Shown here piece after piece: positions 1 to 64,000 of a DNA stretch of 64,000 nt. The translations under genes were made by a program, and so were the position numbers. The stretch is from Apilactobacillus quenuiae (lineage in GTDB: Bacteria > Bacillota > Bacilli > Lactobacillales > Lactobacillaceae). The notes beneath the pieces are model-generated. The model made no database searches. It was not told the origin of the DNA and saw only the letters and a program-made list of their open reading frames with translations. The DNA is taken from contig NZ_POSN01000002.1 in NCBI RefSeq assembly GCF_002994005.1, forward strand, positions 65,855 to 129,854. The letters are read 5' to 3'. Position 1 is the first letter of the stretch; each line of letters begins with the position of its first letter.

Positions 1-514
1 CTTTACCAATAGGAATTTGAATAGCATGTGCATTAGCATCTAGACGATCATGTAATGATTGAACTGATGCAGCAAAATCAGCACCTAATTTATCCATCTT
101 ATTAGCAAAAACAATACGAGGAACATTATATTCTGAAGCTTGACGCCAAACAGTTTCTGTTTGTGGTTCAACACCAGCAGCAGCATCAAGAATAGTAATA
201 GAACCATCTAGAACACGTAATGAACGTTCAACTTCGGCAGTAAAGTCAACGTGTCCTGGGGTATCAATAATATTGATACGGTAGTCTTTCCATTGAGCAG
301 TAGTAGCGGCAGAAGTGATAGTAATACCACGTTCTTGTTCTTGTACCATCCAATCCATTTGTGAAGCACCATCATGAGTTTCACCAATTTTGTGGATTCT
401 ACCAGTATAGTACAAAATACGTTCAGTAGCAGTTGTCTTACCAGCATCAATATGCGCAGTAATACCAATGTTACGTGTTTTTTCTAATGGAAATTCACGT
501 TTGTTGTTAGCCAT
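1..514 (-). CDS. fusA: Elongation factor G, N-terminal part (runs off the left edge)
   Basis: EF-G is the GTPase that drives ribosomal translocation and, with RRF, ribosome recycling. Only the first 171 codons are inside the window. The translation begins [18 protein letters not shown] and contains the P-loop AHIDAGKTT (about residues 19-27), the switch II motif DTPGHVDF and the guanine-specificity motif NKMD. The ATG at 512-514 is preceded on the minus strand by GAGAGGAG at good spacing. It is the third gene of the str operon after rpsL and rpsG. A terminator-like hairpin lies between rpsG and this gene, so its expression may be partly uncoupled. Identity is certain; the gene is incomplete only because of the window boundary. 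Confidence 0.98.
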
Positions 515-540
515 TAAAATGTTTCTCCTCTCAATAATTC

Positions 541-577
541 ACTTTTTTAAAAAAGTGGCTAATACCATTAGCCACTA
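541..577 (-). terminator. Terminator-like hairpin between rpsG and fusA
   Basis: On the minus strand a perfect 9-bp stem (AGTGGCTAA/TTAGCCACT, plus positions 554-562 and 568-576) with a 5-nt loop is followed by a short T run. It sits between the rpsG stop and the fusA Shine-Dalgarno site. It looks like an intrinsic terminator or processing hairpin that would lower read-through into fusA. Whether it terminates in vivo is inference. Confidence 0.65.
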
Positions 578-608
578 ATCCAATTGCACAAAATTGTACA
601 AGTTTATA

Positions 609-1079
609 TTACCAACGGTAGTGAGCAAATGCACGGTTAGCTTCTGCCATCTTATGAGTGTCTTCACGTTTTTTAACTGAAGCACCTGTGTTATTAGCAG
701 CGTCCATGATTTCACGTCCTAGACGTTCAACCATAGTATGTTCACCACGTAAACGTGCATAGTTTACGATCCAACGTAAACCTAAAGTAACACGACGATC
801 AGGACGTACTTCGATAGGAACTTGGTAGTTTGATCCACCAACACGACGTGCCTTAACTTCTAGTACAGGCATAACGTTTTTCATAGCTTCTTCGAATACA
901 TCAACTGCTTCATTTCCAGTTTCTTTCTTAATAAGGTCAAATGCACCATATAAAATTTCTGTAGCAGTTCCCTTTTTACCATCTAACATCAAACGGTTGA
1001 TTAAACTAGCAACCATTTTTGAGTTATAAATTGGATCAGGAAGAACTTCACGTTGTTGAACATTTCCTTTTCTTGGCAT
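609..1079 (-). CDS. rpsG: 30S ribosomal protein S7
   Basis: S7 nucleates assembly of the 30S head by binding the 3' domain of 16S rRNA and contacts mRNA and tRNA in the E site. The 156-residue product has the normal bacterial length, starts [16 protein letters not shown] and ends AHYRW, as expected for the family. The conserved segments [17 protein letters not shown] and [17 protein letters not shown] are intact. It lies 37 nt downstream of rpsL on the minus strand in the usual str order rpsL-rpsG-fusA and is surely cotranscribed with rpsL. The start is supported by AAGGAGG a few bases upstream. Confidence 0.99.
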
Positions 1080-1116
1080 TAAAAAATCCTCCTTGTTATT
1101 ATAGCTTTAATTAAAA

Positions 1117-1530
1117 TTATTCTTTAGGTTTCTTAGTACCGTATTTTGAACGACCTTGGCGACGATCAGTAACACCAGCAGTATCTAATGCACCACGAAC
1201 GATATGGTAACGGACACCAGGTAAATCCTTAACACGACCACCACGAATTAAAACAACACTATGTTCTTGAAGATTATGACCAATACCAGGAATGTAGGCA
1301 GTAACTTCAATTAAGTTTGATAATCTAACACGAGCATACTTACGTAAAGCTGAGTTAGGTTTCTTTGGAGTCATAGTACCAACACGAGTAGCTACCCCAC
1401 GTTTTTGAGGAGCAGGGTTGTTAGTTTGCTTCTTCTTGTAACTGTTATACCCATGGTTTAAAGCTGGGGCTTTTGATTTAGAACTTCTAGAATGACGACC
1501 TTTACGTACTAATTGGTTAATAGTAGGCAT
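1117..1530 (-). CDS. rpsL: 30S ribosomal protein S12
   Basis: S12 lies in the decoding centre and affects accuracy. The 137-residue product carries the conserved stretches [11 protein letters not shown] and [14 protein letters not shown]. The lysines known as streptomycin-resistance positions in this family (in KKPNSALRK and in RVKDLPG) are both lysine here, so the sequence predicts a streptomycin-sensitive ribosome at this protein. First gene of the str operon, read from the promoter at 1631-1659, with GGAAGGAGG before the ATG. Nothing unusual in length or composition. Confidence 0.99.
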
Positions 1531-1630
1531 CTAAAAATTCCTCCTTCCGAAAATTTTTTATATTTATAAGTCCACACATCCAGGTGGTTCTTTTTTTAAT
1601 AAAACTCACCGAATGAATAAGTACTTGATA

Positions 1631-1659
1631 ATATTAACATGACCACAAAATCTCGTCAA
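1631..1659 (-). promoter_or_regulatory. str operon promoter
   Basis: Minus-strand TTGACG (1654-1659) and TAATAT (1631-1636) are separated by exactly 17 nt, a good sigma-A promoter. It lies about 100 nt before rpsL and drives rpsL-rpsG and probably fusA. The roughly 90-nt leader between it and rpsL contains a weak imperfect hairpin around 1571-1590 to which no function can be assigned. Confidence 0.8.
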
Positions 1660-1706
1660 TGTAATTTCAAATAATTATTTATTATTTTCGTAAATAACAC
1701 ATAGAG

Positions 1707-2390
1707 GTGATTTTAATCTTAAAATATGAATATTTAATAATCATAATAGTTAGTGGCGTTATTGGTTCTTTTATTGCACTAGTAGAATATAGGTTGAGCA
1801 ATCATCAATCAATAGTATCACCTAGATCACATTGTGATAACTGTAATTACTCTTTAAAATGGTTTGATCTAATTCCAGTAATAAGCTATATATTGCTTTC
1901 AGGAAAATGCAGAAAATGCAATTATTCTATAAATATTTCCTTTTTATTAACAGAAATATTCACAATTATTTCCATAACAATGGTTTATAGTTTTACATTA
2001 AACATTAGATATATTCCTTTTTTGTTTATTTTAATATTTTTATCAGTTCAGGATTTCAAAAATAAATTTGTATCTCTGTACTCAATAATAATACTATTAG
2101 CGGCATCTTTATTGATTCATTTTAGCATAATCAATTTGTTTACAGTTTTATTGATATATGTTTTTATTCATTTATTAAATAAGAAATTTCATTTTATAGG
2201 CATGGCTGATATTGATGTATTAAGTATCTGTGCATTAGCATTTAATGTAAATCAACTAATTTATATTATGTTTTTATCATCATCAATATGTTTAATATAT
2301 TTTGTCTTAATAAAAAGAAAATCAAAAACTATTCCATTCATTCCATTTATATTCATTGGTACAGTAATATCTCTATGTATACAAAAATAG
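1707..2390 (+). CDS. comC: Type IV prepilin-like leader peptidase (A24 family, ComC/PilD type)
   Basis: Membrane aspartyl protease that cleaves the leader of prepilin-like proteins, in Firmicutes mainly the competence pseudopilins ComGC-GG. The N-terminal half has two CxxC pairs (HCDNC near residue 43 and GKCRKC near 67), typical of the zinc-binding cytoplasmic loop. The catalytic aspartates are expected in QDFKNK and in the GMADIDVL segment, the family's GxxD-type motif. Several membrane segments fill the rest. Length (about 227) is normal. It stands alone, convergent with rpoC, and no other competence gene is visible nearby. Start problem: the only canonical in-frame start is a GTG lying inside the Shine-Dalgarno AGAGGTGA; see findings for an ATC alternative at 1716. 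Confidence 0.88.
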   Translation: MILILKYEYLIIIIVSGVIGSFIALVEYRLSNHQSIVSPRSHCDNCNYSLKWFDLIPVISYILLSGKCRKCNYSINISFLLTEIFTIISITMVYSFTLNIRYIPFLFILIFLSVQDFKNKFVSLYSIIILLAASLLIHFSIINLFTVLLIYVFIHLLNKKFHFIGMADIDVLSICALAFNVNQLIYIMFLSSSICLIYFVLIKRKSKTIPFIPFIFIGTVISLCIQK

Positions 2391-2419
2391 CAATTGCTTT
2401 TTAGCAATTGCTATTTTTT
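2383..2419. terminator. Bidirectional terminator between comC and rpoC
   Basis: A 15-bp perfect stem (AAAAATAGCAATTGC/GCAATTGCTATTTTT) with a 6-nt loop has A and T runs on both sides, so it can end both the plus-strand comC transcript and the minus-strand rpoBC transcript. It overlaps the comC stop codon. Confidence 0.9.
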
Positions 2420-2424
2420 ATTTG

Positions 2425-5400
2425 CTATTTATTGTCAACGTTTTCTTCATTCATACGCTTATCAATTTCATCAATTGAGTAAACATCTTTTGATTTATCG
2501 TTGTTTTCCTTTTCATCGGTCTTTGGTTCGATACGACCATAAGTCTTCATACCAGTACCTGCAGGAATTAACTTACCAATAATAACATTTTCTTTAAGTC
2601 CAACTAATGGATCATTTTTACCACGAATAGCGGCATCAGTTAATACACGAGTAGTTTCTTGGAATGATGCAGCTGATAAGAAACTGTTTGTTTCTAAGGC
2701 AGCCTTAGTAATTCCTAAGATAACTGGACGAGCAGTTGCTGGGATTTTCCCAGAAATAATTGCATTAGCATTAGCTTTCTTGAAAGCATCAATGTCCATT
2801 AATGTACCTGGAAGAACGTCAGTGTCACCTGCATCCATGATTCTTACTTTACGTAACATTTGACGAACCATGATTTCAGCATGCTTATCACTAACTTCAA
2901 CCCCTTGCATACGGTAAGTCTTTTGAACTTCACTTAGCAAGTAAACTTCTGTTGATAATGAGTCACGAACTTTAATAAGTTCTTTAGGATCTACAGAACC
3001 CTCATTAATAGCTCCACCACGACGGATTACGTCACCTTCAGCAACATTCATACGTGCATTGATTGGAACCTTGTAAGTTCTAGTATCAGCGTCACCTTTA
3101 ATTGTAACTTCCTTAACTCTTTCAGCAGGATTTTCTTCAATTAGGTCAACAGTACCAGTAACTTCTGAAATTTCTGCTTTACCTTTAGGATTTCTAGCTT
3201 CAAAAATTTCTTGAACACGAGGAAGTCCTTGGGTAATATCAGCATTACCAGCAACACCACCAGTATGGAAGTTTCTCATAGTTAATTGAGTACCAGGTTC
3301 ACCAATTGATTGAGCAGCGACAGTTCCAACTGCTTCACCGACTTCAACAGGAGAGCCAGTAGCTAAGTTACGGCCATAACATTTTTCACAAACACCATGT
3401 ACAGTGTTACAAGTAAATGCTGAACGAATTTCAACTTCTTTAATACCTGCATCATTAATTGCTTGCGCTTCTGGTTCATTGATAATTTGATTATGCTTAA
3501 CAATTACTTTACCAGTAGCAGGATTCTTAACTGTCTTCATAGCATAACGGCCAAGGATTCTGTCATAAAGTGGTTCGATCATTTCATTACCTTGTTTCAA
3601 AGCAGTAACAATAACACCACGATCAGTACCACAATCTTCTTCACGAATAATAACATCTTGAGCAACATCAACTAAACGACGAGTTAAGTAACCAGAGTTA
3701 GCAGTCTTCAAGGCTGTATCAGTCATACCTTTACGAGCACCGTGGGTAGAAATGAACATTTCCAAAACAGATAATCCTTCACGGAAATTGGCAGTAATAG
3801 GTAATTCCATGATTTCACCATTAGGAGCAGCCATTAATCCACGCATACCAGCAAGTTGAGTAAAGTTAGAAATATTACCACGAGCACCAGAATCACTCAT
3901 CATAAAGATAGGGTTTTGAGGATCAAAACTTTCCATCAATTTATTTTGAATTTCATCCTTGGCGTCACTCCAAACACCAATAACTCTTTCATAACGTTCA
4001 TGATCAGTAATCAAACCACGACGGAATTGTTTAGTAATGTTTTCAACTTTTTTATGAGATTCAGTAATAATTTCAGGTTTTTCTTTTAAGTCAGTAACAT
4101 CGGTAATACCAACAGTTAAACCAGATTTAGTAGATTCGTTGTAACCTAAATCTTTAATTTTATCCAATAAGTGTGAAGTTTCAGTAACCTTGTATTGTTT
4201 GTAAACTGCGGCAATTATATCAGATAAGAAGCCCTTCTTAAATGAACCATTAATTGGAGCATCCTTTAAATGTTCATGAATATCTTCACCAGGTTCTAAG
4301 AAGAATTTATCAGATAAATGACCGTTTAAGTTAGTATCAGTTGGTTCATTCAAGTATGTGAATGAATCAGGAAGAATACCATTAAAAATAATCTTACCAA
4401 TTGTAGTTACTAAAATTTTATTTCTTTGTTCATCAGTAAATGGTTTTTCAGGCATTGAACTAGCAGCAATTCCAACACGACTGTGCCAATGAGTCAAACC
4501 ATTTTGGTATGATAATTTAGCTTCTTCAGGATTATTGAAGATCATACCTTCACCTTCACGTCCAGCTTCTTCCATAGTTAAGTAGTAGTTACCAATAACC
4601 ATATCTTGAGAAGGAGTAACGATAGGATTACCATCACGAGGTGCCAAAATATGAGTAGCAGCTAACATCAATAGTCTTGATTCAGCTTGAGCTTCATCAG
4701 ATAAAGGAACGTGAATAGCCATTTGGTCACCATCAAAATCGGCATTATAAGCTTCACAAGCTAATGGATGAAGACGCATTGATTTACCAGAAACCAATAC
4801 CGGTTCAAATGCTTGGATACCTAATCTATGAAGTGTAGGTGCACGATTCAATAGAACAGGATGTTCTTTAATAACATCTTCTAAGACATCGAAAACTTCT
4901 TCGTCTTTACGTTCAATTTGACGTTTAGCTGATTTAATATTAGAAGCAATTTCACGGTTAACTAATTCCTTCATAATGAAAGGCTTAAATAATTCAAGTG
5001 CCATTGGAACAGGTAGTCCCATTTGGTTGAATTTTAAGAATGGTCCAACATCAATAACTGAACGACCAGAATAGTCAACACGCTTACCAAGTAAGTTTTG
5101 TCTGAAACGGCCTTGTTTACCTTTAAGCATATGTGAAAGTGACTTCAATGGCCTGTTACCCGGTCCAGCAACTGGACGTCCACGACGACCATTATCAATT
5201 AAAGCGTCAACCGCTTCTTGTAACATACGTTTTTCATTTTGAACGATAATACCAGGAGCATGCAAATCTAATAATCTCTTCAAACGATTATTACGGTTAA
5301 TAACACGACGATATAAATCATTCAAATCAGAAGTAGCAAAACGACCACCTTCAAGTTGAACCATTGGTCTTAAATCAGGTGGAACGACTGGAATAGCTTC

Positions 5401-6084
5401 CATAATCATCCATGTTAAATCATTTCCAGACTTAACAAATGATTCTAGAATATCTAGTCTTCTAACTGCACGCACACGTTTTTGACCAGTAGCTTTCTTT
5501 AATTGATCTTTTAATTCAGCAACTTCTTTTTTAACGTCAACGTTTTTAAGTAAAGTTTTGATAGCTTCAGCACCGATTTTACCTTCAAAACGATTACCGT
5601 ATTCTTGTTTCTTTTGACGATAGTCTTGTTCTGACATAAGTTGTTTATTTTCTAGTGGTGTATCACCAGGATCAGTAACAACATATGATGCAAAGTAAAT
5701 AATTTCTTCCAATGCACGTGGACTCATGTCTAAGATAAGTCCCATACGACTTGGAATACCCTTAAAGTACCAAATATGAGTAACTGGGGCAGCTAATTCA
5801 ATGTGTCCCATACGTTCACGACGTACTTTTGAACGAGTAACTTCCACTCCACAGCGATCACAAACGATACCTTTGTATCTAATACGTTTATATTTACCAC
5901 AAGCACATTCCCAATCCTTTGTAGGACCGAAAATTCTTTCATCGAATAAACCATCTTTTTCTGGTTTTAGAGTTCTATAGTTAATAGTTTCTGGTTTTTT
6001 AACTTCACCAAATGACCAACTACGAATCTTGTCAGAAGATGCTAAACCGATTTGCATGCTTGAAAATTTATTTACATCGACCAA
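2425..6084 (-). CDS. rpoC: DNA-directed RNA polymerase subunit beta'
   Basis: Catalytic subunit of RNA polymerase. The 1219-residue product has the N-terminal zinc finger ([19 protein letters not shown], about residues 60-80), the magnesium-binding active site [12 protein letters not shown] (about 446-457) and the second cysteine cluster in [13 protein letters not shown] near residue 890. The trigger-loop and bridge-helix region around [17 protein letters not shown] is intact. The C-terminus ends in a short acidic, lysine-rich tail. It follows rpoB by 17 nt and is cotranscribed with it; the shared terminator with comC lies directly downstream. Length and motifs are normal for lactobacilli. 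Confidence 0.99.
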
Positions 6085-6101
6085 TGGATAGTCCCCTTTC
6101 T

Positions 6102-9100
6102 TTATTCCTTAGTGTTGGTATTTGTTTTATCAGACTTAGCGTTTTTTTGTTCTTCTTTTTCAGCTTTTTGTTTTTCAGCTAGCTTACTCAATGCATCAAC
6201 ATTAACAACTTCATCATCTTCGCCATCTAAATCACGAAGTTCAATTTCTTGATTGTCTGAATCAAGAACCTTCATATCAAGTCCTAATGCTTGTAGTTCT
6301 TTAACTAAAACACGGAATGATTCAGGAACACCAGGCTTAGGAATTGGTTCACCCTTAACAATTGCTTCATATGTTTTAACACGTCCAACAACATCGTCAG
6401 ATTTGTAAGTTAAAATTTCTTGCAATGTATAAGCAGCACCATAAGCTTCAAGTGCCCAAACTTCCATTTCACCAAAACGTTGTCCACCAAATTGTGCTTT
6501 ACCACCAAGTGGTTGTTGAGTAACAAGTGAGTATGGTCCAATAGCACGAGCATGAATCTTATCATCAACCATGTGAGCAAGTTTCAAGTAGTGCATTACA
6601 CCAACGGCAACACGTTTATCAAATGGTTCACCTGTACGTCCATCGTAAACAATAGACTTACCATCTGATGCCATTCCGGCTTCTTTAACTGTACCCCAAA
6701 TATCTTGATCACGAGCACCATCAAATACAGGTGTACTTACATGAATACCAAGTTTTCTTGCAGCCATACCTAAATGAAGTTCAAGAACTTGACCAATATT
6801 CATACGAGAAGGAACACCCATTGGGCTCAATAGAATATCAATTGGAGTACCATCTGGTAAGTAAGGCATATCTTCTTCGGGAATAACAATGGAAACAGTA
6901 CCTTTGTTACCATGACGACCAGACATTTTGTCTCCTACTTGAATTTTACGTTTTTGAGCAATGTATACGCGGACCATCTTGTTTACACCGGGAGATAGTT
7001 CATCACCATTTTTTCTAGTAAAGACTTTTACATCTTGGACGATACCGCCACCACCATGAGGTACACGTAGAGATGTATCTCGAACTTCACGTGATTTTTC
7101 ACCAAAAATTGCATGTAGTAGTCTTTCTTCAGCTGATAATTCAGTAACACCCTTAGGAGTAACTTTACCAACTAAAATATCACCATCATGAACTTCAGCA
7201 CCAATACGAATAGTTCCTTCTTCGTTAAGGTCTTTTAATGCGTCTTCCCCAACGTTAGGAATTTCTCTAGTCATTTCTTCAGGTCCAAGTTTAGTATCTC
7301 TAGTTTCTGATTCGTATTCTTCAATATGAATAGAAGTATATACATCATCACGAACTAATCTTTCTGAAATACCAATAGCATCTTCGAAGTTATAACCTTG
7401 CCAAGTCATAAATGCTACAACTGGGTTTTGTCCTAATGCTAATTCACCATTTTCCATTGAAGGACCATCAGCTAGAATTTCATCAGCATCAACATGGTCA
7501 TTAGAACGAACAATTGGACGTTGATTATAGTTCTTACCACCATTTGAACGTTGGAATTTCATTAGTTTGTAAGTATCTAATGATCCATCGTCACGACGAA
7601 CACGAACTTCATCAGCATCAACATATTCAACAGTTCCTGGATGTTTACAAATTAAAGCAACACCAGAATCATGGGCTGCTTTATATTCAATACCAGTTCC
7701 AACTAATGGAGCATGTGGATTAACCAAAGGAACAGCTTGACGTTGCATATTAGCACCCATTAGTGCACGGTTGGAATCATCATTTTCTAAGAAAGGAATA
7801 CATGCAGTTGCAACAGAAACTACTTGCTTAGGTGAAACGTCCATGTAGTCGACATTTTCAATTTTAGTTTCAATGTTTTTAGACTTATATCTAGCCATAA
7901 CGATGTCATTAGCAAATGAACCATCTTCATTTAAAGGAGAGTTGGCTTGCGCTACAACAAAGTTATCTTCTTCATCAGCTGACAAGTAGTCAATCTTATC
8001 AGTAACTTTATGATTAGCCCATGAAACACGACGATATGGTGTTTCAATGAATCCATATTTATTTATTTTAGCATAACTTGAAAGTGAACTGATCAAACCA
8101 ATGTTAGGACCTTCAGGCGTTTCAATTGGACAAATACGACCATAATGAGTGTAGTGAACATCACGAACTTCATAACCAGCACGATCTCTAGTTAAACCAC
8201 CAGGTCCTAATGCTGATAAACGACGTTTATGAGTTAATTCACCCAATGGATTAGTTTGATCCATGAATTGTGATAGTTGTGATGAACCAAAGAATTCTTT
8301 GATTGATGCAACAACTGGACGAATGTTAATTAGTTGTTGTGGAGTAACAGTACTTGTGTCTTGAATTGACATACGTTCGCGCACAACACGTTCCATTCTT
8401 GCTAAACCAATTCTAAATTGATTTTGTAGTAATTCACCAACTGAACGAATACGACGATTACCCAAGTGATCAATATCATCTGGTTCACCAATTCCTTCTT
8501 GTAGATTGAAGAAGTAATTAATTGAAGAAATAATATCAGCAGGAGTAATGTGTTGGTAATCTAATGGAATATTATCGTTACCAATAACATTAACAACATG
8601 GTCTGGATCATTTTCGGATTGCACTTTAATAATTTGCACAGTCATTGGTTCAGGAACAACTGATTGTTCTGAAGGATTAAATGTGTAAGCTTTAAAGTCA
8701 TCACGATCTAAGTATGGTGCCAATGTTTTCATAACGTTCTTATCAACGACAGTGCCCTTATTGGCAATAATTTCACCAGTGTCAGGATCTGCTAATGTTT
8801 CAGCAAGAGTTAGTCCTAGTAAACGGGTCTTCAAGCTTAACTTGTTGTTAGTCTTGTAACGACCTACTGGTGCCATATCATAACGCTTAGGATCAAAAAA
8901 TCTAGTTGTCAATAAACTACGTGAAGAATCTGCTGTCTTAGGTTCACCTGGACGTAGACGTTCGTAAATATCTTTTAATGATTCTTCAACACGTGAATCT
9001 TCAGTATCTTTATGAACATCTTTTTCCAAAGTAAGTGAAAGACTATCGTTACTACCTAAAATTTGAGTAATTTCATCATCAGAACCGAAACCTAATGCAC

Positions 9101-9698
9101 GTACTAATTCAGTAATAGGTAACTTTCTAGTTCTATCGATTCGTACATATGAAAGATTTTTAGCATCTGTTTCAAATTCCATCCATGCACCACGGTTAGG
9201 AATAACAGTTGTTCCATATGATAAACGGCCATTTTTAGCTCTATCTTCATGGAAGAACACACCTGGTGAACGTACTAATTGTGAAACAATAACACGTTCT
9301 GCACCATTAATGATGAATGTTCCTTGATCAGTCATAAGTGGGAAATCACCAAAGAATACATCTTGAGTTTTAATTTCACCAGTTTCATGATTGGTCAATT
9401 TTAAAGTAATATGAAGCGGAGCAGAATAATTTGCTTCGTGATCTCTCGCTTCATCAACAGTATACTTAGGTTCTAATAGTTGATAATCAACGAATTCTAA
9501 TGAAAGTTTTCCTTGAAAATCATCGATTGGCATGATGCCATTAAACATTTCACGCAAACCTTCATCTAAAAACCATTTGTATGAGTCAGTTTGAATTTCA
9601 ATTAAATTAGGTAAATCAAGAACTTCCTTGATTTGAGAGTAACTTCTTCTGATACGGTGTTTACCATATTTAACTAAATGTCCTGCCAAGTTCTTCAC
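6102..9698 (-). CDS. rpoB: DNA-directed RNA polymerase subunit beta
   Basis: Second large subunit of RNA polymerase, 1198 residues. The rifampicin-binding region (about residues 465-500) reads [20 protein letters not shown], with the usual Asp, His and Ser at the positions most often mutated in resistance, so the sequence predicts a sensitive enzyme. Conserved [18 protein letters not shown] and the C-terminal [18 protein letters not shown] segments are present. The last 40 residues are charged and lysine-rich, as is common in lactobacilli. The start used here is TTG-type within GCCAAGTTCTTC on the plus strand (MKNLAGH), preceded by GGAGAGGTGAAG. Expression is read from a strong promoter and a structured leader at 9699-9886. 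Confidence 0.99.
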
Positions 9699-9759
9699 CT
9701 CTCCAAAATATTCTACGAAGGATTATATTACATTTTTATTACAATTAACTTTTTTTGCC

Positions 9760-9886
9760 TATTTTTACTAAAAATGAGCAAAAAAAAACCAAAATAAGTA
9801 AAATAAATAAACTTATTTTTGGTTAATTATAAGCATGCTTGACGGACAATAGATCGCCAGCACACATTTATCTTCGTAGTTACATA
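9760..9886 (-). ncRNA. Structured rpoB 5' leader, candidate Lacto-rpoB RNA
   Basis: The rpoB transcript starts near 9886 and has about 190 untranslated bases. Two structures can be seen on the minus strand. First, a hairpin at plus 9833-9865 (GTGTGCT, then GGCG, pairing with CGTC, a bulged A, and AGCATGC). Second, a 13-bp A/T-rich stem at 9787-9824 followed by eight T's, which is a terminator or attenuator shape about 90 nt before the rpoB start. A conserved RNA motif called Lacto-rpoB is known in 5' UTRs of rpoB in Lactobacillales; position and presence of hairpins fit, but I could not compare it with the covariance model. Confidence 0.6.
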
Positions 9887-9892
9887 TTCATT

Positions 9893-9921
9893 ATAATACA
9901 CGTATAAAAAAGCAAAGTCAA
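9893..9921 (-). promoter_or_regulatory. rpoBC promoter
   Basis: Minus-strand TTGACT (9916-9921) and TATTAT (9893-9898) with a 17-nt spacer. It lies between the clpC terminator and the rpoB leader and gives an mRNA start near 9886. Confidence 0.8.
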
Positions 9922-9930
9922 TAATTATAC

Positions 9931-9960
9931 AAAAAAAGAGGAACAAAGTTCCTCTTTTTT
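9931..9960 (-). terminator. Terminator of ctsR-clpC
   Basis: A 13-bp stem (AAAAAAGAGGAAC/GTTCCTCTTTTTT) with a 3-nt loop and a T run just after the clpC stop. Confidence 0.9.
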
Positions 9961-9964
9961 AATT

Positions 9965-12481
9965 CTATATTTTTACAGTTTCTTTTTTATTATTTTCTTT
10001 TTTTACAATATTAATTTTTCCTTTTGAAGCACCAACACTCACATTGTCACCAGGTTTAATTTCACCAGATAACATTACCTCTGAAAGTTTATCTTCAACT
10101 TCAGTTTGAATAGTTCTTCTAATAGGACGAGCACCAAATTCAGGATTAAATCCTTTTTCAGCAATTAAATCAACAGCACTAGGAGTTACTTTAATATTAA
10201 TCCCTTGTTCTTTTACACGAGCAAGTAAATCATTGGCCATCAATTTAACAATTTGTTGAACTTGCTTCTTATTAAGTTCATGGAAAATAATAGTTTCATC
10301 AATACGGTTCAAGAATTCTGGTTTAAAGAATCTTCTCATTTGTTCCTTAATGGTAGCTGACATTTCTTTGTATTGATTTTCTTCTTGATCTTCAGACTCT
10401 GCTCCAAAGCCTACAGTCTTCTTATCACGTAAAGTTGTAGCACCTAAGTTTGAAGTCATAATCAAAACTGTATTTCTAAAGTCAACACGACGCCCCTTAG
10501 CGTCAGTCAAGTAGCCATCATCTAGCACTTGCAATAATAGATTGAATACATCTGGATGAGCTTTTTCAACTTCATCAAACAAAACAACCGAATAAGGATG
10601 TCTTCTAACTTTTTCAGTTAATTGGCCACCTTCATCATATCCAACATATCCAGGAGCTGAACCTACCATACGACTAGTAGATGTTTTTTCCATATATTCA
10701 GACATATCAATTCTGATAATATCATCCTTGGAACCAAACATTTCTTCAGCTAAATCCTTAGCTAATTCAGTCTTACCTACCCCAGTAGGTCCTAAGAAGA
10801 TAAAGGATCCAATTGGGCGATTTGGATTTTTTAATCCACTACGAGCTCTTCTAATAGCACGTGAAACTGCAGATACAGCTTCATCTTGACCAATAATCTT
10901 TTTGTGTAAAATACTTTCTAAATTAACTAAACGGTTAGCGTCTGATTGTTTCATCTTAGTAACTGGGATCCCAGTCCATTCAGAAACAATCTGAGCAACA
11001 TCCTCACCTGTATCCTTTAGACTATAGTTGCGTTCTTGTTTAGCTTGTGCTTTTTTGTCTTCTAATTTAGATTCTTCAGCTTCAATTTCTAAGCGAAGGC
11101 TTTGTTCTTGTTCACGAATTTTAACAGCATCTTCAAATCTTTGACTTTCAATGGCTTCTTCCATTTTATTTTTGTATTCGTCTAGTTTAGCTTCTTTTTC
11201 AGATAATTTGTCTGAATCATCTAAATTATTAATTCTAACCATTGCGGCAGATTCATCAATTAAATCAATTGCCTTATCTGGTAAGAAACGATCACTGATA
11301 TATCTAGTTGATAATTCAACCGCTTTATCAATAGCATCATTAGTAATCTTTACTTGATGATGGTCTTCATATTTAGGACGAATACCTTGCAAAATCTGTT
11401 TAGTTTCTTCTTTAGTAGGTTCTGGAACATCAACAGTTTCAAAACGTCTTGCTAAAGCACCATCTTTTTCAATGTGTTTTTGGTATTCATTTAATGTTGT
11501 GGCACCAATAGTTTGAATTTCACCACGAGCTAATGCAGGCTTTAAAATATTAGATGCATCAATTGCACCTTCAGCACCACCAGCACCCATTAAAGTATGC
11601 AATTCATCAATAAATAAAATTACATGCCCGTCGGTTTTAATTTCTTGAATAATCTTCATTAAACGTTTTTCAAATTCACCACGGTATTTAGTTCCTGCAA
11701 CTAAAGTACCCATTTCAAGCATCATTAAACGCTTACCCGAAATATCTTCTGGAACTTCTTTTTTAACCATTTTACGAGCTAAACCTTCAACAACAGCTGT
11801 TTTACCAACTCCTGCTTCACCTAGTAAAACTGGATTATTTTTAGTACGACGACTTAAAACTTGAACTACTCGTCTGATAACACCATCACGACCGATGGTA
11901 GGATCAATCAATCCATCACGAGCCTGTTGAGTTAAATCAGTAGCTAAAGAATCTAAAGTAGGAGTGCCTGCTTTATTTCTAGATTCTCTAGATCCAGGAA
12001 ATGGAATGTGTTTAGTATTGTCATTAGCAGAAACACCCATCTTACGTAATAGAACCGTTTTTACATTTGGAACCGAAGTTTCATTAGTACCTAAATTATT
12101 TAACAATCTATTAGATAAAATATCAGGGGTATCTAGCAAAGCTAATAACAAGTGTTCAGTTCCAATCTTGATAGAACCATACCGCTTAGCTAATTGTCCA
12201 GAAAGTGTAAGTACACCTTGAGATTTAGGAGAATAAGGTAAGTAGGTGTTCTTATCGGAATCTTTAAAGTTCCCATATCCAATTACAAGTTCAATCTCAC
12301 CTTTAACGTCATCTTCATAGACACCGCTTTGTTTTAATGCTGAATAAGCAATACCATTTTTTTCAATTGTTAAAGCTAATAATAAATGTTCAGTACCAAC
12401 AGCTTGGTGTCCAAAAATTTTCGCTTGTTCTTGTGCTAAAATTAAAACGTTTTTTGCGCTTGGAGTAAAAATATTATCCAT
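9965..12481 (-). CDS. clpC: ATP-dependent Clp protease ATP-binding subunit ClpC
   Basis: Class I Clp/Hsp100 unfoldase that feeds substrates to ClpP, usually with an adaptor such as MecA. The 838-residue protein has two N-terminal Clp_N repeats ([20 protein letters not shown] onward), a first AAA+ domain with Walker A GEAGVGKT near residue 222, a middle UVR-like coiled segment ([15 protein letters not shown] near 445), and a second AAA+ domain with GPTGVGKT near 565 and Walker [12 protein letters not shown]. The C-terminal D2-small domain is present. It follows ctsR by 16 nt in one operon. CtsR repression via the operator at 12984-13000 is expected, giving heat-shock induction. Confidence 0.98.
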
Positions 12482-12497
12482 AAAGTAGCCCCACTTT

Positions 12498-12965
12498 CTA
12501 GCTTTTGTATCTCAAATGATTCAATATTGAGACCATAATCTTAGCTCTAATTTCGTTTTCTAATCCTTTATTGCCAATGGATAAAGTTTGCTTATTAGTA
12601 GCAGCTGATAATAAATCAGCCTCATTAACAGTAACTAACTCATTTGCTAACAATGTTCCAATTACTGCCTTACCTTCACGTTGAGATATTTCATCACCGA
12701 TCGCATTAATTAGTGTATCCAAAATCTCTAAGTTATCAAGCAACTTAACCTTTTCAATTCTTATATATCCACCACCGCCACGTTTACTTTCAACAGTGTA
12801 ACCATTTTGAATGGTAAATCTTGTTTTTATCACATAGTTAATTTGAGATGGAACTACATCAAAAAGGTTGGCAATGTCAGAACGACTAATTTCTACTTTT
12901 TCGTCATCAGCCAATATTTTCTTTAAATAAGCTTCAATAATATCAGACAGATTTTTACCTTGCAT
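12498..12965 (-). CDS. ctsR: Transcriptional regulator CtsR, repressor of class III heat-shock genes
   Basis: Dimeric winged-helix repressor of clp genes in low-GC Gram-positives. The 155-residue product begins MQGKNLSDIIEAYLKKIL and has the characteristic wing KRGGGGYIRI (about residues 60-69), whose glycine-rich loop senses temperature in characterised homologues. The C-terminal dimerisation part is complete. It is the first gene of a two-gene operon with clpC; mcsA and mcsB, found in Bacillus, are absent as in lactobacilli. A matching CtsR operator precedes it, so autoregulation is very likely. Confidence 0.97.
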   Translation of the reverse strand: MQGKNLSDIIEAYLKKILADDEKVEISRSDIANLFDVVPSQINYVIKTRFTIQNGYTVESKRGGGGYIRIEKVKLLDNLEILDTLINAIGDEISQREGKAVIGTLLANELVTVNEADLLSAATNKQTLSIGNKGLENEIRAKIMVSILNHLRYKS

Positions 12966-12983
12966 ATAAATAACCGTCCCATC

Positions 12984-13009
12984 TTTGACTAATATTGACT
13001 TTTATTATA
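12984..13009 (-). promoter_or_regulatory. ctsR promoter -10 and CtsR heptad operator
   Basis: On the minus strand TATAAT (13004-13009) is followed by AGTCAATATTAGTCAAA (12984-13000). This is two copies of the CtsR heptad (A/GGTCAAA) separated by three bases, with one mismatch in the first half. It covers the transcription start region, as expected for a repressor site. Confidence 0.85.
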
Positions 13010-13053
13010 CGGAGTTATTAATAAAAATAAAAGTATTTTGAATTATTTATATA

Positions 13054-13127
13054 CAAAAAATGAGAAAACAACTTTCCTACGCCATTACTTTCTTACAAAA
13101 GTAATTAATAGTCAAATCATTTTCTCA
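13054..13127 (-). terminator. Composite terminator after the tRNA cluster
   Basis: On the minus strand TGAGAAAA (13120-13127) pairs with TTTTCTCA (13061-13068), followed by a run of six T's. Inside the large loop sits a second hairpin, ATTACTTT/AAAGTAAT (13084-13091 and 13098-13105). It is well placed to end the eight-tRNA transcript before ctsR. Confidence 0.65.
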
Positions 13128-13141
13128 AAATATAATTATTA

Positions 13142-13215
13142 TCGGGAAGACAGGATTCGAACCTGCGACCCCCTGGTCCCAAACCAGGTGCTCTACCAAG
13201 CTGAGCTACTTCCCG
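13142..13215 (-). tRNA. tRNA-Pro (anticodon TGG)
   Basis: Cloverleaf of 74 nt, acceptor CGGGAAG/CTTCCCG, anticodon loop TTTGGGA with anticodon TGG, T-loop GGTTCGAACC-type sequence. No encoded CCA. Last gene of the eight-tRNA cluster. Confidence 0.96.
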
Positions 13216-13228
13216 AGGAAATAAAAAA

Positions 13229-13302
13229 TGCACCCAGTAGGACTCGAACCTACAACCTTCTGATTCGTAGTCAGACACTCTATCCAGTTGCGCTATGGGT
13301 GC
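13229..13302 (-). tRNA. tRNA-Arg (anticodon ACG)
   Basis: Cloverleaf of 74 nt with acceptor GCACCCA/TGGGTGC, anticodon loop CTACGAA (anticodon ACG, expected to be read as inosine) and a T-arm GTAGGTTCGAGTCCTAC. CCA is not encoded. Confidence 0.96.
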
Positions 13303-13325
13303 AAAATAAAATATATTCAGTTAAA

Positions 13326-13411
13326 TGCCGAGGACCGGGATCGAACCGGTACGGTTATTACTAACCGCAGGATTTTAAGTCCTGTGCGTCTGCCAATTCC
13401 GCCACCCCGGC
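13326..13411 (-). tRNA. tRNA-Leu (anticodon TAA)
   Basis: Class II tRNA of 86 nt with a long variable arm (CGGTTAGTAATAACCG), acceptor GCCGGGG/CCTCGGC and anticodon loop CTTAAAA giving TAA. Confidence 0.96.
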
Positions 13412-13431
13412 AGGCATATTACAATATAAAA

Positions 13432-13503
13432 AGCGGAAGACGAGATTCGAACTCGCGACCCCCACCATGGCAAGGTGATGTTCTACCACTGAACTACTTC
13501 CGC
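13432..13503 (-). tRNA. tRNA-Gly (anticodon GCC)
   Basis: Cloverleaf of 72 nt with acceptor GCGGAAG/CTTCCGC and anticodon loop TTGCCAT giving GCC. Confidence 0.96.
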
Positions 13504-13506
13504 ATA

Positions 13507-13580
13507 TGCCGACTAGATGATTCGAACACCCGACCTCTTCATTACTAGTGAAGCGCTCTAGCCAACTGAGCTAAGTCGGC
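13507..13580 (-). tRNA. tRNA-Thr (anticodon AGT)
   Basis: Cloverleaf of 74 nt with acceptor GCCGACT/AGTCGGC and anticodon loop CTAGTAA giving AGT, a wobble-A anticodon probably edited to inosine. Confidence 0.95.
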
Positions 13581-13598
13581 AACATATGCTATGCATAA

Positions 13599-13682
13599 TG
13601 CGGGCGAAGGGATTCGAACCCCCACTTCCATATAGAAACTAGAACCTAAATCTAGCGCGTCTGCCAATTCCGCCACGCCCGC
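13599..13682 (-). tRNA. tRNA-Leu (anticodon TAG)
   Basis: Class II tRNA of 84 nt with acceptor GCGGGCG/CGCCCGC and anticodon loop TTTAGGT giving TAG. Confidence 0.95.
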
Positions 13683-13705
13683 AAATTGCTTTTTTTCAAT
13701 TGTAA

Positions 13706-13778
13706 TGAGCCGTGGCAGGTTCGAACTGCCGACCCTCTGATTAAAAGTCAGATGCTCTACCGGCTGAGCTAACGGCTC
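13706..13778 (-). tRNA. tRNA-Lys (anticodon TTT)
   Basis: Cloverleaf of 73 nt with acceptor GAGCCGT/ACGGCTC and anticodon loop CTTTTAA giving TTT. Confidence 0.96.
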
Positions 13779-13780
13779 AA

Positions 13781-13853
13781 TGGAGGATACAGGGCTCGAA
13801 CCTGTGACCTCCTGCTTGTAAGGCAGATGCTCTCCCAACTGAGCTAATCCTCC
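13781..13853 (-). tRNA. tRNA-Val (anticodon TAC)
   Basis: Cloverleaf of 73 nt with acceptor GGAGGAT/ATCCTCC and anticodon loop CTTACAA giving TAC. First gene of the cluster. Confidence 0.96.
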
Positions 13854-13896
13854 ATGAGATCATTCCGATAAGTTATCTCAAAAAGACAACTATTTA

Positions 13897-13925
13897 ATAG
13901 TATCACTTGTTTTTTATAAAGTCAA
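13897..13925 (-). promoter_or_regulatory. Promoter of the tRNA cluster
   Basis: Minus-strand TTGACT (13920-13925), 17-nt spacer, TACTAT (13897-13902), about 40 nt before tRNA-Val. It shows that the cluster is transcribed on its own and not from an rRNA operon. Confidence 0.75.
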
Positions 13926-14029
13926 TAACTTTTTTAACGATTAATTAAAAGTTTATACCTAAAAAACTCAACAAAAAACATTATATCTAATATATAATAA
14001 ATTGTCTACCCTTATTTTAAATTTTGTAT

Positions 14030-14056
14030 AAAAAAAGAACAATCAATGATTGTTCT
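14030..14056 (-). terminator. Terminator of serS
   Basis: A 9-bp stem AGAACAATC/GATTGTTCT with loop ATT, followed on the minus strand by seven T's, directly after the serS stop. Confidence 0.85.
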
Positions 14057-14074
14057 CATTTGTATATTATTTAA

Positions 14075-15358
14075 TTAGTCTTCTTTAATAATTTTCTTCA
14101 TCCCATGCATATATGGTTGTAATACTTCTGGAATATCAACAGTACCATCTTCATTTTGATAATTTTCCAAAATAGCTGCAACTGTTCTACCAACAGCAAG
14201 ACCTGAACCATTTAATGTATGCACATATTGTAATTTACCATTTTCATCACGGTATTGGATATGAGATCTTCTTGCTTGAAAATCAGTTGTATTTGAACAA
14301 CTTGAAATTTCACGATAACGACCTTGAGCAGGCATCCAAACTTCAAGATCATGCGTCATTGCAGCAGTAAAGCTCATATCACTAGTAGTTAAAGTAATAA
14401 CATGATATGGAATTTTCAATAGTTTAAGTAGTGATTCAGCATGTTCAGTAATGCTTTCTAATGCATCCCATGAATCTTCAGGTTTAGTAAATTGTACCAT
14501 TTCAACCTTGTTGAATTGATGCAAACGAATCAAACCACGAGTATCACGACCAGCACTACCAGCTTCTGATCTAAATGCAGGAGTTAAAGCAGTAAACTTA
14601 ACTGGTAACTTTTCAGTTGGAATAACATCATCACGATAGTAGTTAACTAATGGAACTTCCGCAGTTGGAATCATAGTTAAATCACTATCAGCTATTTCAA
14701 AACCGGCTTTATTTTCTAAAAATTTAGGAAATTGTCCAGTTCCATACATTGAAGCTGAATTTACCATGTATGGTGGTAAAACTTCAGTGTAACCAGCTTT
14801 ATCGTTTTGATCTAAGTAAAAATTATATACAGCACGTTCTAACTTGGCACCTGCACCCATGTAGTATACAAAACGACTACCAGCAACTTTAGCACTAGCA
14901 TCAAAGTTTAAAATGCCTAATTTTTCACCAATATCCCAATGATGTTTTGGTTCAAATTTGAAATCACGTGGTTTACCAATTTTGCGTAATTCTACAGCTC
15001 CTTCTTCAGTCAAGCTTTCGGGAACTCCATCTGCAGGAATATTTGGCAAATGTGCAGCTAAATCATGTTGGTCTTTTTCAGTTTTTTCTAAATCAGCATC
15101 CAATTGCTTGATGTCAGCACCAACTTGTTTCATTTCATTGATAGCATCGGTAGCATCTTCTTTATTACGTTTAGCTTCAGCAATTTTCTTAGATGCTTTA
15201 TTCTTATTAGCTTTTAAAGTTTCACTCTTAAGAATTAATTCACGACGCTTTTCATCATATCCAATTAATTCATCAATAGTTTCAGCTTTAATGCCTCTTG
15301 TTGCCAATCTGGCCTTAATAAAATCAGGGTTTTGTCTAATCATTTTCATGTCTAACAT
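14075..15358 (-). CDS. serS: Serine--tRNA ligase
   Basis: Charges tRNA-Ser with serine in the cytoplasm. The 427-residue protein has the N-terminal antiparallel coiled coil that grips the long variable arm (about residues 25-105, rich in Lys, Glu and Ala), then the class II catalytic core with motif 2 [20 protein letters not shown] (about 263-282) and motif 3 [18 protein letters not shown] near residue 385. Length is normal. The ATG is preceded by AATAGGAGG. A T-box leader lies directly upstream, so the gene is induced when tRNA-Ser is uncharged. Confidence 0.98.
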
Positions 15359-15384
15359 AAGTAATACCTCCTATTAATATATAA

Positions 15385-15602
15385 TAAAAAAGAAGGCCTC
15401 ATCCAATTGGGACGAAGGCCTTCTTTTCGCGGTACCACCCAAGTTCTTAGTTATAACTAAACACTCGTATCGTGATAACGGTCACCTTCCGTGTAGCATT
15501 ACCTACCCGCTTTTCGTATGCCGGAAATTTCGACTTGTGATTTCCACCAACCATCACATCTCTTGATATCTACTAATAAACATACATCGCGTTTACATCT
15601 AT
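15385..15602 (-). ncRNA. T-box leader of serS
   Basis: The minus strand carries the invariant T-box sequence GGGTGGTACCGCG (plus 15427-15440) followed by a strong terminator, AGAAGGCCT/AGGCCTTCT (15391-15399 and 15415-15423) with a T run. The upstream 150 nt contain Stem I hairpins such as GTGAT...ATCAC. The T-box can pair with the 3' end of uncharged tRNA and form the antiterminator. I could not assign the specifier codon with confidence; serine is inferred from the downstream gene. Confidence 0.93.
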
Positions 15603-15607
15603 AATCA

Positions 15608-15636
15608 ATAATATTACATCTAATTTAGATAATCAA
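15608..15636 (-). promoter_or_regulatory. Promoter of the serS T-box transcript
   Basis: Minus-strand TTGATT (15631-15636), 17-nt spacer, TATTAT (15608-15613). The -35 begins immediately after the stop codon of the upstream kinase gene. Confidence 0.75.
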
Positions 15637-16278
15637 CTATTTTAGATTCAATTCTTTTAGTTTATCATCAATCTGTTTTAAAACAATTTCACGATCAGCA
15701 TCATTTTCAATGAAATCATATTTATCACCATCAATTTGAATTTTTGGTGATTGATCATAATTTTCATAAAAATTATTATAACGATTATTTAAATCTTGGT
15801 AATAGTCATACAATCCAGGGTCATTATCAACTTGTTCAAAGCTGCGACCCCGTTTTTTAATACGGCTTAACATTGTATCAAATGAAATACTAATATGAAT
15901 CAACAAATCTGGATTCTTTTGCAATGATGAATTAGGAATTTCTTCCATCATATTTTCGAGTAACGAATCATAAATATCAGCTTCAGTTTCAGTGGCACGA
16001 TTCATATCTGCATTCAGTCTAAACATTAATGAATCTTCATAGATTGAACGATCCATCACACTTAATTTTTCATTCTGAGCTTTTTCAAGATTTTCAAATC
16101 TAGTATTTAAAAAATAAATTTGTAATAAAAATGCATATTTCTTAGGATTTTTATAAAATAATGGCAAGATTTCATTATCATCAACTGATTCATAATAACC
16201 AGTTGAATTTAAATTTTTAGATAATAATCTAGTTAGTGAAGTTTTGCCCGCTCCGATAGTTCCTGCTAATACAAGCAT
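15637..16278 (-). CDS. Deoxynucleoside kinase (deoxyadenosine/deoxyguanosine kinase family)
   Basis: Phosphorylates deoxynucleosides in the salvage pathway. The 213-residue product has P-loop GTIGAGKTS at residues 7-15, the substrate-site motif MDRSIYEDSLMF (about 73-84; the DRS and Glu are the family signature) and the LID-type sequence RIKKRGRSFEQ near 140. Length matches dAK/dGK enzymes of lactobacilli, which often occur in tandem pairs; only one copy is seen here. The start follows AAGGAGAATTAC. It is a single gene, with the serS promoter immediately downstream. The exact base specificity cannot be read from the sequence. Confidence 0.92.
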   Translation of the reverse strand: MLVLAGTIGAGKTSLTRLLSKNLNSTGYYESVDDNEILPLFYKNPKKYAFLLQIYFLNTRFENLEKAQNEKLSVMDRSIYEDSLMFRLNADMNRATETEADIYDSLLENMMEEIPNSSLQKNPDLLIHISISFDTMLSRIKKRGRSFEQVDNDPGLYDYYQDLNNRYNNFYENYDQSPKIQIDGDKYDFIENDADREIVLKQIDDKLKELNLK

Positions 16279-16358
16279 GTAATTCTCCTTAAATAAATCA
16301 ATAATATTTATATTTTAATACATAATTAAAAAACTTACATTAAATATTTAAAAACAAT

Positions 16359-16397
16359 AAAAAAGATGCCCGATTCAAAACGAGAGGCATCTTTTAA
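16359..16397 (-). terminator. Terminator of the lysine permease gene
   Basis: A 10-bp stem AAAAGATGCC/GGCATCTTTT with T run, directly after the permease stop codon. Confidence 0.85.
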
Positions 16398-16400
16398 TTT

Positions 16401-17858
16401 TTATTCTTTATCCCTTAAATCAGTAGGTGAAACGTCTACTTTATCTAATGGAATAATTTTAGTATGATTTTTAAATTTATATGCAAAATATAAAATAAAT
16501 ACTAATGGTACTGAAATATAAGTAATTCCAATTTGTTCCCAATTAAAGTTAACAAATGAAGAAATATCCTGACCACAAATAACCAAAATACAAATAATCA
16601 AGGTAATAATTGGACCAGTTGGGAACCATGTAGCATGATATTTTAATTCATTTAAACTATGGCCTTGTTTGACAAATGCACGTCTAAATCTAAAGTGTGA
16701 CAGTGCAATTCCAACCCAAGCAATAAATCCAGTTAACCCTGAAGCAGCAACTAACCAAACATAAATTTGTGGACCAGCAATACTACTGATAAATGTAGCT
16801 AGTGAAACTAATGTAGTGGCACCTAAAGCAAGATAAGGAATTCCACGTTTATTAGTCCGTCCCATAATTTTAGGTGCATATCCTTCATGTGACATTGAAT
16901 ATAACATTCTAGTCGAAGCATACATCCCTGAATTAGCTGATGAAATAACTGAAGTTAAAATTACTGCATTCATAATTGAAGCTGCTGCAGCTAGCCCAGC
17001 CCTTTTAAATACAATCGTGAATGGACTGATTGCAACATCACTAGCACTTGATCCTAGTAAATCAGGACTGGTATATGGAATAATTGCTCCGATTACAAAA
17101 ATGGCTAAAATATAGAATAAAATAATGCGCCAAAATACATCTTTGATTGCACGAGGAACAGCTTTACTTGGATTGTTAGCTTCACCAGCAGTAATCCCAA
17201 CTAATTCAGTTCCTTGAAATGAAAATCCAGCAACCACAAAAACTGCTAAGATCATTGGAATTCCACCAACAAATGGTGCTTGTTTATAGTGGAAATTAGA
17301 TAAGCCAATTGTATGACCACCCATAATGCCAAAGATAGTTAGGATTCCAACACCTAAAAAGACAAAAATGGTAATAACTTTAATCAATGACATCCAAAAT
17401 TCAGTTTCACCAAATGCTTTAACTGACAAGGCATTGATTAATAGGATTAATACTAACGTAATCGCACTGAATATCCAGCTAGGCATATTAGGTAACCAGA
17501 ATTTCATTACTAAGGCAGCTGTACTAATATCAACCGCCACTGTAATGGCCCAGTTAAACCAATAGTTCCATCCCATCGCAAATCCCAAAGCTGGATCTAC
17601 ATATTTAGAAGCATATACAGAAAATGAACCAGAAACAGGTGTGTTAGTAGCCATTTCTCCTAAACTAGTCATTAAAAAGTAAACCATTAGTCCCATTAAG
17701 AAATAGGCAACTAATGCTCCACCTGGCCCGGCTTGACTAATAACTGAACCTGAAGCAACAAATAATCCGGTTCCAATTGAACCTCCTAGGGCAATCATTG
17801 AAACGTGTCTTGTCTTAAGTCGTCTCTTTACCCCTCTATCTTGTGAGTTTTCACTCAT
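16401..17858 (-). CDS. lysP: Amino-acid permease of the APC superfamily, probably lysine-specific (LysP-like)
   Basis: Secondary transporter in the cytoplasmic membrane that imports an amino acid with protons. The 485-residue protein starts with a charged tail (MSENSQDRGVKRRLKTRH), then the APC signature MIALGGSIGTGLFVASG in TM1, and has about 12 hydrophobic segments. GETEFWMSLIKV and the run QGTELVGITAGEANNPSKAV (near residue 215) are typical of the basic-amino-acid branch. The decisive evidence for the substrate is the lysine riboswitch in its leader. ATG follows AGAGAGGATGAC. It is a single-gene transcription unit with its own promoter and terminator. Confidence 0.9.
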   Translation of the reverse strand: MSENSQDRGVKRRLKTRHVSMIALGGSIGTGLFVASGSVISQAGPGGALVAYFLMGLMVYFLMTSLGEMATNTPVSGSFSVYASKYVDPALGFAMGWNYWFNWAITVAVDISTAALVMKFWLPNMPSWIFSAITLVLILLINALSVKAFGETEFWMSLIKVITIFVFLGVGILTIFGIMGGHTIGLSNFHYKQAPFVGGIPMILAVFVVAGFSFQGTELVGITAGEANNPSKAVPRAIKDVFWRIILFYILAIFVIGAIIPYTSPDLLGSSASDVAISPFTIVFKRAGLAAAASIMNAVILTSVISSANSGMYASTRMLYSMSHEGYAPKIMGRTNKRGIPYLALGATTLVSLATFISSIAGPQIYVWLVAASGLTGFIAWVGIALSHFRFRRAFVKQGHSLNELKYHATWFPTGPIITLIICILVICGQDISSFVNFNWEQIGITYISVPLVFILYFAYKFKNHTKIIPLDKVDVSPTDLRDKE

Positions 17859-17910
17859 AATATGTCATCCTCTCTTATGATTCTAAGAGGTGCCATCAGA
17901 AAAATAACTA

Positions 17911-18145
17911 AAAAAGATCTCCCCATATAAAAAGAAGAGATCCGTAATCAATCAATTTTTAATTATTGATTCTAGAAAGCACTCCGTAGAAAAACTACGA
18001 CAGTCCTCAGCTTATTCAACTGAGCCCCAACTAATGGTTGATAAAGCAGCTATTAGTTTCGGCAAAATCCCCTTTCACCAATCTATATACATCACTTTAT
18101 TGAAAAAGATTGGTTATTAATGTCATTTGCGCCTCTTCTTAGATT
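17911..18145 (-). promoter_or_regulatory. Lysine riboswitch (L-box) with terminator
   Basis: The minus-strand leader of the permease contains conserved L-box blocks: GAAAGGGGATTTTGCCGAAA, then GGGGCTCAGT and GAGGACTGTCGTAGT, flanked by long pairing arms such as ACCAATCTTTTTCAATAAAG with its partner near 18082. Downstream lies an intrinsic terminator, GATCTC/GAGATC (17916-17921 and 17937-17942), followed by a T run. Lysine binding is expected to favour the terminator, so the permease is made when lysine is scarce. The stretch up to the next gene contains only this leader and its promoter. Confidence 0.93.
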
Positions 18146-18154
18146 TACTTAGTT

Positions 18155-18183
18155 ATTATATAACATATAAATTAATTAAACAA
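18155..18183 (-). promoter_or_regulatory. Promoter of the lysine riboswitch transcript
   Basis: Minus-strand TTGTTT (18178-18183), 17-nt spacer and a perfect TATAAT (18155-18160), just upstream of the riboswitch. Confidence 0.78.
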
Positions 18184-18186
18184 TAA

Positions 18187-18678
18187 CTATGATAATTTTA
18201 ATTCAAACGTTTTATAACCATCATATTTATCAATTGAATGAAAACCTAATTTGTTTAGAACCTTCATTGAAGGCTTATTATTTTGATCTACTGTGGCCTC
18301 GATTAAAGATGATTCATCAAAATTGTTAATTATTGCTAGTAAAGCTTTGGTCATATAACCTCTTTTTTGATAATCATTATTCATAAAATAGCCTAATTCT
18401 AAATTAGAATAAACTGGTTCAAAGTTTTCACCAATTTCAGGAAATAAATTAATTAAACCGATGACCTTGCCAGAATCAATTAATCTAATGGCAAAAGTTA
18501 TATGATCTTCATTTTCTGATTGAAAAAGCATTCTAGCTTTAATTTCATCTTTAACTGGTTCAAAACCAGTTTTTTTAGCTACATCATCATTTGAAATCAT
18601 TTCCCAGTAATCTTTAAAGTCATTATGATTCAATTTATCTATCTTAATGGCCCCTAGATTAATATTTATGTTTTTCAA
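18187..18678 (-). CDS. GNAT-family N-acetyltransferase
   Basis: Transfers an acetyl group from acetyl-CoA to an amine; the RimJ/RimL-like layout suggests a protein N-terminus or small-molecule target, which cannot be specified. Visible family features are the strand with SGKVIGLINLFPE, the acetyl-CoA loop region YFMNNDYQKRGYMTKAL (Q/RxxGxG/A-type) and the C-terminal ATVDQNNKPSMKVLNKLGF motif. I chose a TTG start at 18678 because AAGAAAGGCGG lies 9 nt before it and a TATAAT box lies at 18717-18722, leaving the longer reading frame upstream untranscribed. This gives 163 residues. It is divergent from the hydrolase gene at 18741. Confidence 0.85.
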   Translation of the reverse strand: MKNININLGAIKIDKLNHNDFKDYWEMISNDDVAKKTGFEPVKDEIKARMLFQSENEDHITFAIRLIDSGKVIGLINLFPEIGENFEPVYSNLELGYFMNNDYQKRGYMTKALLAIINNFDESSLIEATVDQNNKPSMKVLNKLGFHSIDKYDGYKTFELKLS

Positions 18679-18740
18679 CAGACATTGCCGCCTTTCTTGC
18701 GTTAGAATAATTACAGACATTATATATTTGAGGTGCAAAT

Positions 18741-19544
18741 ATGAAAATAATAAAAGAATCAATTCGTAAAAATTCAAACGCTTTTATTAAAGGATACCTT
18801 AGACCAGCTGATGTTGAAACTAATAATTTCAAACACCCAGCGATAATAATTCTACCTGGTGGTTCATATAACCATATTCCAATGGTACAAGCTGAAAGTA
18901 TTGCCTTAAATTATTCAGCTAAAGGCTACCAAAGCTTCTTTATTAGATATACTTTTGAACAAGAAGCACGTCCATTACTACCTAATCCACTAATAGAATT
19001 AGCAAATGCAATCAAAATGATTCGTAAAAACGCTAGTAAATGGAATATTGATCCTAATAAAATTGTGATTTCTGGCTTCTCAATCGGTGGTCATATCACT
19101 AGTTTATATAACGATTTTTATGACAGTAAATGGCTAATGGACAAAGTTTCAACATATGATGCTAAAATGTTAAAACCCAACGCTGTTATTTTAAATTATC
19201 CAGTTACAGATTTAACACTTGGTTTCCCAGGTGATAAAGAAACTATTGATAATTGGGCTGGTGAACAAAAAGAATTAGCTGCTGAAGAACATGTAACTGA
19301 TACTAATGCTCCTACTTTTATTTGGCATACCGCCGATGATCCATTTGTTCCAGTTACCAATTCTTTAAAATATTCAATGAGTTTAAATAAACATAAAATC
19401 GACAATGAACTACACATTTTCCACCATGGCCCTCATGGAATGGCATTAGCCAATGAAGTAACTGCTTGGAATGAAGATTCAAATAATCCGCATGTTGCTA
19501 AATGGTTTGAATTATCCAATGATTGGCTAAAACAAATTCTATAA
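18741..19544 (+). CDS. Alpha/beta hydrolase, acetylesterase-like (esterase/lipase family)
   Basis: Probable cytoplasmic esterase. The 267-residue product has the oxyanion-hole motif PGGSY (about residues 38-42), the nucleophile elbow SGFSIGGH (about 112-119), an Asp in HTADDPFVP and a catalytic His in HHGPHGM near the C-terminus. This order is that of the BD-FAE/acetyl xylan esterase-type alpha/beta hydrolases that act on acetylated sugars or peptidoglycan-like substrates; the real substrate is unknown. There is no signal peptide. GAGGTG lies 5 nt before the ATG. Single gene with its own terminator, divergent from the acetyltransferase. Confidence 0.88.
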   Translation: MKIIKESIRKNSNAFIKGYLRPADVETNNFKHPAIIILPGGSYNHIPMVQAESIALNYSAKGYQSFFIRYTFEQEARPLLPNPLIELANAIKMIRKNASKWNIDPNKIVISGFSIGGHITSLYNDFYDSKWLMDKVSTYDAKMLKPNAVILNYPVTDLTLGFPGDKETIDNWAGEQKELAAEEHVTDTNAPTFIWHTADDPFVPVTNSLKYSMSLNKHKIDNELHIFHHGPHGMALANEVTAWNEDSNNPHVAKWFELSNDWLKQIL

Positions 19545-19577
19545 AAAAGCTGATATCAAAATGATATCAGCTTTTTA
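19543..19577. terminator. Bidirectional terminator
   Basis: A 15-bp stem AAAAAGCTGATATCA/TGATATCAGCTTTTT with a 3-nt loop between the convergent hydrolase and PAP2 genes. Confidence 0.9.
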
Positions 19578-19579
19578 AT

Positions 19580-20248
19580 TTATAAATATGAATGACGTAC
19601 TGGATGCCAATGCTCTTTCAAACGCGGAGCATATCTAACATAAAATATTTCAGAAATTTGTACCCAAGTATAGGCAATAAATGCAGCACCCAAAGTATCA
19701 GTGGGAAAATGAGCATTCAAATAAATACGTGATGCCATGACTAACAATAAGAAAATGAAAGTTATAATTTGTATAAATAATTGCTTCTTTAAGCTCTTAA
19801 TCATTGGTACTAAGACAATCCATACGATACTAATAACAATAAAGATTCCAAAAACATGTCCACTAGGGAAACTAAATCCAGTATCAGCTGCACTATGTAA
19901 TGATGGACGTGGTCTTCTAACAATATTTTTAATAATAAAGGCAACTGCGTCCCCACCAACAATGGTAAAAATTGACCATAGTGCTACAATTTTATTTCTA
20001 AATCCCCAGAGAAAAAATGCAATAATTAATATCCAGACAATATCCATTTTAGGACTAGCTAATGTTGTCGATAAATGCATCAAATGTTCTTTCAAACCAC
20101 CTTGAGATTTTTGAATTGATCCAATAATAATTGAATCAATAAATTTTAAATAACCAGAATTCATACTCACTGAAATTGAAATAAATAATGATAATATTAA
20201 TCCCAAAGTAATTTTAAAAACTCTTTTATTATCTTTATCAATTATCAT
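19580..20248 (-). CDS. PAP2-family membrane phosphatase
   Basis: Membrane phosphatase of the type that dephosphorylates undecaprenyl pyrophosphate or phosphatidic acid/phosphatidylglycerophosphate. The three catalytic blocks are visible in order: KNIVRRPRP, FPSGH and SRIYLNAHFPTD, corresponding to KxxxxxxRP, PSGH and SRxxxxxHxxxD. About six membrane segments fit the family. The ATG at 20248 is chosen because GAGGAGG lies 11 nt upstream; a longer frame to 20305 has no ribosome-binding site. About 222 residues. Substrate cannot be decided from sequence; UppP-like bacitracin tolerance is only a possibility. Confidence 0.9.
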   Translation of the reverse strand: MIIDKDNKRVFKITLGLILSLFISISVSMNSGYLKFIDSIIIGSIQKSQGGLKEHLMHLSTTLASPKMDIVWILIIAFFLWGFRNKIVALWSIFTIVGGDAVAFIIKNIVRRPRPSLHSAADTGFSFPSGHVFGIFIVISIVWIVLVPMIKSLKKQLFIQIITFIFLLLVMASRIYLNAHFPTDTLGAAFIAYTWVQISEIFYVRYAPRLKEHWHPVRHSYL

Positions 20249-20405
20249 GAAATTTTGATCCTCCTCGAAAAGTTTTAAATTTAGTATAACATAGCTAATA
20301 TACATGCATTCATATTTTAATTAAAATTATAAAAATCACTTTTAAAGGTATATAATTCAATCATTGTTATAATAAAAATAATTAAATATCTTAGGAGGAA
20401 AAATA

Positions 20406-21239
20406 ATGATTGGAACAGTGATACTTATGATAGTTATTGGCCTATTCGCTGGAATTGCTGGTGCTATCTTAGGATTAGGTGGCGGAATTATAGTCACTCC
20501 AATTTTGACGCTAGCATGTCACTTAGATATTAAGTATGCAATTGGGGCCAGTGTAATTGTAGTAATTGCTACGAGTTCTGGATCAACGATCGCATATTTA
20601 AAAGACGAAGTTTTGAATCTCAGAGTTGCAATGTTTCTAGAAATAGCAACTACTATCGGGGCCGTTTCGGGAGCATTATTAACTGGAATTTTAGAGACAA
20701 AATATCTTTACATACTATTTGGACTATTATTATTATTTTCATCATTTAATATGGCGCGCAAGTTAATGAATAAAAATAAGTCTAACCTTAGTAATAAAGA
20801 TGACAAAATTGCAAAAAGAATTCGCCTAAATGGTAGTTATTATGACAAAGCAGAACACAAACAAATTGATTATAAAGTTGAAAATATTCCTGGTGGTTTA
20901 TCAGTAATGTTTGGTGCCGGATTGGCTTCTGGATTATTAGGAATCGGTTCAGGTGCGTTCAAAGTTATTGCAATGGATACATTTATGAAAATGCCACTAA
21001 AGCCTTCCAGTGCCACTAGTAATTTAATGATGGGTGTGACTGCAGCTGCTTCAGCTACTGTTTATTTCTTTAATGGATCAATTTTGCCATATATTGCAGT
21101 TCCATTAGCATTAGGGATTTTAGTTGGTGCTACAATTGGATCAAGAATTATGCAAATCTTACCGGCAAGATGGATTCGCATCGGTTTTGTACCAATCTTA
21201 TTATATATTGGTATTAGCATGGTTATTAAAGGCTTCTAG
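20406..21239 (+). CDS. Sulfite exporter TauE/SafE family (TSUP) membrane protein
   Basis: Predicted transporter of the TSUP family, often linked to organosulfur or sulfur-containing anions. The 277 residues contain about eight membrane segments in two pseudo-repeats. The first begins with GLFAGIAGAILGLGGGIIVTP and the second with GAGLASGLLGIGSGAFKV, the glycine-rich repeats typical of the family. Between them lies a charged cytoplasmic loop (about residues 120-160). GGAGGAAAAATAATG gives a clear start. The next gene, a DUF1634 protein, starts 10 nt after the stop; this TSUP-DUF1634 pair is common in lactobacilli and suggests a two-part transporter. Confidence 0.9.
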   Translation: MIGTVILMIVIGLFAGIAGAILGLGGGIIVTPILTLACHLDIKYAIGASVIVVIATSSGSTIAYLKDEVLNLRVAMFLEIATTIGAVSGALLTGILETKYLYILFGLLLLFSSFNMARKLMNKNKSNLSNKDDKIAKRIRLNGSYYDKAEHKQIDYKVENIPGGLSVMFGAGLASGLLGIGSGAFKVIAMDTFMKMPLKPSSATSNLMMGVTAAASATVYFFNGSILPYIAVPLALGILVGATIGSRIMQILPARWIRIGFVPILLYIGISMVIKGF

Positions 21240-21249
21240 GAGGTTAAAA

Positions 21250-21621
21250 ATGAATAATTCTAAGCAAACCACTAAAGCAGAAATGAATGAAATTGAATTA
21301 GTAATTGGTAAAATTTTAAGAATTGGAGTTATCATATCAGCTGCGATTATGATAATCGGCCTATTGATGTTTCTTATTACTGGTAATTCTGGATATGCTG
21401 GAAATTATCACCCCTCTTCATTTAATGAAATTTTTAGCGGCATCATAAATTTAAAACCATATGCAATCATGATGTTAGGAATCTTTTGTTTAATCTTAAC
21501 GCCAGTTTTACGAGTAGTTGTTTCAATATATTCATTTTATAAAGAACATGATATGTTATATGTTTATATCACAACATTCGTATTATTAGTCTTAATTTTT
21601 AGTTTCTTCTTAGGGCAATAA
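21250..21621 (+). CDS. DUF1634 membrane protein
   Basis: Small membrane protein of about 123 residues with three hydrophobic segments (around residues 25-45, 70-90 and 100-120) and a short charged N-terminus. It corresponds to the DUF1634 family, which is found next to TSUP transporters. The ATG at 21250 follows AGGAGGT and is separated from the TSUP stop by 10 nt, so the two are cotranscribed and probably work together. An alternative longer frame inside the TSUP gene has no ribosome-binding site and was discarded. The molecular role is unknown. Confidence 0.85.
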   Translation: MNNSKQTTKAEMNEIELVIGKILRIGVIISAAIMIIGLLMFLITGNSGYAGNYHPSSFNEIFSGIINLKPYAIMMLGIFCLILTPVLRVVVSIYSFYKEHDMLYVYITTFVLLVLIFSFFLGQ

Positions 21622-21623
21622 TA

Positions 21624-21664
21624 AAAAGAGTAGTGAAAAAGTTATTTTTTCACTACTCTTTTTT
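21624..21664. terminator. Bidirectional terminator
   Basis: A long perfect stem, AAAAAGAGTAGTGAAAAA with its complement, with A and T runs on both sides, between the convergent DUF1634 and ThrE small-subunit genes. It overlaps the last codons of the minus-strand gene. Confidence 0.88.
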
Positions 21665-22105
21665 GTTTGCTAAATTAACTCGCAAACGAATATATAATTG
21701 ATTTAAAAATTCAGAGAATAAGAAACCAGAAGCAATGGCTCCAGCAATAAAAACAACTTGAATTAAATTAGTTTTTGCTAAAATAAAGTTACCAGTTGCC
21801 AATGATTTCATAACTTGATATGCCTGCCCCCCAGGAACAAGTGGTACTAAGGCTGGAATATTAAAAATAATGACTGGCATTTTTTTATAACGTGAAGCAA
21901 AAATGCTCAAAATACCTACTGTAAAGGTTCCAAATAAATTGGCAAAAATATATCCACTTATATATGTATTAATATAAAAATAAACTAACCAGCCGGACAC
22001 ACTTACAATTCCACTCATATTAAGTGCTCTTTTAGGCACATTAACCAATAGTCCAAAACCAATTGTTGCTAGATAAACACAAACAATATTAATAACTAGT
22101 CCCAA
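21653..22105 (-). CDS. Threonine/serine exporter, small membrane subunit (ThrE_2, DUF3815)
   Basis: One half of a split ThrE-type amino-acid exporter. The 150-residue protein has about five hydrophobic segments and the ALVPLVPGGQAYQ motif (near residue 85), which parallels the GLMPLVPGVPITNA motif in the larger partner. It begins with TTG after GATGAGGTG and lies 9 nt downstream of the large subunit, so both are translated from one mRNA. In characterised fused ThrE the two parts are in one polypeptide; the split form is common in Firmicutes. Substrate threonine or serine is inferred from the family. Confidence 0.88.
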   Translation of the reverse strand: MGLVINIVCVYLATIGFGLLVNVPKRALNMSGIVSVSGWLVYFYINTYISGYIFANLFGTFTVGILSIFASRYKKMPVIIFNIPALVPLVPGGQAYQVMKSLATGNFILAKTNLIQVVFIAGAIASGFLFSEFLNQLYIRLRVNLANKKE

Positions 22106-22114
22106 ACAAACACC

Positions 22115-22870
22115 TCATCCCATGATTTTAATTGCCATTGCAACACCAAATCCCAAAGCACAAGCACTCATAATTGCCTCAACTCCACGAGAAGGTCCCG
22201 AAATTAAGTTTCCCGATAAAACATCACGAACTGCATTGGTAATTGGAACTCCGGGTACTAATGGCATAAGTCCTCCTGTAATTAAGTCATCAGCACTATT
22301 AGCTAAATGCATTCTAATCATAATAATAGAAGCAAAACCAATTGCCAAAGCAGATATGAACTCATTTAAAAATTTAATTGAAGTATATTTATCAATAATA
22401 TTATAGACAAACCAACCTAGAACACCGATAAAGGAAGCTGCCCAAAAATCAAAAGTATTATGTCTAAAAACGATTTCCAAAGTTCCACTGACAACTGCAG
22501 CTCCTAGTAACTCGACCCAGAAAGGATATCTAGTTACATGCTTATCAATGTGTTTTAGTGAATGATAAAACTGGCCTAAAGTAATTAATCCCGCCTGAAA
22601 TTGCCTAGAATAATCATTAACAACCGAGACCTTTTCTAAATCAAAACTACGCTTATCAATTGAGATCACTTGTGAACCCATATCAGGGCTGACGGTCATT
22701 ATGATACCAGTTAAAGTAACATATGATCGGCTATCAGAAAATCCAGCATTATGACAAATTCGATCAATTGTATCATTTACTCTAACCATTTCGGAACCAT
22801 TTTCAATCATGATTTTACCTGCTAGCAAACATGTTTCCACCACTAATTTACTTTTTCTTTTTTCATTCAA
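22115..22870 (-). CDS. Threonine/serine exporter, large subunit (ThrE, DUF1212)
   Basis: Membrane exporter component with a soluble N-terminal half (residues 1-110; the segment MIENGSEMVRVNDTIDRICH is the family hallmark) and a C-terminal half with about five membrane segments ending in MSACALGFGVAMAIKIMG. GLMPLVPGVPITNAVRD is the conserved pore-region motif. I use a TTG start at 22870, 8 nt after GTAGG; the upstream GTG at 22879 lies inside the ribosome-binding site. About 251 residues. It forms a two-gene operon with the small subunit. It may vent excess threonine or serine produced by peptide uptake. Confidence 0.9.
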   Translation of the reverse strand: MNEKRKSKLVVETCLLAGKIMIENGSEMVRVNDTIDRICHNAGFSDSRSYVTLTGIIMTVSPDMGSQVISIDKRSFDLEKVSVVNDYSRQFQAGLITLGQFYHSLKHIDKHVTRYPFWVELLGAAVVSGTLEIVFRHNTFDFWAASFIGVLGWFVYNIIDKYTSIKFLNEFISALAIGFASIIMIRMHLANSADDLITGGLMPLVPGVPITNAVRDVLSGNLISGPSRGVEAIMSACALGFGVAMAIKIMG

Positions 22871-22940
22871 AAAATTCACCTACATTCTGCATAACAATAA
22901 TATTATTTCAAATTATAACATGAATTATTTTGAGTGAAAT

Positions 22941-22984
22941 AAAAAAAACGAGTTTTCAGTGTTGTCCACTTATCCTCGTTTTAT
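22941..22984 (-). terminator. Probable terminator of the DtxR-type regulator
   Basis: Minus-strand AACGAG and CTCGTT enclose an inner AGTG/CACT pairing and are followed by eight T's. It overlaps the stop codon of the regulator gene. Confidence 0.6.
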
Positions 22985-23640
22985 TCGTTAGAATTCTTAA
23001 TAAAAATATAATGTGAAGCTTTATAACTAATTGCGTTTTCTTGTTTATCAGTCAAATTTTGCACCGTGACTGGTCCTTCAAATGGAGAATGCTTAATCAC
23101 CTTTAGCTTATCACCAATATCCAGTTGAATATCACCTAAATAAGTTAATAAGTCATGATTATCAATGAAACGGTCAACAACTACCGTGTCACCATCCTTA
23201 GCATCATTAAGTAATAAATGACTATCTTCTTTATAATGACCATCAATGCTAGGAATAACCCCACCATGTGGGCAATGAGTAGGATGACCAAGTTTATCAT
23301 ACATTGCTTTTAATAAACGATCACTTGTAACATGCTCTAATACCTCAGCTTCATTATCTAAATCAGGAAGTGGATAACTTAATTCATTAACTAAGAAGCT
23401 TTCCCAAATACGATGTTTTCTAACTAATACTTCAGCTAACTTAATCCCTTTTTCTGTTAAATATACACCAGAATAAGGCTCATGATAAACTAATCCTTCT
23501 TCAAGCAATTTATTTACCATTTCAGTTACAGATGCTGCAGCTATATCTAAACTAATTGCAATCCTTTTATTGGAAACCTTATCTTTAGTTCCACCTAGTT
23601 CAAATATAATTTTTAAATAGTCCTCTTTTTTTGGGGTCAT
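22981..23640 (-). CDS. Metal-dependent transcriptional regulator, DtxR/MntR family
   Basis: Iron- or manganese-responsive repressor. The 219-residue protein has an N-terminal winged helix (SNKRIAISLDIAAASVTEM, about residues 23-41), a metal-binding dimerisation domain with EVLEHVTSDRL (about 98-108) and HPTHCPHGG (near 120; the Cys and His residues resemble DtxR metal ligands), and a C-terminal FeoA/SH3-like domain. The long form with FeoA domain is the DtxR/IdeR-like or lactobacillar MntR type. No transporter gene is adjacent. A 29-bp near-perfect palindrome sits just before the ribosome-binding site, so autoregulation is likely. Which metal it senses is not decidable here. Confidence 0.92.
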   Translation of the reverse strand: MTPKKEDYLKIIFELGGTKDKVSNKRIAISLDIAAASVTEMVNKLLEEGLVYHEPYSGVYLTEKGIKLAEVLVRKHRIWESFLVNELSYPLPDLDNEAEVLEHVTSDRLLKAMYDKLGHPTHCPHGGVIPSIDGHYKEDSHLLLNDAKDGDTVVVDRFIDNHDLLTYLGDIQLDIGDKLKVIKHSPFEGPVTVQNLTDKQENAISYKASHYIFIKNSNE

Positions 23641-23659
23641 TCTTATCAGCGTCTCCTAA

Positions 23660-23688
23660 ATTAAAATCTAAATGCATTTGGTTTTAAT
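23660..23688. promoter_or_regulatory. Palindromic candidate operator of the DtxR/MntR-type regulator
   Basis: ATTAAAA and TTTTAAT form the outer arms around a core AAATGCATTT that is itself a palindrome, 29 bp in all. It ends about 20 nt before the regulator's start codon, close to the expected transcription start. A role as autoregulatory site is inference. Confidence 0.6.
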
Positions 23689-23802
23689 ATTTAATATTAC
23701 AGCATTTAATGTAATTTTACCATTTTTATTTAACTTTTTTTAATAAAAAATATATAATTAAATTGTAACTTATACAACTAATAAGAAACTGGAGATGGAA
23801 AT

Positions 23803-24147
23803 ATGAGTGAAAAATCATTTAAGTTCGACCAACTCAGCGAACAATCTCAAGAAAATAGTGTCAAAGGTTTCAGTAAATTCTTTGTCAAAATGTACAGGGA
23901 TCAAAACATGGAATTAATTAGTCAAGATATTAATAATTCCTTCTTATGGGATATTGATCGAGAAGTATATCGTAATCGTTTTGAATCGATTGAACATGCT
24001 GCAAAAGATACAGTTAAATATTGTAGAAAAAATTACCACGAACTATTAAAAGATTTAGATATTAAATTTTTAGCAAATGGTACTCCTGAAATACCTTGGG
24101 AAGATTGGTACCAAGCAAAATACGATAAAGTACCAGCCGGACTATAA
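23803..24147 (+). CDS. Hypothetical protein, soluble, function unknown
   Basis: I do not recognise a characterised family. The 114 residues are highly charged, contain no membrane segment or signal peptide, and look mostly alpha-helical. The N-terminal FKFDQLSEQSQENSVKGF resembles the 'aYkFdELseeAqekA' opening seen in many small phage-associated proteins of lactobacilli, a weak hint of phage origin. GGAGATGGAAAT precedes the ATG. It is a single gene between the DtxR-type regulator and the cation exporter, with its own terminator. It is real to judge by its ribosome-binding site, spacing and terminator. Confidence 0.75.
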   Translation: MSEKSFKFDQLSEQSQENSVKGFSKFFVKMYRDQNMELISQDINNSFLWDIDREVYRNRFESIEHAAKDTVKYCRKNYHELLKDLDIKFLANGTPEIPWEDWYQAKYDKVPAGL

Positions 24148-24150
24148 AGT

Positions 24151-24186
24151 AAAAAGCTCAGCCTCAAATTGAGGTTGAGCTTTTTA
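24151..24186. terminator. Bidirectional terminator
   Basis: AAAAAGCTCA-G-CCTCAA pairs with its complement across a short loop, with A and T runs on both sides, between the convergent hypothetical and CDF genes. Confidence 0.87.
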
Positions 24187-24191
24187 TTAAT

Positions 24192-25103
24192 TTATTTAAT
24201 ATCGGTGCCATTATCATAAAACAAGTCTTCTTTTTTACCACGTTCAACTTCGGCTTGTAATGTTACATGTTCAACATTATATTTATCATGCAGTAATTTA
24301 GTAATCGGATCATATATTTTTTCAGCATCACTAATCATCATATCTTTCATATTGACATGGGCAGAAAACATAATACTATTTTCATCAACTGACCAGATAT
24401 GAACATGATGAATTCCAGTAACTCCATCGATGTTCAATAAATCTTTTTGAATTGCATAACAATCAACATGAGGTGCACCTTGCATCAAGATTTTAATGGT
24501 TTTACTAATAATTGGGAATGTTTCAGACATAATATATAGTGCCACAATAATGGTTACTAAGGGATCAATAATATTCCAACCAAATAATCTAATTAAAATT
24601 CCGCCAATGATAATACCAATTGAAGCTAAAGTATCACTTAATAGGTGTAGATATGTAGCTTTAACATTCAAATTATTTTTCGAACCATGATTCAACATAA
24701 TAGTTGAAACTAAATTAGCAACTGTTGAAACCACAGCAACAATTAACATCAAGTTTCCATTAATTTGTTCTGGTTTAAACAGTTTTGGAATTGCTTCAAA
24801 AATTAATACCGCCGAAATCATTAACAAGAAAATTGAATTTAGAAATGCTGAAATAATTTGTGCACGCTTATAACCAAACGTATTAAATTTATTTTGTGGA
24901 CGTTCACTAATACGATGAGCATAATAACTTCCCACCACTGAAGCGGAATCTCCTAAGTTATGAAAAGCATCAGATAATAATGATAAACTACCAGATATAA
25001 TTCCCCCTAAAAATTCCACTAAAGTAATTAATGAATTTAAAATGGTCACAAATAAAAAGCGACTACCGGTCATTTGGTTTTGTTCTTCATCATGTGAATG
25101 CAT
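24192..25103 (-). CDS. Cation diffusion facilitator (CDF) metal exporter, CzcD/ZitB-like
   Basis: Membrane antiporter that expels divalent metal ions, most often zinc, for protons. The 303-residue protein starts with a His-rich tail (MHSHDEEQ) and has six membrane segments. The metal site is visible as SLLSDAFHNLGDS in TM2 (HxxxD) and HLLSDTLASIG in TM5 (HxxxD). The C-terminal cytoplasmic domain (about 200-290) has the ferredoxin-like fold region HHVHIWSVDENSIMFSAHV. The HxxxD/HxxxD pattern is that of the zinc-transporting branch. GGGAGTTTAA precedes the ATG. Single gene. Confidence 0.93.
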   Translation of the reverse strand: MHSHDEEQNQMTGSRFLFVTILNSLITLVEFLGGIISGSLSLLSDAFHNLGDSASVVGSYYAHRISERPQNKFNTFGYKRAQIISAFLNSIFLLMISAVLIFEAIPKLFKPEQINGNLMLIVAVVSTVANLVSTIMLNHGSKNNLNVKATYLHLLSDTLASIGIIIGGILIRLFGWNIIDPLVTIIVALYIMSETFPIISKTIKILMQGAPHVDCYAIQKDLLNIDGVTGIHHVHIWSVDENSIMFSAHVNMKDMMISDAEKIYDPITKLLHDKYNVEHVTLQAEVERGKKEDLFYDNGTDIK

Positions 25104-25152
25104 TTAAACTCCCTCCTATCTATATTTTAATTATACAATAAATACATATAAC

Positions 25153-25191
25153 AAAAAAAGGTCGCTTTTCTAAAAGAAAGCGACCTTTTTG
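25153..25191 (-). terminator. Terminator of the acetyltransferase gene
   Basis: AAAAAGGTCGCTTTTC pairs with its complement around a short loop and ends in a T run directly after the stop at 25197. Confidence 0.88.
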
Positions 25192-25196
25192 ATATT

Positions 25197-25733
25197 TTAA
25201 ACCAATAATGGTTGTTTAATTAAACGTTCATAAGCAAAATTTTTAACATCGGTGTTGGCAGTTGCAGAAATTGGAACCACCTTACCAGTTTCTATAAAGC
25301 CAGATTTTTTAATTACATGTTGCATTCCTAAATTACCAGGATTAGTGTCAACTCGAATACTATTAATGCCATTTACATTTTTTACAATATCATAAATGGC
25401 TTCAAATAATTTTTGTGATAAGCCACGACCATGATGATGGCTTGAAACAGCCACCCGATGAATTGATACATAGGGGCCATTTGATAACCACTTACCATCT
25501 AAATGTTCATAACTGTTATCTTTGCCAGGAATGACGGCAGCGGTGCCTAAGATTTCTCCATCTTCTTCTAATACAACAGTCCATTGATTAAGAATATCAT
25601 TCATTAATGAATCAGCATTAGGATAACCATCTTGCCATTGGTTAACACCTTGTTTGGCAAGTAGGTCCTTTCCTTCGAAAACAATTTGTTTGATTGCTGC
25701 AAAATCTTCGATGCGTGCTCTTCTCATTAACAT
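25197..25733 (-). CDS. GNAT-family N-acetyltransferase
   Basis: Acetyl-CoA-dependent acetyltransferase of unknown substrate. The 178-residue product shows the conserved strand-loop VSIHRVAVSSHHHGRGLSQ (about residues 82-100, with the acetyl-CoA loop HHGRGLS) and the downstream SIRVDTNPGNLGMQHVIKKS motif, in which the Asn and the following helix are typical of the family. The ATG at 25733 is selected because GATAGGGGG lies 7 nt before it; an upstream frame to 25751 runs into that site. Single gene. Confidence 0.87.
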   Translation of the reverse strand: MLMRRARIEDFAAIKQIVFEGKDLLAKQGVNQWQDGYPNADSLMNDILNQWTVVLEEDGEILGTAAVIPGKDNSYEHLDGKWLSNGPYVSIHRVAVSSHHHGRGLSQKLFEAIYDIVKNVNGINSIRVDTNPGNLGMQHVIKKSGFIETGKVVPISATANTDVKNFAYERLIKQPLLV

Positions 25734-25831
25734 GATTAAGCCCCCTATCAATTTAATTATTTAAAACTAGATTTAAATATAATATCACCATTTTAAATAA
25801 ATGCAAATAATTTTATACTTTTTTATAAATA

Positions 25832-25862
25832 AAAAACATTCCATCAAAATGGAATGTTAATT
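25832..25862 (-). terminator. Terminator
   Basis: AACATTCCAT/ATGGAATGTT stem with flanking A/T runs after the stop at 25866. Confidence 0.85.
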
Positions 25863-25865
25863 TGA

Positions 25866-26267
25866 TTAATCTTCAAGCATCCGCCAACTTCCTTCAGCAG
25901 CTTTTGAAATTTGATTAATGAAATGAAGAACTGAACTAGCTCGTTTTTCATCATGTTCATTTAATTTATTTAAACCTTTTCCTGATGACATTGGTTGACC
26001 TAATGAGAAATCATTTTCTTGTAAATGTCCTTCAGCAAAGGCAATCACGGTTTCACCAGATTCAATTTTAGTAAGAATAAAGAACATTGAAAAGTCATCA
26101 TTTTCCTTCATATAGGCAGGCATTGCCCAAATATCTTCAGCAATTTGTTGCATTTCTTCGTTCATGAAACGATAGTATTTATGATTTGCTTCTGTAACCG
26201 GTGTATTTAATACAAACATCATCTTGCTAAAAGCAGGTGCTCCCATTTTAATATTATCTTCCATCAT
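25866..26267 (-). CDS. Hypothetical cytoplasmic protein
   Basis: 133 residues, soluble, no family that I can name. The middle region EMQQIAEDIWAMPAYMKEND is amphipathic and the segment FSMFFILTKIESGETVIAFAEG predicts beta strands, suggesting a small alpha/beta protein. The start is one of two adjacent ATGs after AGAGGTGATAA. It lies 15 nt downstream of the DUF1003 gene, which in turn follows the RluA-type gene, so the three probably form one operon (27928 to 25866). The operon link does not yet suggest a function. Confidence 0.8.
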   Translation of the reverse strand: MMEDNIKMGAPAFSKMMFVLNTPVTEANHKYYRFMNEEMQQIAEDIWAMPAYMKENDDFSMFFILTKIESGETVIAFAEGHLQENDFSLGQPMSSGKGLNKLNEHDEKRASSVLHFINQISKAAEGSWRMLED

Positions 26268-26282
26268 TTATCACCTCTAATG

Positions 26283-27041
26283 TTATTTTTGTTGCTTTAA
26301 TTGTGTCTTTAATTTTATATTTTCGTTTCTTAAATTAGTTAGTTCAGAACGAACTTCGCCTAAAATTTGTAGTTGTAGTTTTTCAATCTCTAAATCATGG
26401 GGCATTTGATTTTGTGTTAAATGGTCTAACTTCGCATGCAAAATACGTAATTCATGTTCTGATTTTAAATTAACATGGAAATCATTTTCGGCATCTAAAC
26501 GATCACGTTGAGCAGAACGATTTTGGCTCATCATAATAATTGGTGCTTGAATTGCTGAAAAACAACTTAAAAACAGATTCAATAATATATAGGGGTATGG
26601 ATCAAAGTGAATACCAAAAATTGCTAAACCATTCATAAGCATCCATACTAACAGAATCGCTACAAAAATGAAAATAAAAGTCCAACTACCACCAAATTTA
26701 GCAACTGCATCTGACACTTTTTGCCCAAAAGTAGTACTTTTACTAAGTGAAACGTTAACGTCGGTGATTTCATAATTATCATCTTTTAAAGCTTTAGTTA
26801 ATTTACGGTTAATTTTTTGGCTTTGTCTTAAATCTGAATTAATCAATGAGTCTACACGATTCATCCGATATTTCAATAAGTGATTAGCACAAATAAAACT
26901 ACTCATTTTAGCCTTAGGGAAATCTTGTTTAATTGCATTTGAAATTGGTTGTGCTAACTCCTTTAAGATTACTCCTTCATCTCTTAAATATGTTTTACCA
27001 TCAACTAAACATTTTACTTGTTCTTGTGAATCTTTATTCAT
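26283..27041 (-). CDS. DUF1003 membrane protein
   Basis: The core (about residues 110-215) has two membrane segments (FGGSWTFIFIFVAILLVWML and YPYILLNLFLSCFSAIQAP) followed by PIIMMSQNRSAQRDRLDAE, the signature of DUF1003. The N-terminal third is soluble with two cysteines, and the C-terminus is a probable coiled coil (LQILGEVRSELTNLRNENIK). Function is unknown; relatives are often annotated as cyclic-nucleotide-linked or Mg transport-like without proof. The ATG at 27041 has GTGGAGG 8 nt upstream; the GTG at 27056 lies inside that site. About 252 residues. Confidence 0.87.
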   Translation of the reverse strand: MNKDSQEQVKCLVDGKTYLRDEGVILKELAQPISNAIKQDFPKAKMSSFICANHLLKYRMNRVDSLINSDLRQSQKINRKLTKALKDDNYEITDVNVSLSKSTTFGQKVSDAVAKFGGSWTFIFIFVAILLVWMLMNGLAIFGIHFDPYPYILLNLFLSCFSAIQAPIIMMSQNRSAQRDRLDAENDFHVNLKSEHELRILHAKLDHLTQNQMPHDLEIEKLQLQILGEVRSELTNLRNENIKLKTQLKQQK

Positions 27042-27055
27042 TTTTCCATCCTCCA

Positions 27056-27928
27056 CTATAAAATTACTTTCATATCGGCTGGTAATTCTAATTTAAATTC
27101 ACGGTCGACATTTGATAAGTCATCATGGAATTTTAAATAATAAGCATGTAATGCTTGGCGTTTTATTCCTCTATCTAAAGGTCCATTATATAATTGATCA
27201 CCTAACAGCGGATGCCCCAATGCAGTCATGTGTACTCTAATTTGATGAGTTCTACCTGTATGCAATTTAATTTTTACCAAAGTATTATTGGAAGCAATTT
27301 TTTCAATCCAATATTCAGTCATCGCATTTTTACCATCAGCAATCACTTCGCGACGAAAATTATCACCTACTCTGCCAATTGGTTTATCAATAATCGCATG
27401 GGACTTAGATAATACTCCATCAACAATCGCATAATAATATTTTTCAATCTGATGATTGGCTACTTGTTGGTTTGCCAAACTATTAGCTAACCGATTTTTA
27501 GCAACTAAAACTAAACCAGAAGTAAAACGATCTAAGCGTGTGATTAAATGTGGCTTTAAATCGTGACTGTCTATTTTTCTTAAATAACCTTTAATGCGAT
27601 TCACTAATGTATCTTCACGATTTGAGGGACCTGGAACACTAGTTAACCCTGCTGGCTTATTCACAACTAACCAATTATCATCTTCATATATAATATTAAT
27701 TGGATGATCACTAAAAGCAACCTCGTCATCACTTTTTTCATCAGGAAAAATAACTGTTAATTCATCGCCAGGTTTAACTTGAGCATCAAATTTAGTATTA
27801 TCATGATTCAGTAATATATTTCCGTTAGCTTTTAAGTCGTTATACATTCGATGACTAACACCTTTTTTTACTAAAAACTGCTTAATTCCATATTCAATTT
27901 TATCATTATTTGCCCAAGTGAATTCCAA
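27056..27928 (-). CDS. RluA-family pseudouridine synthase (RluD-like)
   Basis: Converts specific uridines to pseudouridine in rRNA or tRNA. The 290-residue enzyme has the catalytic motif ITRLDRFTSGLVLVAK (about residues 132-147), whose Asp is the nucleophile, plus the conserved HTGRTHQIRVHM and ALHAYYLKFH segments. The first 60 residues form an S4-like RNA-binding region, which is weaker than in RluD itself. The family usually reads RLDRDTSG; here the residue after RLDR is Phe, as in some Firmicutes relatives. TTG start after GGAGGAAAATAAC. First gene of a probable three-gene operon. Target site unknown. Confidence 0.92.
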   Translation of the reverse strand: MEFTWANNDKIEYGIKQFLVKKGVSHRMYNDLKANGNILLNHDNTKFDAQVKPGDELTVIFPDEKSDDEVAFSDHPINIIYEDDNWLVVNKPAGLTSVPGPSNREDTLVNRIKGYLRKIDSHDLKPHLITRLDRFTSGLVLVAKNRLANSLANQQVANHQIEKYYYAIVDGVLSKSHAIIDKPIGRVGDNFRREVIADGKNAMTEYWIEKIASNNTLVKIKLHTGRTHQIRVHMTALGHPLLGDQLYNGPLDRGIKRQALHAYYLKFHDDLSNVDREFKLELPADMKVIL

Positions 27929-28023
27929 AGTTATTTTCCTCCATTTTATTTATTATGTATGTTATATTAACATATTAATTGGATAGACTGCTAAATTTCA
28001 AAATTATAGAAAGAAGACATAAG

Positions 28024-28659
28024 ATGTTAAATTATAATGATCAAGAAAATTGGCCAAATAATTTTGGTAAAATGCAATCACCGATTAATTTATCAATCGA
28101 TAATCAAAATAAATATAAAGAATTTTTACCAATCAGTGTAGATGAATTCTACCAGTTAAATAATGAGATTGATGATGGAACTACGATTAGATTAAATGGG
28201 ATGGGTAACGCTACTGTTTTTAATCGTGAATTTAGCTTTCAACAAATTCACTTTCATACTCCCGCTGAACACACTATAAATGGTAAAGTTGCTCCTTTTG
28301 AAATTCATTTAGTTCACAAAAATAATATTGGACAAACTGTAGTTGTCGCATTATTAGTACAAATAGGTAATGCTAATGCATCAATCCAAGAAATTATTAA
28401 TAACTTTGTCCCTAATGAAGAAATTGATGTTTCAATTAATCTCACGGAATGGATTCCTAACTTAGCTAATGGATTTCATTATTCTGGATCACTTACTACT
28501 CCACCATTAACAGAAAATGTAGAGTGGGTAATTATAACCAATAGTCAAATAACAGTTAGTCAAAATCAAGTTGATTGGTTTGCTAAACAATTTGGTAATA
28601 ATAATCGTAAATGTCAATCAATCAATAATCGTAATATTGAGTACTATGAAAACAAATAA
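28024..28659 (+). CDS. Alpha-class carbonic anhydrase
   Basis: Zinc enzyme that interconverts CO2 and bicarbonate. The 211-residue protein shows the alpha-class landmarks in order: QSPINLS (near residue 19), the zinc ligands in QIHFHTPAEHTINGK (about 75-89; two His) and EIHLVHK (third His), and YSGSLTTPPLTENVEWVI (about 155-172) with the active-site Thr. Alpha-class enzymes in bacteria are usually secreted, but this one has no signal peptide and begins MLNYNDQENW, so it appears cytoplasmic. AGAAAGAAGACATAAG precedes the ATG at 28024; an upstream in-frame ATG at 27979 lacks a ribosome-binding site. Single gene. Confidence 0.92.
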   Translation: MLNYNDQENWPNNFGKMQSPINLSIDNQNKYKEFLPISVDEFYQLNNEIDDGTTIRLNGMGNATVFNREFSFQQIHFHTPAEHTINGKVAPFEIHLVHKNNIGQTVVVALLVQIGNANASIQEIINNFVPNEEIDVSINLTEWIPNLANGFHYSGSLTTPPLTENVEWVIITNSQITVSQNQVDWFAKQFGNNNRKCQSINNRNIEYYENK

Positions 28660-28700
28660 AAAATACATCCCTAAGTCAAATAATTAGGGATGTATTTTTT
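28658..28700. terminator. Bidirectional terminator
   Basis: AAATACATCCCTAA/TTAGGGATGTATTT stem with A and T runs on both sides, between the convergent carbonic anhydrase and UvrA-like genes. Confidence 0.9.
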
Positions 28701-31225
28701 TATAAATTAAACTTTTTAAAATGATTATTTAAATATCTCAAAGTCAGACTATTAGGACTCTTAATTAATTCGTTAGGTCTTCCAGTAGCCATGATTTCAC
28801 CACCAAAGTTACCGCCCTTAGGTCCTAAATCAATCATATAATCAGCATTAGTCATTAAATCTAAATCATGGGTAATTAAAACAATCGTCGCACCCTTTTG
28901 TTTCAATTGATTAATAACACCGATTAACGTTTGGACATCGATTGGATGTAGACCAACTGAGGGTTCATCAAATACAAACATCGTATCACTTTGATTATTG
29001 CTCAAATGTTTAACTAACTTTAAACGTTGCGCTTCCCCACCAGATAAACTGGGTGTACTTTCTCCTAAATGTAAATAATTCAGCCCAATTTCATCAAGAA
29101 TTTGTAATTGACCTTCAATTGATGGGACATTTTTGAAAATTGGTAACGCATCTTTTACTGATAATTTTAATAAATCAACAATACTATATCCATGCCATTT
29201 TATTTCTTGAATATTAGAATTAAAACGATCACCATGACAAGTGGGACAAACTTCTTCAATGTCTGGTAAATATTGAACATCTAAATGAATATTACCTAAA
29301 CCACCACAAGTAGGACAAGCCCCCTGCTTATTATTATAAGAAAACGCACCAATGCCATAATGCTTATCTTTAGCAGCTGGTAACCGGGCAAACATATGGC
29401 GTAAGTGATCCATGATAGTCGTGTAAGTAGCTAAAGTTGAACGTTCATTTTTACCAACAGGTTTAGCATCAACACTCACAATATTTTTAATTCCGGTCGT
29501 TAAACTAGCTACTTGTTTAGGTAACTTACCATGCTGATATTCGCGAATAGCTGGCACTAGACTATTTAAAATTAGACTAGTTTTCCCAGCACCAGAAAAT
29601 CCAGTAACTGCGGTAATTTGACCACTAGGAATAGTTGCTTGCACATTATGCAAATTATAATAATTATTTATTTTGATGTTGGTATCAGAACAATTAGCAT
29701 TTGATGGTACTTTAACATGCATAATATCAGCTTTACCATCGATAAATGGACCAATTAATGATTTTTGGTTATGTGTTAACTGTTTAGGTGTACCTTGTGC
29801 AATCACATTACCACCTTCATCACCGGAACCAGGTCCAATTTCAATTACCCAATCAGCTGCACTAATAATATTCACTTCATGGTCAACCACTACTAATGAA
29901 TTTCCTTGGGCAATTAATGCCCGAAAAATATGAATCAGGCCTTTAATATTATCAGGATGTAATCCGACTGAAGGTTCGTCTAATACATATAAAACGCCCG
30001 TTGTTTCTGTTCGCAAAGTTTTGGCCAATTGAATTCTTTGTAATTCACCAGTTGATAAAGTATTACCACTTCTAGAAAGGGTTAAGTAATCTAAGCCTAG
30101 TTCTAGTAATGGATTCAAATTATCATCTAAACTTTCAAATAAGATATCAGCCATATGTTGCATATTATCCGGTAATGATTGCTTAGTTGATTTTTGCCAA
30201 TGCTCTAATTCACCCAATGTTAAATCAGAAACTTCGGCAATGTTTTTATCAGCAACTAATTGATTTAACAATTCTGGATTCAAACGTGAACCATGACAAA
30301 TTGGACAAGTTGAAAAATGAAAAAATTTACTAATGCGATTGATTGCTCTTGAACTTTTAGCATTGTTCATTGAATCATATACTGATGCATATGCATTTTC
30401 ATATACAGCATTATCGGAATGAAATACCCTGCCAGTTGAAGTATGAAAATCGACAGGATATTTTTTCTTTTCACCATGTAAAACAATCTGTTTTTCTTTA
30501 TCAGTTAAATCTTTGTATGGTACATCAAGTCGAACCCCCAATGATTGGGCAATTGAGGACATAAAATTACGACCGGGTAAATGCCATGGTGCAATCGCAC
30601 CATCTTCAATCGATTCATTTTCGTCTTCTATAATTGTATCTGGATCTAGTGAACTAACTTGACCTGTACCTTCACATTTGGGGCATGCCCCACCAGAGTT
30701 AAATGCAAAATTTTCTGCAGACTTTGCCATAAATTGAACTCCACAAGTTGGGCATTTAATCATCCCCATCCCACTTTGACCATCATTGGGTAAATCCATT
30801 GACTGAGCAATTTTTAAACTGGGAGCAACTCGATGTCCATTGGGACAAACAGGTGATCCTAAACGTGAAAAAATCAATCTTACTATATTAAATATTTCGC
30901 TCATTGACCCGACTGTTGAACGTTCAGAAGGTACATTAGGCCGTTGTTTTAAAGCAATCGCTGATGGAATATGCCGAACTTCACGGACATTAGTATGAGC
31001 ACTTTGCCCAATTCGACGCCTAGTATATGTAGATAATGCTTCTAAATATCTTCTCGAACCTTCAGCGTACAAAATCCCCATTGCAAGTGAACTTTTCCCA
31101 GAACCAGATGGGCCTGAAATAGCGACAAATTGGTTTAATGGAATATCCACATCAATATTTTTTAAGTTATGCACATTTCCACCACGAACCTCAATTTGGG
31201 TAGGTAAAACATTTTTATTCTCCAT
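28700..31225 (-). CDS. UvrA-like ABC ATPase (UvrA2 type)
   Basis: Excinuclease-related ATPase. The 841-residue protein has two ABC cassettes: Walker A GPSGSGKSS near residue 38 and GFSGAGKTS near 541, signatures LSTGELQRIQLAKTL and LSGGEAQRLKLVKHL. Zinc-finger cysteines appear in CPTCG, CPKCEG, CPICHG, CPTCGG and CPTCHG. It is about 100 residues shorter than genuine UvrA (about 940), and the shortening fits UvrA2-type paralogues, which lack the UvrB-binding region and are associated with drug or DNA-damage tolerance. A housekeeping uvrA should exist elsewhere. The ATG at 31225 follows AAAGGA. Confidence 0.9.
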   Translation of the reverse strand: MENKNVLPTQIEVRGGNVHNLKNIDVDIPLNQFVAISGPSGSGKSSLAMGILYAEGSRRYLEALSTYTRRRIGQSAHTNVREVRHIPSAIALKQRPNVPSERSTVGSMSEIFNIVRLIFSRLGSPVCPNGHRVAPSLKIAQSMDLPNDGQSGMGMIKCPTCGVQFMAKSAENFAFNSGGACPKCEGTGQVSSLDPDTIIEDENESIEDGAIAPWHLPGRNFMSSIAQSLGVRLDVPYKDLTDKEKQIVLHGEKKKYPVDFHTSTGRVFHSDNAVYENAYASVYDSMNNAKSSRAINRISKFFHFSTCPICHGSRLNPELLNQLVADKNIAEVSDLTLGELEHWQKSTKQSLPDNMQHMADILFESLDDNLNPLLELGLDYLTLSRSGNTLSTGELQRIQLAKTLRTETTGVLYVLDEPSVGLHPDNIKGLIHIFRALIAQGNSLVVVDHEVNIISAADWVIEIGPGSGDEGGNVIAQGTPKQLTHNQKSLIGPFIDGKADIMHVKVPSNANCSDTNIKINNYYNLHNVQATIPSGQITAVTGFSGAGKTSLILNSLVPAIREYQHGKLPKQVASLTTGIKNIVSVDAKPVGKNERSTLATYTTIMDHLRHMFARLPAAKDKHYGIGAFSYNNKQGACPTCGGLGNIHLDVQYLPDIEEVCPTCHGDRFNSNIQEIKWHGYSIVDLLKLSVKDALPIFKNVPSIEGQLQILDEIGLNYLHLGESTPSLSGGEAQRLKLVKHLSNNQSDTMFVFDEPSVGLHPIDVQTLIGVINQLKQKGATIVLITHDLDLMTNADYMIDLGPKGGNFGGEIMATGRPNELIKSPNSLTLRYLNNHFKKFNL

Positions 31226-31256
31226 TAAAATTTTTCCTTTCATAAATTTATGCTAA

Positions 31257-31283
31257 AAAAGTGCCGATTATGTCTCAGCACTT
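31257..31283 (-). terminator. Terminator
   Basis: Minus-strand AAAGTGC/GCACTTT stem with a T run, right after the stop at 31287. Confidence 0.75.
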
Positions 31284-31286
31284 TAA

Positions 31287-31640
31287 TTATTTTTTATCGA
31301 TTTGGTTTAATAAATCCTTGATTCTTTGAATTTCATCTTTTGTGGGATGATCATTATTATTCAATATTTCATAAATTTGTTGACCAGAATCAATAATATC
31401 CTCTAGCCGGGAATCTAAATTATTAAAGAATAAGTTAGTTAACATTGAACGTAGATGTTCAACTCCATCTTTATCACCTTGAATGGCTCTTTCAGTCATT
31501 TTCTTAATAACAATTTTTACATTACGACGTTTTAATTTCTTTTCTTTATGACTATTATAGTATGGTAAGAATAGTGCTACTACAACTGATAATGACTCAG
31601 CTACAGCAGCTACCCATTCAGCTAATTCTCCGCTATGCAT
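31287..31640 (-). CDS. Small membrane-anchored hypothetical protein
   Basis: I do not recognise a family. The 117-residue product has one N-terminal hydrophobic segment (about residues 5-25, EWVAAVAESLSVVVALFLPY) followed by a strongly basic stop-transfer stretch (HKEKKLKRRNVK) and a charged helical cytoplasmic part. The ATG at 31640 is chosen because AGGAGATG lies upstream; the longer frame to 31697 overlaps the preceding terminator. It has its own terminator. Topology resembles small phage-associated or stress membrane proteins, but that is only a resemblance. Confidence 0.72.
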   Translation of the reverse strand: MHSGELAEWVAAVAESLSVVVALFLPYYNSHKEKKLKRRNVKIVIKKMTERAIQGDKDGVEHLRSMLTNLFFNNLDSRLEDIIDSGQQIYEILNNNDHPTKDEIQRIKDLLNQIDKK

Positions 31641-31675
31641 ATGTAATTCATCTCCTAAAATTATTGTAGCAGACA

Positions 31676-31706
31676 AAAAGCATTGCCCAAAAGACAATGC
31701 TTTTTG
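31676..31706 (-). terminator. Terminator
   Basis: Minus-strand AAAAAGCATTG and CAATGCTTTTT form a stem with a T run, after the stop at 31719. Confidence 0.85.
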
Positions 31707-31718
31707 TTAAATATTCTT

Positions 31719-32162
31719 TTAAAATTTTCTTATTTTAGTTATAGATGATAAATTCCAAAAAGAAAAAAATGCTGTCACAATTGGAATAATTAAAATACCC
31801 ATAAGAACTATTGGTAAATATGTTTCCATTCTAAACATTAACATTAGTCCATAAATTCCAGGAATAAGATTAACTAACATTTCCCAATAAGCACCTTTTA
31901 ATCGATAACCATTGTGTTTTCCTTGATTAAATAATAAATAGTGAATTAAGGAACCAATTAGACCAACTAAAAACACCAAGTTTCTGAGTAATATAACCGC
32001 ATCAGGAATTGGTTTATTCATAAAAGAAAATAATGAAAAGTAACTTACTGGAAGAAATAAAGCCATTACCAGTCCATATAAAGAATTCCAAATGATACAG
32101 ATAATTCGTAAAAAACTAATTCTAGATTGAATAAAAGAAATCCTCCTGTAATTAATATCCAT
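31719..32162 (-). CDS. Hypothetical membrane protein (four membrane segments)
   Basis: No recognised family. The product has about four hydrophobic segments with a positively charged N-terminus and C-terminus (SITKIRKF). It follows the secreted-protein gene. The start is uncertain: ATG at 32162 would overlap the upstream stop and has no ribosome-binding site, whereas a perfect AGGAGG (32142-32147) lies just after that stop and 9 nt before an in-frame ATT at 32132 (see findings). Either start leaves the first membrane segment intact. It probably forms a two-gene unit with the secreted protein, whose partner it may be. Confidence 0.75.
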   Translation of the reverse strand: MDINYRRISFIQSRISFLRIICIIWNSLYGLVMALFLPVSYFSLFSFMNKPIPDAVILLRNLVFLVGLIGSLIHYLLFNQGKHNGYRLKGAYWEMLVNLIPGIYGLMLMFRMETYLPIVLMGILIIPIVTAFFSFWNLSSITKIRKF

Positions 32163-33150
32163 CAATTTGCCAATCAAACTGATCTTTTTTACTAATAGAA
32201 TGATATCTATTTCCATAATCCTTATATCCTAATGCTCCAACCCAATATAATATTTTATTTTTAGGAAATTTAGCATTATTGTTTATTATAATTTTTTTAC
32301 CTAAGTTATTTTCAGAAGCAGAATATAATGAAAGAATATTGCCCTTATTATCTACATGCGTATTATACTTCTCAAAAACTGTACGCTTAAAAAATAAAAC
32401 TTTTACCTTCTTAGGAACATAATAAACATGATTATTAATCTTTATCATAAAAATATTTGAATTATATTTTTTAATTTTAAGTTTACTGGTATTAATAAAT
32501 CCTAAGCTCTTTTTATTTTTAGTCTGAGTTGCATAAATATAATTATCTGCATGTTTATAATGAGCATCATCATGATTTAATTTGTATATACTTTTATAAA
32601 TAGGAATATTCATATTATACCAATCATAATCACCATCATCATAGGCTTCAACATGCAATGACTTATATGCAAAATCTGGATTAACATATCCAGTTTCCCA
32701 TTTTTTGGCTGAAAATTGATAAGATGAAACTTTTTTTAATGGCTTTAACTGCACTGATGAAGGATCGATTAAGTCCTTTCTAACAAGGTTAATTAAATCT
32801 TCATAACTATTTACTTTTTGTTTAACAACATCAGAATGATTAAAAACAATTTCATTTAAAATAGATTGAGCCCGACTTTGTGTAAATTGGAAATGATTCA
32901 GATAATTTAAAACTTCATCTAGTTTTTTATTAGCGACCTGTTTTTCCTGATCATAACTACTCTTGTTCTTAACATAAAAGAAATCATAGAGATCATTAAT
33001 ATTAGATGCTGGATTTTTATAAGTTTTAACATCCTGATTAATAGATACACTATTTAAATACGATGACTGATCAGCATTAATATGTGTAACGTTAAATAAA
33101 GGTATCATTAATCCAATTAATATAAGTAATTTAGCAATATTATTTTTCAA
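32152..33150 (-). CDS. Secreted protein of unknown function
   Basis: 332 residues with a clear N-terminal signal peptide (MKNNIAKLLILIGLMIPLFN, cleavage expected near residue 26 after NADQ). The mature part has two regions: a helical, charged region (about 45-130) and a C-terminal region rich in Lys, Asn and Tyr with repeated short beta-like stretches (YIYATQTKNKKSLGFI, NNHVYYVPKKVKVLF, GKKIIINNNAKFPKNKILY). The layout resembles surface or cell-wall-associated modules of lactobacilli, but no domain can be named. TTG start after AAGGAG. It lies 13 nt downstream of the fumarate reductase gene and ends within 11 nt of the next membrane gene. Confidence 0.8.
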   Translation of the reverse strand: MKNNIAKLLILIGLMIPLFNVTHINADQSSYLNSVSINQDVKTYKNPASNINDLYDFFYVKNKSSYDQEKQVANKKLDEVLNYLNHFQFTQSRAQSILNEIVFNHSDVVKQKVNSYEDLINLVRKDLIDPSSVQLKPLKKVSSYQFSAKKWETGYVNPDFAYKSLHVEAYDDGDYDWYNMNIPIYKSIYKLNHDDAHYKHADNYIYATQTKNKKSLGFINTSKLKIKKYNSNIFMIKINNHVYYVPKKVKVLFFKRTVFEKYNTHVDNKGNILSLYSASENNLGKKIIINNNAKFPKNKILYWVGALGYKDYGNRYHSISKKDQFDWQIDGY

Positions 33151-33162
33151 AATAAGCTCCTT

Positions 33163-34557
33163 TTATTTATCTTCAATATATTTAAACACTTGTTGACCAG
33201 CTTGACGACCAAAGATAACAGTTTCAGCAATGGAATTACCACCAATTCGATTATCACCATGTAGACCACCAGCAACTTCACCACCAGCAAATAATCCATG
33301 CACTGGTTGATTATTTGCATTCAGGACTTGAGTTTTAGCATTCACTTTAATGCCACCCATTGTGTAATGAACTGCTGGTGCAATATGAATAGCAAAATAG
33401 GGCCCTGCACTGATATCGCGATTCATTCCAGTTGTACGATTAAATTCAGCATCATGTTTAACGTTCACTGATTGATTCCATTTATCCAAAGTAGCTTTTA
33501 ATTCATCAGCATCTACTTTAATATTTTTAGCTAAATCACTAATAGAATCTCCATGAATAACTAAACCAATAGAATCATAAAAATTAATTGCTCCAACATG
33601 GTCACGAATGCCCTGATTTAAAATTAAATCTGCTGATTTTTCAGGTAATTGATTAATTGCAGCTGTAACATTCTTACGAGTATCTAATTCATTTACAAAA
33701 CGATGCCCCTTTTGATCAATTAAAATTGCACCTTCACCACGCACGGCTTCACCAATCAAGAAAGCATGATCATTATCTTGTTGGACGGTCGGATGAACTT
33801 GAATTTTATCCATATCCACTAATCCGGCTCCAGCATCAGTAGCTAACTTCAATCCATCGCCAGTTGCTCCGGGTTGATTAGTAGTTCGATAATGGGTTAA
33901 ATCACTGCGATATTTACCAATGATTCTTTTACTAGCACCAAAGCCGCCAGTTGCTAAGACAACTGCCTTAGCATGAATATCTTTCCTAGCGCCATCTGAT
34001 AACTTAACGTGAACGCCAGTTACTTCATTATCATTCTTTAAAATTGCATCTACATCAATATTATTGAAAACTGGAATCTCATCTTTTTCAACAATTTTCA
34101 AAAAATTAGTAACTAGAAATGCCCCAATGGGTGCTCCAGAGCTAGGGCGATGAGTTCTTCTAGTATGCATACCACCAGTAATCGTTAAATCATCTAAATC
34201 AATTCCATGATCAGCTAACCAATCGACAGACAATGCTGAATGACTAGTAAAATAATCTAACATCTCAGGATTGTTCTGCTTATCACCGCCAATAAAGGTG
34301 TCATTATAAAACGCTTTAAAACTATCAATAATATGATGTTTTAATTGTGTTTCTGTTTCAGCAGCATTCATCCCAGAAGATGCACGTGTTGAATTACCAC
34401 CTAGTTTATCCATTTTTTCTAAAATAACTGGTTTTAAGCCTAATTCATAGGCTTGAATCGCAGTAACTAATCCAGTTGAACCCGAACCAACAATTACTAC
34501 ATCATAGTTAGCTTTTAATTGATCTATTGAAGTTGGTTGAAATACATACTTTTCCAT
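33163..34557 (-). CDS. Soluble FAD-dependent fumarate reductase (flavocytochrome c-type flavoprotein subunit)
   Basis: Reduces fumarate to succinate, using flavin electrons. The 464-residue protein has an N-terminal FAD-binding motif VVIVGSGSTGLVTAIQA (about 20-36), GGNSTRASSGMNA (about 53-65), the catalytic-site landmarks GHRFVNELDTR, HYTMGGI and LHGDNRIGGNSIAE (the His and Arg residues correspond to the proton-transfer and substrate positions of the family), and no heme or FMN-binding extension. It is the short, soluble form. Electron donor is not encoded next to it. No signal peptide, so it is cytoplasmic. AGGGGTGTG precedes the ATG. It may serve NADH reoxidation in a fermentative cell. 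Confidence 0.92.
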   Translation of the reverse strand: MEKYVFQPTSIDQLKANYDVVIVGSGSTGLVTAIQAYELGLKPVILEKMDKLGGNSTRASSGMNAAETETQLKHHIIDSFKAFYNDTFIGGDKQNNPEMLDYFTSHSALSVDWLADHGIDLDDLTITGGMHTRRTHRPSSGAPIGAFLVTNFLKIVEKDEIPVFNNIDVDAILKNDNEVTGVHVKLSDGARKDIHAKAVVLATGGFGASKRIIGKYRSDLTHYRTTNQPGATGDGLKLATDAGAGLVDMDKIQVHPTVQQDNDHAFLIGEAVRGEGAILIDQKGHRFVNELDTRKNVTAAINQLPEKSADLILNQGIRDHVGAINFYDSIGLVIHGDSISDLAKNIKVDADELKATLDKWNQSVNVKHDAEFNRTTGMNRDISAGPYFAIHIAPAVHYTMGGIKVNAKTQVLNANNQPVHGLFAGGEVAGGLHGDNRIGGNSIAETVIFGRQAGQQVFKYIEDK

Positions 34558-34594
34558 TTTTCACACCCCTAAATATTTAATTAAAATAAAAGTA

Positions 34595-35071
34595 TTATTT
34601 ATACATAATATAGATAGAATAGCATGTCGATATCAAATAAGCATGAAATATTATCCATGCGAGATATGGATACAAATTATATATTTTATTTCTTTTATAC
34701 ATTTTATCCAAATGGATGCCCATAAATTTATTATGATTTTTAAAATGAATACTTAGTATTATTAAAATTACATCTAAAACTAATATAAAAAATACCAAGA
34801 TAATACAGATAAAATATACGGGTAACTTATCAGAACTAGAAAAAGTAATAATAGCTATATATATACCAATAATCATTCCAACAGTCATTCCTAAAATAGA
34901 TGAACGCCTTTGTGAACTAAGATATTCTAACAATCTTTTTCTATCTTCCTCTTGAAAAGAATTAATTATTTGATTCATTCTTTTTTTTCTTATTTTTTCG
35001 TTTTTTCTAGAGTACAATGCAAAACAAATAAGAAGAATAAAAAACATAAATCCTAATATATGAAAAAACAA
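34595..35071 (-). CDS. Hypothetical membrane protein
   Basis: About 158 residues with four hydrophobic segments (roughly 1-18, 58-75, 83-105 and 130-150) and a basic region SRKNEKIRKKRMNQI between the first two. No known family. I use TTG at 35071, 8 nt after GGAG; the GTG at 35080 lies inside that site. The gene is flanked by the fumarate reductase and the DUF1275 gene on the same strand. Codon use is very AT-rich, like its neighbours. Its existence rests on length, ribosome-binding site and position; the function is unknown. Confidence 0.7.
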   Translation of the reverse strand: MFFHILGFMFFILLICFALYSRKNEKIRKKRMNQIINSFQEEDRKRLLEYLSSQRRSSILGMTVGMIIGIYIAIITFSSSDKLPVYFICIILVFFILVLDVILIILSIHFKNHNKFMGIHLDKMYKRNKIYNLYPYLAWIIFHAYLISTCYSIYIMYK

Positions 35072-35162
35072 TAATATCACTCCAAATTATATGTAATTGG
35101 ATTAATGATAACATCTATATATCTTCTAGTTATAACACTCATACATTACTTTAATAAAATAA

Positions 35163-35816
35163 CTATTTTATAACTTTTTGATTAGTAAATAATAAAACAA
35201 TTAAAACAATAATTACATTCATGAAAATAGCATATTCGTCCAAAATATTAGTTAATAATCCCATCATTAATGATCCCAATATAAAACAAAATAAAATTAA
35301 AAATGTATCAATTGATATGCTCCTTGATTTAACATTTTTAAATCGTAAAAATGAATAAAAGTTATCCAACAATTTTCTTAAATTGCCGGTCATCATTAAT
35401 GGATTAAATGGATTGCCATTCATCAATTTAAATTCTTGAAATTGAGCTGCAGCTGCAATTGCTAGTAAACCTACAATAACAATGTCAGAAAGTATATTTG
35501 CTAAAATCCCTACGATAACTAATAAAATTACATCAATGATTAAAATAATTCTTTTAATATTATGTTCTTTATATCGACTAGCCTGTAAATGCTTAATAAA
35601 AACTACTCCTAAAGCAAACATTAAAATTGAAAATAAGTAACGAAGCGATTGCCACCATGCTAGCTTACTTAAACTAATGCCAAACAAAATAAAATTTCCA
35701 GTTTGTAAGCCAACAAAGACTTCCCCATGTTGCAAAAAAGTATATGCATCAATGGCACCTGAATTCATCGCTAACAATAAACCTACAATTGGGGTTTCGT
35801 AAATATTCTTATTAAT
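35163..35816 (-). CDS. DUF1275 (YoaK-family) membrane protein
   Basis: Membrane protein with about six segments. The family signature is clear: GAIDAYTFLQHGEVFVGLQT followed by GNFILFGISL (near residues 21-50), and NPLMMTGNLRK about 100 residues later. Role unknown. The only canonical start, TTG at 35777, would cut off the first membrane segment that relatives have. I extend it to 35816 because AAAAAGGAG sits 9 nt before an in-frame ATT there and the extra residues (NKNIYETPIVGLLLA) match the family N-terminus. This makes about 217 residues. An ATT start is unusual, and mutation of an ATG is an alternative explanation. Confidence 0.8.
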   Translation of the reverse strand: MNKNIYETPIVGLLLAMNSGAIDAYTFLQHGEVFVGLQTGNFILFGISLSKLAWWQSLRYLFSILMFALGVVFIKHLQASRYKEHNIKRIILIIDVILLVIVGILANILSDIVIVGLLAIAAAAQFQEFKLMNGNPFNPLMMTGNLRKLLDNFYSFLRFKNVKSRSISIDTFLILFCFILGSLMMGLLTNILDEYAIFMNVIIVLIVLLFTNQKVIK

Positions 35817-35895
35817 ATTTAAATGCTCCTTTTTAAATCAAATTATATTTATAATCATAATATATAAATATTAATAAAAATACTATTTAATATTT

Positions 35896-36825
35896 TCAAT
35901 AAGGTAAATCAGTAATCTTAACTTTAGTTTTTGAAAAACCATTTTCATTTAATACATCTTTGACCTCTTTTTTACGATATTCAGATTGACGACTTAGCAC
36001 GACTTCACGTAAGATGTTGGGATTAATTCTCGCTAGTGAAATAGGTCGATTACTAATGAGGGTTGATGAATCAACATTATCACGCTTAGGTTTAACAATT
36101 ACGTACCTTAACTCTTCTTCTTGCCATAAAATTTGGCGTTTAAAACATAATGATAGTAAGAATAATGAACTTAAACATTTTTTGCGAATATCAATAGCTA
36201 CCGAATTCCATACTCCTCTTAAGCCACGATAGGCATCGAGCCATTCTTTGATAATGGGCATAATAAATTCTTTATGTGTTTTTCGATTATATTCAACTTT
36301 TAGCGGAAATACATAGCCATATCCCTCACCCATGTGTTTAAAATCAGGTGAAGTATATTGATCAGATAATTTTTGTTGAATTTTTTGACTATCAAAACCT
36401 AATGCTACATCCCCATAATTACCTAATGCTTGTGAATTACGATTAGGCGAAAAGCTCCAAACATAACTATCAAAATTATTATGCTGATAATCATTAACAA
36501 ACGCAACAATTTCATTTTTAGTTGCATTTAATTGTTTTAAATATTCAATCGCAACCCGATACGTATAACGCACTTCCAATGGATCATTCATTGAATGAAT
36601 ATATCCAACATAAAATAATTTAGTTTTAACAATATTTTTTAATGCCCCAATACTAGTGTAATGGTAAATCTCTCCAATATCGTGAGCATTAATATAGAAA
36701 CGTTTATAAATAATATCATGTGAATGGGTTCGATAATCGGACTTTTCATCAGTGATAGAATTTAATGCTGACTTGCCATATTGATTTAATGAATCATAAA
36801 TCTTGTGGAATTCTGTTGGCGTCAT
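35896..36825 (-). CDS. DUF2971-family protein
   Basis: About 309 residues, soluble. The N-terminal IYHYTSIGALKNIVKTKLFY followed by SMNDPLE (about 50-80) is the DUF2971 signature, and the middle contains SYVWSFSPNRNSQALGNYGD and a conserved FPLKVEY segment. DUF2971 proteins are often found singly or in accessory and defence-linked regions; the biochemical role is not established. It is an isolated gene flanked by membrane-protein genes. Start: GAGGAG lies too close to the first ATG (36837) and 12 nt before the second (36825), so I take the second, with some doubt. Confidence 0.8.
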   Translation of the reverse strand: MTPTEFHKIYDSLNQYGKSALNSITDEKSDYRTHSHDIIYKRFYINAHDIGEIYHYTSIGALKNIVKTKLFYVGYIHSMNDPLEVRYTYRVAIEYLKQLNATKNEIVAFVNDYQHNNFDSYVWSFSPNRNSQALGNYGDVALGFDSQKIQQKLSDQYTSPDFKHMGEGYGYVFPLKVEYNRKTHKEFIMPIIKEWLDAYRGLRGVWNSVAIDIRKKCLSSLFLLSLCFKRQILWQEEELRYVIVKPKRDNVDSSTLISNRPISLARINPNILREVVLSRQSEYRKKEVKDVLNENGFSKTKVKITDLPY

Positions 36826-36859
36826 GCTTAAATTCATCTCCTCATATCAAAGATTTACA

Positions 36860-37228
36860 TTAATTATATAACAACAAAAAAGCATCGTCTAAAGAGACAA
36901 TGCTTGATTTAAAAATTAAATAATGAAATTGGCATAATGTTAAAAAAAATAACCATAAAATAGTGGTTGGAATTAACCAAAGCAGATAAAAAATAAAGTA
37001 GCATTTATCATATGTAGATATACTACGCCAGCCATAACTAATAATTTTCACGACAGATAGTAAAACGCTAATTAAACTAATAACACCCATGATTAGCAAC
37101 CCAAATAATACAAATGTATCGGGATGATAAATATCATCTTTTGCCATTTCAATCATTCCATCAATAATCATAAATAATGGAATAAATAAAATTAATCCTT
37201 GTATCCATAATTTGTCTTTATAATTCAT
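36860..37228 (-). CDS. Membrane protein, paralogue of the next gene, with apparent C-terminal frameshift
   Basis: About four membrane segments. The first ~88 residues align well with the upstream gene (IIDGMIEMA/IIDGLIELA, HPDTFVLFG/HPDVVVLFG, WLIPTTILWL/LFIPSFIVWL). Then a run of eight T's shifts the frame: in this frame the C-terminus (ending DDAFLLLYN) reads through a terminator hairpin. With one extra T it would read WLFFFNIMPISLFNF and stop at TAA 36909-36911, like the paralogue's WLSFFEIVPFNFENF, with the terminator right behind the stop. So this is a recent frameshift, a slippery phase-variable tract or a sequencing error. Function unknown. Confidence 0.7.
   Translation of the reverse strand: MNYKDKLWIQGLILFIPLFMIIDGMIEMAKDDIYHPDTFVLFGLLIMGVISLISVLLSVVKIISYGWRSISTYDKCYFIFYLLWLIPTTILWLFFLTLCQFHYLIFKSSIVSLDDAFLLLYN
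36875..36906 (-). terminator. Terminator hairpin inside the frameshifted reading frame
   Basis: Minus-strand AAGCATTGTCT/AGACGATGCTT stem (one G-T pair) with loop CTTT and six T's. It lies within the visible reading frame of the membrane gene but directly after the stop that restoring the frame would give. Confidence 0.85.
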
Positions 37229-37282
37229 ATAAGCTCTCCATTGAATTAGTTATAGAACATATTATATACAATTAAGTACATT

Positions 37283-37624
37283 CTAAACATGAACCAAATA
37301 ATAAATGAAGTTTTCAAAATTAAATGGAACAATTTCAAAGAATGACAACCAAACAATAAAACTAGGTATAAACAAAATTAAATGAAATACAAACATTATT
37401 TTGTAATATATTGGCATATTATGCCATCCTAATGAGATTAATTTATTAATAAAAATAATGATATTTATTAAGCTAATAATTCCAATTACTAATACTCCAA
37501 ATAAAACTACCACGTCAGGATGAAATAAACTATCATGTGCTAATTCAATTAAACCATCAATGATTGAGTATAATGGTAAAAATAAAATAAAGAATTGAAT
37601 TATTAATTTCTTTGTATATTGCAT
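37283..37624 (-). CDS. Membrane protein, paralogue of the downstream gene
   Basis: 113 residues with about three to four hydrophobic segments and no recognised family. Conserved with the next gene are IIDGLIELAHDSLFHPDVVV and the following membrane helices, so the two arose by tandem duplication. The ATG at 37624 follows AAGGAGCTTT; an upstream in-frame start at 37666 lacks a ribosome-binding site. The conserved acidic/His stretch (ELAHDSLFHPD) between TM1 and TM2 could bind a metal or a partner, but this is speculation. Confidence 0.75.
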   Translation of the reverse strand: MQYTKKLIIQFFILFLPLYSIIDGLIELAHDSLFHPDVVVLFGVLVIGIISLINIIIFINKLISLGWHNMPIYYKIMFVFHLILFIPSFIVWLSFFEIVPFNFENFIYYLVHV

Positions 37625-37692
37625 AAAGCTCCTTAATTTAAAAATGTTGCAATCTGATATTACCATAAATAAACATTAATATAAAAAGTAAT

Positions 37693-37728
37693 AAAAAGCA
37701 GCCCTTATTAAAAAAAGGACTGCTTTTA
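37693..37728 (-). terminator. Terminator
   Basis: AAAAGCAG and CTGCTTTT with flanking G/C pairs form a stem, followed by a T run, after the stop at 37733. Confidence 0.85.
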
Positions 37729-37732
37729 CTAT

Positions 37733-38782
37733 TTAAAATAGATGATGGCGTCTATGATATCCATAAAAATGACGATGATATGGATGATAATAATGGCGTT
37801 CATATTTTCTTTGATAGTGACGTTTAATATAGTGATGAGCTGCTCCAGCAATCACAGCATCCCTAACATAATGATGGCGATGATAGTGTTCACCATTATA
37901 ATTACGATGTTCACTAAAACTAGGTGCACCTGATGGAGTTGGTACATTCATATTATGATCAATCTTAGAAGTTCCATCCGCGTAGTTAAATTGAATTCCT
38001 GGTTGCACATTATATAAATATACATTTAAATTCAAAGTCTTATCCGTAGACAAAGCTTGCAGATGAACACCACGTGCCATTAGTTCATTATCTTTAAAAA
38101 TGGGTTTAACTTGATAAATAACTTTTTTACCGGCACGTAAAGCATCACGAACTTTACTCTCATAAATGGTTTGTACTTTTTGATTACTAAAAGCAGTTTG
38201 AGTAAATAAATTCTTTAAATTATTTTGATCCCCAGATTGTACACTAGGTTCATAATTACCATTTACACTAATGCCTTTAGATAAACTATAAGCAATCTCA
38301 TGACCACGATTAATGATGGCTTCACTATTAATAAATTTTTGATGCCAACCCGTTGGTTTAACATCTTGAGTGGAACGTAAACTATCATTAGCAACATTTC
38401 GTGATTCTAAGTAAGCAGTATTCCCTGCTGAAGTACGATTTAAATTATCTAAATTACTGTAAATAACATGATTGTACTTCCAATCAGTAGTCTTTAAATT
38501 AGCATGATCATCATTTACATAAGTAAAGGCTTGATTTCCAGAAGTATAATTTAAATCAGCTAGTTCATTATCACTTTGAACATGTTGTTTAGTAGCCTTA
38601 GCTTGCTTTTTAGCAACATGTTTATCACTATGCGGTGAACTATGATCACTACTTTGTAAACTAGAACTTGTTTCCGAACCTGAATTACTATTCTTTTTTG
38701 AGGAATCTTTGCCACCCATACAACTGCCTAATAAGGCTAGTAGTAATAAAGTAACAATTCCTCCAGTTAATATTTTTTTCAT
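37733..38782 (-). CDS. Lipoprotein DNA/RNA non-specific endonuclease with histidine-rich tail
   Basis: 349 residues: a lipoprotein-type signal (MKKILTGGIVTLLLLALLGSC, Cys21 as possible lipid anchor), a low-complexity Ser/Lys/His linker (about 24-70), and an EndA/NucA-like domain (about 75-265). The catalytic motif is INRGHEIAYSL near residue 158, where most relatives have DRGH; the His is kept. The C-terminal 55 residues are dominated by His, Tyr and Arg (for example HYHRHHY and KRHYQRKYERHYYHPYHRHF), which is not part of the nuclease fold and could bind metal or cell-wall/nucleic acid. Probably a surface-anchored nuclease for DNA scavenging or uptake. Confidence 0.85.
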   Translation of the reverse strand: MKKILTGGIVTLLLLALLGSCMGGKDSSKKNSNSGSETSSSLQSSDHSSPHSDKHVAKKQAKATKQHVQSDNELADLNYTSGNQAFTYVNDDHANLKTTDWKYNHVIYSNLDNLNRTSAGNTAYLESRNVANDSLRSTQDVKPTGWHQKFINSEAIINRGHEIAYSLSKGISVNGNYEPSVQSGDQNNLKNLFTQTAFSNQKVQTIYESKVRDALRAGKKVIYQVKPIFKDNELMARGVHLQALSTDKTLNLNVYLYNVQPGIQFNYADGTSKIDHNMNVPTPSGAPSFSEHRNYNGEHYHRHHYVRDAVIAGAAHHYIKRHYQRKYERHYYHPYHRHFYGYHRRHHLF

Positions 38783-38852
38783 GTTATCTCCTATGAGTTA
38801 TGTAATTTTTACACCTTTAATCATAATTCTAAGAGATATTTTTGGCAAATTA

Positions 38853-38884
38853 AAAAACGCTATCCAAAATGGATAACGCCTTTT
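38853..38884 (-). terminator. Terminator of guaA
   Basis: Minus-strand CGTTATCC/GGATAGCG stem (one G-T pair) with a run of six T's directly after guaA. Confidence 0.85.
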
Positions 38885-38900
38885 AACTAGGAATAAAGCA

Positions 38901-40466
38901 TTATTCCCATTCAATTGTCGAAGGTGGCTTACTAGTAATGTCATACACTACTCGGTTAATGCCATCAACTTCGTTTGCAATCTTAGTTGAAATGTTTGAT
39001 AAAACATCCCATGGAATTTGTGCAAAGTCAGCAGTCATTCCATCGATTGAGTTCACGGCACGAATTGCGATAGTATAGTCATAAGTTCTTTCATCACCCA
39101 TGACCCCCACACTCTTGAATCCTGGTAATACTGTGAAGTATTGCCAAATTTCAGTATCTAATCCTGCTTTAGCAATTTCTTTACGTAAAATAAAGTCACT
39201 GTCGCGCACGATACGTAGTTTTTCTTGAGTGATTTCACCAATCACACGAATACCTAGACCAGGACCTGGGAATGGTTGACGCCATACCAAGTTAGCTGGC
39301 ATCCCCATTTCTTCACCTAAGTGTCTAGTTTCATCCTTGAATAAGGAACGCACTGGTTCAATTAATTCAAAATGCATGTCTTCAGGAAGTCCACCCACAT
39401 TATGATGAGATTTAATGGTTTGAGCAGTATCAGTACCACTTTCAATTACATCAGTATATAGAGTTCCTTGTGCTAAGAAATCAATATCTTTTAGCTTACG
39501 AGCTTCATCATTGAACACTTCAATAAATTCGTTACCGATAATCTTACGCTTTTGCTCAGGATCAGAAACCCCCTTCAACTTACCCAAGAAACGATCACTT
39601 GCATCCACTTGGATAATATTCAAGCCAAATTTACCTTTTAAACTATCCATAACTTCTTCAACTTCGTTCTTACGTAGTAACCCATGGTCTACAAAGATAC
39701 AAGTTAATTGGTCACCAATCGCTTTGTGTAATAAGACACCAGTTACACTTGAATCTACCCCACCGGATAAACCAAGGATAACTTTCTTGTCGCCAACTTC
39801 TTCTCTGATTTGTTTAATCTTTAAGTCAATAAAATCATTCATTGACCAGTTTGCTTCTGCGCCACAAACGTTAAACACGAAGTTCTTTAAGATGTCAGTA
39901 CCGTATTTGGTATTTCTAACTTCAGCATGGAATTGAATTCCATAGAACTTTCTAGCGGTATCTTGCATTGCAGTAATGGGACAATCTTTTGCGGAAGCCA
40001 CATTTTCGAAGCCATCTGGAGCCTTTCTAACAAGGTCCCCATGACTCATCCAAACTGGTTGATTTTTAGGTAAGCCCTTAAATAAATCAGCATTATCAGA
40101 AGTAATGTCGATATCAGCATGTCCATACTGACCATGATCTTCACCGTCAACTTTTCCTCCACCTAGGTCATATGCCATTAATTGCATTCCATAGCAAATT
40201 CCTAGAATTGGAATATTCATTTCAAAAATTTTAGGATCAACTTTCAAGGCATCATCAGCATAAACACTGTTAGGCCCACCAGAGAAGATAATTCCCTTAG
40301 GGTTAAAAGCTTTAATCTCTTCAATTGACATATTGTGAGACTTAAGTTCGGAATATACACCAAAATCACGAATACGACGAGTAATTAGTTGGTTGTATTG
40401 ACTACCGAAATCAAGCACCAAAATTTTATCAAATGAAGATAGGTCCATTTCAGCCAAACCATCCAC
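38901..40466 (-). CDS. guaA: GMP synthase (glutamine-hydrolysing)
   Basis: Last step of GMP synthesis: XMP + glutamine + ATP to GMP. The 521-residue protein has the class I glutamine amidotransferase domain with nucleophile motif LGICYGMQL (about residues 88-96) and HAEV, the PP-loop [13 protein letters not shown] (about 233-245) and the dimerisation domain ending [17 protein letters not shown], the usual C-terminus. Length is normal. The ATG at 40466 follows AAAAGGAG. It lies 62 nt downstream of coaA on the same strand. No purine riboswitch is visible in the gap, unlike many Firmicutes guaA genes. Confidence 0.98.
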
Positions 40467-40528
40467 GCTCCTTTTCTAAATTGCTTTTAATCATACCGAG
40501 AAGATAAGATTGTGTCAAATTTTGCTGC

Positions 40529-41452
40529 TTAGTATTTTCTTAGTAAAATATTGTCAATCCGGTGTTCTTCACCTTTATGAATAATTAAATCAGCCCTCGT
40601 TCTAGTGGGCTTAATATTTTCTTCTAGGTTCGGTAAATTAATTGATTGCCAAACATCTTTAGCCATTTGGACCGCTTTTTCACGATTAGAGTGCGCCAAT
40701 TCATAATAATGGTTTGAAGGGTTTTGAAAAGCCGTATCCATCAACTTCTTAAAGCGATCTAAATACCATTTTTCAATTAAATTATCAGCAGCATCAATAT
40801 AAATTGAGAAATCAGTGAAATCACTAACATAAATTTGTTGATTACTTGGTAATTGGAGGGTATTAATTCCCTCAATAATCAAAATATCTGGACGGTCAAT
40901 AATATCATAACGATTAGGAATAATATCATAGACTTCATGCGAATAAACTGGTGATTTAACATTAGGTTGCCCTGACTTAACCTCATTTAAAAAGTTAATT
41001 AAGGCTTTCATATCGTAACTTTCTGGAAAACCCTTTTGTTGCATAATCCCACGACGTTCTAATTCTTTCGTATTATATAAGAAACCATCAGTCGTAATTA
41101 ACTGTACTTTCTTTTTAGGAAAGAAATGGCTTAGTAAAACTTCCAATAAACGAGCCGTGGTCGACTTACCAACAGCCACACTTCCAGAAATTCCGATAAT
41201 AAATGGTACTTTGCGATTTTCTTTATCTAAAAATTGGGTTTTAATTTTTTGCCAATCATTAAAGTTCTTTGTACATAAATCTAATAAATGAACAATTGGA
41301 ATATAAACATCTTTAACATCTTGCAATGAAATTTGATCATTAAAAGCTTTGATTTGTTTTAAACTTTCTTTAGTTAATGGTACTGATTGAGTGTGATAAA
41401 AATTTTTCCACTCATCTTTTTTAAATGTGTAATAGTTAATTGGATTTGCCAA
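40529..41452 (-). CDS. coaA: Pantothenate kinase, type I
   Basis: First committed step of coenzyme A synthesis: pantothenate + ATP to 4'-phosphopantothenate. The 307-residue enzyme has the P-loop GISGSVAVGKSTTAR (near residue 85-100), QLITTDGFLYNT, and the conserved IIEGINTLQ and YVSDFTDFSIYIDA segments. Length and order match CoaA of lactobacilli. TTG start (MANPINYY) after TTGGAGGG. It is followed by guaA after 62 nt and preceded by the helD terminator, so it begins a unit that may include guaA. Confidence 0.97.
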   Translation of the reverse strand: MANPINYYTFKKDEWKNFYHTQSVPLTKESLKQIKAFNDQISLQDVKDVYIPIVHLLDLCTKNFNDWQKIKTQFLDKENRKVPFIIGISGSVAVGKSTTARLLEVLLSHFFPKKKVQLITTDGFLYNTKELERRGIMQQKGFPESYDMKALINFLNEVKSGQPNVKSPVYSHEVYDIIPNRYDIIDRPDILIIEGINTLQLPSNQQIYVSDFTDFSIYIDAADNLIEKWYLDRFKKLMDTAFQNPSNHYYELAHSNREKAVQMAKDVWQSINLPNLEENIKPTRTRADLIIHKGEEHRIDNILLRKY

Positions 41453-41516
41453 AGCAATCCCTCCAATAAAATAAATAATTGCTTTTAATCATAACATTTC
41501 TATATTTATGTGTATT

Positions 41517-41553
41517 AAAAAAGAGCCTAACTTGCTTAGTTAAGCTCTTTTTG
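41517..41553 (-). terminator. Terminator of helD
   Basis: AAAGAGC-TAACT pairs with AGTTA-GCTCTTT around loop TGCT, with a T run, after the helD stop. Confidence 0.87.
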
Positions 41554-41570
41554 CTTGTTACTAATCCGGA

Positions 41571-43871
41571 TTATTGTAAATCATAAAGTTCTTTAGGTAC
41601 GTTATCAAAAATTGGTGATAATTGTTTTTCAGCAATAATCGTTAATTCATGCATTGCACGCGTACAGATTGTATAAACTAATTGACGATCAGCTTCATCA
41701 CCATATTGTTCAGCACTAGCATCCCACATCACTACAGAATCAAATTCTAGCCCTTTTGCAAGGTATGAAGGAATAATTAATGTCCCAGTAGCCAAGCGTT
41801 GGTTTTCAGTTCTAATAAGCGCATTTTTTACGTCTATTTGGTTTAATCGTTCGGATAATGATTCCGCATCCGCTAATGTTTTCACAATAATAGCGGTGGT
41901 ATCATGTTTTTGCTTATCAGCGTTGATTTTATCATTTAATTTATTAAGGGCAGCTTTTTGATCATTAACTACATTAATCATCGGTTTATCACCTTCACGC
42001 GCGAAGGATTCAATTTCGACACCATTACCTAACAGATGTTTAGTAAAGTCAGTGATTTGTTCAGTTGAACGATATGATTTAGTCAGTTGCACAACATTGG
42101 TCTTTTCAGGATCAAACATTGTTCCCAACTCTTTTAATAATTTATGACTATTTTCATGAGTAAAGATAGCTTGATTCAAATCCCCTAATAATGTGAAACG
42201 AGCACGTGGAAATGTGAATTTCAAGAAAGCCATTTGAAAGGCCGTGTAGTCTTGCACTTCGTCAATGAATAGATATCTAATGTCAGTTTTGGCACGTTTA
42301 CCAGAAATCTTATCAAATAGATACAAGTAAGCTGATACATCTGAGATTGAAATATCACCAGACTTCATTTGTTCAATGGAATGATCAACACTCTTTTCCC
42401 AATCATCTTTAGTTAAATCATAATCATTCAAATTAACTAAATTAGGAATGTTTCTTAGCATGTGGACAAATTGATTATTAATTCTTAAGAAACGTGCATG
42501 GACAATTTGTTTGCGAATTTTTCTAAAGGCCCCAATGACAATATGTTTAGCTAAGAAATTAAATTCTTTATCCGCATTTTCAAATTCATCTGGATGGGTT
42601 CTTTGCACTGCTTCAATTTGTTCACGCGTTAAGTCTTGAACTGCTTGTTCGACCCAATCAGTTTTCATTTCGGCTTTAACACGACGATTTAACATCTTAA
42701 TAAGTTTTTCTTTAGTTGCGGAAAGGCGATTTCTCAAATTATAATTTTCATTAAAACTATAGTAGATTTCAGCAATCTTCTCACGAGAAATAAAGATTTC
42801 ACCATTAAACTTCAAGTTCTTGAATTTCATATCTTCGGTATTTAAATGATTAGCATAAGCTGTGACTGCTTTAAAGTAATCTAAACTGTTCTTAAGATTA
42901 TTAATTTTGCGAACTTGACCATCTTCAGAATTATCTTCTTCAAATCGTTCAGATAGTGTTTCAACATTCATATGTGGAACACGCAAACTACTGTATTGAT
43001 AATAGGTCATTTGCACCATATTTTGTTCCCCTAATTCAGGTAACACTTGATTAATGTAATCATTAAACAATTGGTTCGGTGAAAATAGGATTACTTGACC
43101 AGAATGTAACTTACCACGATATTGATATAGCAAGAAAGCAATTCTTTGTAAAACAGCGGCTGTTTTACCAGAACCAGCAGCTCCTTGGACAAATAATAAG
43201 TCTGAATCAGTATCACGGATAATCTTATTTTGTTCTGCTTGAATGGTAGTAACAATACTCTTCATCTTAGTACTAGATTTACCATTTAAATTATCTAGTA
43301 ACATTTGATCTCCAACTACTTGGTCAGTATCAAAAATAGTATCAATCTTACCATCTTTAATTTGAAATTGACGTTTCAACGTTACATTAACTTCTTGGGG
43401 ACCCATTGGGGTATTATAAGTTAATTTACCAATCTTACTATCATAATAAATACTTGAAATTGGTGCACGCCAATCATAAATCAAATAATGATCAGGACTA
43501 TCGGCAAAAGAACCTAATCCAATATAAATAGTTTCTGGTTGGTCTTCTCCAGCCTCTTCAAAGTCCAAACGTGCAAAGTATGGACGTCGTTCCATTTTAT
43601 TTAACTTATCATATTCTTTGGTCGCATGTTTCCAACTATTCTCACGTTCTTCAAGCATTTGTTGTTGTTGACGAATCGAAACTGAAGTTTCCATCATCCC
43701 ACTATAAGTATTTGTTTTTAAACGAACATCATTATAAAAGTTTTTATTAATTGCACTTTCATCTTTTTCAGCACGATTAATTTTTTGTGCCGCTTCGGTT
43801 TTAGCAACGCCTATTTTTCCTAAGACGTTTTTTAAATGTTTAGTTTCATATTTTCTAATTGAGTCAGTCAT
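41571..43871 (-). CDS. helD: RNA polymerase recycling motor ATPase HelD (UvrD/Rep-like)
   Basis: Superfamily 1 helicase-like ATPase that, in Bacillus, removes stalled RNA polymerase from DNA. The 766-residue protein has a long N-terminal charged coiled arm (about residues 1-100), DWRAPISSIYYD (near 150), Walker A QGAAGSGKTAAVLQR (about 229-243), Walker B LFIDEVQDYTAFQ (near 553), SYRSTEQI (near 625) and the C-terminal motif VIWDASAEQYGDEADRQLVYT-like region near 735. The N-terminal arm plus DWRAP block separates HelD from UvrD/PcrA. GGAGG lies 10 nt before the ATG. Single gene. Confidence 0.95.
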   Translation of the reverse strand: MTDSIRKYETKHLKNVLGKIGVAKTEAAQKINRAEKDESAINKNFYNDVRLKTNTYSGMMETSVSIRQQQQMLEERENSWKHATKEYDKLNKMERRPYFARLDFEEAGEDQPETIYIGLGSFADSPDHYLIYDWRAPISSIYYDSKIGKLTYNTPMGPQEVNVTLKRQFQIKDGKIDTIFDTDQVVGDQMLLDNLNGKSSTKMKSIVTTIQAEQNKIIRDTDSDLLFVQGAAGSGKTAAVLQRIAFLLYQYRGKLHSGQVILFSPNQLFNDYINQVLPELGEQNMVQMTYYQYSSLRVPHMNVETLSERFEEDNSEDGQVRKINNLKNSLDYFKAVTAYANHLNTEDMKFKNLKFNGEIFISREKIAEIYYSFNENYNLRNRLSATKEKLIKMLNRRVKAEMKTDWVEQAVQDLTREQIEAVQRTHPDEFENADKEFNFLAKHIVIGAFRKIRKQIVHARFLRINNQFVHMLRNIPNLVNLNDYDLTKDDWEKSVDHSIEQMKSGDISISDVSAYLYLFDKISGKRAKTDIRYLFIDEVQDYTAFQMAFLKFTFPRARFTLLGDLNQAIFTHENSHKLLKELGTMFDPEKTNVVQLTKSYRSTEQITDFTKHLLGNGVEIESFAREGDKPMINVVNDQKAALNKLNDKINADKQKHDTTAIIVKTLADAESLSERLNQIDVKNALIRTENQRLATGTLIIPSYLAKGLEFDSVVMWDASAEQYGDEADRQLVYTICTRAMHELTIIAEKQLSPIFDNVPKELYDLQ

Positions 43872-44027
43872 CTAGACATTTCCTCCATTCAAAAGTTGAT
43901 TAATAATTTTAGCACAAATAAGAAACAAAACAAAGTTTTTACACTGAGGGTCATCTTTTTATTAGTATGAATTTATATGATAAAATCAGTGTTGATAGAG
44001 ACTTATGAAAAAATAGGAGGTTTTTTT

Positions 44028-44690
44028 ATGATCAATATTTATCTAGTACGTCATGGACAAACTTATTTAAACAAATACTTCCGTATTCAAGGATCAGCTA
44101 ATGCTCCACTAACTGTTAAAGGAGTTGCTGACGCTGTAGATGCTGGTAAAAGATTAAGTAAAATTAAATTTGACCATGCTTACTCAAGTGATATGCCACG
44201 TGCATATGACACTGGTAAATATATTTTGAAACAAAATCCTTCATCACTTGAAGAACCGATTATGGACACTGCATTTCGTGAAGAAAACTTTGGTTATTTT
44301 GAAGGAAATGATAGTGAACAAGCTTGGCACCAAATTGGTGGCCCTAAAGGTATGGGTAGCTATGGTGAAATGATTGATAAACTAGGTATGGGTGGCACTG
44401 CTGACTTAATTGCTGAAGCTGATCCTTATGGTGATGCTGAAACTGATAGTGATATTCGTGCTCGTTTTATGCCTGGATTAAAGAATGCTATTCAAAATGC
44501 TAAAGATGGCGAAAATGTTTTAATTGCTGCTCATGGTACTATCATTAGATGGGCAATTGACCAATTTGCTGATAGTAGCATTGATGTTTCTGAATCAATT
44601 TTAAATGGTAGTGTTTCTAAATTAACTGCTGAACCAGATGGCACAAACATCAAAGTACAATATTATAATCGTACTGATGAAAATGTATAA
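44028..44690 (+). CDS. Histidine phosphatase family protein (phosphoglycerate mutase-like)
   Basis: Phosphatase with a phosphohistidine intermediate. The 220-residue product starts MINIYLVRHGQTYLNKYFRI; the RHG at residues 8-10 is the catalytic motif. The second His lies in IAAHGTIIRWAI (near 165), and the Glu in FREENFGYFEGND. This is the branch usually labelled phosphoglycerate mutase family, but such proteins mostly act as broad phosphatases; its substrate is not known. AGGAGG lies 7 nt before the ATG at 44028; the longer frame upstream has no ribosome-binding site. Divergent from helD. Confidence 0.92.
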   Translation: MINIYLVRHGQTYLNKYFRIQGSANAPLTVKGVADAVDAGKRLSKIKFDHAYSSDMPRAYDTGKYILKQNPSSLEEPIMDTAFREENFGYFEGNDSEQAWHQIGGPKGMGSYGEMIDKLGMGGTADLIAEADPYGDAETDSDIRARFMPGLKNAIQNAKDGENVLIAAHGTIIRWAIDQFADSSIDVSESILNGSVSKLTAEPDGTNIKVQYYNRTDENV

Positions 44691-44702
44691 TAAATAAATC
44701 AA

Positions 44703-44742
44703 TAAAAAAGACCCGTTATCAAAATGATAACGGGTCTTTTTT
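44703..44742. terminator. Bidirectional terminator
   Basis: GACCCGTTATCA/TGATAACGGGTC stem with loop AAA and A/T runs on both sides, between the histidine phosphatase and oppF genes. Confidence 0.92.
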
Positions 44743-44752
44743 ATGATACTAA

Positions 44753-45694
44753 CTATTTTTTCAAGCGTTTTTTATACATATCAATTTCATCATCAGATGC
44801 ACGAACATAATGACGAGGTGCAATTTCAACTAACTTGCGATCCTTGCCATCATCTTCTTTACTTGCATCGTAATCAACAGTTTGACGAGTACGTTCATAT
44901 TCTGGGTCTGGAACTGGAACTGCTGATAATAAACTTCTTGTATAATCATGTAATGGATTTGCATAAAGTTCATCAGCATCTGCAATTTCTAACATCCGAC
45001 CATAGTGCATAACACCAATTCGATCACTAATATACTTAACCATTGATAAATCATGGGCAATGAATAAGTAAGTTAATTTACGTTCTTTTTGTAAATCCTT
45101 CAATAAATTAACTACTTGTGCTTGAATTGAAACATCCAATGCAGAAATTGGTTCATCAGCAATAATGAATTTAGGTTTTACTGCCAAGGCACGAGCAATC
45201 CCAATCCGTTGTCTTTGTCCACCTGAGAATTCATGAGGATAACGGTTAGCATGTTCCTTGTTTAATCCAACAGTTTCCAATAAATCTTCAACTTGACGTT
45301 TACGATCTTCTTTATCCTTAGCTAAATGATTAATATCAATTCCTTCAGCAATGATATCTTCAACCTTCATACGAGGGTTTAAAGAAGCATATGGATCTTG
45401 GAAGATAGTTTGAATATCGCTTCTAAATTGTTGCTTTTGTGCTTTATGTCTTAATTTAGAAACATCTTTACCATCAAAAATAATTTTTCCAGCTGTTGGT
45501 TCGTACAAATGGCTAATTGCACGACCAGTAGTGGTTTTACCAGAACCAGATTCACCAACTAAGCCAAAAGTTTCACCCTTATAAACATTGAATGAAATAT
45601 TGTCAACAGCCTTTACTTCATCTGCTTTACCAACATTAAAATATTGTTTTAGTCCCTCAACTTCTAGAATCTTGGGAGCATTTTCTTCTAACAT
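44753..45694 (-). CDS. oppF: Oligopeptide ABC transporter ATP-binding protein OppF
   Basis: Second ATPase of the oligopeptide importer. The 313-residue protein has Walker [13 protein letters not shown] (about residues 42-53), the Q-loop, ABC signature [15 protein letters not shown]-type (here [16 protein letters not shown], near 152) and Walker [13 protein letters not shown]. The C-terminal oligo-HPY domain with its cysteine-free region follows. AGGTGGTGAAATC precedes the ATG. It is the last gene of oppA-B-C-D-F and ends at a strong terminator. Works with OppD to energise peptide uptake. Confidence 0.97.
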
Positions 45695-45712
45695 GATTTC
45701 ACCACCTAATTA

Positions 45713-46759
45713 TTAATTATTATGTGTTGCTTTAAAGTGTTCTTGTCTCTTAACAATGTCAGCTGGTGGGGTGACCTTTGGTGCACGATCATCTAATAAC
45801 CAAGTTGCTGCATAGTGAGTATTTGAAACTTTAAAGAATGGTGGTTGTTTTAATGTATCAATCTTAAGTGCATATTTATTTCTAGCAGCAAAAGCATCCC
45901 CAACTGGTGGATCCAACAAATCAGGTGGTGTTCCTGGAATTGATGGTAATACATCAACATCAGTATCAAGGGTAGGCATTGAACCTAGTAATCCCCATGT
46001 ATATGGATGCTTAGCATTGTAGAAGATTTCATCAACAGTACCATATTCAACAATTTTTCCAGCGTACATAACTGCAACCCGATCAGCCATCCCTGCAACT
46101 ACACCCAAATCATGAGTGATAAAGATAATGGAAGTATTAATCTTGGTTTGCAGTTCCTTCATTAAATGAAGAATCTTAGCTTGAATGGTAACATCCAAGG
46201 CAGTGGTTGGTTCATCAGCAATTAATACTTGTGGATAATTAACTAAAGCAATTGCGATTACAATTCTTTGTCTCATCCCACCAGAAAATTGATATGGATA
46301 ATCATTGATTCTTTCTTTAGCATTAGTAATTCCAACTAATTGCATAATTTCTAATGCTTTTTCCATGGCTTTTTCTTTACTCATTCCTTGATGAATACGT
46401 AAAGGTTCAGCAACTTGCTTACCAACTTTCATAGTTGGATCCAATGAAGTCATTGGATCTTGGAAAATTTCAGCAATGCTTTTACCACGAATTTTACTTA
46501 ATTGTTTTTCATTTTTATCTAAAATTTCTTCATCTTTAAACTTAATGCTACCGCCAGCAATTTCAGCGTTAGGTGCATTCAAACCCATAATACTACGAGT
46601 AGTAACTGATTTACCAGAACCGGATTCACCAACAATTGCTAAGGTTTCACCTTTCTTTAAATCAAAACTAATGTCACGAATGGCTTGAACTTTACCTGCA
46701 TAAGTTTTGAAATTAATAGTTAAATTTCTAACTTCTAGGATATCATCTTTGTTTTCCAT
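45713..46759 (-). CDS. oppD: Oligopeptide ABC transporter ATP-binding protein OppD
   Basis: First ATPase of the oligopeptide importer, 348 residues. Walker [13 protein letters not shown] (near residue 42), signature [15 protein letters not shown] (near 157) and Walker [15 protein letters not shown]. The C-terminal oligopeptide/dipeptide domain includes [20 protein letters not shown], typical of OppD and DppD. TAGGTGACATAGA precedes the ATG. Spacing to oppC is 10 nt and to oppF 18 nt, so the genes are cotranscribed. Confidence 0.97.
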
Positions 46760-46769
46760 TCTATGTCAC

Positions 46770-47789
46770 CTACTCTCTTGATTTTGGATCAAATGCATCA
46801 CGCAATCCATCACCTAAAATGTTAAATGCAATCATTAATACTGATAGCACAACTGCGGGAACCCACATTTGATATGGTAAGAATTGGAATGATTTTTGAC
46901 CATTACTAATTAAAGTACCTAATGAAGCAGCTGGAGCTGGAACTCCAATTCCGATAAATGATAGGAATGCTTCGAAGAAAATAGCGCTTGGAATTGTGAA
47001 CATAGTATTAATGATAATAACACTAGTTAAGTTAGGTAATAGATGCTTAAATGAAATCTTAACTGAACTTTCACCTAATGATCTAGCAGCTAACACAAAT
47101 TCTTGATTTTTTAATTCCAATGTTTGAGCACGAACTAAACGTGCCATGTTAATCCAACTAGTAAAGGCAATTGCAATAATAATAGCAGGAATTCCTGGAT
47201 GTAAGATTAGTAGTAACAAAATCATAACAACCAAGTTTGGAATTGATAGCATAATTTCAATAATTCTTTGCATTATAGTATCAACTTTTCCGCCCATCCA
47301 GCCGGAAATGATTCCATAAGCAACCCCAATGGTTAAATCAAAGAAAGTTGCTACAACTGCAATGATTAATGAAATTCTAGTACCATACAATGTTCTAGCT
47401 AATAAGTCACGACCTAAATAGTCACTACCAAACCAGAAATAATGATTAGCAGCAGCACCTGTATAAGCATTAACTCTTTGCCCACCTTGAACTAAAATTC
47501 CATTAAATCCAGGAATATCAATTCCGGGAATACGTGGTGGTAAATTATTAAGATTTGGATTAGTAGAAACGTTATTCATTGATGGTACCAATGCTGATCC
47601 AAAGGCAACTACAAATAATAAAACTAAAATAATCAATGAAACCATTGCCGCTTTATTTTTCTTCAAACGACGCCAAGAATCTCTTAAGAAAGTTAACGAA
47701 GGAGCAGCAATTTTTTCATTATCTAGATGAGAACCATCTGATAAAGGTTCAAAAGCATCTTTTGGTAATTCTTGTTCTTTATCTGCCAT
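46770..47789 (-). CDS. oppC: Oligopeptide ABC transporter permease OppC
   Basis: Inner-membrane permease of the Opp importer, 339 residues. It has a charged cytoplasmic N-terminus, a first membrane segment (MVSLIILVLLFVVAFGSALV, about residues 47-66), a large extracytoplasmic loop, and a core of five segments with the EAA-type motif LVRAQTLELKNQEFVLAARS where the ATPases dock. AGAGGGGTTAAAAC precedes the ATG. Three nucleotides separate it from oppB. Confidence 0.97.
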   Translation of the reverse strand: MADKEQELPKDAFEPLSDGSHLDNEKIAAPSLTFLRDSWRRLKKNKAAMVSLIILVLLFVVAFGSALVPSMNNVSTNPNLNNLPPRIPGIDIPGFNGILVQGGQRVNAYTGAAANHYFWFGSDYLGRDLLARTLYGTRISLIIAVVATFFDLTIGVAYGIISGWMGGKVDTIMQRIIEIMLSIPNLVVMILLLLILHPGIPAIIIAIAFTSWINMARLVRAQTLELKNQEFVLAARSLGESSVKISFKHLLPNLTSVIIINTMFTIPSAIFFEAFLSFIGIGVPAPAASLGTLISNGQKSFQFLPYQMWVPAVVLSVLMIAFNILGDGLRDAFDPKSRE

Positions 47790-47792
47790 GTT

Positions 47793-48722
47793 TTAACCCC
47801 TCTTTCCTGTAATTCTGATTCTTGGATCAATTAATCCATAAATAATATCGGTTATTAGTAGTACCACACATAACATAAAGCAGTACATAATTGTTAGTCC
47901 CATAATAGTTGGGTAGTCATTAGTTACAACTGAGTTAACGAATTGTTCACCAATTCCAGGAATGGCAAAAATATTTTCAACAACAAGTGAACCTGTCATG
48001 ATATTAACAGCTAGTGGTCCAACGATTGTTACCAATGGGATCAAACTATTTCTTAAAGCATGATGGTAAATAATACCAAATTTACTTAAACCTTTAGCAC
48101 GAGCTAATTCAATGTAATCAGCACTTAAAACATCAACCATTTCAGTCCTAACGAATCGAGCTGATTCAGCAAATGGCATTGCTGCTAACGCCAGCGTTGG
48201 CAGAATCGTATAAGCAAATCCGCTCCAACCAGCAATTGGTAGCCAACCCCATTTCAATGCAACAAAGTATTGTAATAAGATTGAAAGAACGAATGAAGGA
48301 ATTGAAATTCCTAGAATTGAAACAATAGTAGTTGTTGTGTCTATCCATGTTCCCTTTTTAATGGCTCCTAATGATCCAACCACAATTCCTGCCAAAACTC
48401 CTACAATAATTGCTTGTAGACCTAGTAATAATGATGGTCCAACACGACTAGAAATTAAGTAAGAAACCTGTTGGTCACTAAATTGGAATGATGTTCCAAA
48501 ATTACCATGTACAGCATTCACAATATAACTAATATATTGTTGCCATACCGGTTTATTTAAACCATATTGTTGTAAAACCATATTTCTTTCTGAAGGCGAT
48601 AGCTTCGCTTCATTAGTTAATGGTGTCCCTGGCATTATCTTCATAAGGAAGAAAGTAACTGTCGTTACAATAAATAATGTCAAGATTAAATAAAATATTC
48701 GTTTTGCCAGATATCTTACCAT
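47793..48722 (-). CDS. oppB: Oligopeptide ABC transporter permease OppB
   Basis: Second permease of the Opp importer, 309 residues, six membrane segments. It starts MVRYLAKRIFYLILTLFIVT, the usual OppB opening, and carries the docking motif FVRTEMVDVLSADYIELARA followed by KGLSKFGIIYHHALRN. GAGGAGTCATT precedes the ATG. It follows oppA after a 150-nt gap that holds a hairpin, so oppBCDF is probably expressed at a lower level than the binding protein. Confidence 0.97.
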   Translation of the reverse strand: MVRYLAKRIFYLILTLFIVTTVTFFLMKIMPGTPLTNEAKLSPSERNMVLQQYGLNKPVWQQYISYIVNAVHGNFGTSFQFSDQQVSYLISSRVGPSLLLGLQAIIVGVLAGIVVGSLGAIKKGTWIDTTTTIVSILGISIPSFVLSILLQYFVALKWGWLPIAGWSGFAYTILPTLALAAMPFAESARFVRTEMVDVLSADYIELARAKGLSKFGIIYHHALRNSLIPLVTIVGPLAVNIMTGSLVVENIFAIPGIGEQFVNSVVTNDYPTIMGLTIMYCFMLCVVLLITDIIYGLIDPRIRITGKRG

Positions 48723-48776
48723 AATGACTCCTCACAATCTTTTTAGTTTTTATACTAAACTATGTTTAATATGTAC

Positions 48777-48824
48777 GGAAAAAAGTTAAACACCTGCTAT
48801 AAAATACAGTAAGCATTTAACTTA
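48777..48824 (-). terminator. Attenuating hairpin between oppA and oppB
   Basis: Minus-strand AAGTTAAA and TTTAACTT form the base of a long imperfect stem-loop followed by a T run. The position, between binding protein and permeases, is the usual one for partial termination that makes OppA more abundant than the membrane components. Confidence 0.65.
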
Positions 48825-48872
48825 TCTCCTATTATAGTCTATCTATTGATAATATCTCAAATAACTTGTGTA

Positions 48873-50501
48873 CTATTTATTTGATAAAGTTATATCTCTA
48901 AGATTATATGGTGAACCTGTTGGGAAGAATTGAATTCCTTGAACTCTTGGTTTAATAACTCTTGGGGTTACTTGATGATAGATAGGAATAATTCCTTGGT
49001 CTGACATCAATACCTTTTCAGCTTTGACAAGATCATCCCAACGCTTACCAGCATTATTAGCATCTTTACCTTCAGCATTTTGTACTAAAGTGTCATATTC
49101 TTTATTGCTCCATTTTCCATTATTATATGAACCATCACTTGTAAATAATGATAAGAATGAAATTGGGTCTGGAAAATCAGCGCCCCATGCACTTACTACC
49201 ATATCAAATTGACCATTTTGTGAACGGCTTAATCTTGATTTAAATGGAATATTTTGTGCAGTAACCTTTAAATTAGGTATCTTTTCTAATGCAGTTTGTA
49301 AATATTCTGTTGTGTTTTTACCAGCAGAAGTATCATCAGATAGCATTGAAACATTTACAGATTTTTTGCCAGTTTCTTTTAAACCTTTAGCGAATAGCTT
49401 CTTAGCTTCTGCCAAATTGTAGCTAACGCCTTCTTTAGTTCCAGCATCATCTGTAAAGTCTTTACCATTATGTTTAGACATTCCTGGAGCAACGTATCCA
49501 ACCGCTGGAGTTGAACCATCACCTAAAACATCTTGGGTAAATTGTTTACGATCGATAGCTAATGAAATAGCTTTTCTAATGTCAGCATTCTTAAATACTG
49601 GATTGTTTTTTTCATTCATTTCAATGTAAAAAGTGGTTGCACCTTTAGCACTGTGTAATTCTTTACTATTTTTAAATTCATTCACCTGTTGTTTACCAGA
49701 AAGTGTATCGATATCTAAACCACCAGTTTGATATTGATTCAAAGCAGTGTTTGGATCTTTTTGAACATTAAACTTAACACCATCAAATTTAATATTCTTA
49801 GCATTCCAGTAATCATTGTTCTTAACTAACTTCCAACTATCATTTGTACCAGTCCAACCAGTTACCTTGAATGGACCATTATAAATCATATTATTGCTGT
49901 TAGTTCCATATGAATTACCATATTTATTAACCACTGCTTCACTTTGTGGATAAAATGGTGCCATTGCAACTAAGTATTTAAAGTATGTTTGAGGTTTGGT
50001 CAAACTTACAACTAATTTATAATCACCATCTGCTTTAACACCTAAAGAAGAAAGTGGTGCTTTGTTTTTACCAATTTCGGTTGCATTTTTAACATGATCG
50101 AATAAGTATGAGTATTGAGAAGCGGTTTTTGGATTTACTGTGCGTTGCCAACCATAAACAAAATCTTTGGCAGTAACTGGTTCCCCATTACTCCACTTAG
50201 AGTGTCTCAAATTAAATGTATATGTTTTCCCATCTTTTGAAACCTTATAGCTTTCAGCAACACCTGGTTTAACTGTATTATTTTCACCAGACATTAATAA
50301 TCCTTCATTACTATTGTTCAATGTACCAAAAGCTGTATTATCTGTAACCTTTGATGCATCCAGAGTAGTTAAGTTAGCTGATTGTTGCCATTGTATTAAC
50401 TTACTACTTGATTCTTTGCCGCTGTTATTACCACAAGCGACCAATAAGAATGCTGATGCTGCTCCAACAGCACCAACTTCTAACATAGATCTTAACTTCA
50501 T
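48873..50501 (-). CDS. oppA: Oligopeptide-binding lipoprotein OppA
   Basis: Extracellular substrate-binding protein of the Opp importer, 542 residues (SBP family 5). It begins MKLRSMLEVGAVGAASAFLL and has a lipobox LLVAC with Cys25 or so as the lipid anchor. Family landmarks include SNGEPVTAKDFVYGWQRTV and VAYDL-type strands, and the C-terminus ends with PYNLRDITLSNK. Single lipoprotein; a second OppA copy is not seen here. ATG at 50501 follows GGGGGTAAGG; the upstream frame to 50528 runs through that site. First gene of the opp operon. Confidence 0.96.
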   Translation of the reverse strand: MKLRSMLEVGAVGAASAFLLVACGNNSGKESSSKLIQWQQSANLTTLDASKVTDNTAFGTLNNSNEGLLMSGENNTVKPGVAESYKVSKDGKTYTFNLRHSKWSNGEPVTAKDFVYGWQRTVNPKTASQYSYLFDHVKNATEIGKNKAPLSSLGVKADGDYKLVVSLTKPQTYFKYLVAMAPFYPQSEAVVNKYGNSYGTNSNNMIYNGPFKVTGWTGTNDSWKLVKNNDYWNAKNIKFDGVKFNVQKDPNTALNQYQTGGLDIDTLSGKQQVNEFKNSKELHSAKGATTFYIEMNEKNNPVFKNADIRKAISLAIDRKQFTQDVLGDGSTPAVGYVAPGMSKHNGKDFTDDAGTKEGVSYNLAEAKKLFAKGLKETGKKSVNVSMLSDDTSAGKNTTEYLQTALEKIPNLKVTAQNIPFKSRLSRSQNGQFDMVVSAWGADFPDPISFLSLFTSDGSYNNGKWSNKEYDTLVQNAEGKDANNAGKRWDDLVKAEKVLMSDQGIIPIYHQVTPRVIKPRVQGIQFFPTGSPYNLRDITLSNK

Positions 50502-50973
50502 AATATCCTTACCCCCAATTACATACACCTATTCGCGAAATAGATTAAACTTCTTTTAAAAGGATTAATAAAATATTAACATTACTTTATAATTAAAAGC
50601 AAGACATTTTCTAATTTAATTTTAATTTTACGTATTTTTATCGTTTTTATGTTACTTAACCTAACATAAGATTGATTATATTTTATATTAGTTGCTTTAA
50701 GATTACATAATAAAAATCATCATAAATTAAACATTTATATGCTATACATTTTAATTACAGTTAATCTATTGAAATTATTAAAGTTAACATAAAAAATATG
50801 TTTATAATTTTATTTTAATTTTTCAATGAAGGCTTATTTCCATGTAACTTTTAGTGACAATCAATTGATCTATTAGTAACTATATATTTACATAATATTT
50901 TGTAAATTTATCATAACCAAATTAATTAGTGTATAAAAATGTTATAATATAGCAAATCAAGGAGGATGATCGA
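50502..50973. promoter_or_regulatory. Divergent oppA/hflX control region
   Basis: About 470 nt without a gene, very AT-rich. It must hold the promoters of both genes. Toward hflX a TATAAT lies at 50942-50947. Toward oppA several TATAAT-like boxes exist, none clearly best. At 50647-50669 an inverted repeat TTATGTTA-7 nt-TAACATAA could be a regulator site for opp. No open frame of note and no RNA gene was found. Confidence 0.55.
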
Positions 50974-52242
50974 GTGGATAAAAAGCAAACAACTGCAATT
51001 ACAATCGGATTAAATTTAGACAATGAAGAGTTCGATTATTCAATGGATGAACTAACAGCCTTAGCAAACGCTAACAATATCGAAGTAACTACTACATTAG
51101 TACAAAAGTTAGATCATCCCGACTCAGCGACCTACTTTGGTAAAGGCAAAGTCGAAGAATTAGCAACCGATATCATTGATTACAATGCTGATATGATTAT
51201 CGTGAATGATGAACTATCACCTAGTCAATTAAGAAACTTAGAGAAAAAAACTAATACTAAAGTTATCGACCGTACAGGATTAATTTTAGAAATTTTTGGC
51301 GATCGTGCACAAACTCATGAAGCTAAATTGCAGGTACAATTAGCTAAATTAGAATATCAATTACCTAGATTGCATACCAGTGCCAGTCAGAGATTAGACC
51401 AACAAGGTGGCGGTGGATTTACCAATCGTGGTTCTGGTGAATCTCAAATCGAATTAAATCGTCGTGCAATTGAAAGAGACGTCACTCATATTAAAAATGA
51501 ATTAAAAGCAATTCAAAAATCAGATAAGACTCAACGTAAGCAACGTGATTCAACTAATATTCCAACGGTTGCTTTAGTTGGATACACTAACGCTGGCAAA
51601 TCAACTATTATGAACAAACTAGTAAGTCGCTATGGTGAAAATGTAGAAAAACAAGTAATGGTTAAAAATATGTTATTCGCTACGTTAAATACTAGCGTCA
51701 GAAAAATAACCTTCCCCGATAATAAAAATATGTTACTTTCTGATACGGTCGGCTTTGTTAGCAAATTGCCCCATCAATTGGTACAGGCCTTTCGTTCAAC
51801 TTTATCAGAAGCTGCTAATGCTAATTTATTAATACAAGTAGTTGATGAATCTGATGAAAATAAAACATTAATGATGGAAACTACTAAAAAGACTTTAAAA
51901 GAAATTGGCGTCGAAAATGTCCCAATGATTACAGTATTCAATAAAGCAGATCTCGCTAATGAAAAACGCCCTGAACGTGTGGGGGATGATCTAATTATTT
52001 CATCTAATGAAGATGACTCTATTGATGAATTAGTTAAAGTAATTAAAGATAATAGTTATTCTAATTACACTACTGCTGAATTCATGATTCCATTTGATAA
52101 AGGTGAAATTATAAATTACTTAAATAATAGTGCGAATGTATTAGCGACTGACTATCTTGCTGAAGGAACTAAGATAAAAGCCGAAATGCCTGCTTCACAA
52201 ATGAACCGCTTTAAAAATTATATTATTAAAAATGAAGATTAA
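50974..52242 (+). CDS. hflX: GTPase HflX
   Basis: Ribosome-associated GTPase that splits stalled or heat-damaged 70S ribosomes. The 422-residue protein has the N-terminal HflX domain with GKGKVEELATDI (about residues 48-59), GERAQTHEAKLQVQLAKLEY-type motif here DRAQTHEAKLQVQLAKLEYQ, and the glycine-rich GGGGFTNRGSGESQIELNRR linker. G-motifs are G1 GYTNAGKST (about 201-209), G3 DTVGF and G4 NKAD. GTG start after AAGGAGGATGATCGA. Normal length. In some Firmicutes HflX-type proteins protect against ribosome-targeting drugs; no evidence here beyond family. Confidence 0.96.
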   Translation: MDKKQTTAITIGLNLDNEEFDYSMDELTALANANNIEVTTTLVQKLDHPDSATYFGKGKVEELATDIIDYNADMIIVNDELSPSQLRNLEKKTNTKVIDRTGLILEIFGDRAQTHEAKLQVQLAKLEYQLPRLHTSASQRLDQQGGGGFTNRGSGESQIELNRRAIERDVTHIKNELKAIQKSDKTQRKQRDSTNIPTVALVGYTNAGKSTIMNKLVSRYGENVEKQVMVKNMLFATLNTSVRKITFPDNKNMLLSDTVGFVSKLPHQLVQAFRSTLSEAANANLLIQVVDESDENKTLMMETTKKTLKEIGVENVPMITVFNKADLANEKRPERVGDDLIISSNEDDSIDELVKVIKDNSYSNYTTAEFMIPFDKGEIINYLNNSANVLATDYLAEGTKIKAEMPASQMNRFKNYIIKNED

Positions 52243-52272
52243 AAAATGCCGCTATAACTAGCGACATTTTTT
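52243..52272. terminator. Terminator between hflX and the YeiH-family gene
   Basis: AAAATG-C-CGCT and AGCG-A-CATTTT form a stem with loop ATAACT and A/T runs on both sides. Confidence 0.75.
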
Positions 52273-52282
52273 GTTTACTATG

Positions 52283-53302
52283 TTAAAAGAATAATTTACT
52301 AACAATAATTACAAATACTAATAAGATAACGGAACTTGTAAACGAAGCAATTAATGGCTTAATTCCGCGATTAAGTAGCACTTTGAAGTTAACAGTCATC
52401 CCTAATGCTGCCATTGCCATTCCTAAGAAAATGTAAGCAGCATTTACTAAAATTGATAATAATCCAGCACTAAAATGAGCATATGTTCCAATAACACTAG
52501 TTAAAATAAAGCCAGCCATAAACCATGGAATTGGTAGCTTACGTTTACCACTAACTTCACCATTAGTAGTTGTCTTTTGATACCAGATTCCAATAATTAA
52601 GGCAGCTGGAGCTAGCATCAATACTCGAGACAACTTAGTAATAATTGCAATATTTAACGCAATTGGACCATCGGAACTACCAGTAGCAACTGCATGAGCA
52701 ATTTCATGTAAAGAACCACCTGCCATAACACCAAATTGATCAGGTGCCATGTGTAATAAGGGCTTAATTGCAATTTCAATCAAAGTAAAAACAGTTCCCA
52801 TAATAGCAACAATTGCGACTGACAGTACTTGGTCCTCTTCTTTTTGTGCTTGTTTATCTGAACTAACTTTAATCTGTGGTGAAATCCCCATTACAGCTGC
52901 CGCACCACAAATACCAGTTCCACTAGCAGTTAGAATTGATAATTCCTTATTAACCCCTAGTTTACGGTTAAGTAAATAAGTTCCTGTAATTGTTCCTAAA
53001 ACTACTAAAATAGCCAGTAAAATGGTTTTAATTCCTGAAGACATTAAGGTATTAAGATTTAACTTAAATCCTAATAGAATAATTCCTAAACGCAAAAATT
53101 TATTAGAAATAAATCCCGCTTCAGACTTTAATCCATTAGTTATTTTAGGTTGAACTTGCAATAACATTCCAAAAATAAGTGCTAAAACTAATGAACCAAT
53201 AATATTTAAATATGGCATTCCTGCTAAATATGTACCAATCATTGTACAAACAAAGGTAACAACAATCGTTAGCCAAAATTTAGGTGTAAATATAATTTTC
53301 AA
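52283..53302 (-). CDS. YeiH-family putative sulfate exporter (UPF0324)
   Basis: Membrane protein of 339 residues with about ten segments. Family landmarks are the first helices with GSLVLALIFGMLLQ, LRLGIILLGFKLNL (near residue 73), GTGICGAAAVMG (near 130) and GGSLHEIAHAVATG (near 195). It is annotated as a putative sulfate or anion exporter by family; function is not established. A LysR-type regulator is divergent from it, the classic yeiE-yeiH arrangement, so that regulator probably controls this gene. Confidence 0.9.
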   Translation of the reverse strand: MKIIFTPKFWLTIVVTFVCTMIGTYLAGMPYLNIIGSLVLALIFGMLLQVQPKITNGLKSEAGFISNKFLRLGIILLGFKLNLNTLMSSGIKTILLAILVVLGTITGTYLLNRKLGVNKELSILTASGTGICGAAAVMGISPQIKVSSDKQAQKEEDQVLSVAIVAIMGTVFTLIEIAIKPLLHMAPDQFGVMAGGSLHEIAHAVATGSSDGPIALNIAIITKLSRVLMLAPAALIIGIWYQKTTTNGEVSGKRKLPIPWFMAGFILTSVIGTYAHFSAGLLSILVNAAYIFLGMAMAALGMTVNFKVLLNRGIKPLIASFTSSVILLVFVIIVSKLFF

Positions 53303-53408
53303 TCTGATTTCCCCCTATTAATTTATGCCTTCAGTATATCTGTATGTTAATATAAAATAAAATTATCATTTTTAATTATGGTATTAATAAAACTTATAAG
53401 GAAGTATT

Positions 53409-54266
53409 ATGTTAGATCAAAGATATATCACTTTTCAAATTTTATCCAAAACTAAATCATATACCAAAACTGCTAAAAAATTGTTTGTTACACAACCAGC
53501 CGTTACTCAACAAATTAAGAGTTTAGAAAATGAATTAAAATTAAAACTAGTCAAATACAAACAACCAAAATTAGAAATTACTGAAGATGGTCAAAAATTA
53601 GCTGAATTTATTAGTAATATTGATGTACAGAGCAATAAATTCATCCATAAATTAAAAGAAACACCTAAAAAGCGCAAACTAGTTTTTGGTTCTACGAGAT
53701 CAGTTGCAATTTTTATGACTCCAAATATCATTAAAAAACTAGAACCCCAATTTCATAACGTTGAATGTATCGTTACTAATACTGATGAAATACTTAAAAT
53801 GATTGATAATGGTAAAATTGACTTTGCTATTTTAGAGGGAAATTTTGATAAACAAAAATATAGTTACCATATTATTAAAAATGAGCAATTCATTTGTGTT
53901 GCTGGAAAAGATAATCCATTGTCTGGCCATAAACAATTTGCCATTCAAGAAATATTAAATCAAAATTTATTATTAAGAGAAGTCGGTTCTGGGACCCGTT
54001 TCATTTTTGCGAACTGGTTAGAATCTTTAAATATTACTGAAAATGATTTTAATAAAGTAATTAATGTAAATGAACCTACTGTCATTAATTACTTACTGCA
54101 AAATGGTTTAGGCATTTCATTTATGTATAAATCATTAGCTGAAAAAGAAATCAAAGCTGAGCATTTAAAAGAAATAAAAATTAAAGGGTTAGATATTGTT
54201 AGGCCTATTAATTTAGTAGCACTCAAAAGTAACTACTTTAATGAAATAATTAATTCATTAAAATAA
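53409..54266 (+). CDS. LysR-family transcriptional regulator (YeiE-like)
   Basis: 285 residues: an N-terminal winged helix-turn-helix (YTKTAKKLFVTQPAVTQQIK, about residues 17-36, the LysR recognition helix) and a periplasmic-binding-like effector domain (about 90-285) with LLREVGSGTRFIF. The sequence groups with CysB/CbbR/YeiE-type regulators. It is divergent from the YeiH-family gene, and the 106-nt intergenic region is the expected binding site; a short dyad CAGTATATCTG lies at about 53332-53342. AAGGAAGTATT precedes the ATG. Effector unknown. Confidence 0.92.
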   Translation: MLDQRYITFQILSKTKSYTKTAKKLFVTQPAVTQQIKSLENELKLKLVKYKQPKLEITEDGQKLAEFISNIDVQSNKFIHKLKETPKKRKLVFGSTRSVAIFMTPNIIKKLEPQFHNVECIVTNTDEILKMIDNGKIDFAILEGNFDKQKYSYHIIKNEQFICVAGKDNPLSGHKQFAIQEILNQNLLLREVGSGTRFIFANWLESLNITENDFNKVINVNEPTVINYLLQNGLGISFMYKSLAEKEIKAEHLKEIKIKGLDIVRPINLVALKSNYFNEIINSLK

Positions 54267-54297
54267 AAAGAGTTATGTTTTAAACATAACTCTTTTT
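54265..54297. terminator. Bidirectional terminator
   Basis: A 16-bp perfect stem AAAAAGAGTTATGTTT/AAACATAACTCTTTTT between the convergent LysR and kinase genes. Confidence 0.92.
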
Positions 54298-54856
54298 AAA
54301 ATAGCTGATGCATTAATTTATCAATAGTAATTTGAGCAGTTTGCCAGTTACTGTTATCGATAATATGGGCTGCTGATCGTAACTCAATTGGAATGTTTAA
54401 GTCACGTTCATATTCAGCACTACATAACCTTTGTTTAATCTTTTCTTTACTATCGCCACGTTCAATCATACGTTTTTTTAAGCTGTTATGATCATTAACC
54501 TGAATAAAGAAAATAATTGCTTGATCCCCTAACTTATTTAGATAAGTAATCGCTCCTTGAGTATCCAAAACAATTGCAGCAACTGGATTATTATGCCAAG
54601 CTTTTTTTAAGCCTTCATATGAAGAACCATATTTCGCATTAGAATATTCAACTTGTTCTAAAAAGTGTTTTTTAGCAAAGCTGGCATCATCTTCAAAATA
54701 ATAGTCAATGTCGTTTTTTTCATTTCTACGTGGATATCTAGTAGTATGAGTGATCACCTTAGCAATATGATATTGATTAACTAAGTAGTTGCGGATTGTC
54801 GTTTTACCGCTACCAGTTGCACCGGTAATTACGATTAATTTTTCTTTTTCTTCCAT
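54296..54856 (-). CDS. Guanylate kinase-like P-loop kinase
   Basis: 186 residues of the guanylate-kinase fold: P-loop ITGATGSGKTTIR (about residues 9-21), HTTRYPRRNEKNDIDYYF (about 37-54; resembles the GMP-binding TTRxxRxxE block) and EVEYSNAKYGSSY. It is shorter and more divergent than housekeeping Gmk, so it is probably a paralogue; a true gmk should be elsewhere. It starts 2 nt after the NUDIX stop, with a weak ribosome-binding site; translation is probably coupled. Substrate uncertain; a nucleotide-pool role beside a NUDIX hydrolase is plausible. Confidence 0.82.
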   Translation of the reverse strand: MEEKEKLIVITGATGSGKTTIRNYLVNQYHIAKVITHTTRYPRRNEKNDIDYYFEDDASFAKKHFLEQVEYSNAKYGSSYEGLKKAWHNNPVAAIVLDTQGAITYLNKLGDQAIIFFIQVNDHNSLKKRMIERGDSKEKIKQRLCSAEYERDLNIPIELRSAAHIIDNSNWQTAQITIDKLMHQLF

Positions 54857-54858
54857 AA

Positions 54859-55275
54859 TTAGGACCACTTATTTACTACATAATCATTTGCTTTATCTAA
54901 AATGTTTTTCAAATTATCATAAGTAAGTGTTTTACGAGCATCTGCATAGTTTTGCCAAACATAATCACTAATTTCTTCTTTTTGTAAAGTAACTTTAGGT
55001 GCATCTACATTAGATGTATAAAAAGTAACCACCTTATGATGTCCGTTCTTCATATCATATTCAGCATCAACACTAAAATTAGTATCAATTTTCGCATCGA
55101 TATTAGTTTCCTCTTTAATTTCTCTAATTGCGGCTTGTTCTAATGTTTCTTTACCTTCAACATGGCCTTTAGGGAATCCCCAAAAGTCACTAGTTGCACT
55201 TTTTTCTAATAAGTATTGTGGCTTATTATTTACCATTTTATAAACAATGGCCCCTCCATCAACTTCAGTAATCAT
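54859..55275 (-). CDS. NUDIX hydrolase (Ap4A-hydrolase-like)
   Basis: 138 residues with a complete NUDIX box GHVEGKETLEQAAIREIKEE followed by TN (about residues 36-58). The strand GFPKGH and the overall length match asymmetrical bis(5'-nucleosyl)-tetraphosphatase-like NUDIX proteins that clean nucleotide or dinucleoside polyphosphates. The preceding YLLEKSATSDFWGFPKG segment is typical of that group. TTCCTCC-type complement (AGGAGG) before the ATG. It overlaps nearly with the kinase gene downstream, so both form one operon. Exact substrate not determined. Confidence 0.88.
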   Translation of the reverse strand: MITEVDGGAIVYKMVNNKPQYLLEKSATSDFWGFPKGHVEGKETLEQAAIREIKEETNIDAKIDTNFSVDAEYDMKNGHHKVVTFYTSNVDAPKVTLQKEEISDYVWQNYADARKTLTYDNLKNILDKANDYVVNKWS

Positions 55276-55420
55276 ATTTATTCCTCCATCAGAATTTATA
55301 AATTATTGTCATTATATCATTTTAGAAATTAAGTCCTAAATAATTAACTATCAATTTTATCATCATTTCCCTATAATTTACGATATAATGTGAAATATAT
55401 ACAATTTTAGGAGGACTTTC

Positions 55421-57841
55421 ATGAAAAATCATCAATATGCAATTGCCGACTACAATTTGAAAATTGTAAAGAAAGAACTAAGAGATGTTAATTTTTTAGA
55501 TGATTCAACTGATAAAATAGATAATCCAGCTGAATTATTAAAAACTTTCTTATTAAAATCATTTTTAGATCAACAAAGTTTGGCGATTAGAGGACAAAAG
55601 ATTGCAGGAATGATGGCCAGTTTTGAAGAAAATGCATTAACATTTCTAGATAAGAATGCCCCTATTTCAAAAATTGGTTTTTACAATATCGCGCTACAAC
55701 TATTACATTTTGAAGTTGGCGAAGATTTTTTAATTGATAATCCAATCACTAAAATGAAGACACTTAATTTACCGGTAGCTAATGTTCATGAAAATATGAA
55801 TTTATATGACACAATGACTGCATGGTATTTATTATTAAATACACACAATAAGTATGGAACTACTTTCATTGATGATTTGGCATCTAAAGGCTATTTTGCA
55901 CAAAACTTAAATAGCTTTAAAAGGCCATTAATTTTTAATGGTAAAACTATGCCTGTCTACGATACTAATAATTTAATTCGTGAAGTAGTATATGTAGAAG
56001 CATCACAAGATACTGATCATGATGGTAAGTTAGACCTATTAAAAACAGAGATTATCAGACCTAAGGAAAGTAATAAAAATAAGGTTCCAGTTATCTTTAC
56101 TGCTAGTCCTTATAATCAAGGAACTAATGATAAAGATGGCAACAAATTAACTCATAATGTTAATTTAAGTTTAAAACATAAGGAACCTAATAACTTTTCA
56201 TATTCTGATGTGGAACATCGTTCTAAAAAAGCTAAATTACCAGAACCGCGTCCAATTGAAGGCAAAACTAGAAAAGCAGAACAAACGCTGGATCGCGAAC
56301 AATCTTATACTTTAAACGATTACTTTTTAGCACGTGGATTTGCAGTAGTTTATTCTGCTGGAATTGGGACTTATGAATCAGATGGATTTAGAACCACTGG
56401 TGATTATGATGAAACCTTATCAGCCACTGCTGTGATTGAGTGGCTAAATGGTAAACGTACTGCCTTCACTAATAAGACTGATAATAATCAAATTGAAGCT
56501 TATTGGTCAAATGGCAATATTGCTATGTCTGGTCGCTCTTATTTAGGTACACTTCAAATTGCTGCTGCTACTACTGGAGTTGATGGATTAAAAACTTGTA
56601 TTGCTGAAGCTGCTATTTCCAATTGGTATGACTACTACCGTGAAAATGGATTAGTATTAGCTCCTGGCGGTTTTCAAGGTGAAGATGCTGATGTCTTAGC
56701 TGCTGAAACTTACAGTCGTAAACAGCAAGCTACCGAATTTTACAAAAATAAAGATGCTTGGGAAAAACAATTAACCTCCATTACAGATGGTCAAGAACGT
56801 GATACTGGTAATTATAATGAATTTTGGGACGCTCGTAATTACTTAAAAGACGCCAAAAACATTAAATCCGATATGTTCTTAATCCATGGTTTAAATGATG
56901 ATAACGTTAAACCTAAAAATGTGGAGCAAATTTGGAATGCCATTAAGCCTTTGAATATTAATAAAAAATTAATTTTGCATCAAGGAAAACACATTTATAT
57001 CAATGCATTTCAATCAATTGATTTCACCGATATGATTAATTTATGGTTAACTTATAAATTACTAGATGTTGATAATAATGCTGATGAACTTATTCCAAAC
57101 GTGCTGATCCAAGATAATGTTAAAGCGGAAACTTGGAATTCATTTGATGAATGGGAGAATCCTGATGATGTCAAAACGCTCCACCCTTCAAATAATAATG
57201 AATTAACCGAAGATTTCGATCATGGACGCAAAGAATTTCACGATCAATTATCAATTAATAATTTTGAAAAATATTGTCTTGATTACAAGCAATGGCGTAA
57301 TGATTTAGTATTAGACTATGAAAATAATCCCTTAGAAAACAATCGTGTTATATTTAAAACTATTCCTGCAAAGGAAGAATTCACAATTGATGGTAAAGTA
57401 AAAGTTTCCTTAAATGCATCATCAACACAAAATTATGGAATGTTAAGTTGTATGCTGGTTGACTATGGTGAAGCATATCGATTAACTGAATCACCAAAGA
57501 GCCTAGGTCATCGTATTAATGAAGGCTTTCTATGGCGTGAAGATTCATTACGTGAATTTAAAATGCAAAATAGGAAAACACCTTATAAAGAAATTGCAGA
57601 AGGTCACATTAATATGCAAAATCGTAAAAATAGCTATCGTGTAGATGATATGGAAGCCAATGAATTTTATGATATGGAATTAGAATTGCAACCAACCTTC
57701 TATCATGTACCTGCTGGTCATCAATTAGGATTAGTTATTTTTGCAACTGACTTTGAAAACACCATTCGTGGCAATCAAAATATTAAATATAGAATCAGTT
57801 TAGCTGAAAGTGACATTAAATTGCCTATTCGTAAACAATAG
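55421..57841 (+). CDS. pepX: Xaa-Pro dipeptidyl-peptidase (PepX)
   Basis: Serine peptidase that removes X-Pro dipeptides from peptide N-termini, a hallmark of lactic acid bacteria. The 806-residue protein has an N-terminal helical domain (about 1-140), the alpha/beta hydrolase core with nucleophile motif SGRSYLGT (Ser373), catalytic Asp expected in HGLNDDNV (near 495) and His in QGKHIYIN (near 527), and a C-terminal jelly-roll domain (about 600-806). AGGAGGACTTTC precedes the ATG. Followed after 36 nt by a prolyl iminopeptidase gene: together they break proline-rich peptides delivered by Opp. Confidence 0.97.
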   Translation: MKNHQYAIADYNLKIVKKELRDVNFLDDSTDKIDNPAELLKTFLLKSFLDQQSLAIRGQKIAGMMASFEENALTFLDKNAPISKIGFYNIALQLLHFEVGEDFLIDNPITKMKTLNLPVANVHENMNLYDTMTAWYLLLNTHNKYGTTFIDDLASKGYFAQNLNSFKRPLIFNGKTMPVYDTNNLIREVVYVEASQDTDHDGKLDLLKTEIIRPKESNKNKVPVIFTASPYNQGTNDKDGNKLTHNVNLSLKHKEPNNFSYSDVEHRSKKAKLPEPRPIEGKTRKAEQTLDREQSYTLNDYFLARGFAVVYSAGIGTYESDGFRTTGDYDETLSATAVIEWLNGKRTAFTNKTDNNQIEAYWSNGNIAMSGRSYLGTLQIAAATTGVDGLKTCIAEAAISNWYDYYRENGLVLAPGGFQGEDADVLAAETYSRKQQATEFYKNKDAWEKQLTSITDGQERDTGNYNEFWDARNYLKDAKNIKSDMFLIHGLNDDNVKPKNVEQIWNAIKPLNINKKLILHQGKHIYINAFQSIDFTDMINLWLTYKLLDVDNNADELIPNVLIQDNVKAETWNSFDEWENPDDVKTLHPSNNNELTEDFDHGRKEFHDQLSINNFEKYCLDYKQWRNDLVLDYENNPLENNRVIFKTIPAKEEFTIDGKVKVSLNASSTQNYGMLSCMLVDYGEAYRLTESPKSLGHRINEGFLWREDSLREFKMQNRKTPYKEIAEGHINMQNRKNSYRVDDMEANEFYDMELELQPTFYHVPAGHQLGLVIFATDFENTIRGNQNIKYRISLAESDIKLPIRKQ

Positions 57842-57877
57842 TGTTAGGATAATAATTAAAAGAAATGAGGGATTATC

Positions 57878-58789
57878 ATGAAACAAAAGACAAAAATCAT
57901 TACTTTAGATAGTGGATATCATTTATGGACCCATACCTCAGGTGAAGGTAAAATTAATTTACTTGCTCTCCATGGTGGCCCTGGAGGAACTCATGAATAT
58001 TGGGAAAATACTGCTGACGAACTAAAGAAACAAGGATTAGATGTTTCAGTAACTTATTATGATCAATTAGGATCATGGTATTCCGATACTCCTGACTTTT
58101 CCAATCCTGAAGTAGCCAAAAAAGTTTTAACTTATGATTACTTTTTAGACGAAATTGAAGAAGTTAGACAAAAACTTGGTTTAGACAATTTCTATTTAAT
58201 TGGTCAATCTTGGGGTGGACTATTAGTTCAACTATATGCACAAAAATATGGCAAACATCTAAAAGGTGCAATTATTTCATCCATGGTTGATGAAATTGAC
58301 GATTACACAGATCATTTAGATGAAATTCGTGAAAAAGAATTTGCACCTGATGAATTAGCATTCATGAAAAATTGTGAAGCTAATAACGATTACGATAATG
58401 CTCGTTACCAAAAAGATGTCGATAAATTAAATAAAGATTATATTGATCGTAAACAACCTTCTAAATTGGATCATCTTATTAGTCTTTCAAACACTGACAT
58501 TTACAATGCATTCCAAGGTGATAATGAATTTGTTATCACTGGTAAATTAGGTGAATGGCACAATACTAAAAACTTGAAAGATAATCATGTTCCTACCCTA
58601 GTTACTTTTGGTGAACATGAGTCGATGCCAGTTGATACTGGTAAACGAATGGCTAAGATGATTCCAAACGCTAAATTTGTTTCTACTCCAAACGCTGGAC
58701 ATCATCATATGATTGATAATGCATCTGTTTATTATGATCATTTAGCAACTTTTATCCGTGAAATTGAAAATAATACTTTTAATAAATAA
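57878..58789 (+). CDS. pip: Proline iminopeptidase
   Basis: Serine peptidase that removes N-terminal proline. The 303-residue alpha/beta hydrolase has HGGPGGTHEYW (oxyanion loop, about residues 30-40), nucleophile elbow IGQSWGGLLVQ (Ser111), DYTDH and catalytic Asp near GEHESMPVDTG, and His in NAGHHHMID (near 281). The HGGPG plus GQSWGG combination is diagnostic of the family. GAGGGATTATC precedes the ATG. It is 36 nt behind pepX and ends at its own terminator, so the pair is a proline-peptide operon. Confidence 0.95.
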   Translation: MKQKTKIITLDSGYHLWTHTSGEGKINLLALHGGPGGTHEYWENTADELKKQGLDVSVTYYDQLGSWYSDTPDFSNPEVAKKVLTYDYFLDEIEEVRQKLGLDNFYLIGQSWGGLLVQLYAQKYGKHLKGAIISSMVDEIDDYTDHLDEIREKEFAPDELAFMKNCEANNDYDNARYQKDVDKLNKDYIDRKQPSKLDHLISLSNTDIYNAFQGDNEFVITGKLGEWHNTKNLKDNHVPTLVTFGEHESMPVDTGKRMAKMIPNAKFVSTPNAGHHHMIDNASVYYDHLATFIREIENNTFNK

Positions 58790-58795
58790 AAAATT

Positions 58796-58828
58796 AAAGC
58801 ATAACTACTAATTGTGGTTATGCTTTTT
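58796..58828 (+). terminator. Terminator of pepX-pip
   Basis: AAAGCATAAC and GTTATGCTTT form a stem with a T run directly after the iminopeptidase stop. Confidence 0.85.
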
Positions 58829-58897
58829 AATTATTTTATGTTTATTTTAATCATTTAGTGGTATAACTAAATCTAGATATTTAAGGAGTTTATGCAT

Positions 58898-59710
58898 ATG
58901 AATAATCTTTATAATTTAGTTATTAATCGCACTAATAGTAATAGTTCAGAAAAGTTTATCAATTTGATTCGTGAAGGTGCTATTTTATTAGTTGCATTAG
59001 AAGTATTAGGATATCGAATTCCAACATTTTTATCCGCATCTATGAATACTTTTTTGCTAAACATTTTCTATTTATTAACTGACTATAAGGTCCCTTTTCT
59101 TTTAGTTATTGTTTGGCTTTTTTCAATTGTTATTTCAAAAATTGCCACTAAAAATCATTACTTTGAAAATCTACACTATAACTTTTTGCATCAAGTTACT
59201 AAAGTTTATAAATTCTATTGGATTATTATTTTTATTATTTGTTTGTTAGCTACTAATTTACAAAGTATGATTGATTTCAGATTTTTATTAACACTAACTA
59301 AGAACACTAATCTTATAACCCAATTTTTCCCAATATTATTTCGAAATTTATTTTCTTTATTTTTATTAATTGCAAATATATATTGGTGCATAATGTACTT
59401 CTGTAAAACTGATAATATCATTTCAGAAAAGCATCCCCGCGAAAGTCATTTAAATTCAAAAGAATACATTAATTTAGCAAAACGTAAATTTACAGTTAAT
59501 GATAAACAAATATTTTTACAAATATTCGTTAAAAACAATGAGTTAAAACCACTAGATGATATTAAAGAGTACTTTCTAATTAAAAAAGTAACCAATTTAA
59601 AGTTAAAAAGGCATCATTCTAAGATTACAATTATTAGTCAGTTTCCTTCCTACAGTGATGCTAAAAACTTTATGAATGATTATGCGGATGAACCTAATAA
59701 TTTCAAATAA
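58898..59710 (+). CDS. Membrane protein of unknown function
   Basis: 270 residues with about four hydrophobic segments (around residues 26-45, 65-85, 105-125 and 145-170) and a basic C-terminal soluble part (about 190-270, FTVNDKQIFLQIFVKN to ADEPNNFK). No family recognised. The soluble tail has a short alpha/beta pattern and could be a small regulatory domain. GGAG lies 9 nt before the ATG at 58898 and 3 nt before another at 58892; the second is preferred. Flanked by a terminator on both sides, so it is transcribed alone. Confidence 0.72.
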   Translation: MNNLYNLVINRTNSNSSEKFINLIREGAILLVALEVLGYRIPTFLSASMNTFLLNIFYLLTDYKVPFLLVIVWLFSIVISKIATKNHYFENLHYNFLHQVTKVYKFYWIIIFIICLLATNLQSMIDFRFLLTLTKNTNLITQFFPILFRNLFSLFLLIANIYWCIMYFCKTDNIISEKHPRESHLNSKEYINLAKRKFTVNDKQIFLQIFVKNNELKPLDDIKEYFLIKKVTNLKLKRHHSKITIISQFPSYSDAKNFMNDYADEPNNFK

Positions 59711-59739
59711 AAAATGCACTTCAAATGAAGTGCATTTTT
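59708..59739. terminator. Bidirectional terminator
   Basis: AAAAATGCACTTCA/TGAAGTGCATTTTT stem between the convergent membrane-protein and ABC-F genes. Confidence 0.92.
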
Positions 59740-59744
59740 GTAAT

Positions 59745-61325
59745 TTAATTGCTTTGACCATTTGCTTTTTCAATTTCATCTTTATCACGTAAACTAAGCT
59801 TTTCAACATCTAATACCTTATCAACTAAGCCATTATAAAAACTAGTTTCATGAGATACGATAATTGCATTCCCAGGGAAATTATTAATTGCTTGTTTTAA
59901 TGATTCCTTAGTTTCATCGTCTAAATGATTAGTAGGTTCATCCATGATTAAGAAATTACTTGGTGTAAATTCTAGCATTGCTAATTTAACCTTAGTCTGT
60001 TCTCCACCAGATAATTCACCAATTGGTTTCATTGCATTGGCAGCGTCTAAACCACATTTAGCTAATTTAGTCCGAATTGGTTTTTGTTCTAATTTAGGAA
60101 ATTTGTTTTGGATAATTTGTAATGGTGTTTCTTTATCATTAGACCAAATCAAATCTTGACTAAAGTAACTGACTTTAGCAGACGGTGAAAAGTCTGCTTT
60201 ACCACCCATCGGTTTTAATAATCCTAAAATTGATTTAATTAACGTTGATTTACCAACTCCATTAAAACCTTCAAAACCAACTTTTTCATCAGTATTCACT
60301 GAGAAACTAACGGGTTTTAATAATGGCTTATCATATCCGACTGATAATTCATCAACAACTAAAGCATTTTGAGACCCAGTATCTTCATATGGAAAGTTAA
60401 ACGAAGCATGAATATTAGTTGATGGTGGATCAACAACCTCCATATGTGATAGCATCTTTTCACGTGATTTAGCCATTGTTGATCTAGAACCAGCTTTATT
60501 TTTACGAATAAAAGCTTTAGCTTTTTCAATTTCAACTTGTTGTTTATCATATTCTCTTTGTTGAACTTTTTCACGTTCATCACGTTGACGCATTGCAGAT
60601 TTAAAATCACCACGATACTTAGTAATTTTACCAAAAGCAATATTTACGATACAGTTAGTAACTTTTTCCAAGAATTCATAATCATGAGAAATTACCATAA
60701 CTGCACCATCAAAATTATTTAGATAATCTTCCAACCATGAAATGTGAGCAGTATCCAAATAATTGGTTGGTTCATCAAGTAAGATAACATCAGGATCTTC
60801 TAAGATTAATTTAGCTAAGATAATCTTTGAACGTTGTCCCCCTGACATATGAGCGATCTGTTGATCACGTTTAACATCATCTAAACCTAAACCAGTGATT
60901 ACTTGTTCAATTTCAGTTTCAATATCATAAAAGTTATTAGCTTCTAGATTTTCTTGAATTCGACCTGCTTGTTCTAATAATTTATCATCAAAATTTTCAG
61001 CATACTTTTCATATAATGTTTGCATATGATTTGATTGATCATATAAATCTTTATAGGCAGTGTGTAAGAAATCAATTAATGTCATGCCATCTTCAATATC
61101 AGCATATTGGTCTAAATACCCTACACTAACATTATTCTGCCACTTAATTGATCCAGAAATTGGTAATTCTACTCCAGTAATAATTTTGATAAGTGTACTT
61201 TTACCAACTCCATTTTGCCCGACGATTCCCATATGCTCGCCCTTGTTTAAGGTGAAACTTGCTTCATCATATAGTTTTTTATCAGCAAAGCCCATACTTA
61301 TATCTTTAACATCAAGTAAAGCCAC
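59745..61325 (-). CDS. ABC-F family ATPase (YbiT/YkpA-like)
   Basis: Cytoplasmic ribosome-associated ATPase with two ABC cassettes and no membrane domain. The 526-residue protein has Walker A GQNGVGKST (near 37) and GFNGVGKST (near 355), signatures MSGGQRSK and LSGGEQTK, and Walker B LLDEPTNYLD and IMDEPTNHLD. The inter-domain linker (about 250-290, with KAKAFIRKNKAGSRSTMAKS) resembles the YbiT/YkpA group, which are housekeeping translation factors, not the resistance ABC-F type. GTG at 61325 is chosen as start, 8 nt after GGAG; GTG at 61334 lies inside the site. Single gene. Confidence 0.92.
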   Translation of the reverse strand: MALLDVKDISMGFADKKLYDEASFTLNKGEHMGIVGQNGVGKSTLIKIITGVELPISGSIKWQNNVSVGYLDQYADIEDGMTLIDFLHTAYKDLYDQSNHMQTLYEKYAENFDDKLLEQAGRIQENLEANNFYDIETEIEQVITGLGLDDVKRDQQIAHMSGGQRSKIILAKLILEDPDVILLDEPTNYLDTAHISWLEDYLNNFDGAVMVISHDYEFLEKVTNCIVNIAFGKITKYRGDFKSAMRQRDEREKVQQREYDKQQVEIEKAKAFIRKNKAGSRSTMAKSREKMLSHMEVVDPPSTNIHASFNFPYEDTGSQNALVVDELSVGYDKPLLKPVSFSVNTDEKVGFEGFNGVGKSTLIKSILGLLKPMGGKADFSPSAKVSYFSQDLIWSNDKETPLQIIQNKFPKLEQKPIRTKLAKCGLDAANAMKPIGELSGGEQTKVKLAMLEFTPSNFLIMDEPTNHLDDETKESLKQAINNFPGNAIIVSHETSFYNGLVDKVLDVEKLSLRDKDEIEKANGQSN

Positions 61326-61469
61326 TATTTTCACTCCTTATCATTTTTATAATCGTAATTATACATACTCTTAAAAGTACCACACTAAAAAACGTTTAGT
61401 CAATTTCAATTTAAGTCGAATTTGTTTATAATATTATAGTTAGACTTAATATTAGAGAGGATTTTTTTA

Positions 61470-61853
61470 ATGAAAGTAAAAGATATTGATCATATTACTA
61501 TTTTTGTAAATGATTTAGAAAAATGCATGCGTTTTTATCATGAAGTGTTCGATCTACCTATTCTAAAATTTGATGATCAACAATTAGAATTTCAATTAGG
61601 TAAACAAAAATTAATTTTTCTACCTATTATTTCAGGTACAAAAAATAATCCTAAAAATCCAACTGCTGGTTCAGGCAAATTTTGCATAATTGCGAAAGAT
61701 TCACTATCAGATATCACATCTCACTTAGCAAATTATGGTATAGATATTATCGATGGCCCTAAAAAAGTACGTGGTGCTAATGGCGAAATGAATTCTATTT
61801 ATGTCAATGATCCTGAAAATAATGTAATCGAAATTTGTGAATATAAAGATTAA
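61470..61853 (+). CDS. VOC-family protein (glyoxalase/dioxygenase fold)
   Basis: 127 residues with the vicinal-oxygen-chelate pattern: IDHITIFVNDLEKCMRFYHE (about residues 5-24, His7 a likely metal ligand) and the C-terminal SIYVNDPENNVIEICEY (Glu ligand near 123). The two beta-alpha-beta units are visible. Small single-domain VOC proteins of this kind include glyoxalase-like and drug-binding members; substrate unknown. GAGAGG lies before the ATG. Divergent from the ABC-F gene. Single gene. Confidence 0.88.
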   Translation: MKVKDIDHITIFVNDLEKCMRFYHEVFDLPILKFDDQQLEFQLGKQKLIFLPIISGTKNNPKNPTAGSGKFCIIAKDSLSDITSHLANYGIDIIDGPKKVRGANGEMNSIYVNDPENNVIEICEYKD

Positions 61854-61897
61854 TAATATTACATTTTTTTAATGGTATTTATTATTAATTTAATTAT

Positions 61898-61917
61898 TTG
61901 TAAATGCTTGTAAATGC
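61898..61917 (+). repeat. Tandem 10-bp direct repeat upstream of the APC permease
   Basis: TTGTAAATGC occurs twice without a spacer, one helical turn apart, about 55 bp before the -35 box of the permease promoter. A partial third copy, AGTAAATGG, follows. A role as activator or repressor site is inference. Confidence 0.45.
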
Positions 61918-61970
61918 TATTATTATAGTAAATGGGAGCTTAAAAGCTTATCATGCTGGTCTTTTATTAG

Positions 61971-61999
61971 TTTACACTGATAATTATTTTTGATAATAT
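61971..61999 (+). promoter_or_regulatory. Promoter of the APC permease gene
   Basis: TTTACA (61971-61976), 17-nt spacer, TAATAT (61994-61999), giving a leader of about 20 nt before the ribosome-binding site. Confidence 0.7.
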
Positions 62000-62024
62000 A
62001 CTTAGAGACCATGAAAGGAGTATT

Positions 62025-63650
62025 ATGAAAAAAAATAATAATTCAGGAAAGATAGGTTTATTTCAGATTGTAATGTTGGGACTTAGTTCCATTATTGGTT
62101 CAGGTTGGTTATTTGGATCTTGGGAGGCTTCCAAGGTTGCAGGACCAGCTGCTATTCTATCTTGGATCATTGGTGCTATTGTTATTGGTGCTATTGCATT
62201 CAACTATATTGAACTTGGTTCTATGTTCCCAGAAAGTGGTGGAATGAGTAAATATGCTCAATACACCCACGGTTCTTTACTAGGATTTATAGCTGCTTGG
62301 GCTAACTGGGTATCATTGGTTACTTTGATTCCAATCGAAGCAGTTGCAGCGGTACAATACATGGGTTCTTGGCCTTGGAAATGGGCACACTGGACACATG
62401 GATTCTTGGTAAATGGTGAAATATCCAATACCGGTTTATTTGTCGTTTTTCTTTTCATATTAGTCTTTACATTATTAAACTATTGGTCTGTTAATTTATT
62501 AGCTAGATTCACTAGTTTTATTTCAATTTTTAAACTAGGAATTCCATTATTAACAATAATCATGTTATTAATGTCTGGTTTCCACTCAGGAAACTTTAAT
62601 TCTCAAGGATTTATGCCTTATGGTAGTGCTGCTATTTTCTCAGCTACAACTGCTTCTGGTATTATTTTCTCTTATAATGCATTCCAAGTTGTTATCAACA
62701 TGGGGAAAGAAATTAAAAATCCTAAGAGAAATATTGCATTAGGAATTACAATTTCACTTGCAATTAGTATTGTAATTTATGTTCTATTACAATTTACATT
62801 TATTGGTACAATTGTACCTCAAGATTTAGCAAACGGTTGGCATGGAGTTGATTTCCAATCACCATTTGCTGATTTAGCTATCTTGCTAGGTATTCATTGG
62901 TTAGCCGTATTATTGTATTTTGATGCTTTTATATCACCATTTGGTACCGGAGTTTCATTCGTTGCTCAAACTGGTCGTACATTAGCAGCTATGGTTCAAA
63001 ATGAACACATGCCTAAGTTTATTGGTAAAATTAATAAACGTTGGGGTGTACCAAGAATGGCTATGGTAGTTAATCTTGTAATTAGTGTATTATTAGTAGC
63101 AATATTCAGAAGTTGGGGTACACTTGCTAGTGTTATTTCTACTTCTACTTTAATCGCTTACTTAACTGGTCCAGTCACGGTTACTGCACTAAGACAAATG
63201 GCACCAAACTTCAAGCGTCCTATTCGTTTGAAGTTACTAAAAGTTATGGCTCCATTAGCCTTCGTCCTTGCTAGTTTAGCAACTTACTGGGCAATGTGGC
63301 CAACAACTGTTAAAGTAATTCTTGTTATCTTGCTAGGTTTACCATTCTACTTCTACTTTGAATGGAAGACTGGTTGGAAGAAAACTAGAAACCAATTTAC
63401 TGGAAGTTTCTGGATGATTGGTTATTTAATCTTTATTTCAATCATTTCTTACATGGGATCAACACCATTTGGTGGTCAAAACTGGATTCCATATCCATTA
63501 GACTTTGTTGTTATCATTATTTCATCACTTGTATTCTACAAATGGGGAATTTCAAGTGCTATGGTAACTAAAGATCTTCACAATGCTAAAGAAGTAAATG
63601 ATGAAATCAACTTAGAAGATTTCGAAGATGAAGACAACAAAGATAAATAA
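62025..63650 (+). CDS. APC-family amino-acid permease, aspartate:proton symporter-like (YveA/AspP type)
   Basis: 541 residues with about 12 membrane segments. The opening VMLGLSSIIGSGWLFGSWEA (about residues 16-35) is the signature of the YveA-like branch, whose Bacillus member is an aspartate-proton symporter. Conserved INMGKEIKNPKRNIALG (near 225) and a soluble acidic C-terminus (EINLEDFEDEDNKDK) are visible. GAAAGGAGTATT precedes the ATG. It is one gene with its own promoter and terminator. Substrate aspartate is inferred from the family and not certain. Confidence 0.87.
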   Translation: MKKNNNSGKIGLFQIVMLGLSSIIGSGWLFGSWEASKVAGPAAILSWIIGAIVIGAIAFNYIELGSMFPESGGMSKYAQYTHGSLLGFIAAWANWVSLVTLIPIEAVAAVQYMGSWPWKWAHWTHGFLVNGEISNTGLFVVFLFILVFTLLNYWSVNLLARFTSFISIFKLGIPLLTIIMLLMSGFHSGNFNSQGFMPYGSAAIFSATTASGIIFSYNAFQVVINMGKEIKNPKRNIALGITISLAISIVIYVLLQFTFIGTIVPQDLANGWHGVDFQSPFADLAILLGIHWLAVLLYFDAFISPFGTGVSFVAQTGRTLAAMVQNEHMPKFIGKINKRWGVPRMAMVVNLVISVLLVAIFRSWGTLASVISTSTLIAYLTGPVTVTALRQMAPNFKRPIRLKLLKVMAPLAFVLASLATYWAMWPTTVKVILVILLGLPFYFYFEWKTGWKKTRNQFTGSFWMIGYLIFISIISYMGSTPFGGQNWIPYPLDFVVIIISSLVFYKWGISSAMVTKDLHNAKEVNDEINLEDFEDEDNKDK

Positions 63651-63672
63651 GACAAATAAAATGAATCTGCAT

Positions 63673-63702
63673 AAGAGTAAGCTATAATGTTTACTCTTTT
63701 TT
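63673..63702 (+). terminator. Terminator of the APC permease gene
   Basis: AAGAGTAA pairs with TTACTCTT across a 10-nt loop, followed by six T's. Confidence 0.85.
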
Positions 63703-63709
63703 ATTATGC

Positions 63710-63738
63710 TTGACTTTTATAAGATGTAATTTTAAAAT
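63710..63738 (+). promoter_or_regulatory. Promoter of the right-edge leader transcript
   Basis: TTGACT (63710-63715), 17-nt spacer, TAAAAT (63733-63738). The expected start is near 63745, just before the ribosome-binding site of the leader peptide. Confidence 0.72.
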
Positions 63739-63769
63739 TAATATTAATAAATGAAAGGAGAAAGAGTCC

Positions 63770-63829
63770 ATGAGAAATATTTTAAAACATTTATTATTAG
63801 TTTCTACTTGGCAAAGCTGGTGTTATTAA
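63770..63829 (+). CDS. 19-residue leader peptide of an attenuator
   Basis: ATG at 63770 with GAAAGGAG 9 nt upstream; product MRNILKHLLLVSTWQSWCY, then TAA. It is too short to be an ordinary gene but has a full ribosome-binding site and promoter. Its stop codon touches the first of a series of alternative hairpins, so ribosome position on this peptide can decide which hairpins form. Two Trp codons, one Cys and one Tyr codon cluster at the 3' end. Such leaders control amino-acid genes or antibiotic-induced ribosome-protection, ABC-F or methylase genes; which applies cannot be seen because the downstream gene is outside the window. Confidence 0.72.
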   Translation: MRNILKHLLLVSTWQSWCY

Positions 63830-64000
63830 ATCGCATTAATATATACAGATGCGATTTAATTAGATGTCTATATAATTAAGCGCATCTGTACCGGCTTCTT
63901 TCTCGCGAATAATAAAAGCCTGTGCGGAATAAATTCAAAACACCACAGGTATTGATATAACTTTTAATTAAGCGGATAACCTGTAATGTTTGGGTTATCC
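63828..64000 (+). promoter_or_regulatory. Attenuator with mutually exclusive hairpins and terminator stem
   Basis: Five pairings are visible. (1) AAATCGCAT with ATGCGATTT (63828-63836/63849-63857). (2) TACAGATGCG with CGCATCTGTA (63844-63853/63881-63890), which competes with (1). (3) CCTGTG with CACAGG (63919-63924/63944-63949). (4) ACAGGT with ACCTGT (63945-63950/63979-63984), which competes with (3) and (5). (5) GGATAACC with GGTTATCC (63993-64000), a terminator stem whose T run would lie just past the window. This is a textbook attenuator layout. The region is less AT-rich than its surroundings, suggesting acquisition. Confidence 0.7.

Follow-up and report, generated by a model that had tools for sequence, protein, structure and literature searches.

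A likely ribosome-mediated attenuator of the tryptophan transporter operon trpXYZ in Apilactobacillus quenuiae

The window, a 64,000-nt stretch of Apilactobacillus quenuiae DNA, ends in a short translated leader followed by a series of competing hairpins. This raises two questions: which gene does the leader control, and what signal does it read? An earlier note, made from the window alone, had proposed a leader-peptide attenuator and named Trp codons and a ribosome-targeting drug as candidate signals. The attenuator design with its competing hairpins, and the Trp codons as signal, are supported by the analysis described here. Together, the data make it very likely that the region controls transcription of the tryptophan transporter operon trpXYZ by ribosome-mediated attenuation, with the Trp leader as its sensor. 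The parts of this device, the gene that it precedes, its conservation, the matching of codons to genes and the co-variation of its pairings can all be read from the sequence.

The leader and the operon beyond the window edge

The features of the leader are collected in Table 1. The promoter with its 17-nt spacer, the ribosome-binding site, the 19-codon peptide and the terminator arms were recovered where the earlier note had placed them, and re-reading gives the same terminator stem, GGATAACC/GGTTATCC. A T run had been expected after position 64000, and GCTTTTTTATT stands there, directly 3' of the terminator 3' arm and just past the window edge. From its ATG to just past this run, the leader is predicted by folding to be more stable than 200 of 200 shuffles (z -4.73). 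A strict promoter pattern is found 5' of the leader at 23 of 63 family loci, the window locus included. The gene upstream of the leader (62025-63650, plus strand) stops some 60 nt short of the promoter; its product resembles amino-acid permeases, the best match being TIGR00909 at 184.8 bits, below its cut-off.

Table 1. Leader features at the right edge of the window, in window coordinates
Feature	Position	Strand	Sequence and remarks
Promoter, sigma-70-like	63710-63738	+	TTGACT 63710-63715, spacer 17 nt, TAAAAT 63733-63738
Shine-Dalgarno of leader peptide	63754-63760	+	AAAGGAG
Leader peptide gene	63770-63829	+	ATG 63770; MRNILKHLLLVSTWQSWCY; 19 codons; TAA stop 63827-63829
Trp codons in leader peptide gene	63809-63811 and 63818-63820	+	
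Segment A0	63814-63821	+	AAGCTGGT; within peptide gene; partner C2 in the untranslated leader
Segment A	63826-63836	+	TTAAATCGCAT; 5' arm of first hairpin; overlaps stop codon
Segment B	63846-63862	+	Partner A or C; inside the weak RF04312 match
Segment C	63873-63888	+	TAATTAAGCGCATCTG; partner B
Segment C2	63890-63897	+	ACCGGCTT; partner A0 or D
Segment D	63916-63927	+	AAGCCTGTGCGG; partner C2 or E
Segment E	63940-63949	+	ACACCACAGG; partner D or CCTGTAATGTTT 63980-63991 (proposed antiterminator, a weak pairing in the window itself)
Intrinsic terminator hairpin	63970-64000	+	AAGCGGATAACC...GGTTATCC; runs on as GCTTTTTTATT past the window edge

An inducible gene had been predicted beyond the edge, and the first downstream gene does begin there on the plus strand: its start codon (ATG, window coordinate 64053) lies 53 nt outside the window. 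This gene is trpX: its product scores 451.6 bits with NF041285, where the cut-off is 390, and shares 95% identity with its closest named relatives, the TrpX proteins of Apilactobacillus micheneri and A. timberlakei. It is followed by a BPD_transp_2 permease gene and an ABC ATPase gene; the three are read as trpXYZ, a tryptophan ABC transporter operon. Because trpX opens this operon, the evidence supports tryptophan, rather than a drug, as the signal.

T-box control of the trpX locus was ruled out: there is no match near C2:129.5 kb, though the genome scan gave 24 T-box matches, 8 of which exceed the cut-off. One T-box match below the cut-off lies elsewhere in the window (15405-15596, minus strand; G000:C2:81259-81450) and precedes a 427-aa ORF at 14075-15358 on the same strand. 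A more balanced base composition had also been claimed for the leader, with horizontal transfer as its explanation. Neither idea is supported: the GC content of 63710-64000 is 0.289, below the 0.322 of the whole window, and leader and trpX occur together in 11 of 11 Apilactobacillus sequences.

The expected conservation of peptide and hairpins is seen in these 11 aligned sequences and, in outline, across the Lactobacillaceae, where TrpX is present in 230 of 251 genomes. Of 75 regions upstream of trpX from the family, some of which represent one species in two collections, 63 carry a Trp-containing leader by an automatic rule; the rate in shuffled sequence is 2.3%. Four extra regions (L144, L088, L105 and L108) have matching sequence by eye, outside the limits of the rule. 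The leader was not found in 8 of the 75 trpX upstream regions, one of which has only 24 nt upstream. Typical leader ends are WQSR, WQSW and WQSQ, so that a WQS(W/R/Q)-like end is recurrent. In 49 of the 63 leaders the last 9 codons hold a single Trp codon, which would make for weak sensing if the number of codons were all that mattered. Two successive terminator-like hairpins are seen in 12 of 22 representative trpX leaders, among them L145, L148, L150, L153, L094 and L095.

The trpB motif and the matching of codons to genes

An Rfam scan of 4 kb, with E values up to 5, returned a single match: RF04312, the trpB motif, at E 0.25. Over the 401 bases scanned, the window leader scores 31.7 bits and does not reach the threshold of 59 (L002 2697-2869, where an L002 coordinate is the window coordinate minus 61145). 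In appearance, the window leader is related to the motif but diverged from it. Since only one of the 20 Lactobacillaceae sources scanned passes this threshold (L147, 60.1 bits), the model misses most of them. The trpB motif (SRC-39-1) was published by Narunsky and colleagues in 2024 (PMC11109978), who count over 900 instances, from Firmicutes and Fusobacteria, mostly before an uncharacterised ABC transporter, and consider it a strong riboswitch candidate, with a classic attenuator not excluded. The term "leader peptide" is absent from the main text of that article (PMC11109978). At the loci read here, the RF04312 model begins 3' of the peptide stop codon; structure-only motif models can omit the sensing peptide.

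Scans for RF04312 gave matches in 19 of 398 genomes at class level, in 27 of 29 genomes of one family and 104 of 105 of another, in 4 of 398 genomes of the phylum (one of them found before) and in 1 of 5 in the family of the hisZ locus described below. The 134 loci examined include, from the 104/105 family, 30 matches listed with their loci, 3 already known from the class scan and 60 more, taken not strictly by score, and leave out four matches without a locus from the 27/29 family. The gene 3' of these loci encodes TrpX in 114 cases, TrpB in 3, TrpP in 2, AroE in 3 and HisZ in 1; for the remainder, the gene is unassigned in 6 and no gene was found in 5. Seven matches (L025, L026, L028, L042, L212, L218 and L219) were taken as chance. 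In one genome, two trpB-motif matches lie on the same strand at a distance of about 3 kb (G818:C22:490788 and 493822), and similar pairs occur in G825, G832, G836 and G837.

At each locus an upstream ORF was chosen by Shine-Dalgarno score, then ATG, then length, together with stop position; its content was ignored. The Trp-type set comprises 118 of the 119 TrpX, TrpB and TrpP loci, the other having no upstream sequence, and was compared with 2360 shuffles. A Shine-Dalgarno-led upstream ORF is present in 117/118 (31.9% of shuffled upstream regions), Trp lies within the last 10 leader codons in 115/118 (shuffled, 3.3%) and at least two Trp occur there in 110/118 (shuffled, 0.13%). The common C-terminus is W-Q-x-W-R, and a WQxW leader also precedes 6 of the 11 loci without an assigned gene (L012, L016, L074, L172, L185 and L188). 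The codon after the first Trp is CAA in 58/63 family leaders and 102/115 RF04312 Trp leaders; at 63812-63814 and the homologous places, the proposed pairings account for this constancy only in part.

Four of the 114 TrpX loci have no Trp in the last nine codons of the chosen upstream ORF: L023, L027, L041 and L167. L041 lies near a contig end, where no upstream ORF was chosen, and at L167 the wrong one was chosen, a WRNWRR reading being visible at the locus. The other two encode diverged TrpX-like proteins, at 384.2 bits for L023 and 254.2 bits for a 300-residue piece of L027, each below the TrpX cut-off of 390; their leaders end in Tyr/Phe codons (YYFSYFR and FYFSYFR, respectively). Tyr/Phe leaders likewise precede aroE at 3 of 3 loci (L046, LYFSYYR; L052, FYFSYYR; L215, YYFSYFR). 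At the single hisZ locus (L020), where a 300-residue piece of the protein scores 200 bits and the cut-off is 271.65, the leader carries HHHH, and in a distant family a Phe-containing leader, IFFNNHFR (L217, G1263:C31:23891-24011) precedes an SNF-family sodium symporter gene. These non-Trp variants are few, and several genes were scanned as pieces, which places some scores under whole-protein cut-offs.

Alternative pairings and the position of the ribosome

If attenuation is mediated by the ribosome, the leader is expected to respond to tryptophan through three states. When charged tRNA-Trp is scarce, a ribosome would pause at the Trp codons, covering A0 and leaving A free; A would then pair with B and release C, which could take D, so that the terminator would be disfavoured and trpXYZ transcribed. 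When tryptophan is sufficient, the ribosome would stand at the stop codon and cover A; B would pair with C, and the terminator would form. When the leader is untranslated, A0 would pair with C, and the terminator would form in this case too. We infer the pausing, the folding order, termination in the cell and, in the lineage of the window, the last step of the relay (E against the terminator). In related families the trpB motif would follow the same logic through a shorter relay, with sensing codons suited to the gene.

The competing pairings are borne out by co-variation, the check that the earlier note had suggested. Pairing partners were exchanged between dissimilar loci in an alignment-free permutation, for 39 representatives of the 108 of 122 RF04312 loci that have a terminator at the expected place. 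Five pairings co-vary, with A0:C, A:B, B:C, C:D and D:E each reached by 0 of 5000 permutations; relatedness is only partly controlled here, as such permutations leave some shared ancestry. Control pairs among the same 39 representatives are without co-variation (A:D 4923, B:E 1965, A:C 1555 and A0:B 1478 of 5000). In 22 Lactobacillaceae representatives, A0:C, which corresponds to A0:C2 in the window, again gives 0/5000, with A0 and its partner reading AAGCCGG/CCGGCTT, AGCCGA/TCGGCT and AGCCAAC/GTTGGCT in individual members. In L006, C2:D is kept by a two-sided change, from GGCTT:AAGCC to AGCTT:AAGCT, and a U-G pair of A0:C2 is changed to U-A.

A further pairing involves the leader ribosome-binding site. 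The Shine-Dalgarno region at 63758-63768 is complementary to 63893-63904, around the end of C2. In the 22 Lactobacillaceae representatives, this region pairs with the stretch after C2 at -11.5 kcal/mol with its own partner and -8.6 kcal/mol with permuted partners (0/5000); of the controls, one is flat (4125/5000) and one carries some signal (62/5000). The pairing is weak in the RF04312 representatives (37/5000, with three controls flat). Its role may be to close the leader once the decision has been made, and the E. coli trp leader is masked in a similar way.

The predicted effect of ribosome position was examined by folding the sequence up to the terminator 5' arm with the bases under the ribosome omitted. 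In 122 of 123 gene-assigned RF04312 loci (L041 excluded, L167 included with its wrong upstream ORF), the terminator 5' arm is engaged upstream at 0.70 with a stalled ribosome, 0.41 with one at the stop codon and 0.41 when untranslated; with shuffled linkers, the first two values are 0.49 and 0.47. Engagement is higher in the stalled than in the stop state at 119/122 loci, by more than 0.2 at 80, and reversed at 1. The 39 representatives behave similarly (0.70 stalled, 0.44 stop, 0.35 untranslated; stalled above stop in 36). This points to the three states set out above: read-through when stalled, termination at the stop codon, and termination via A0:C without translation. The earlier note had a ribosome stalled near the end of the peptide disrupting the first hairpin. 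This is probably reversed: judging by the folding, the first hairpin can form while the ribosome is paused at the first Trp codon and is covered once the ribosome stands at the stop codon.

Within the Lactobacillaceae the predicted state effect is modest. For the first terminator-like hairpin, counted only with a start 78 nt or more downstream of the Trp codon, 22 family representatives including the window give 0.63 stalled, 0.50 stop and 0.29 untranslated, with stalled above stop in 19/22, by more than 0.1 in 11, and reversed in 1. An earlier pick of this hairpin (0.50 stalled, 0.36 stop, 0.32 untranslated; 20/22) was discarded, as it overlapped C in 7 of 22 cases. The second terminator-like hairpin shows no clear switch in the family representatives that have one (7/12).

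Equilibrium folding of the 11 Apilactobacillus sequences gives a mixed picture. A0:C2 reaches 0.85-0.88 in 11/11 when untranslated, and B:C reaches 1.00 in 11/11 in the second-Trp and stop states. With the ribosome stalled at the first Trp codon, C2:D takes values between 0.02 and 0.94 and exceeds those of the other three states in 10/11; in the window itself it is 0.06 with the first Trp codon stalled versus 0.28 with the second. In four relatives (L084, L085, L006 and L141) folding removes the terminator when the ribosome is at the stop codon, contrary to the model, and in L006 it does so in every ribosome state. In the window's own leader, equilibrium folding shows no switch, the terminator having a probability of 1.00 in all four ribosome states. 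A simple antiterminator on its terminator 5' arm gives 0.64 at the first Trp codon, 0.46 at the second and 0.54 at the stop codon. Because this is unclear, a relay through E was considered, which the folding supports weakly as acting against the terminator in the window's lineage.

Rival readings and known systems

Three other readings of the locus have to be weighed. A drug-inducible resistance leader of the erm, cat, ABC-F or tet(M) type, the earlier note's other candidate, shares in outline the short leader peptide and competing hairpins, but no resistance gene follows; the presence of trpX, a permease and an ABC ATPase rules this reading out for practical purposes. It is very improbable that the RNA is instead a riboswitch binding tryptophan or a related metabolite, with the peptide incidental. 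The authors of the trpB motif speculate on a riboswitch and describe two hairpins with an antiterminator (PMC11109978); against this, almost all of the Trp-gene loci examined have the leader peptide, its sensing codons vary with the gene, and the co-varying partner A0 sits within the peptide codons.

Peptide arrest is a slightly better, though still unlikely, candidate. Here, by analogy with TnaC, the comparison system for such arrest, the nascent peptide would arrest the ribosome through the conserved Trp-Gln pair, and one Trp codon would be enough. The constancy of CAA after the first Trp codon and the many leaders with a single Trp codon are consistent with this proposal. However, the codons become Tyr, Phe or His before other genes, and the residues after WQS (R, Q or W) vary together with segment C, their partner in the RNA, as would be expected if pairing of the RNA, and not the identity of the peptide, is what counts.

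Ribosome-mediated attenuation is the preferred reading of the window locus. Its extension to the whole motif is probable: the trpB motif would be one leader-peptide attenuator family, its specificity reset by codon swaps (Trp, Tyr/Phe, His, Phe). Compared with E. coli trpL its parity would be reversed, and it would have an untranslated-off state and, in the Lactobacillaceae, a later segment that shuts the leader ribosome-binding site. This offers a testable answer to an open published question, what the trpB motif senses. The data also suggest that the Lactobacillaceae, in which T-boxes are common (as the 24 matches in this genome indicate), widely use a translated Trp leader for the tryptophan importer, and that one RNA frame serves several amino acids through codon replacement, a natural test of ribosome-mediated sensing. 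In the open-access literature, no published account was found that describes Trp leader peptides for trpX of Lactobacillales or treats the trpB motif as a device built on a leader peptide.

Leader-peptide attenuation itself has long been known, and for Firmicutes, leaders of the His type have already been published. Those attenuators, on hisS/hisZ and his operons, resemble the present leaders in using leader peptides with sensing codons in place of T-boxes (PMC2965389; PMC9413887); as described there, they differ in being His-specific, and "tryptophan" has 0 occurrences in PMC2965389. In Streptococcus suis, the same trpX operon is more active at low tryptophan, but carries a T-box (PMC9382623), whereas the window locus has a leader peptide and no T-box match. 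The RF04312 motif also precedes an amino-acid ABC transporter gene or trpB, and combines a P1 hairpin and a terminator with an antiterminator in the right shoulder of P1; the window leader differs in scoring below its threshold and in having an additional relay before the terminator. Finally, E. coli trpL-type attenuation shares with the window leader its Trp codons, competing hairpins, terminator and termination without translation. In contrast to trpL, the sensing codons here precede the first arm, so that a pause would free this arm and a ribosome at the stop codon would cover it, giving the device the opposite parity.
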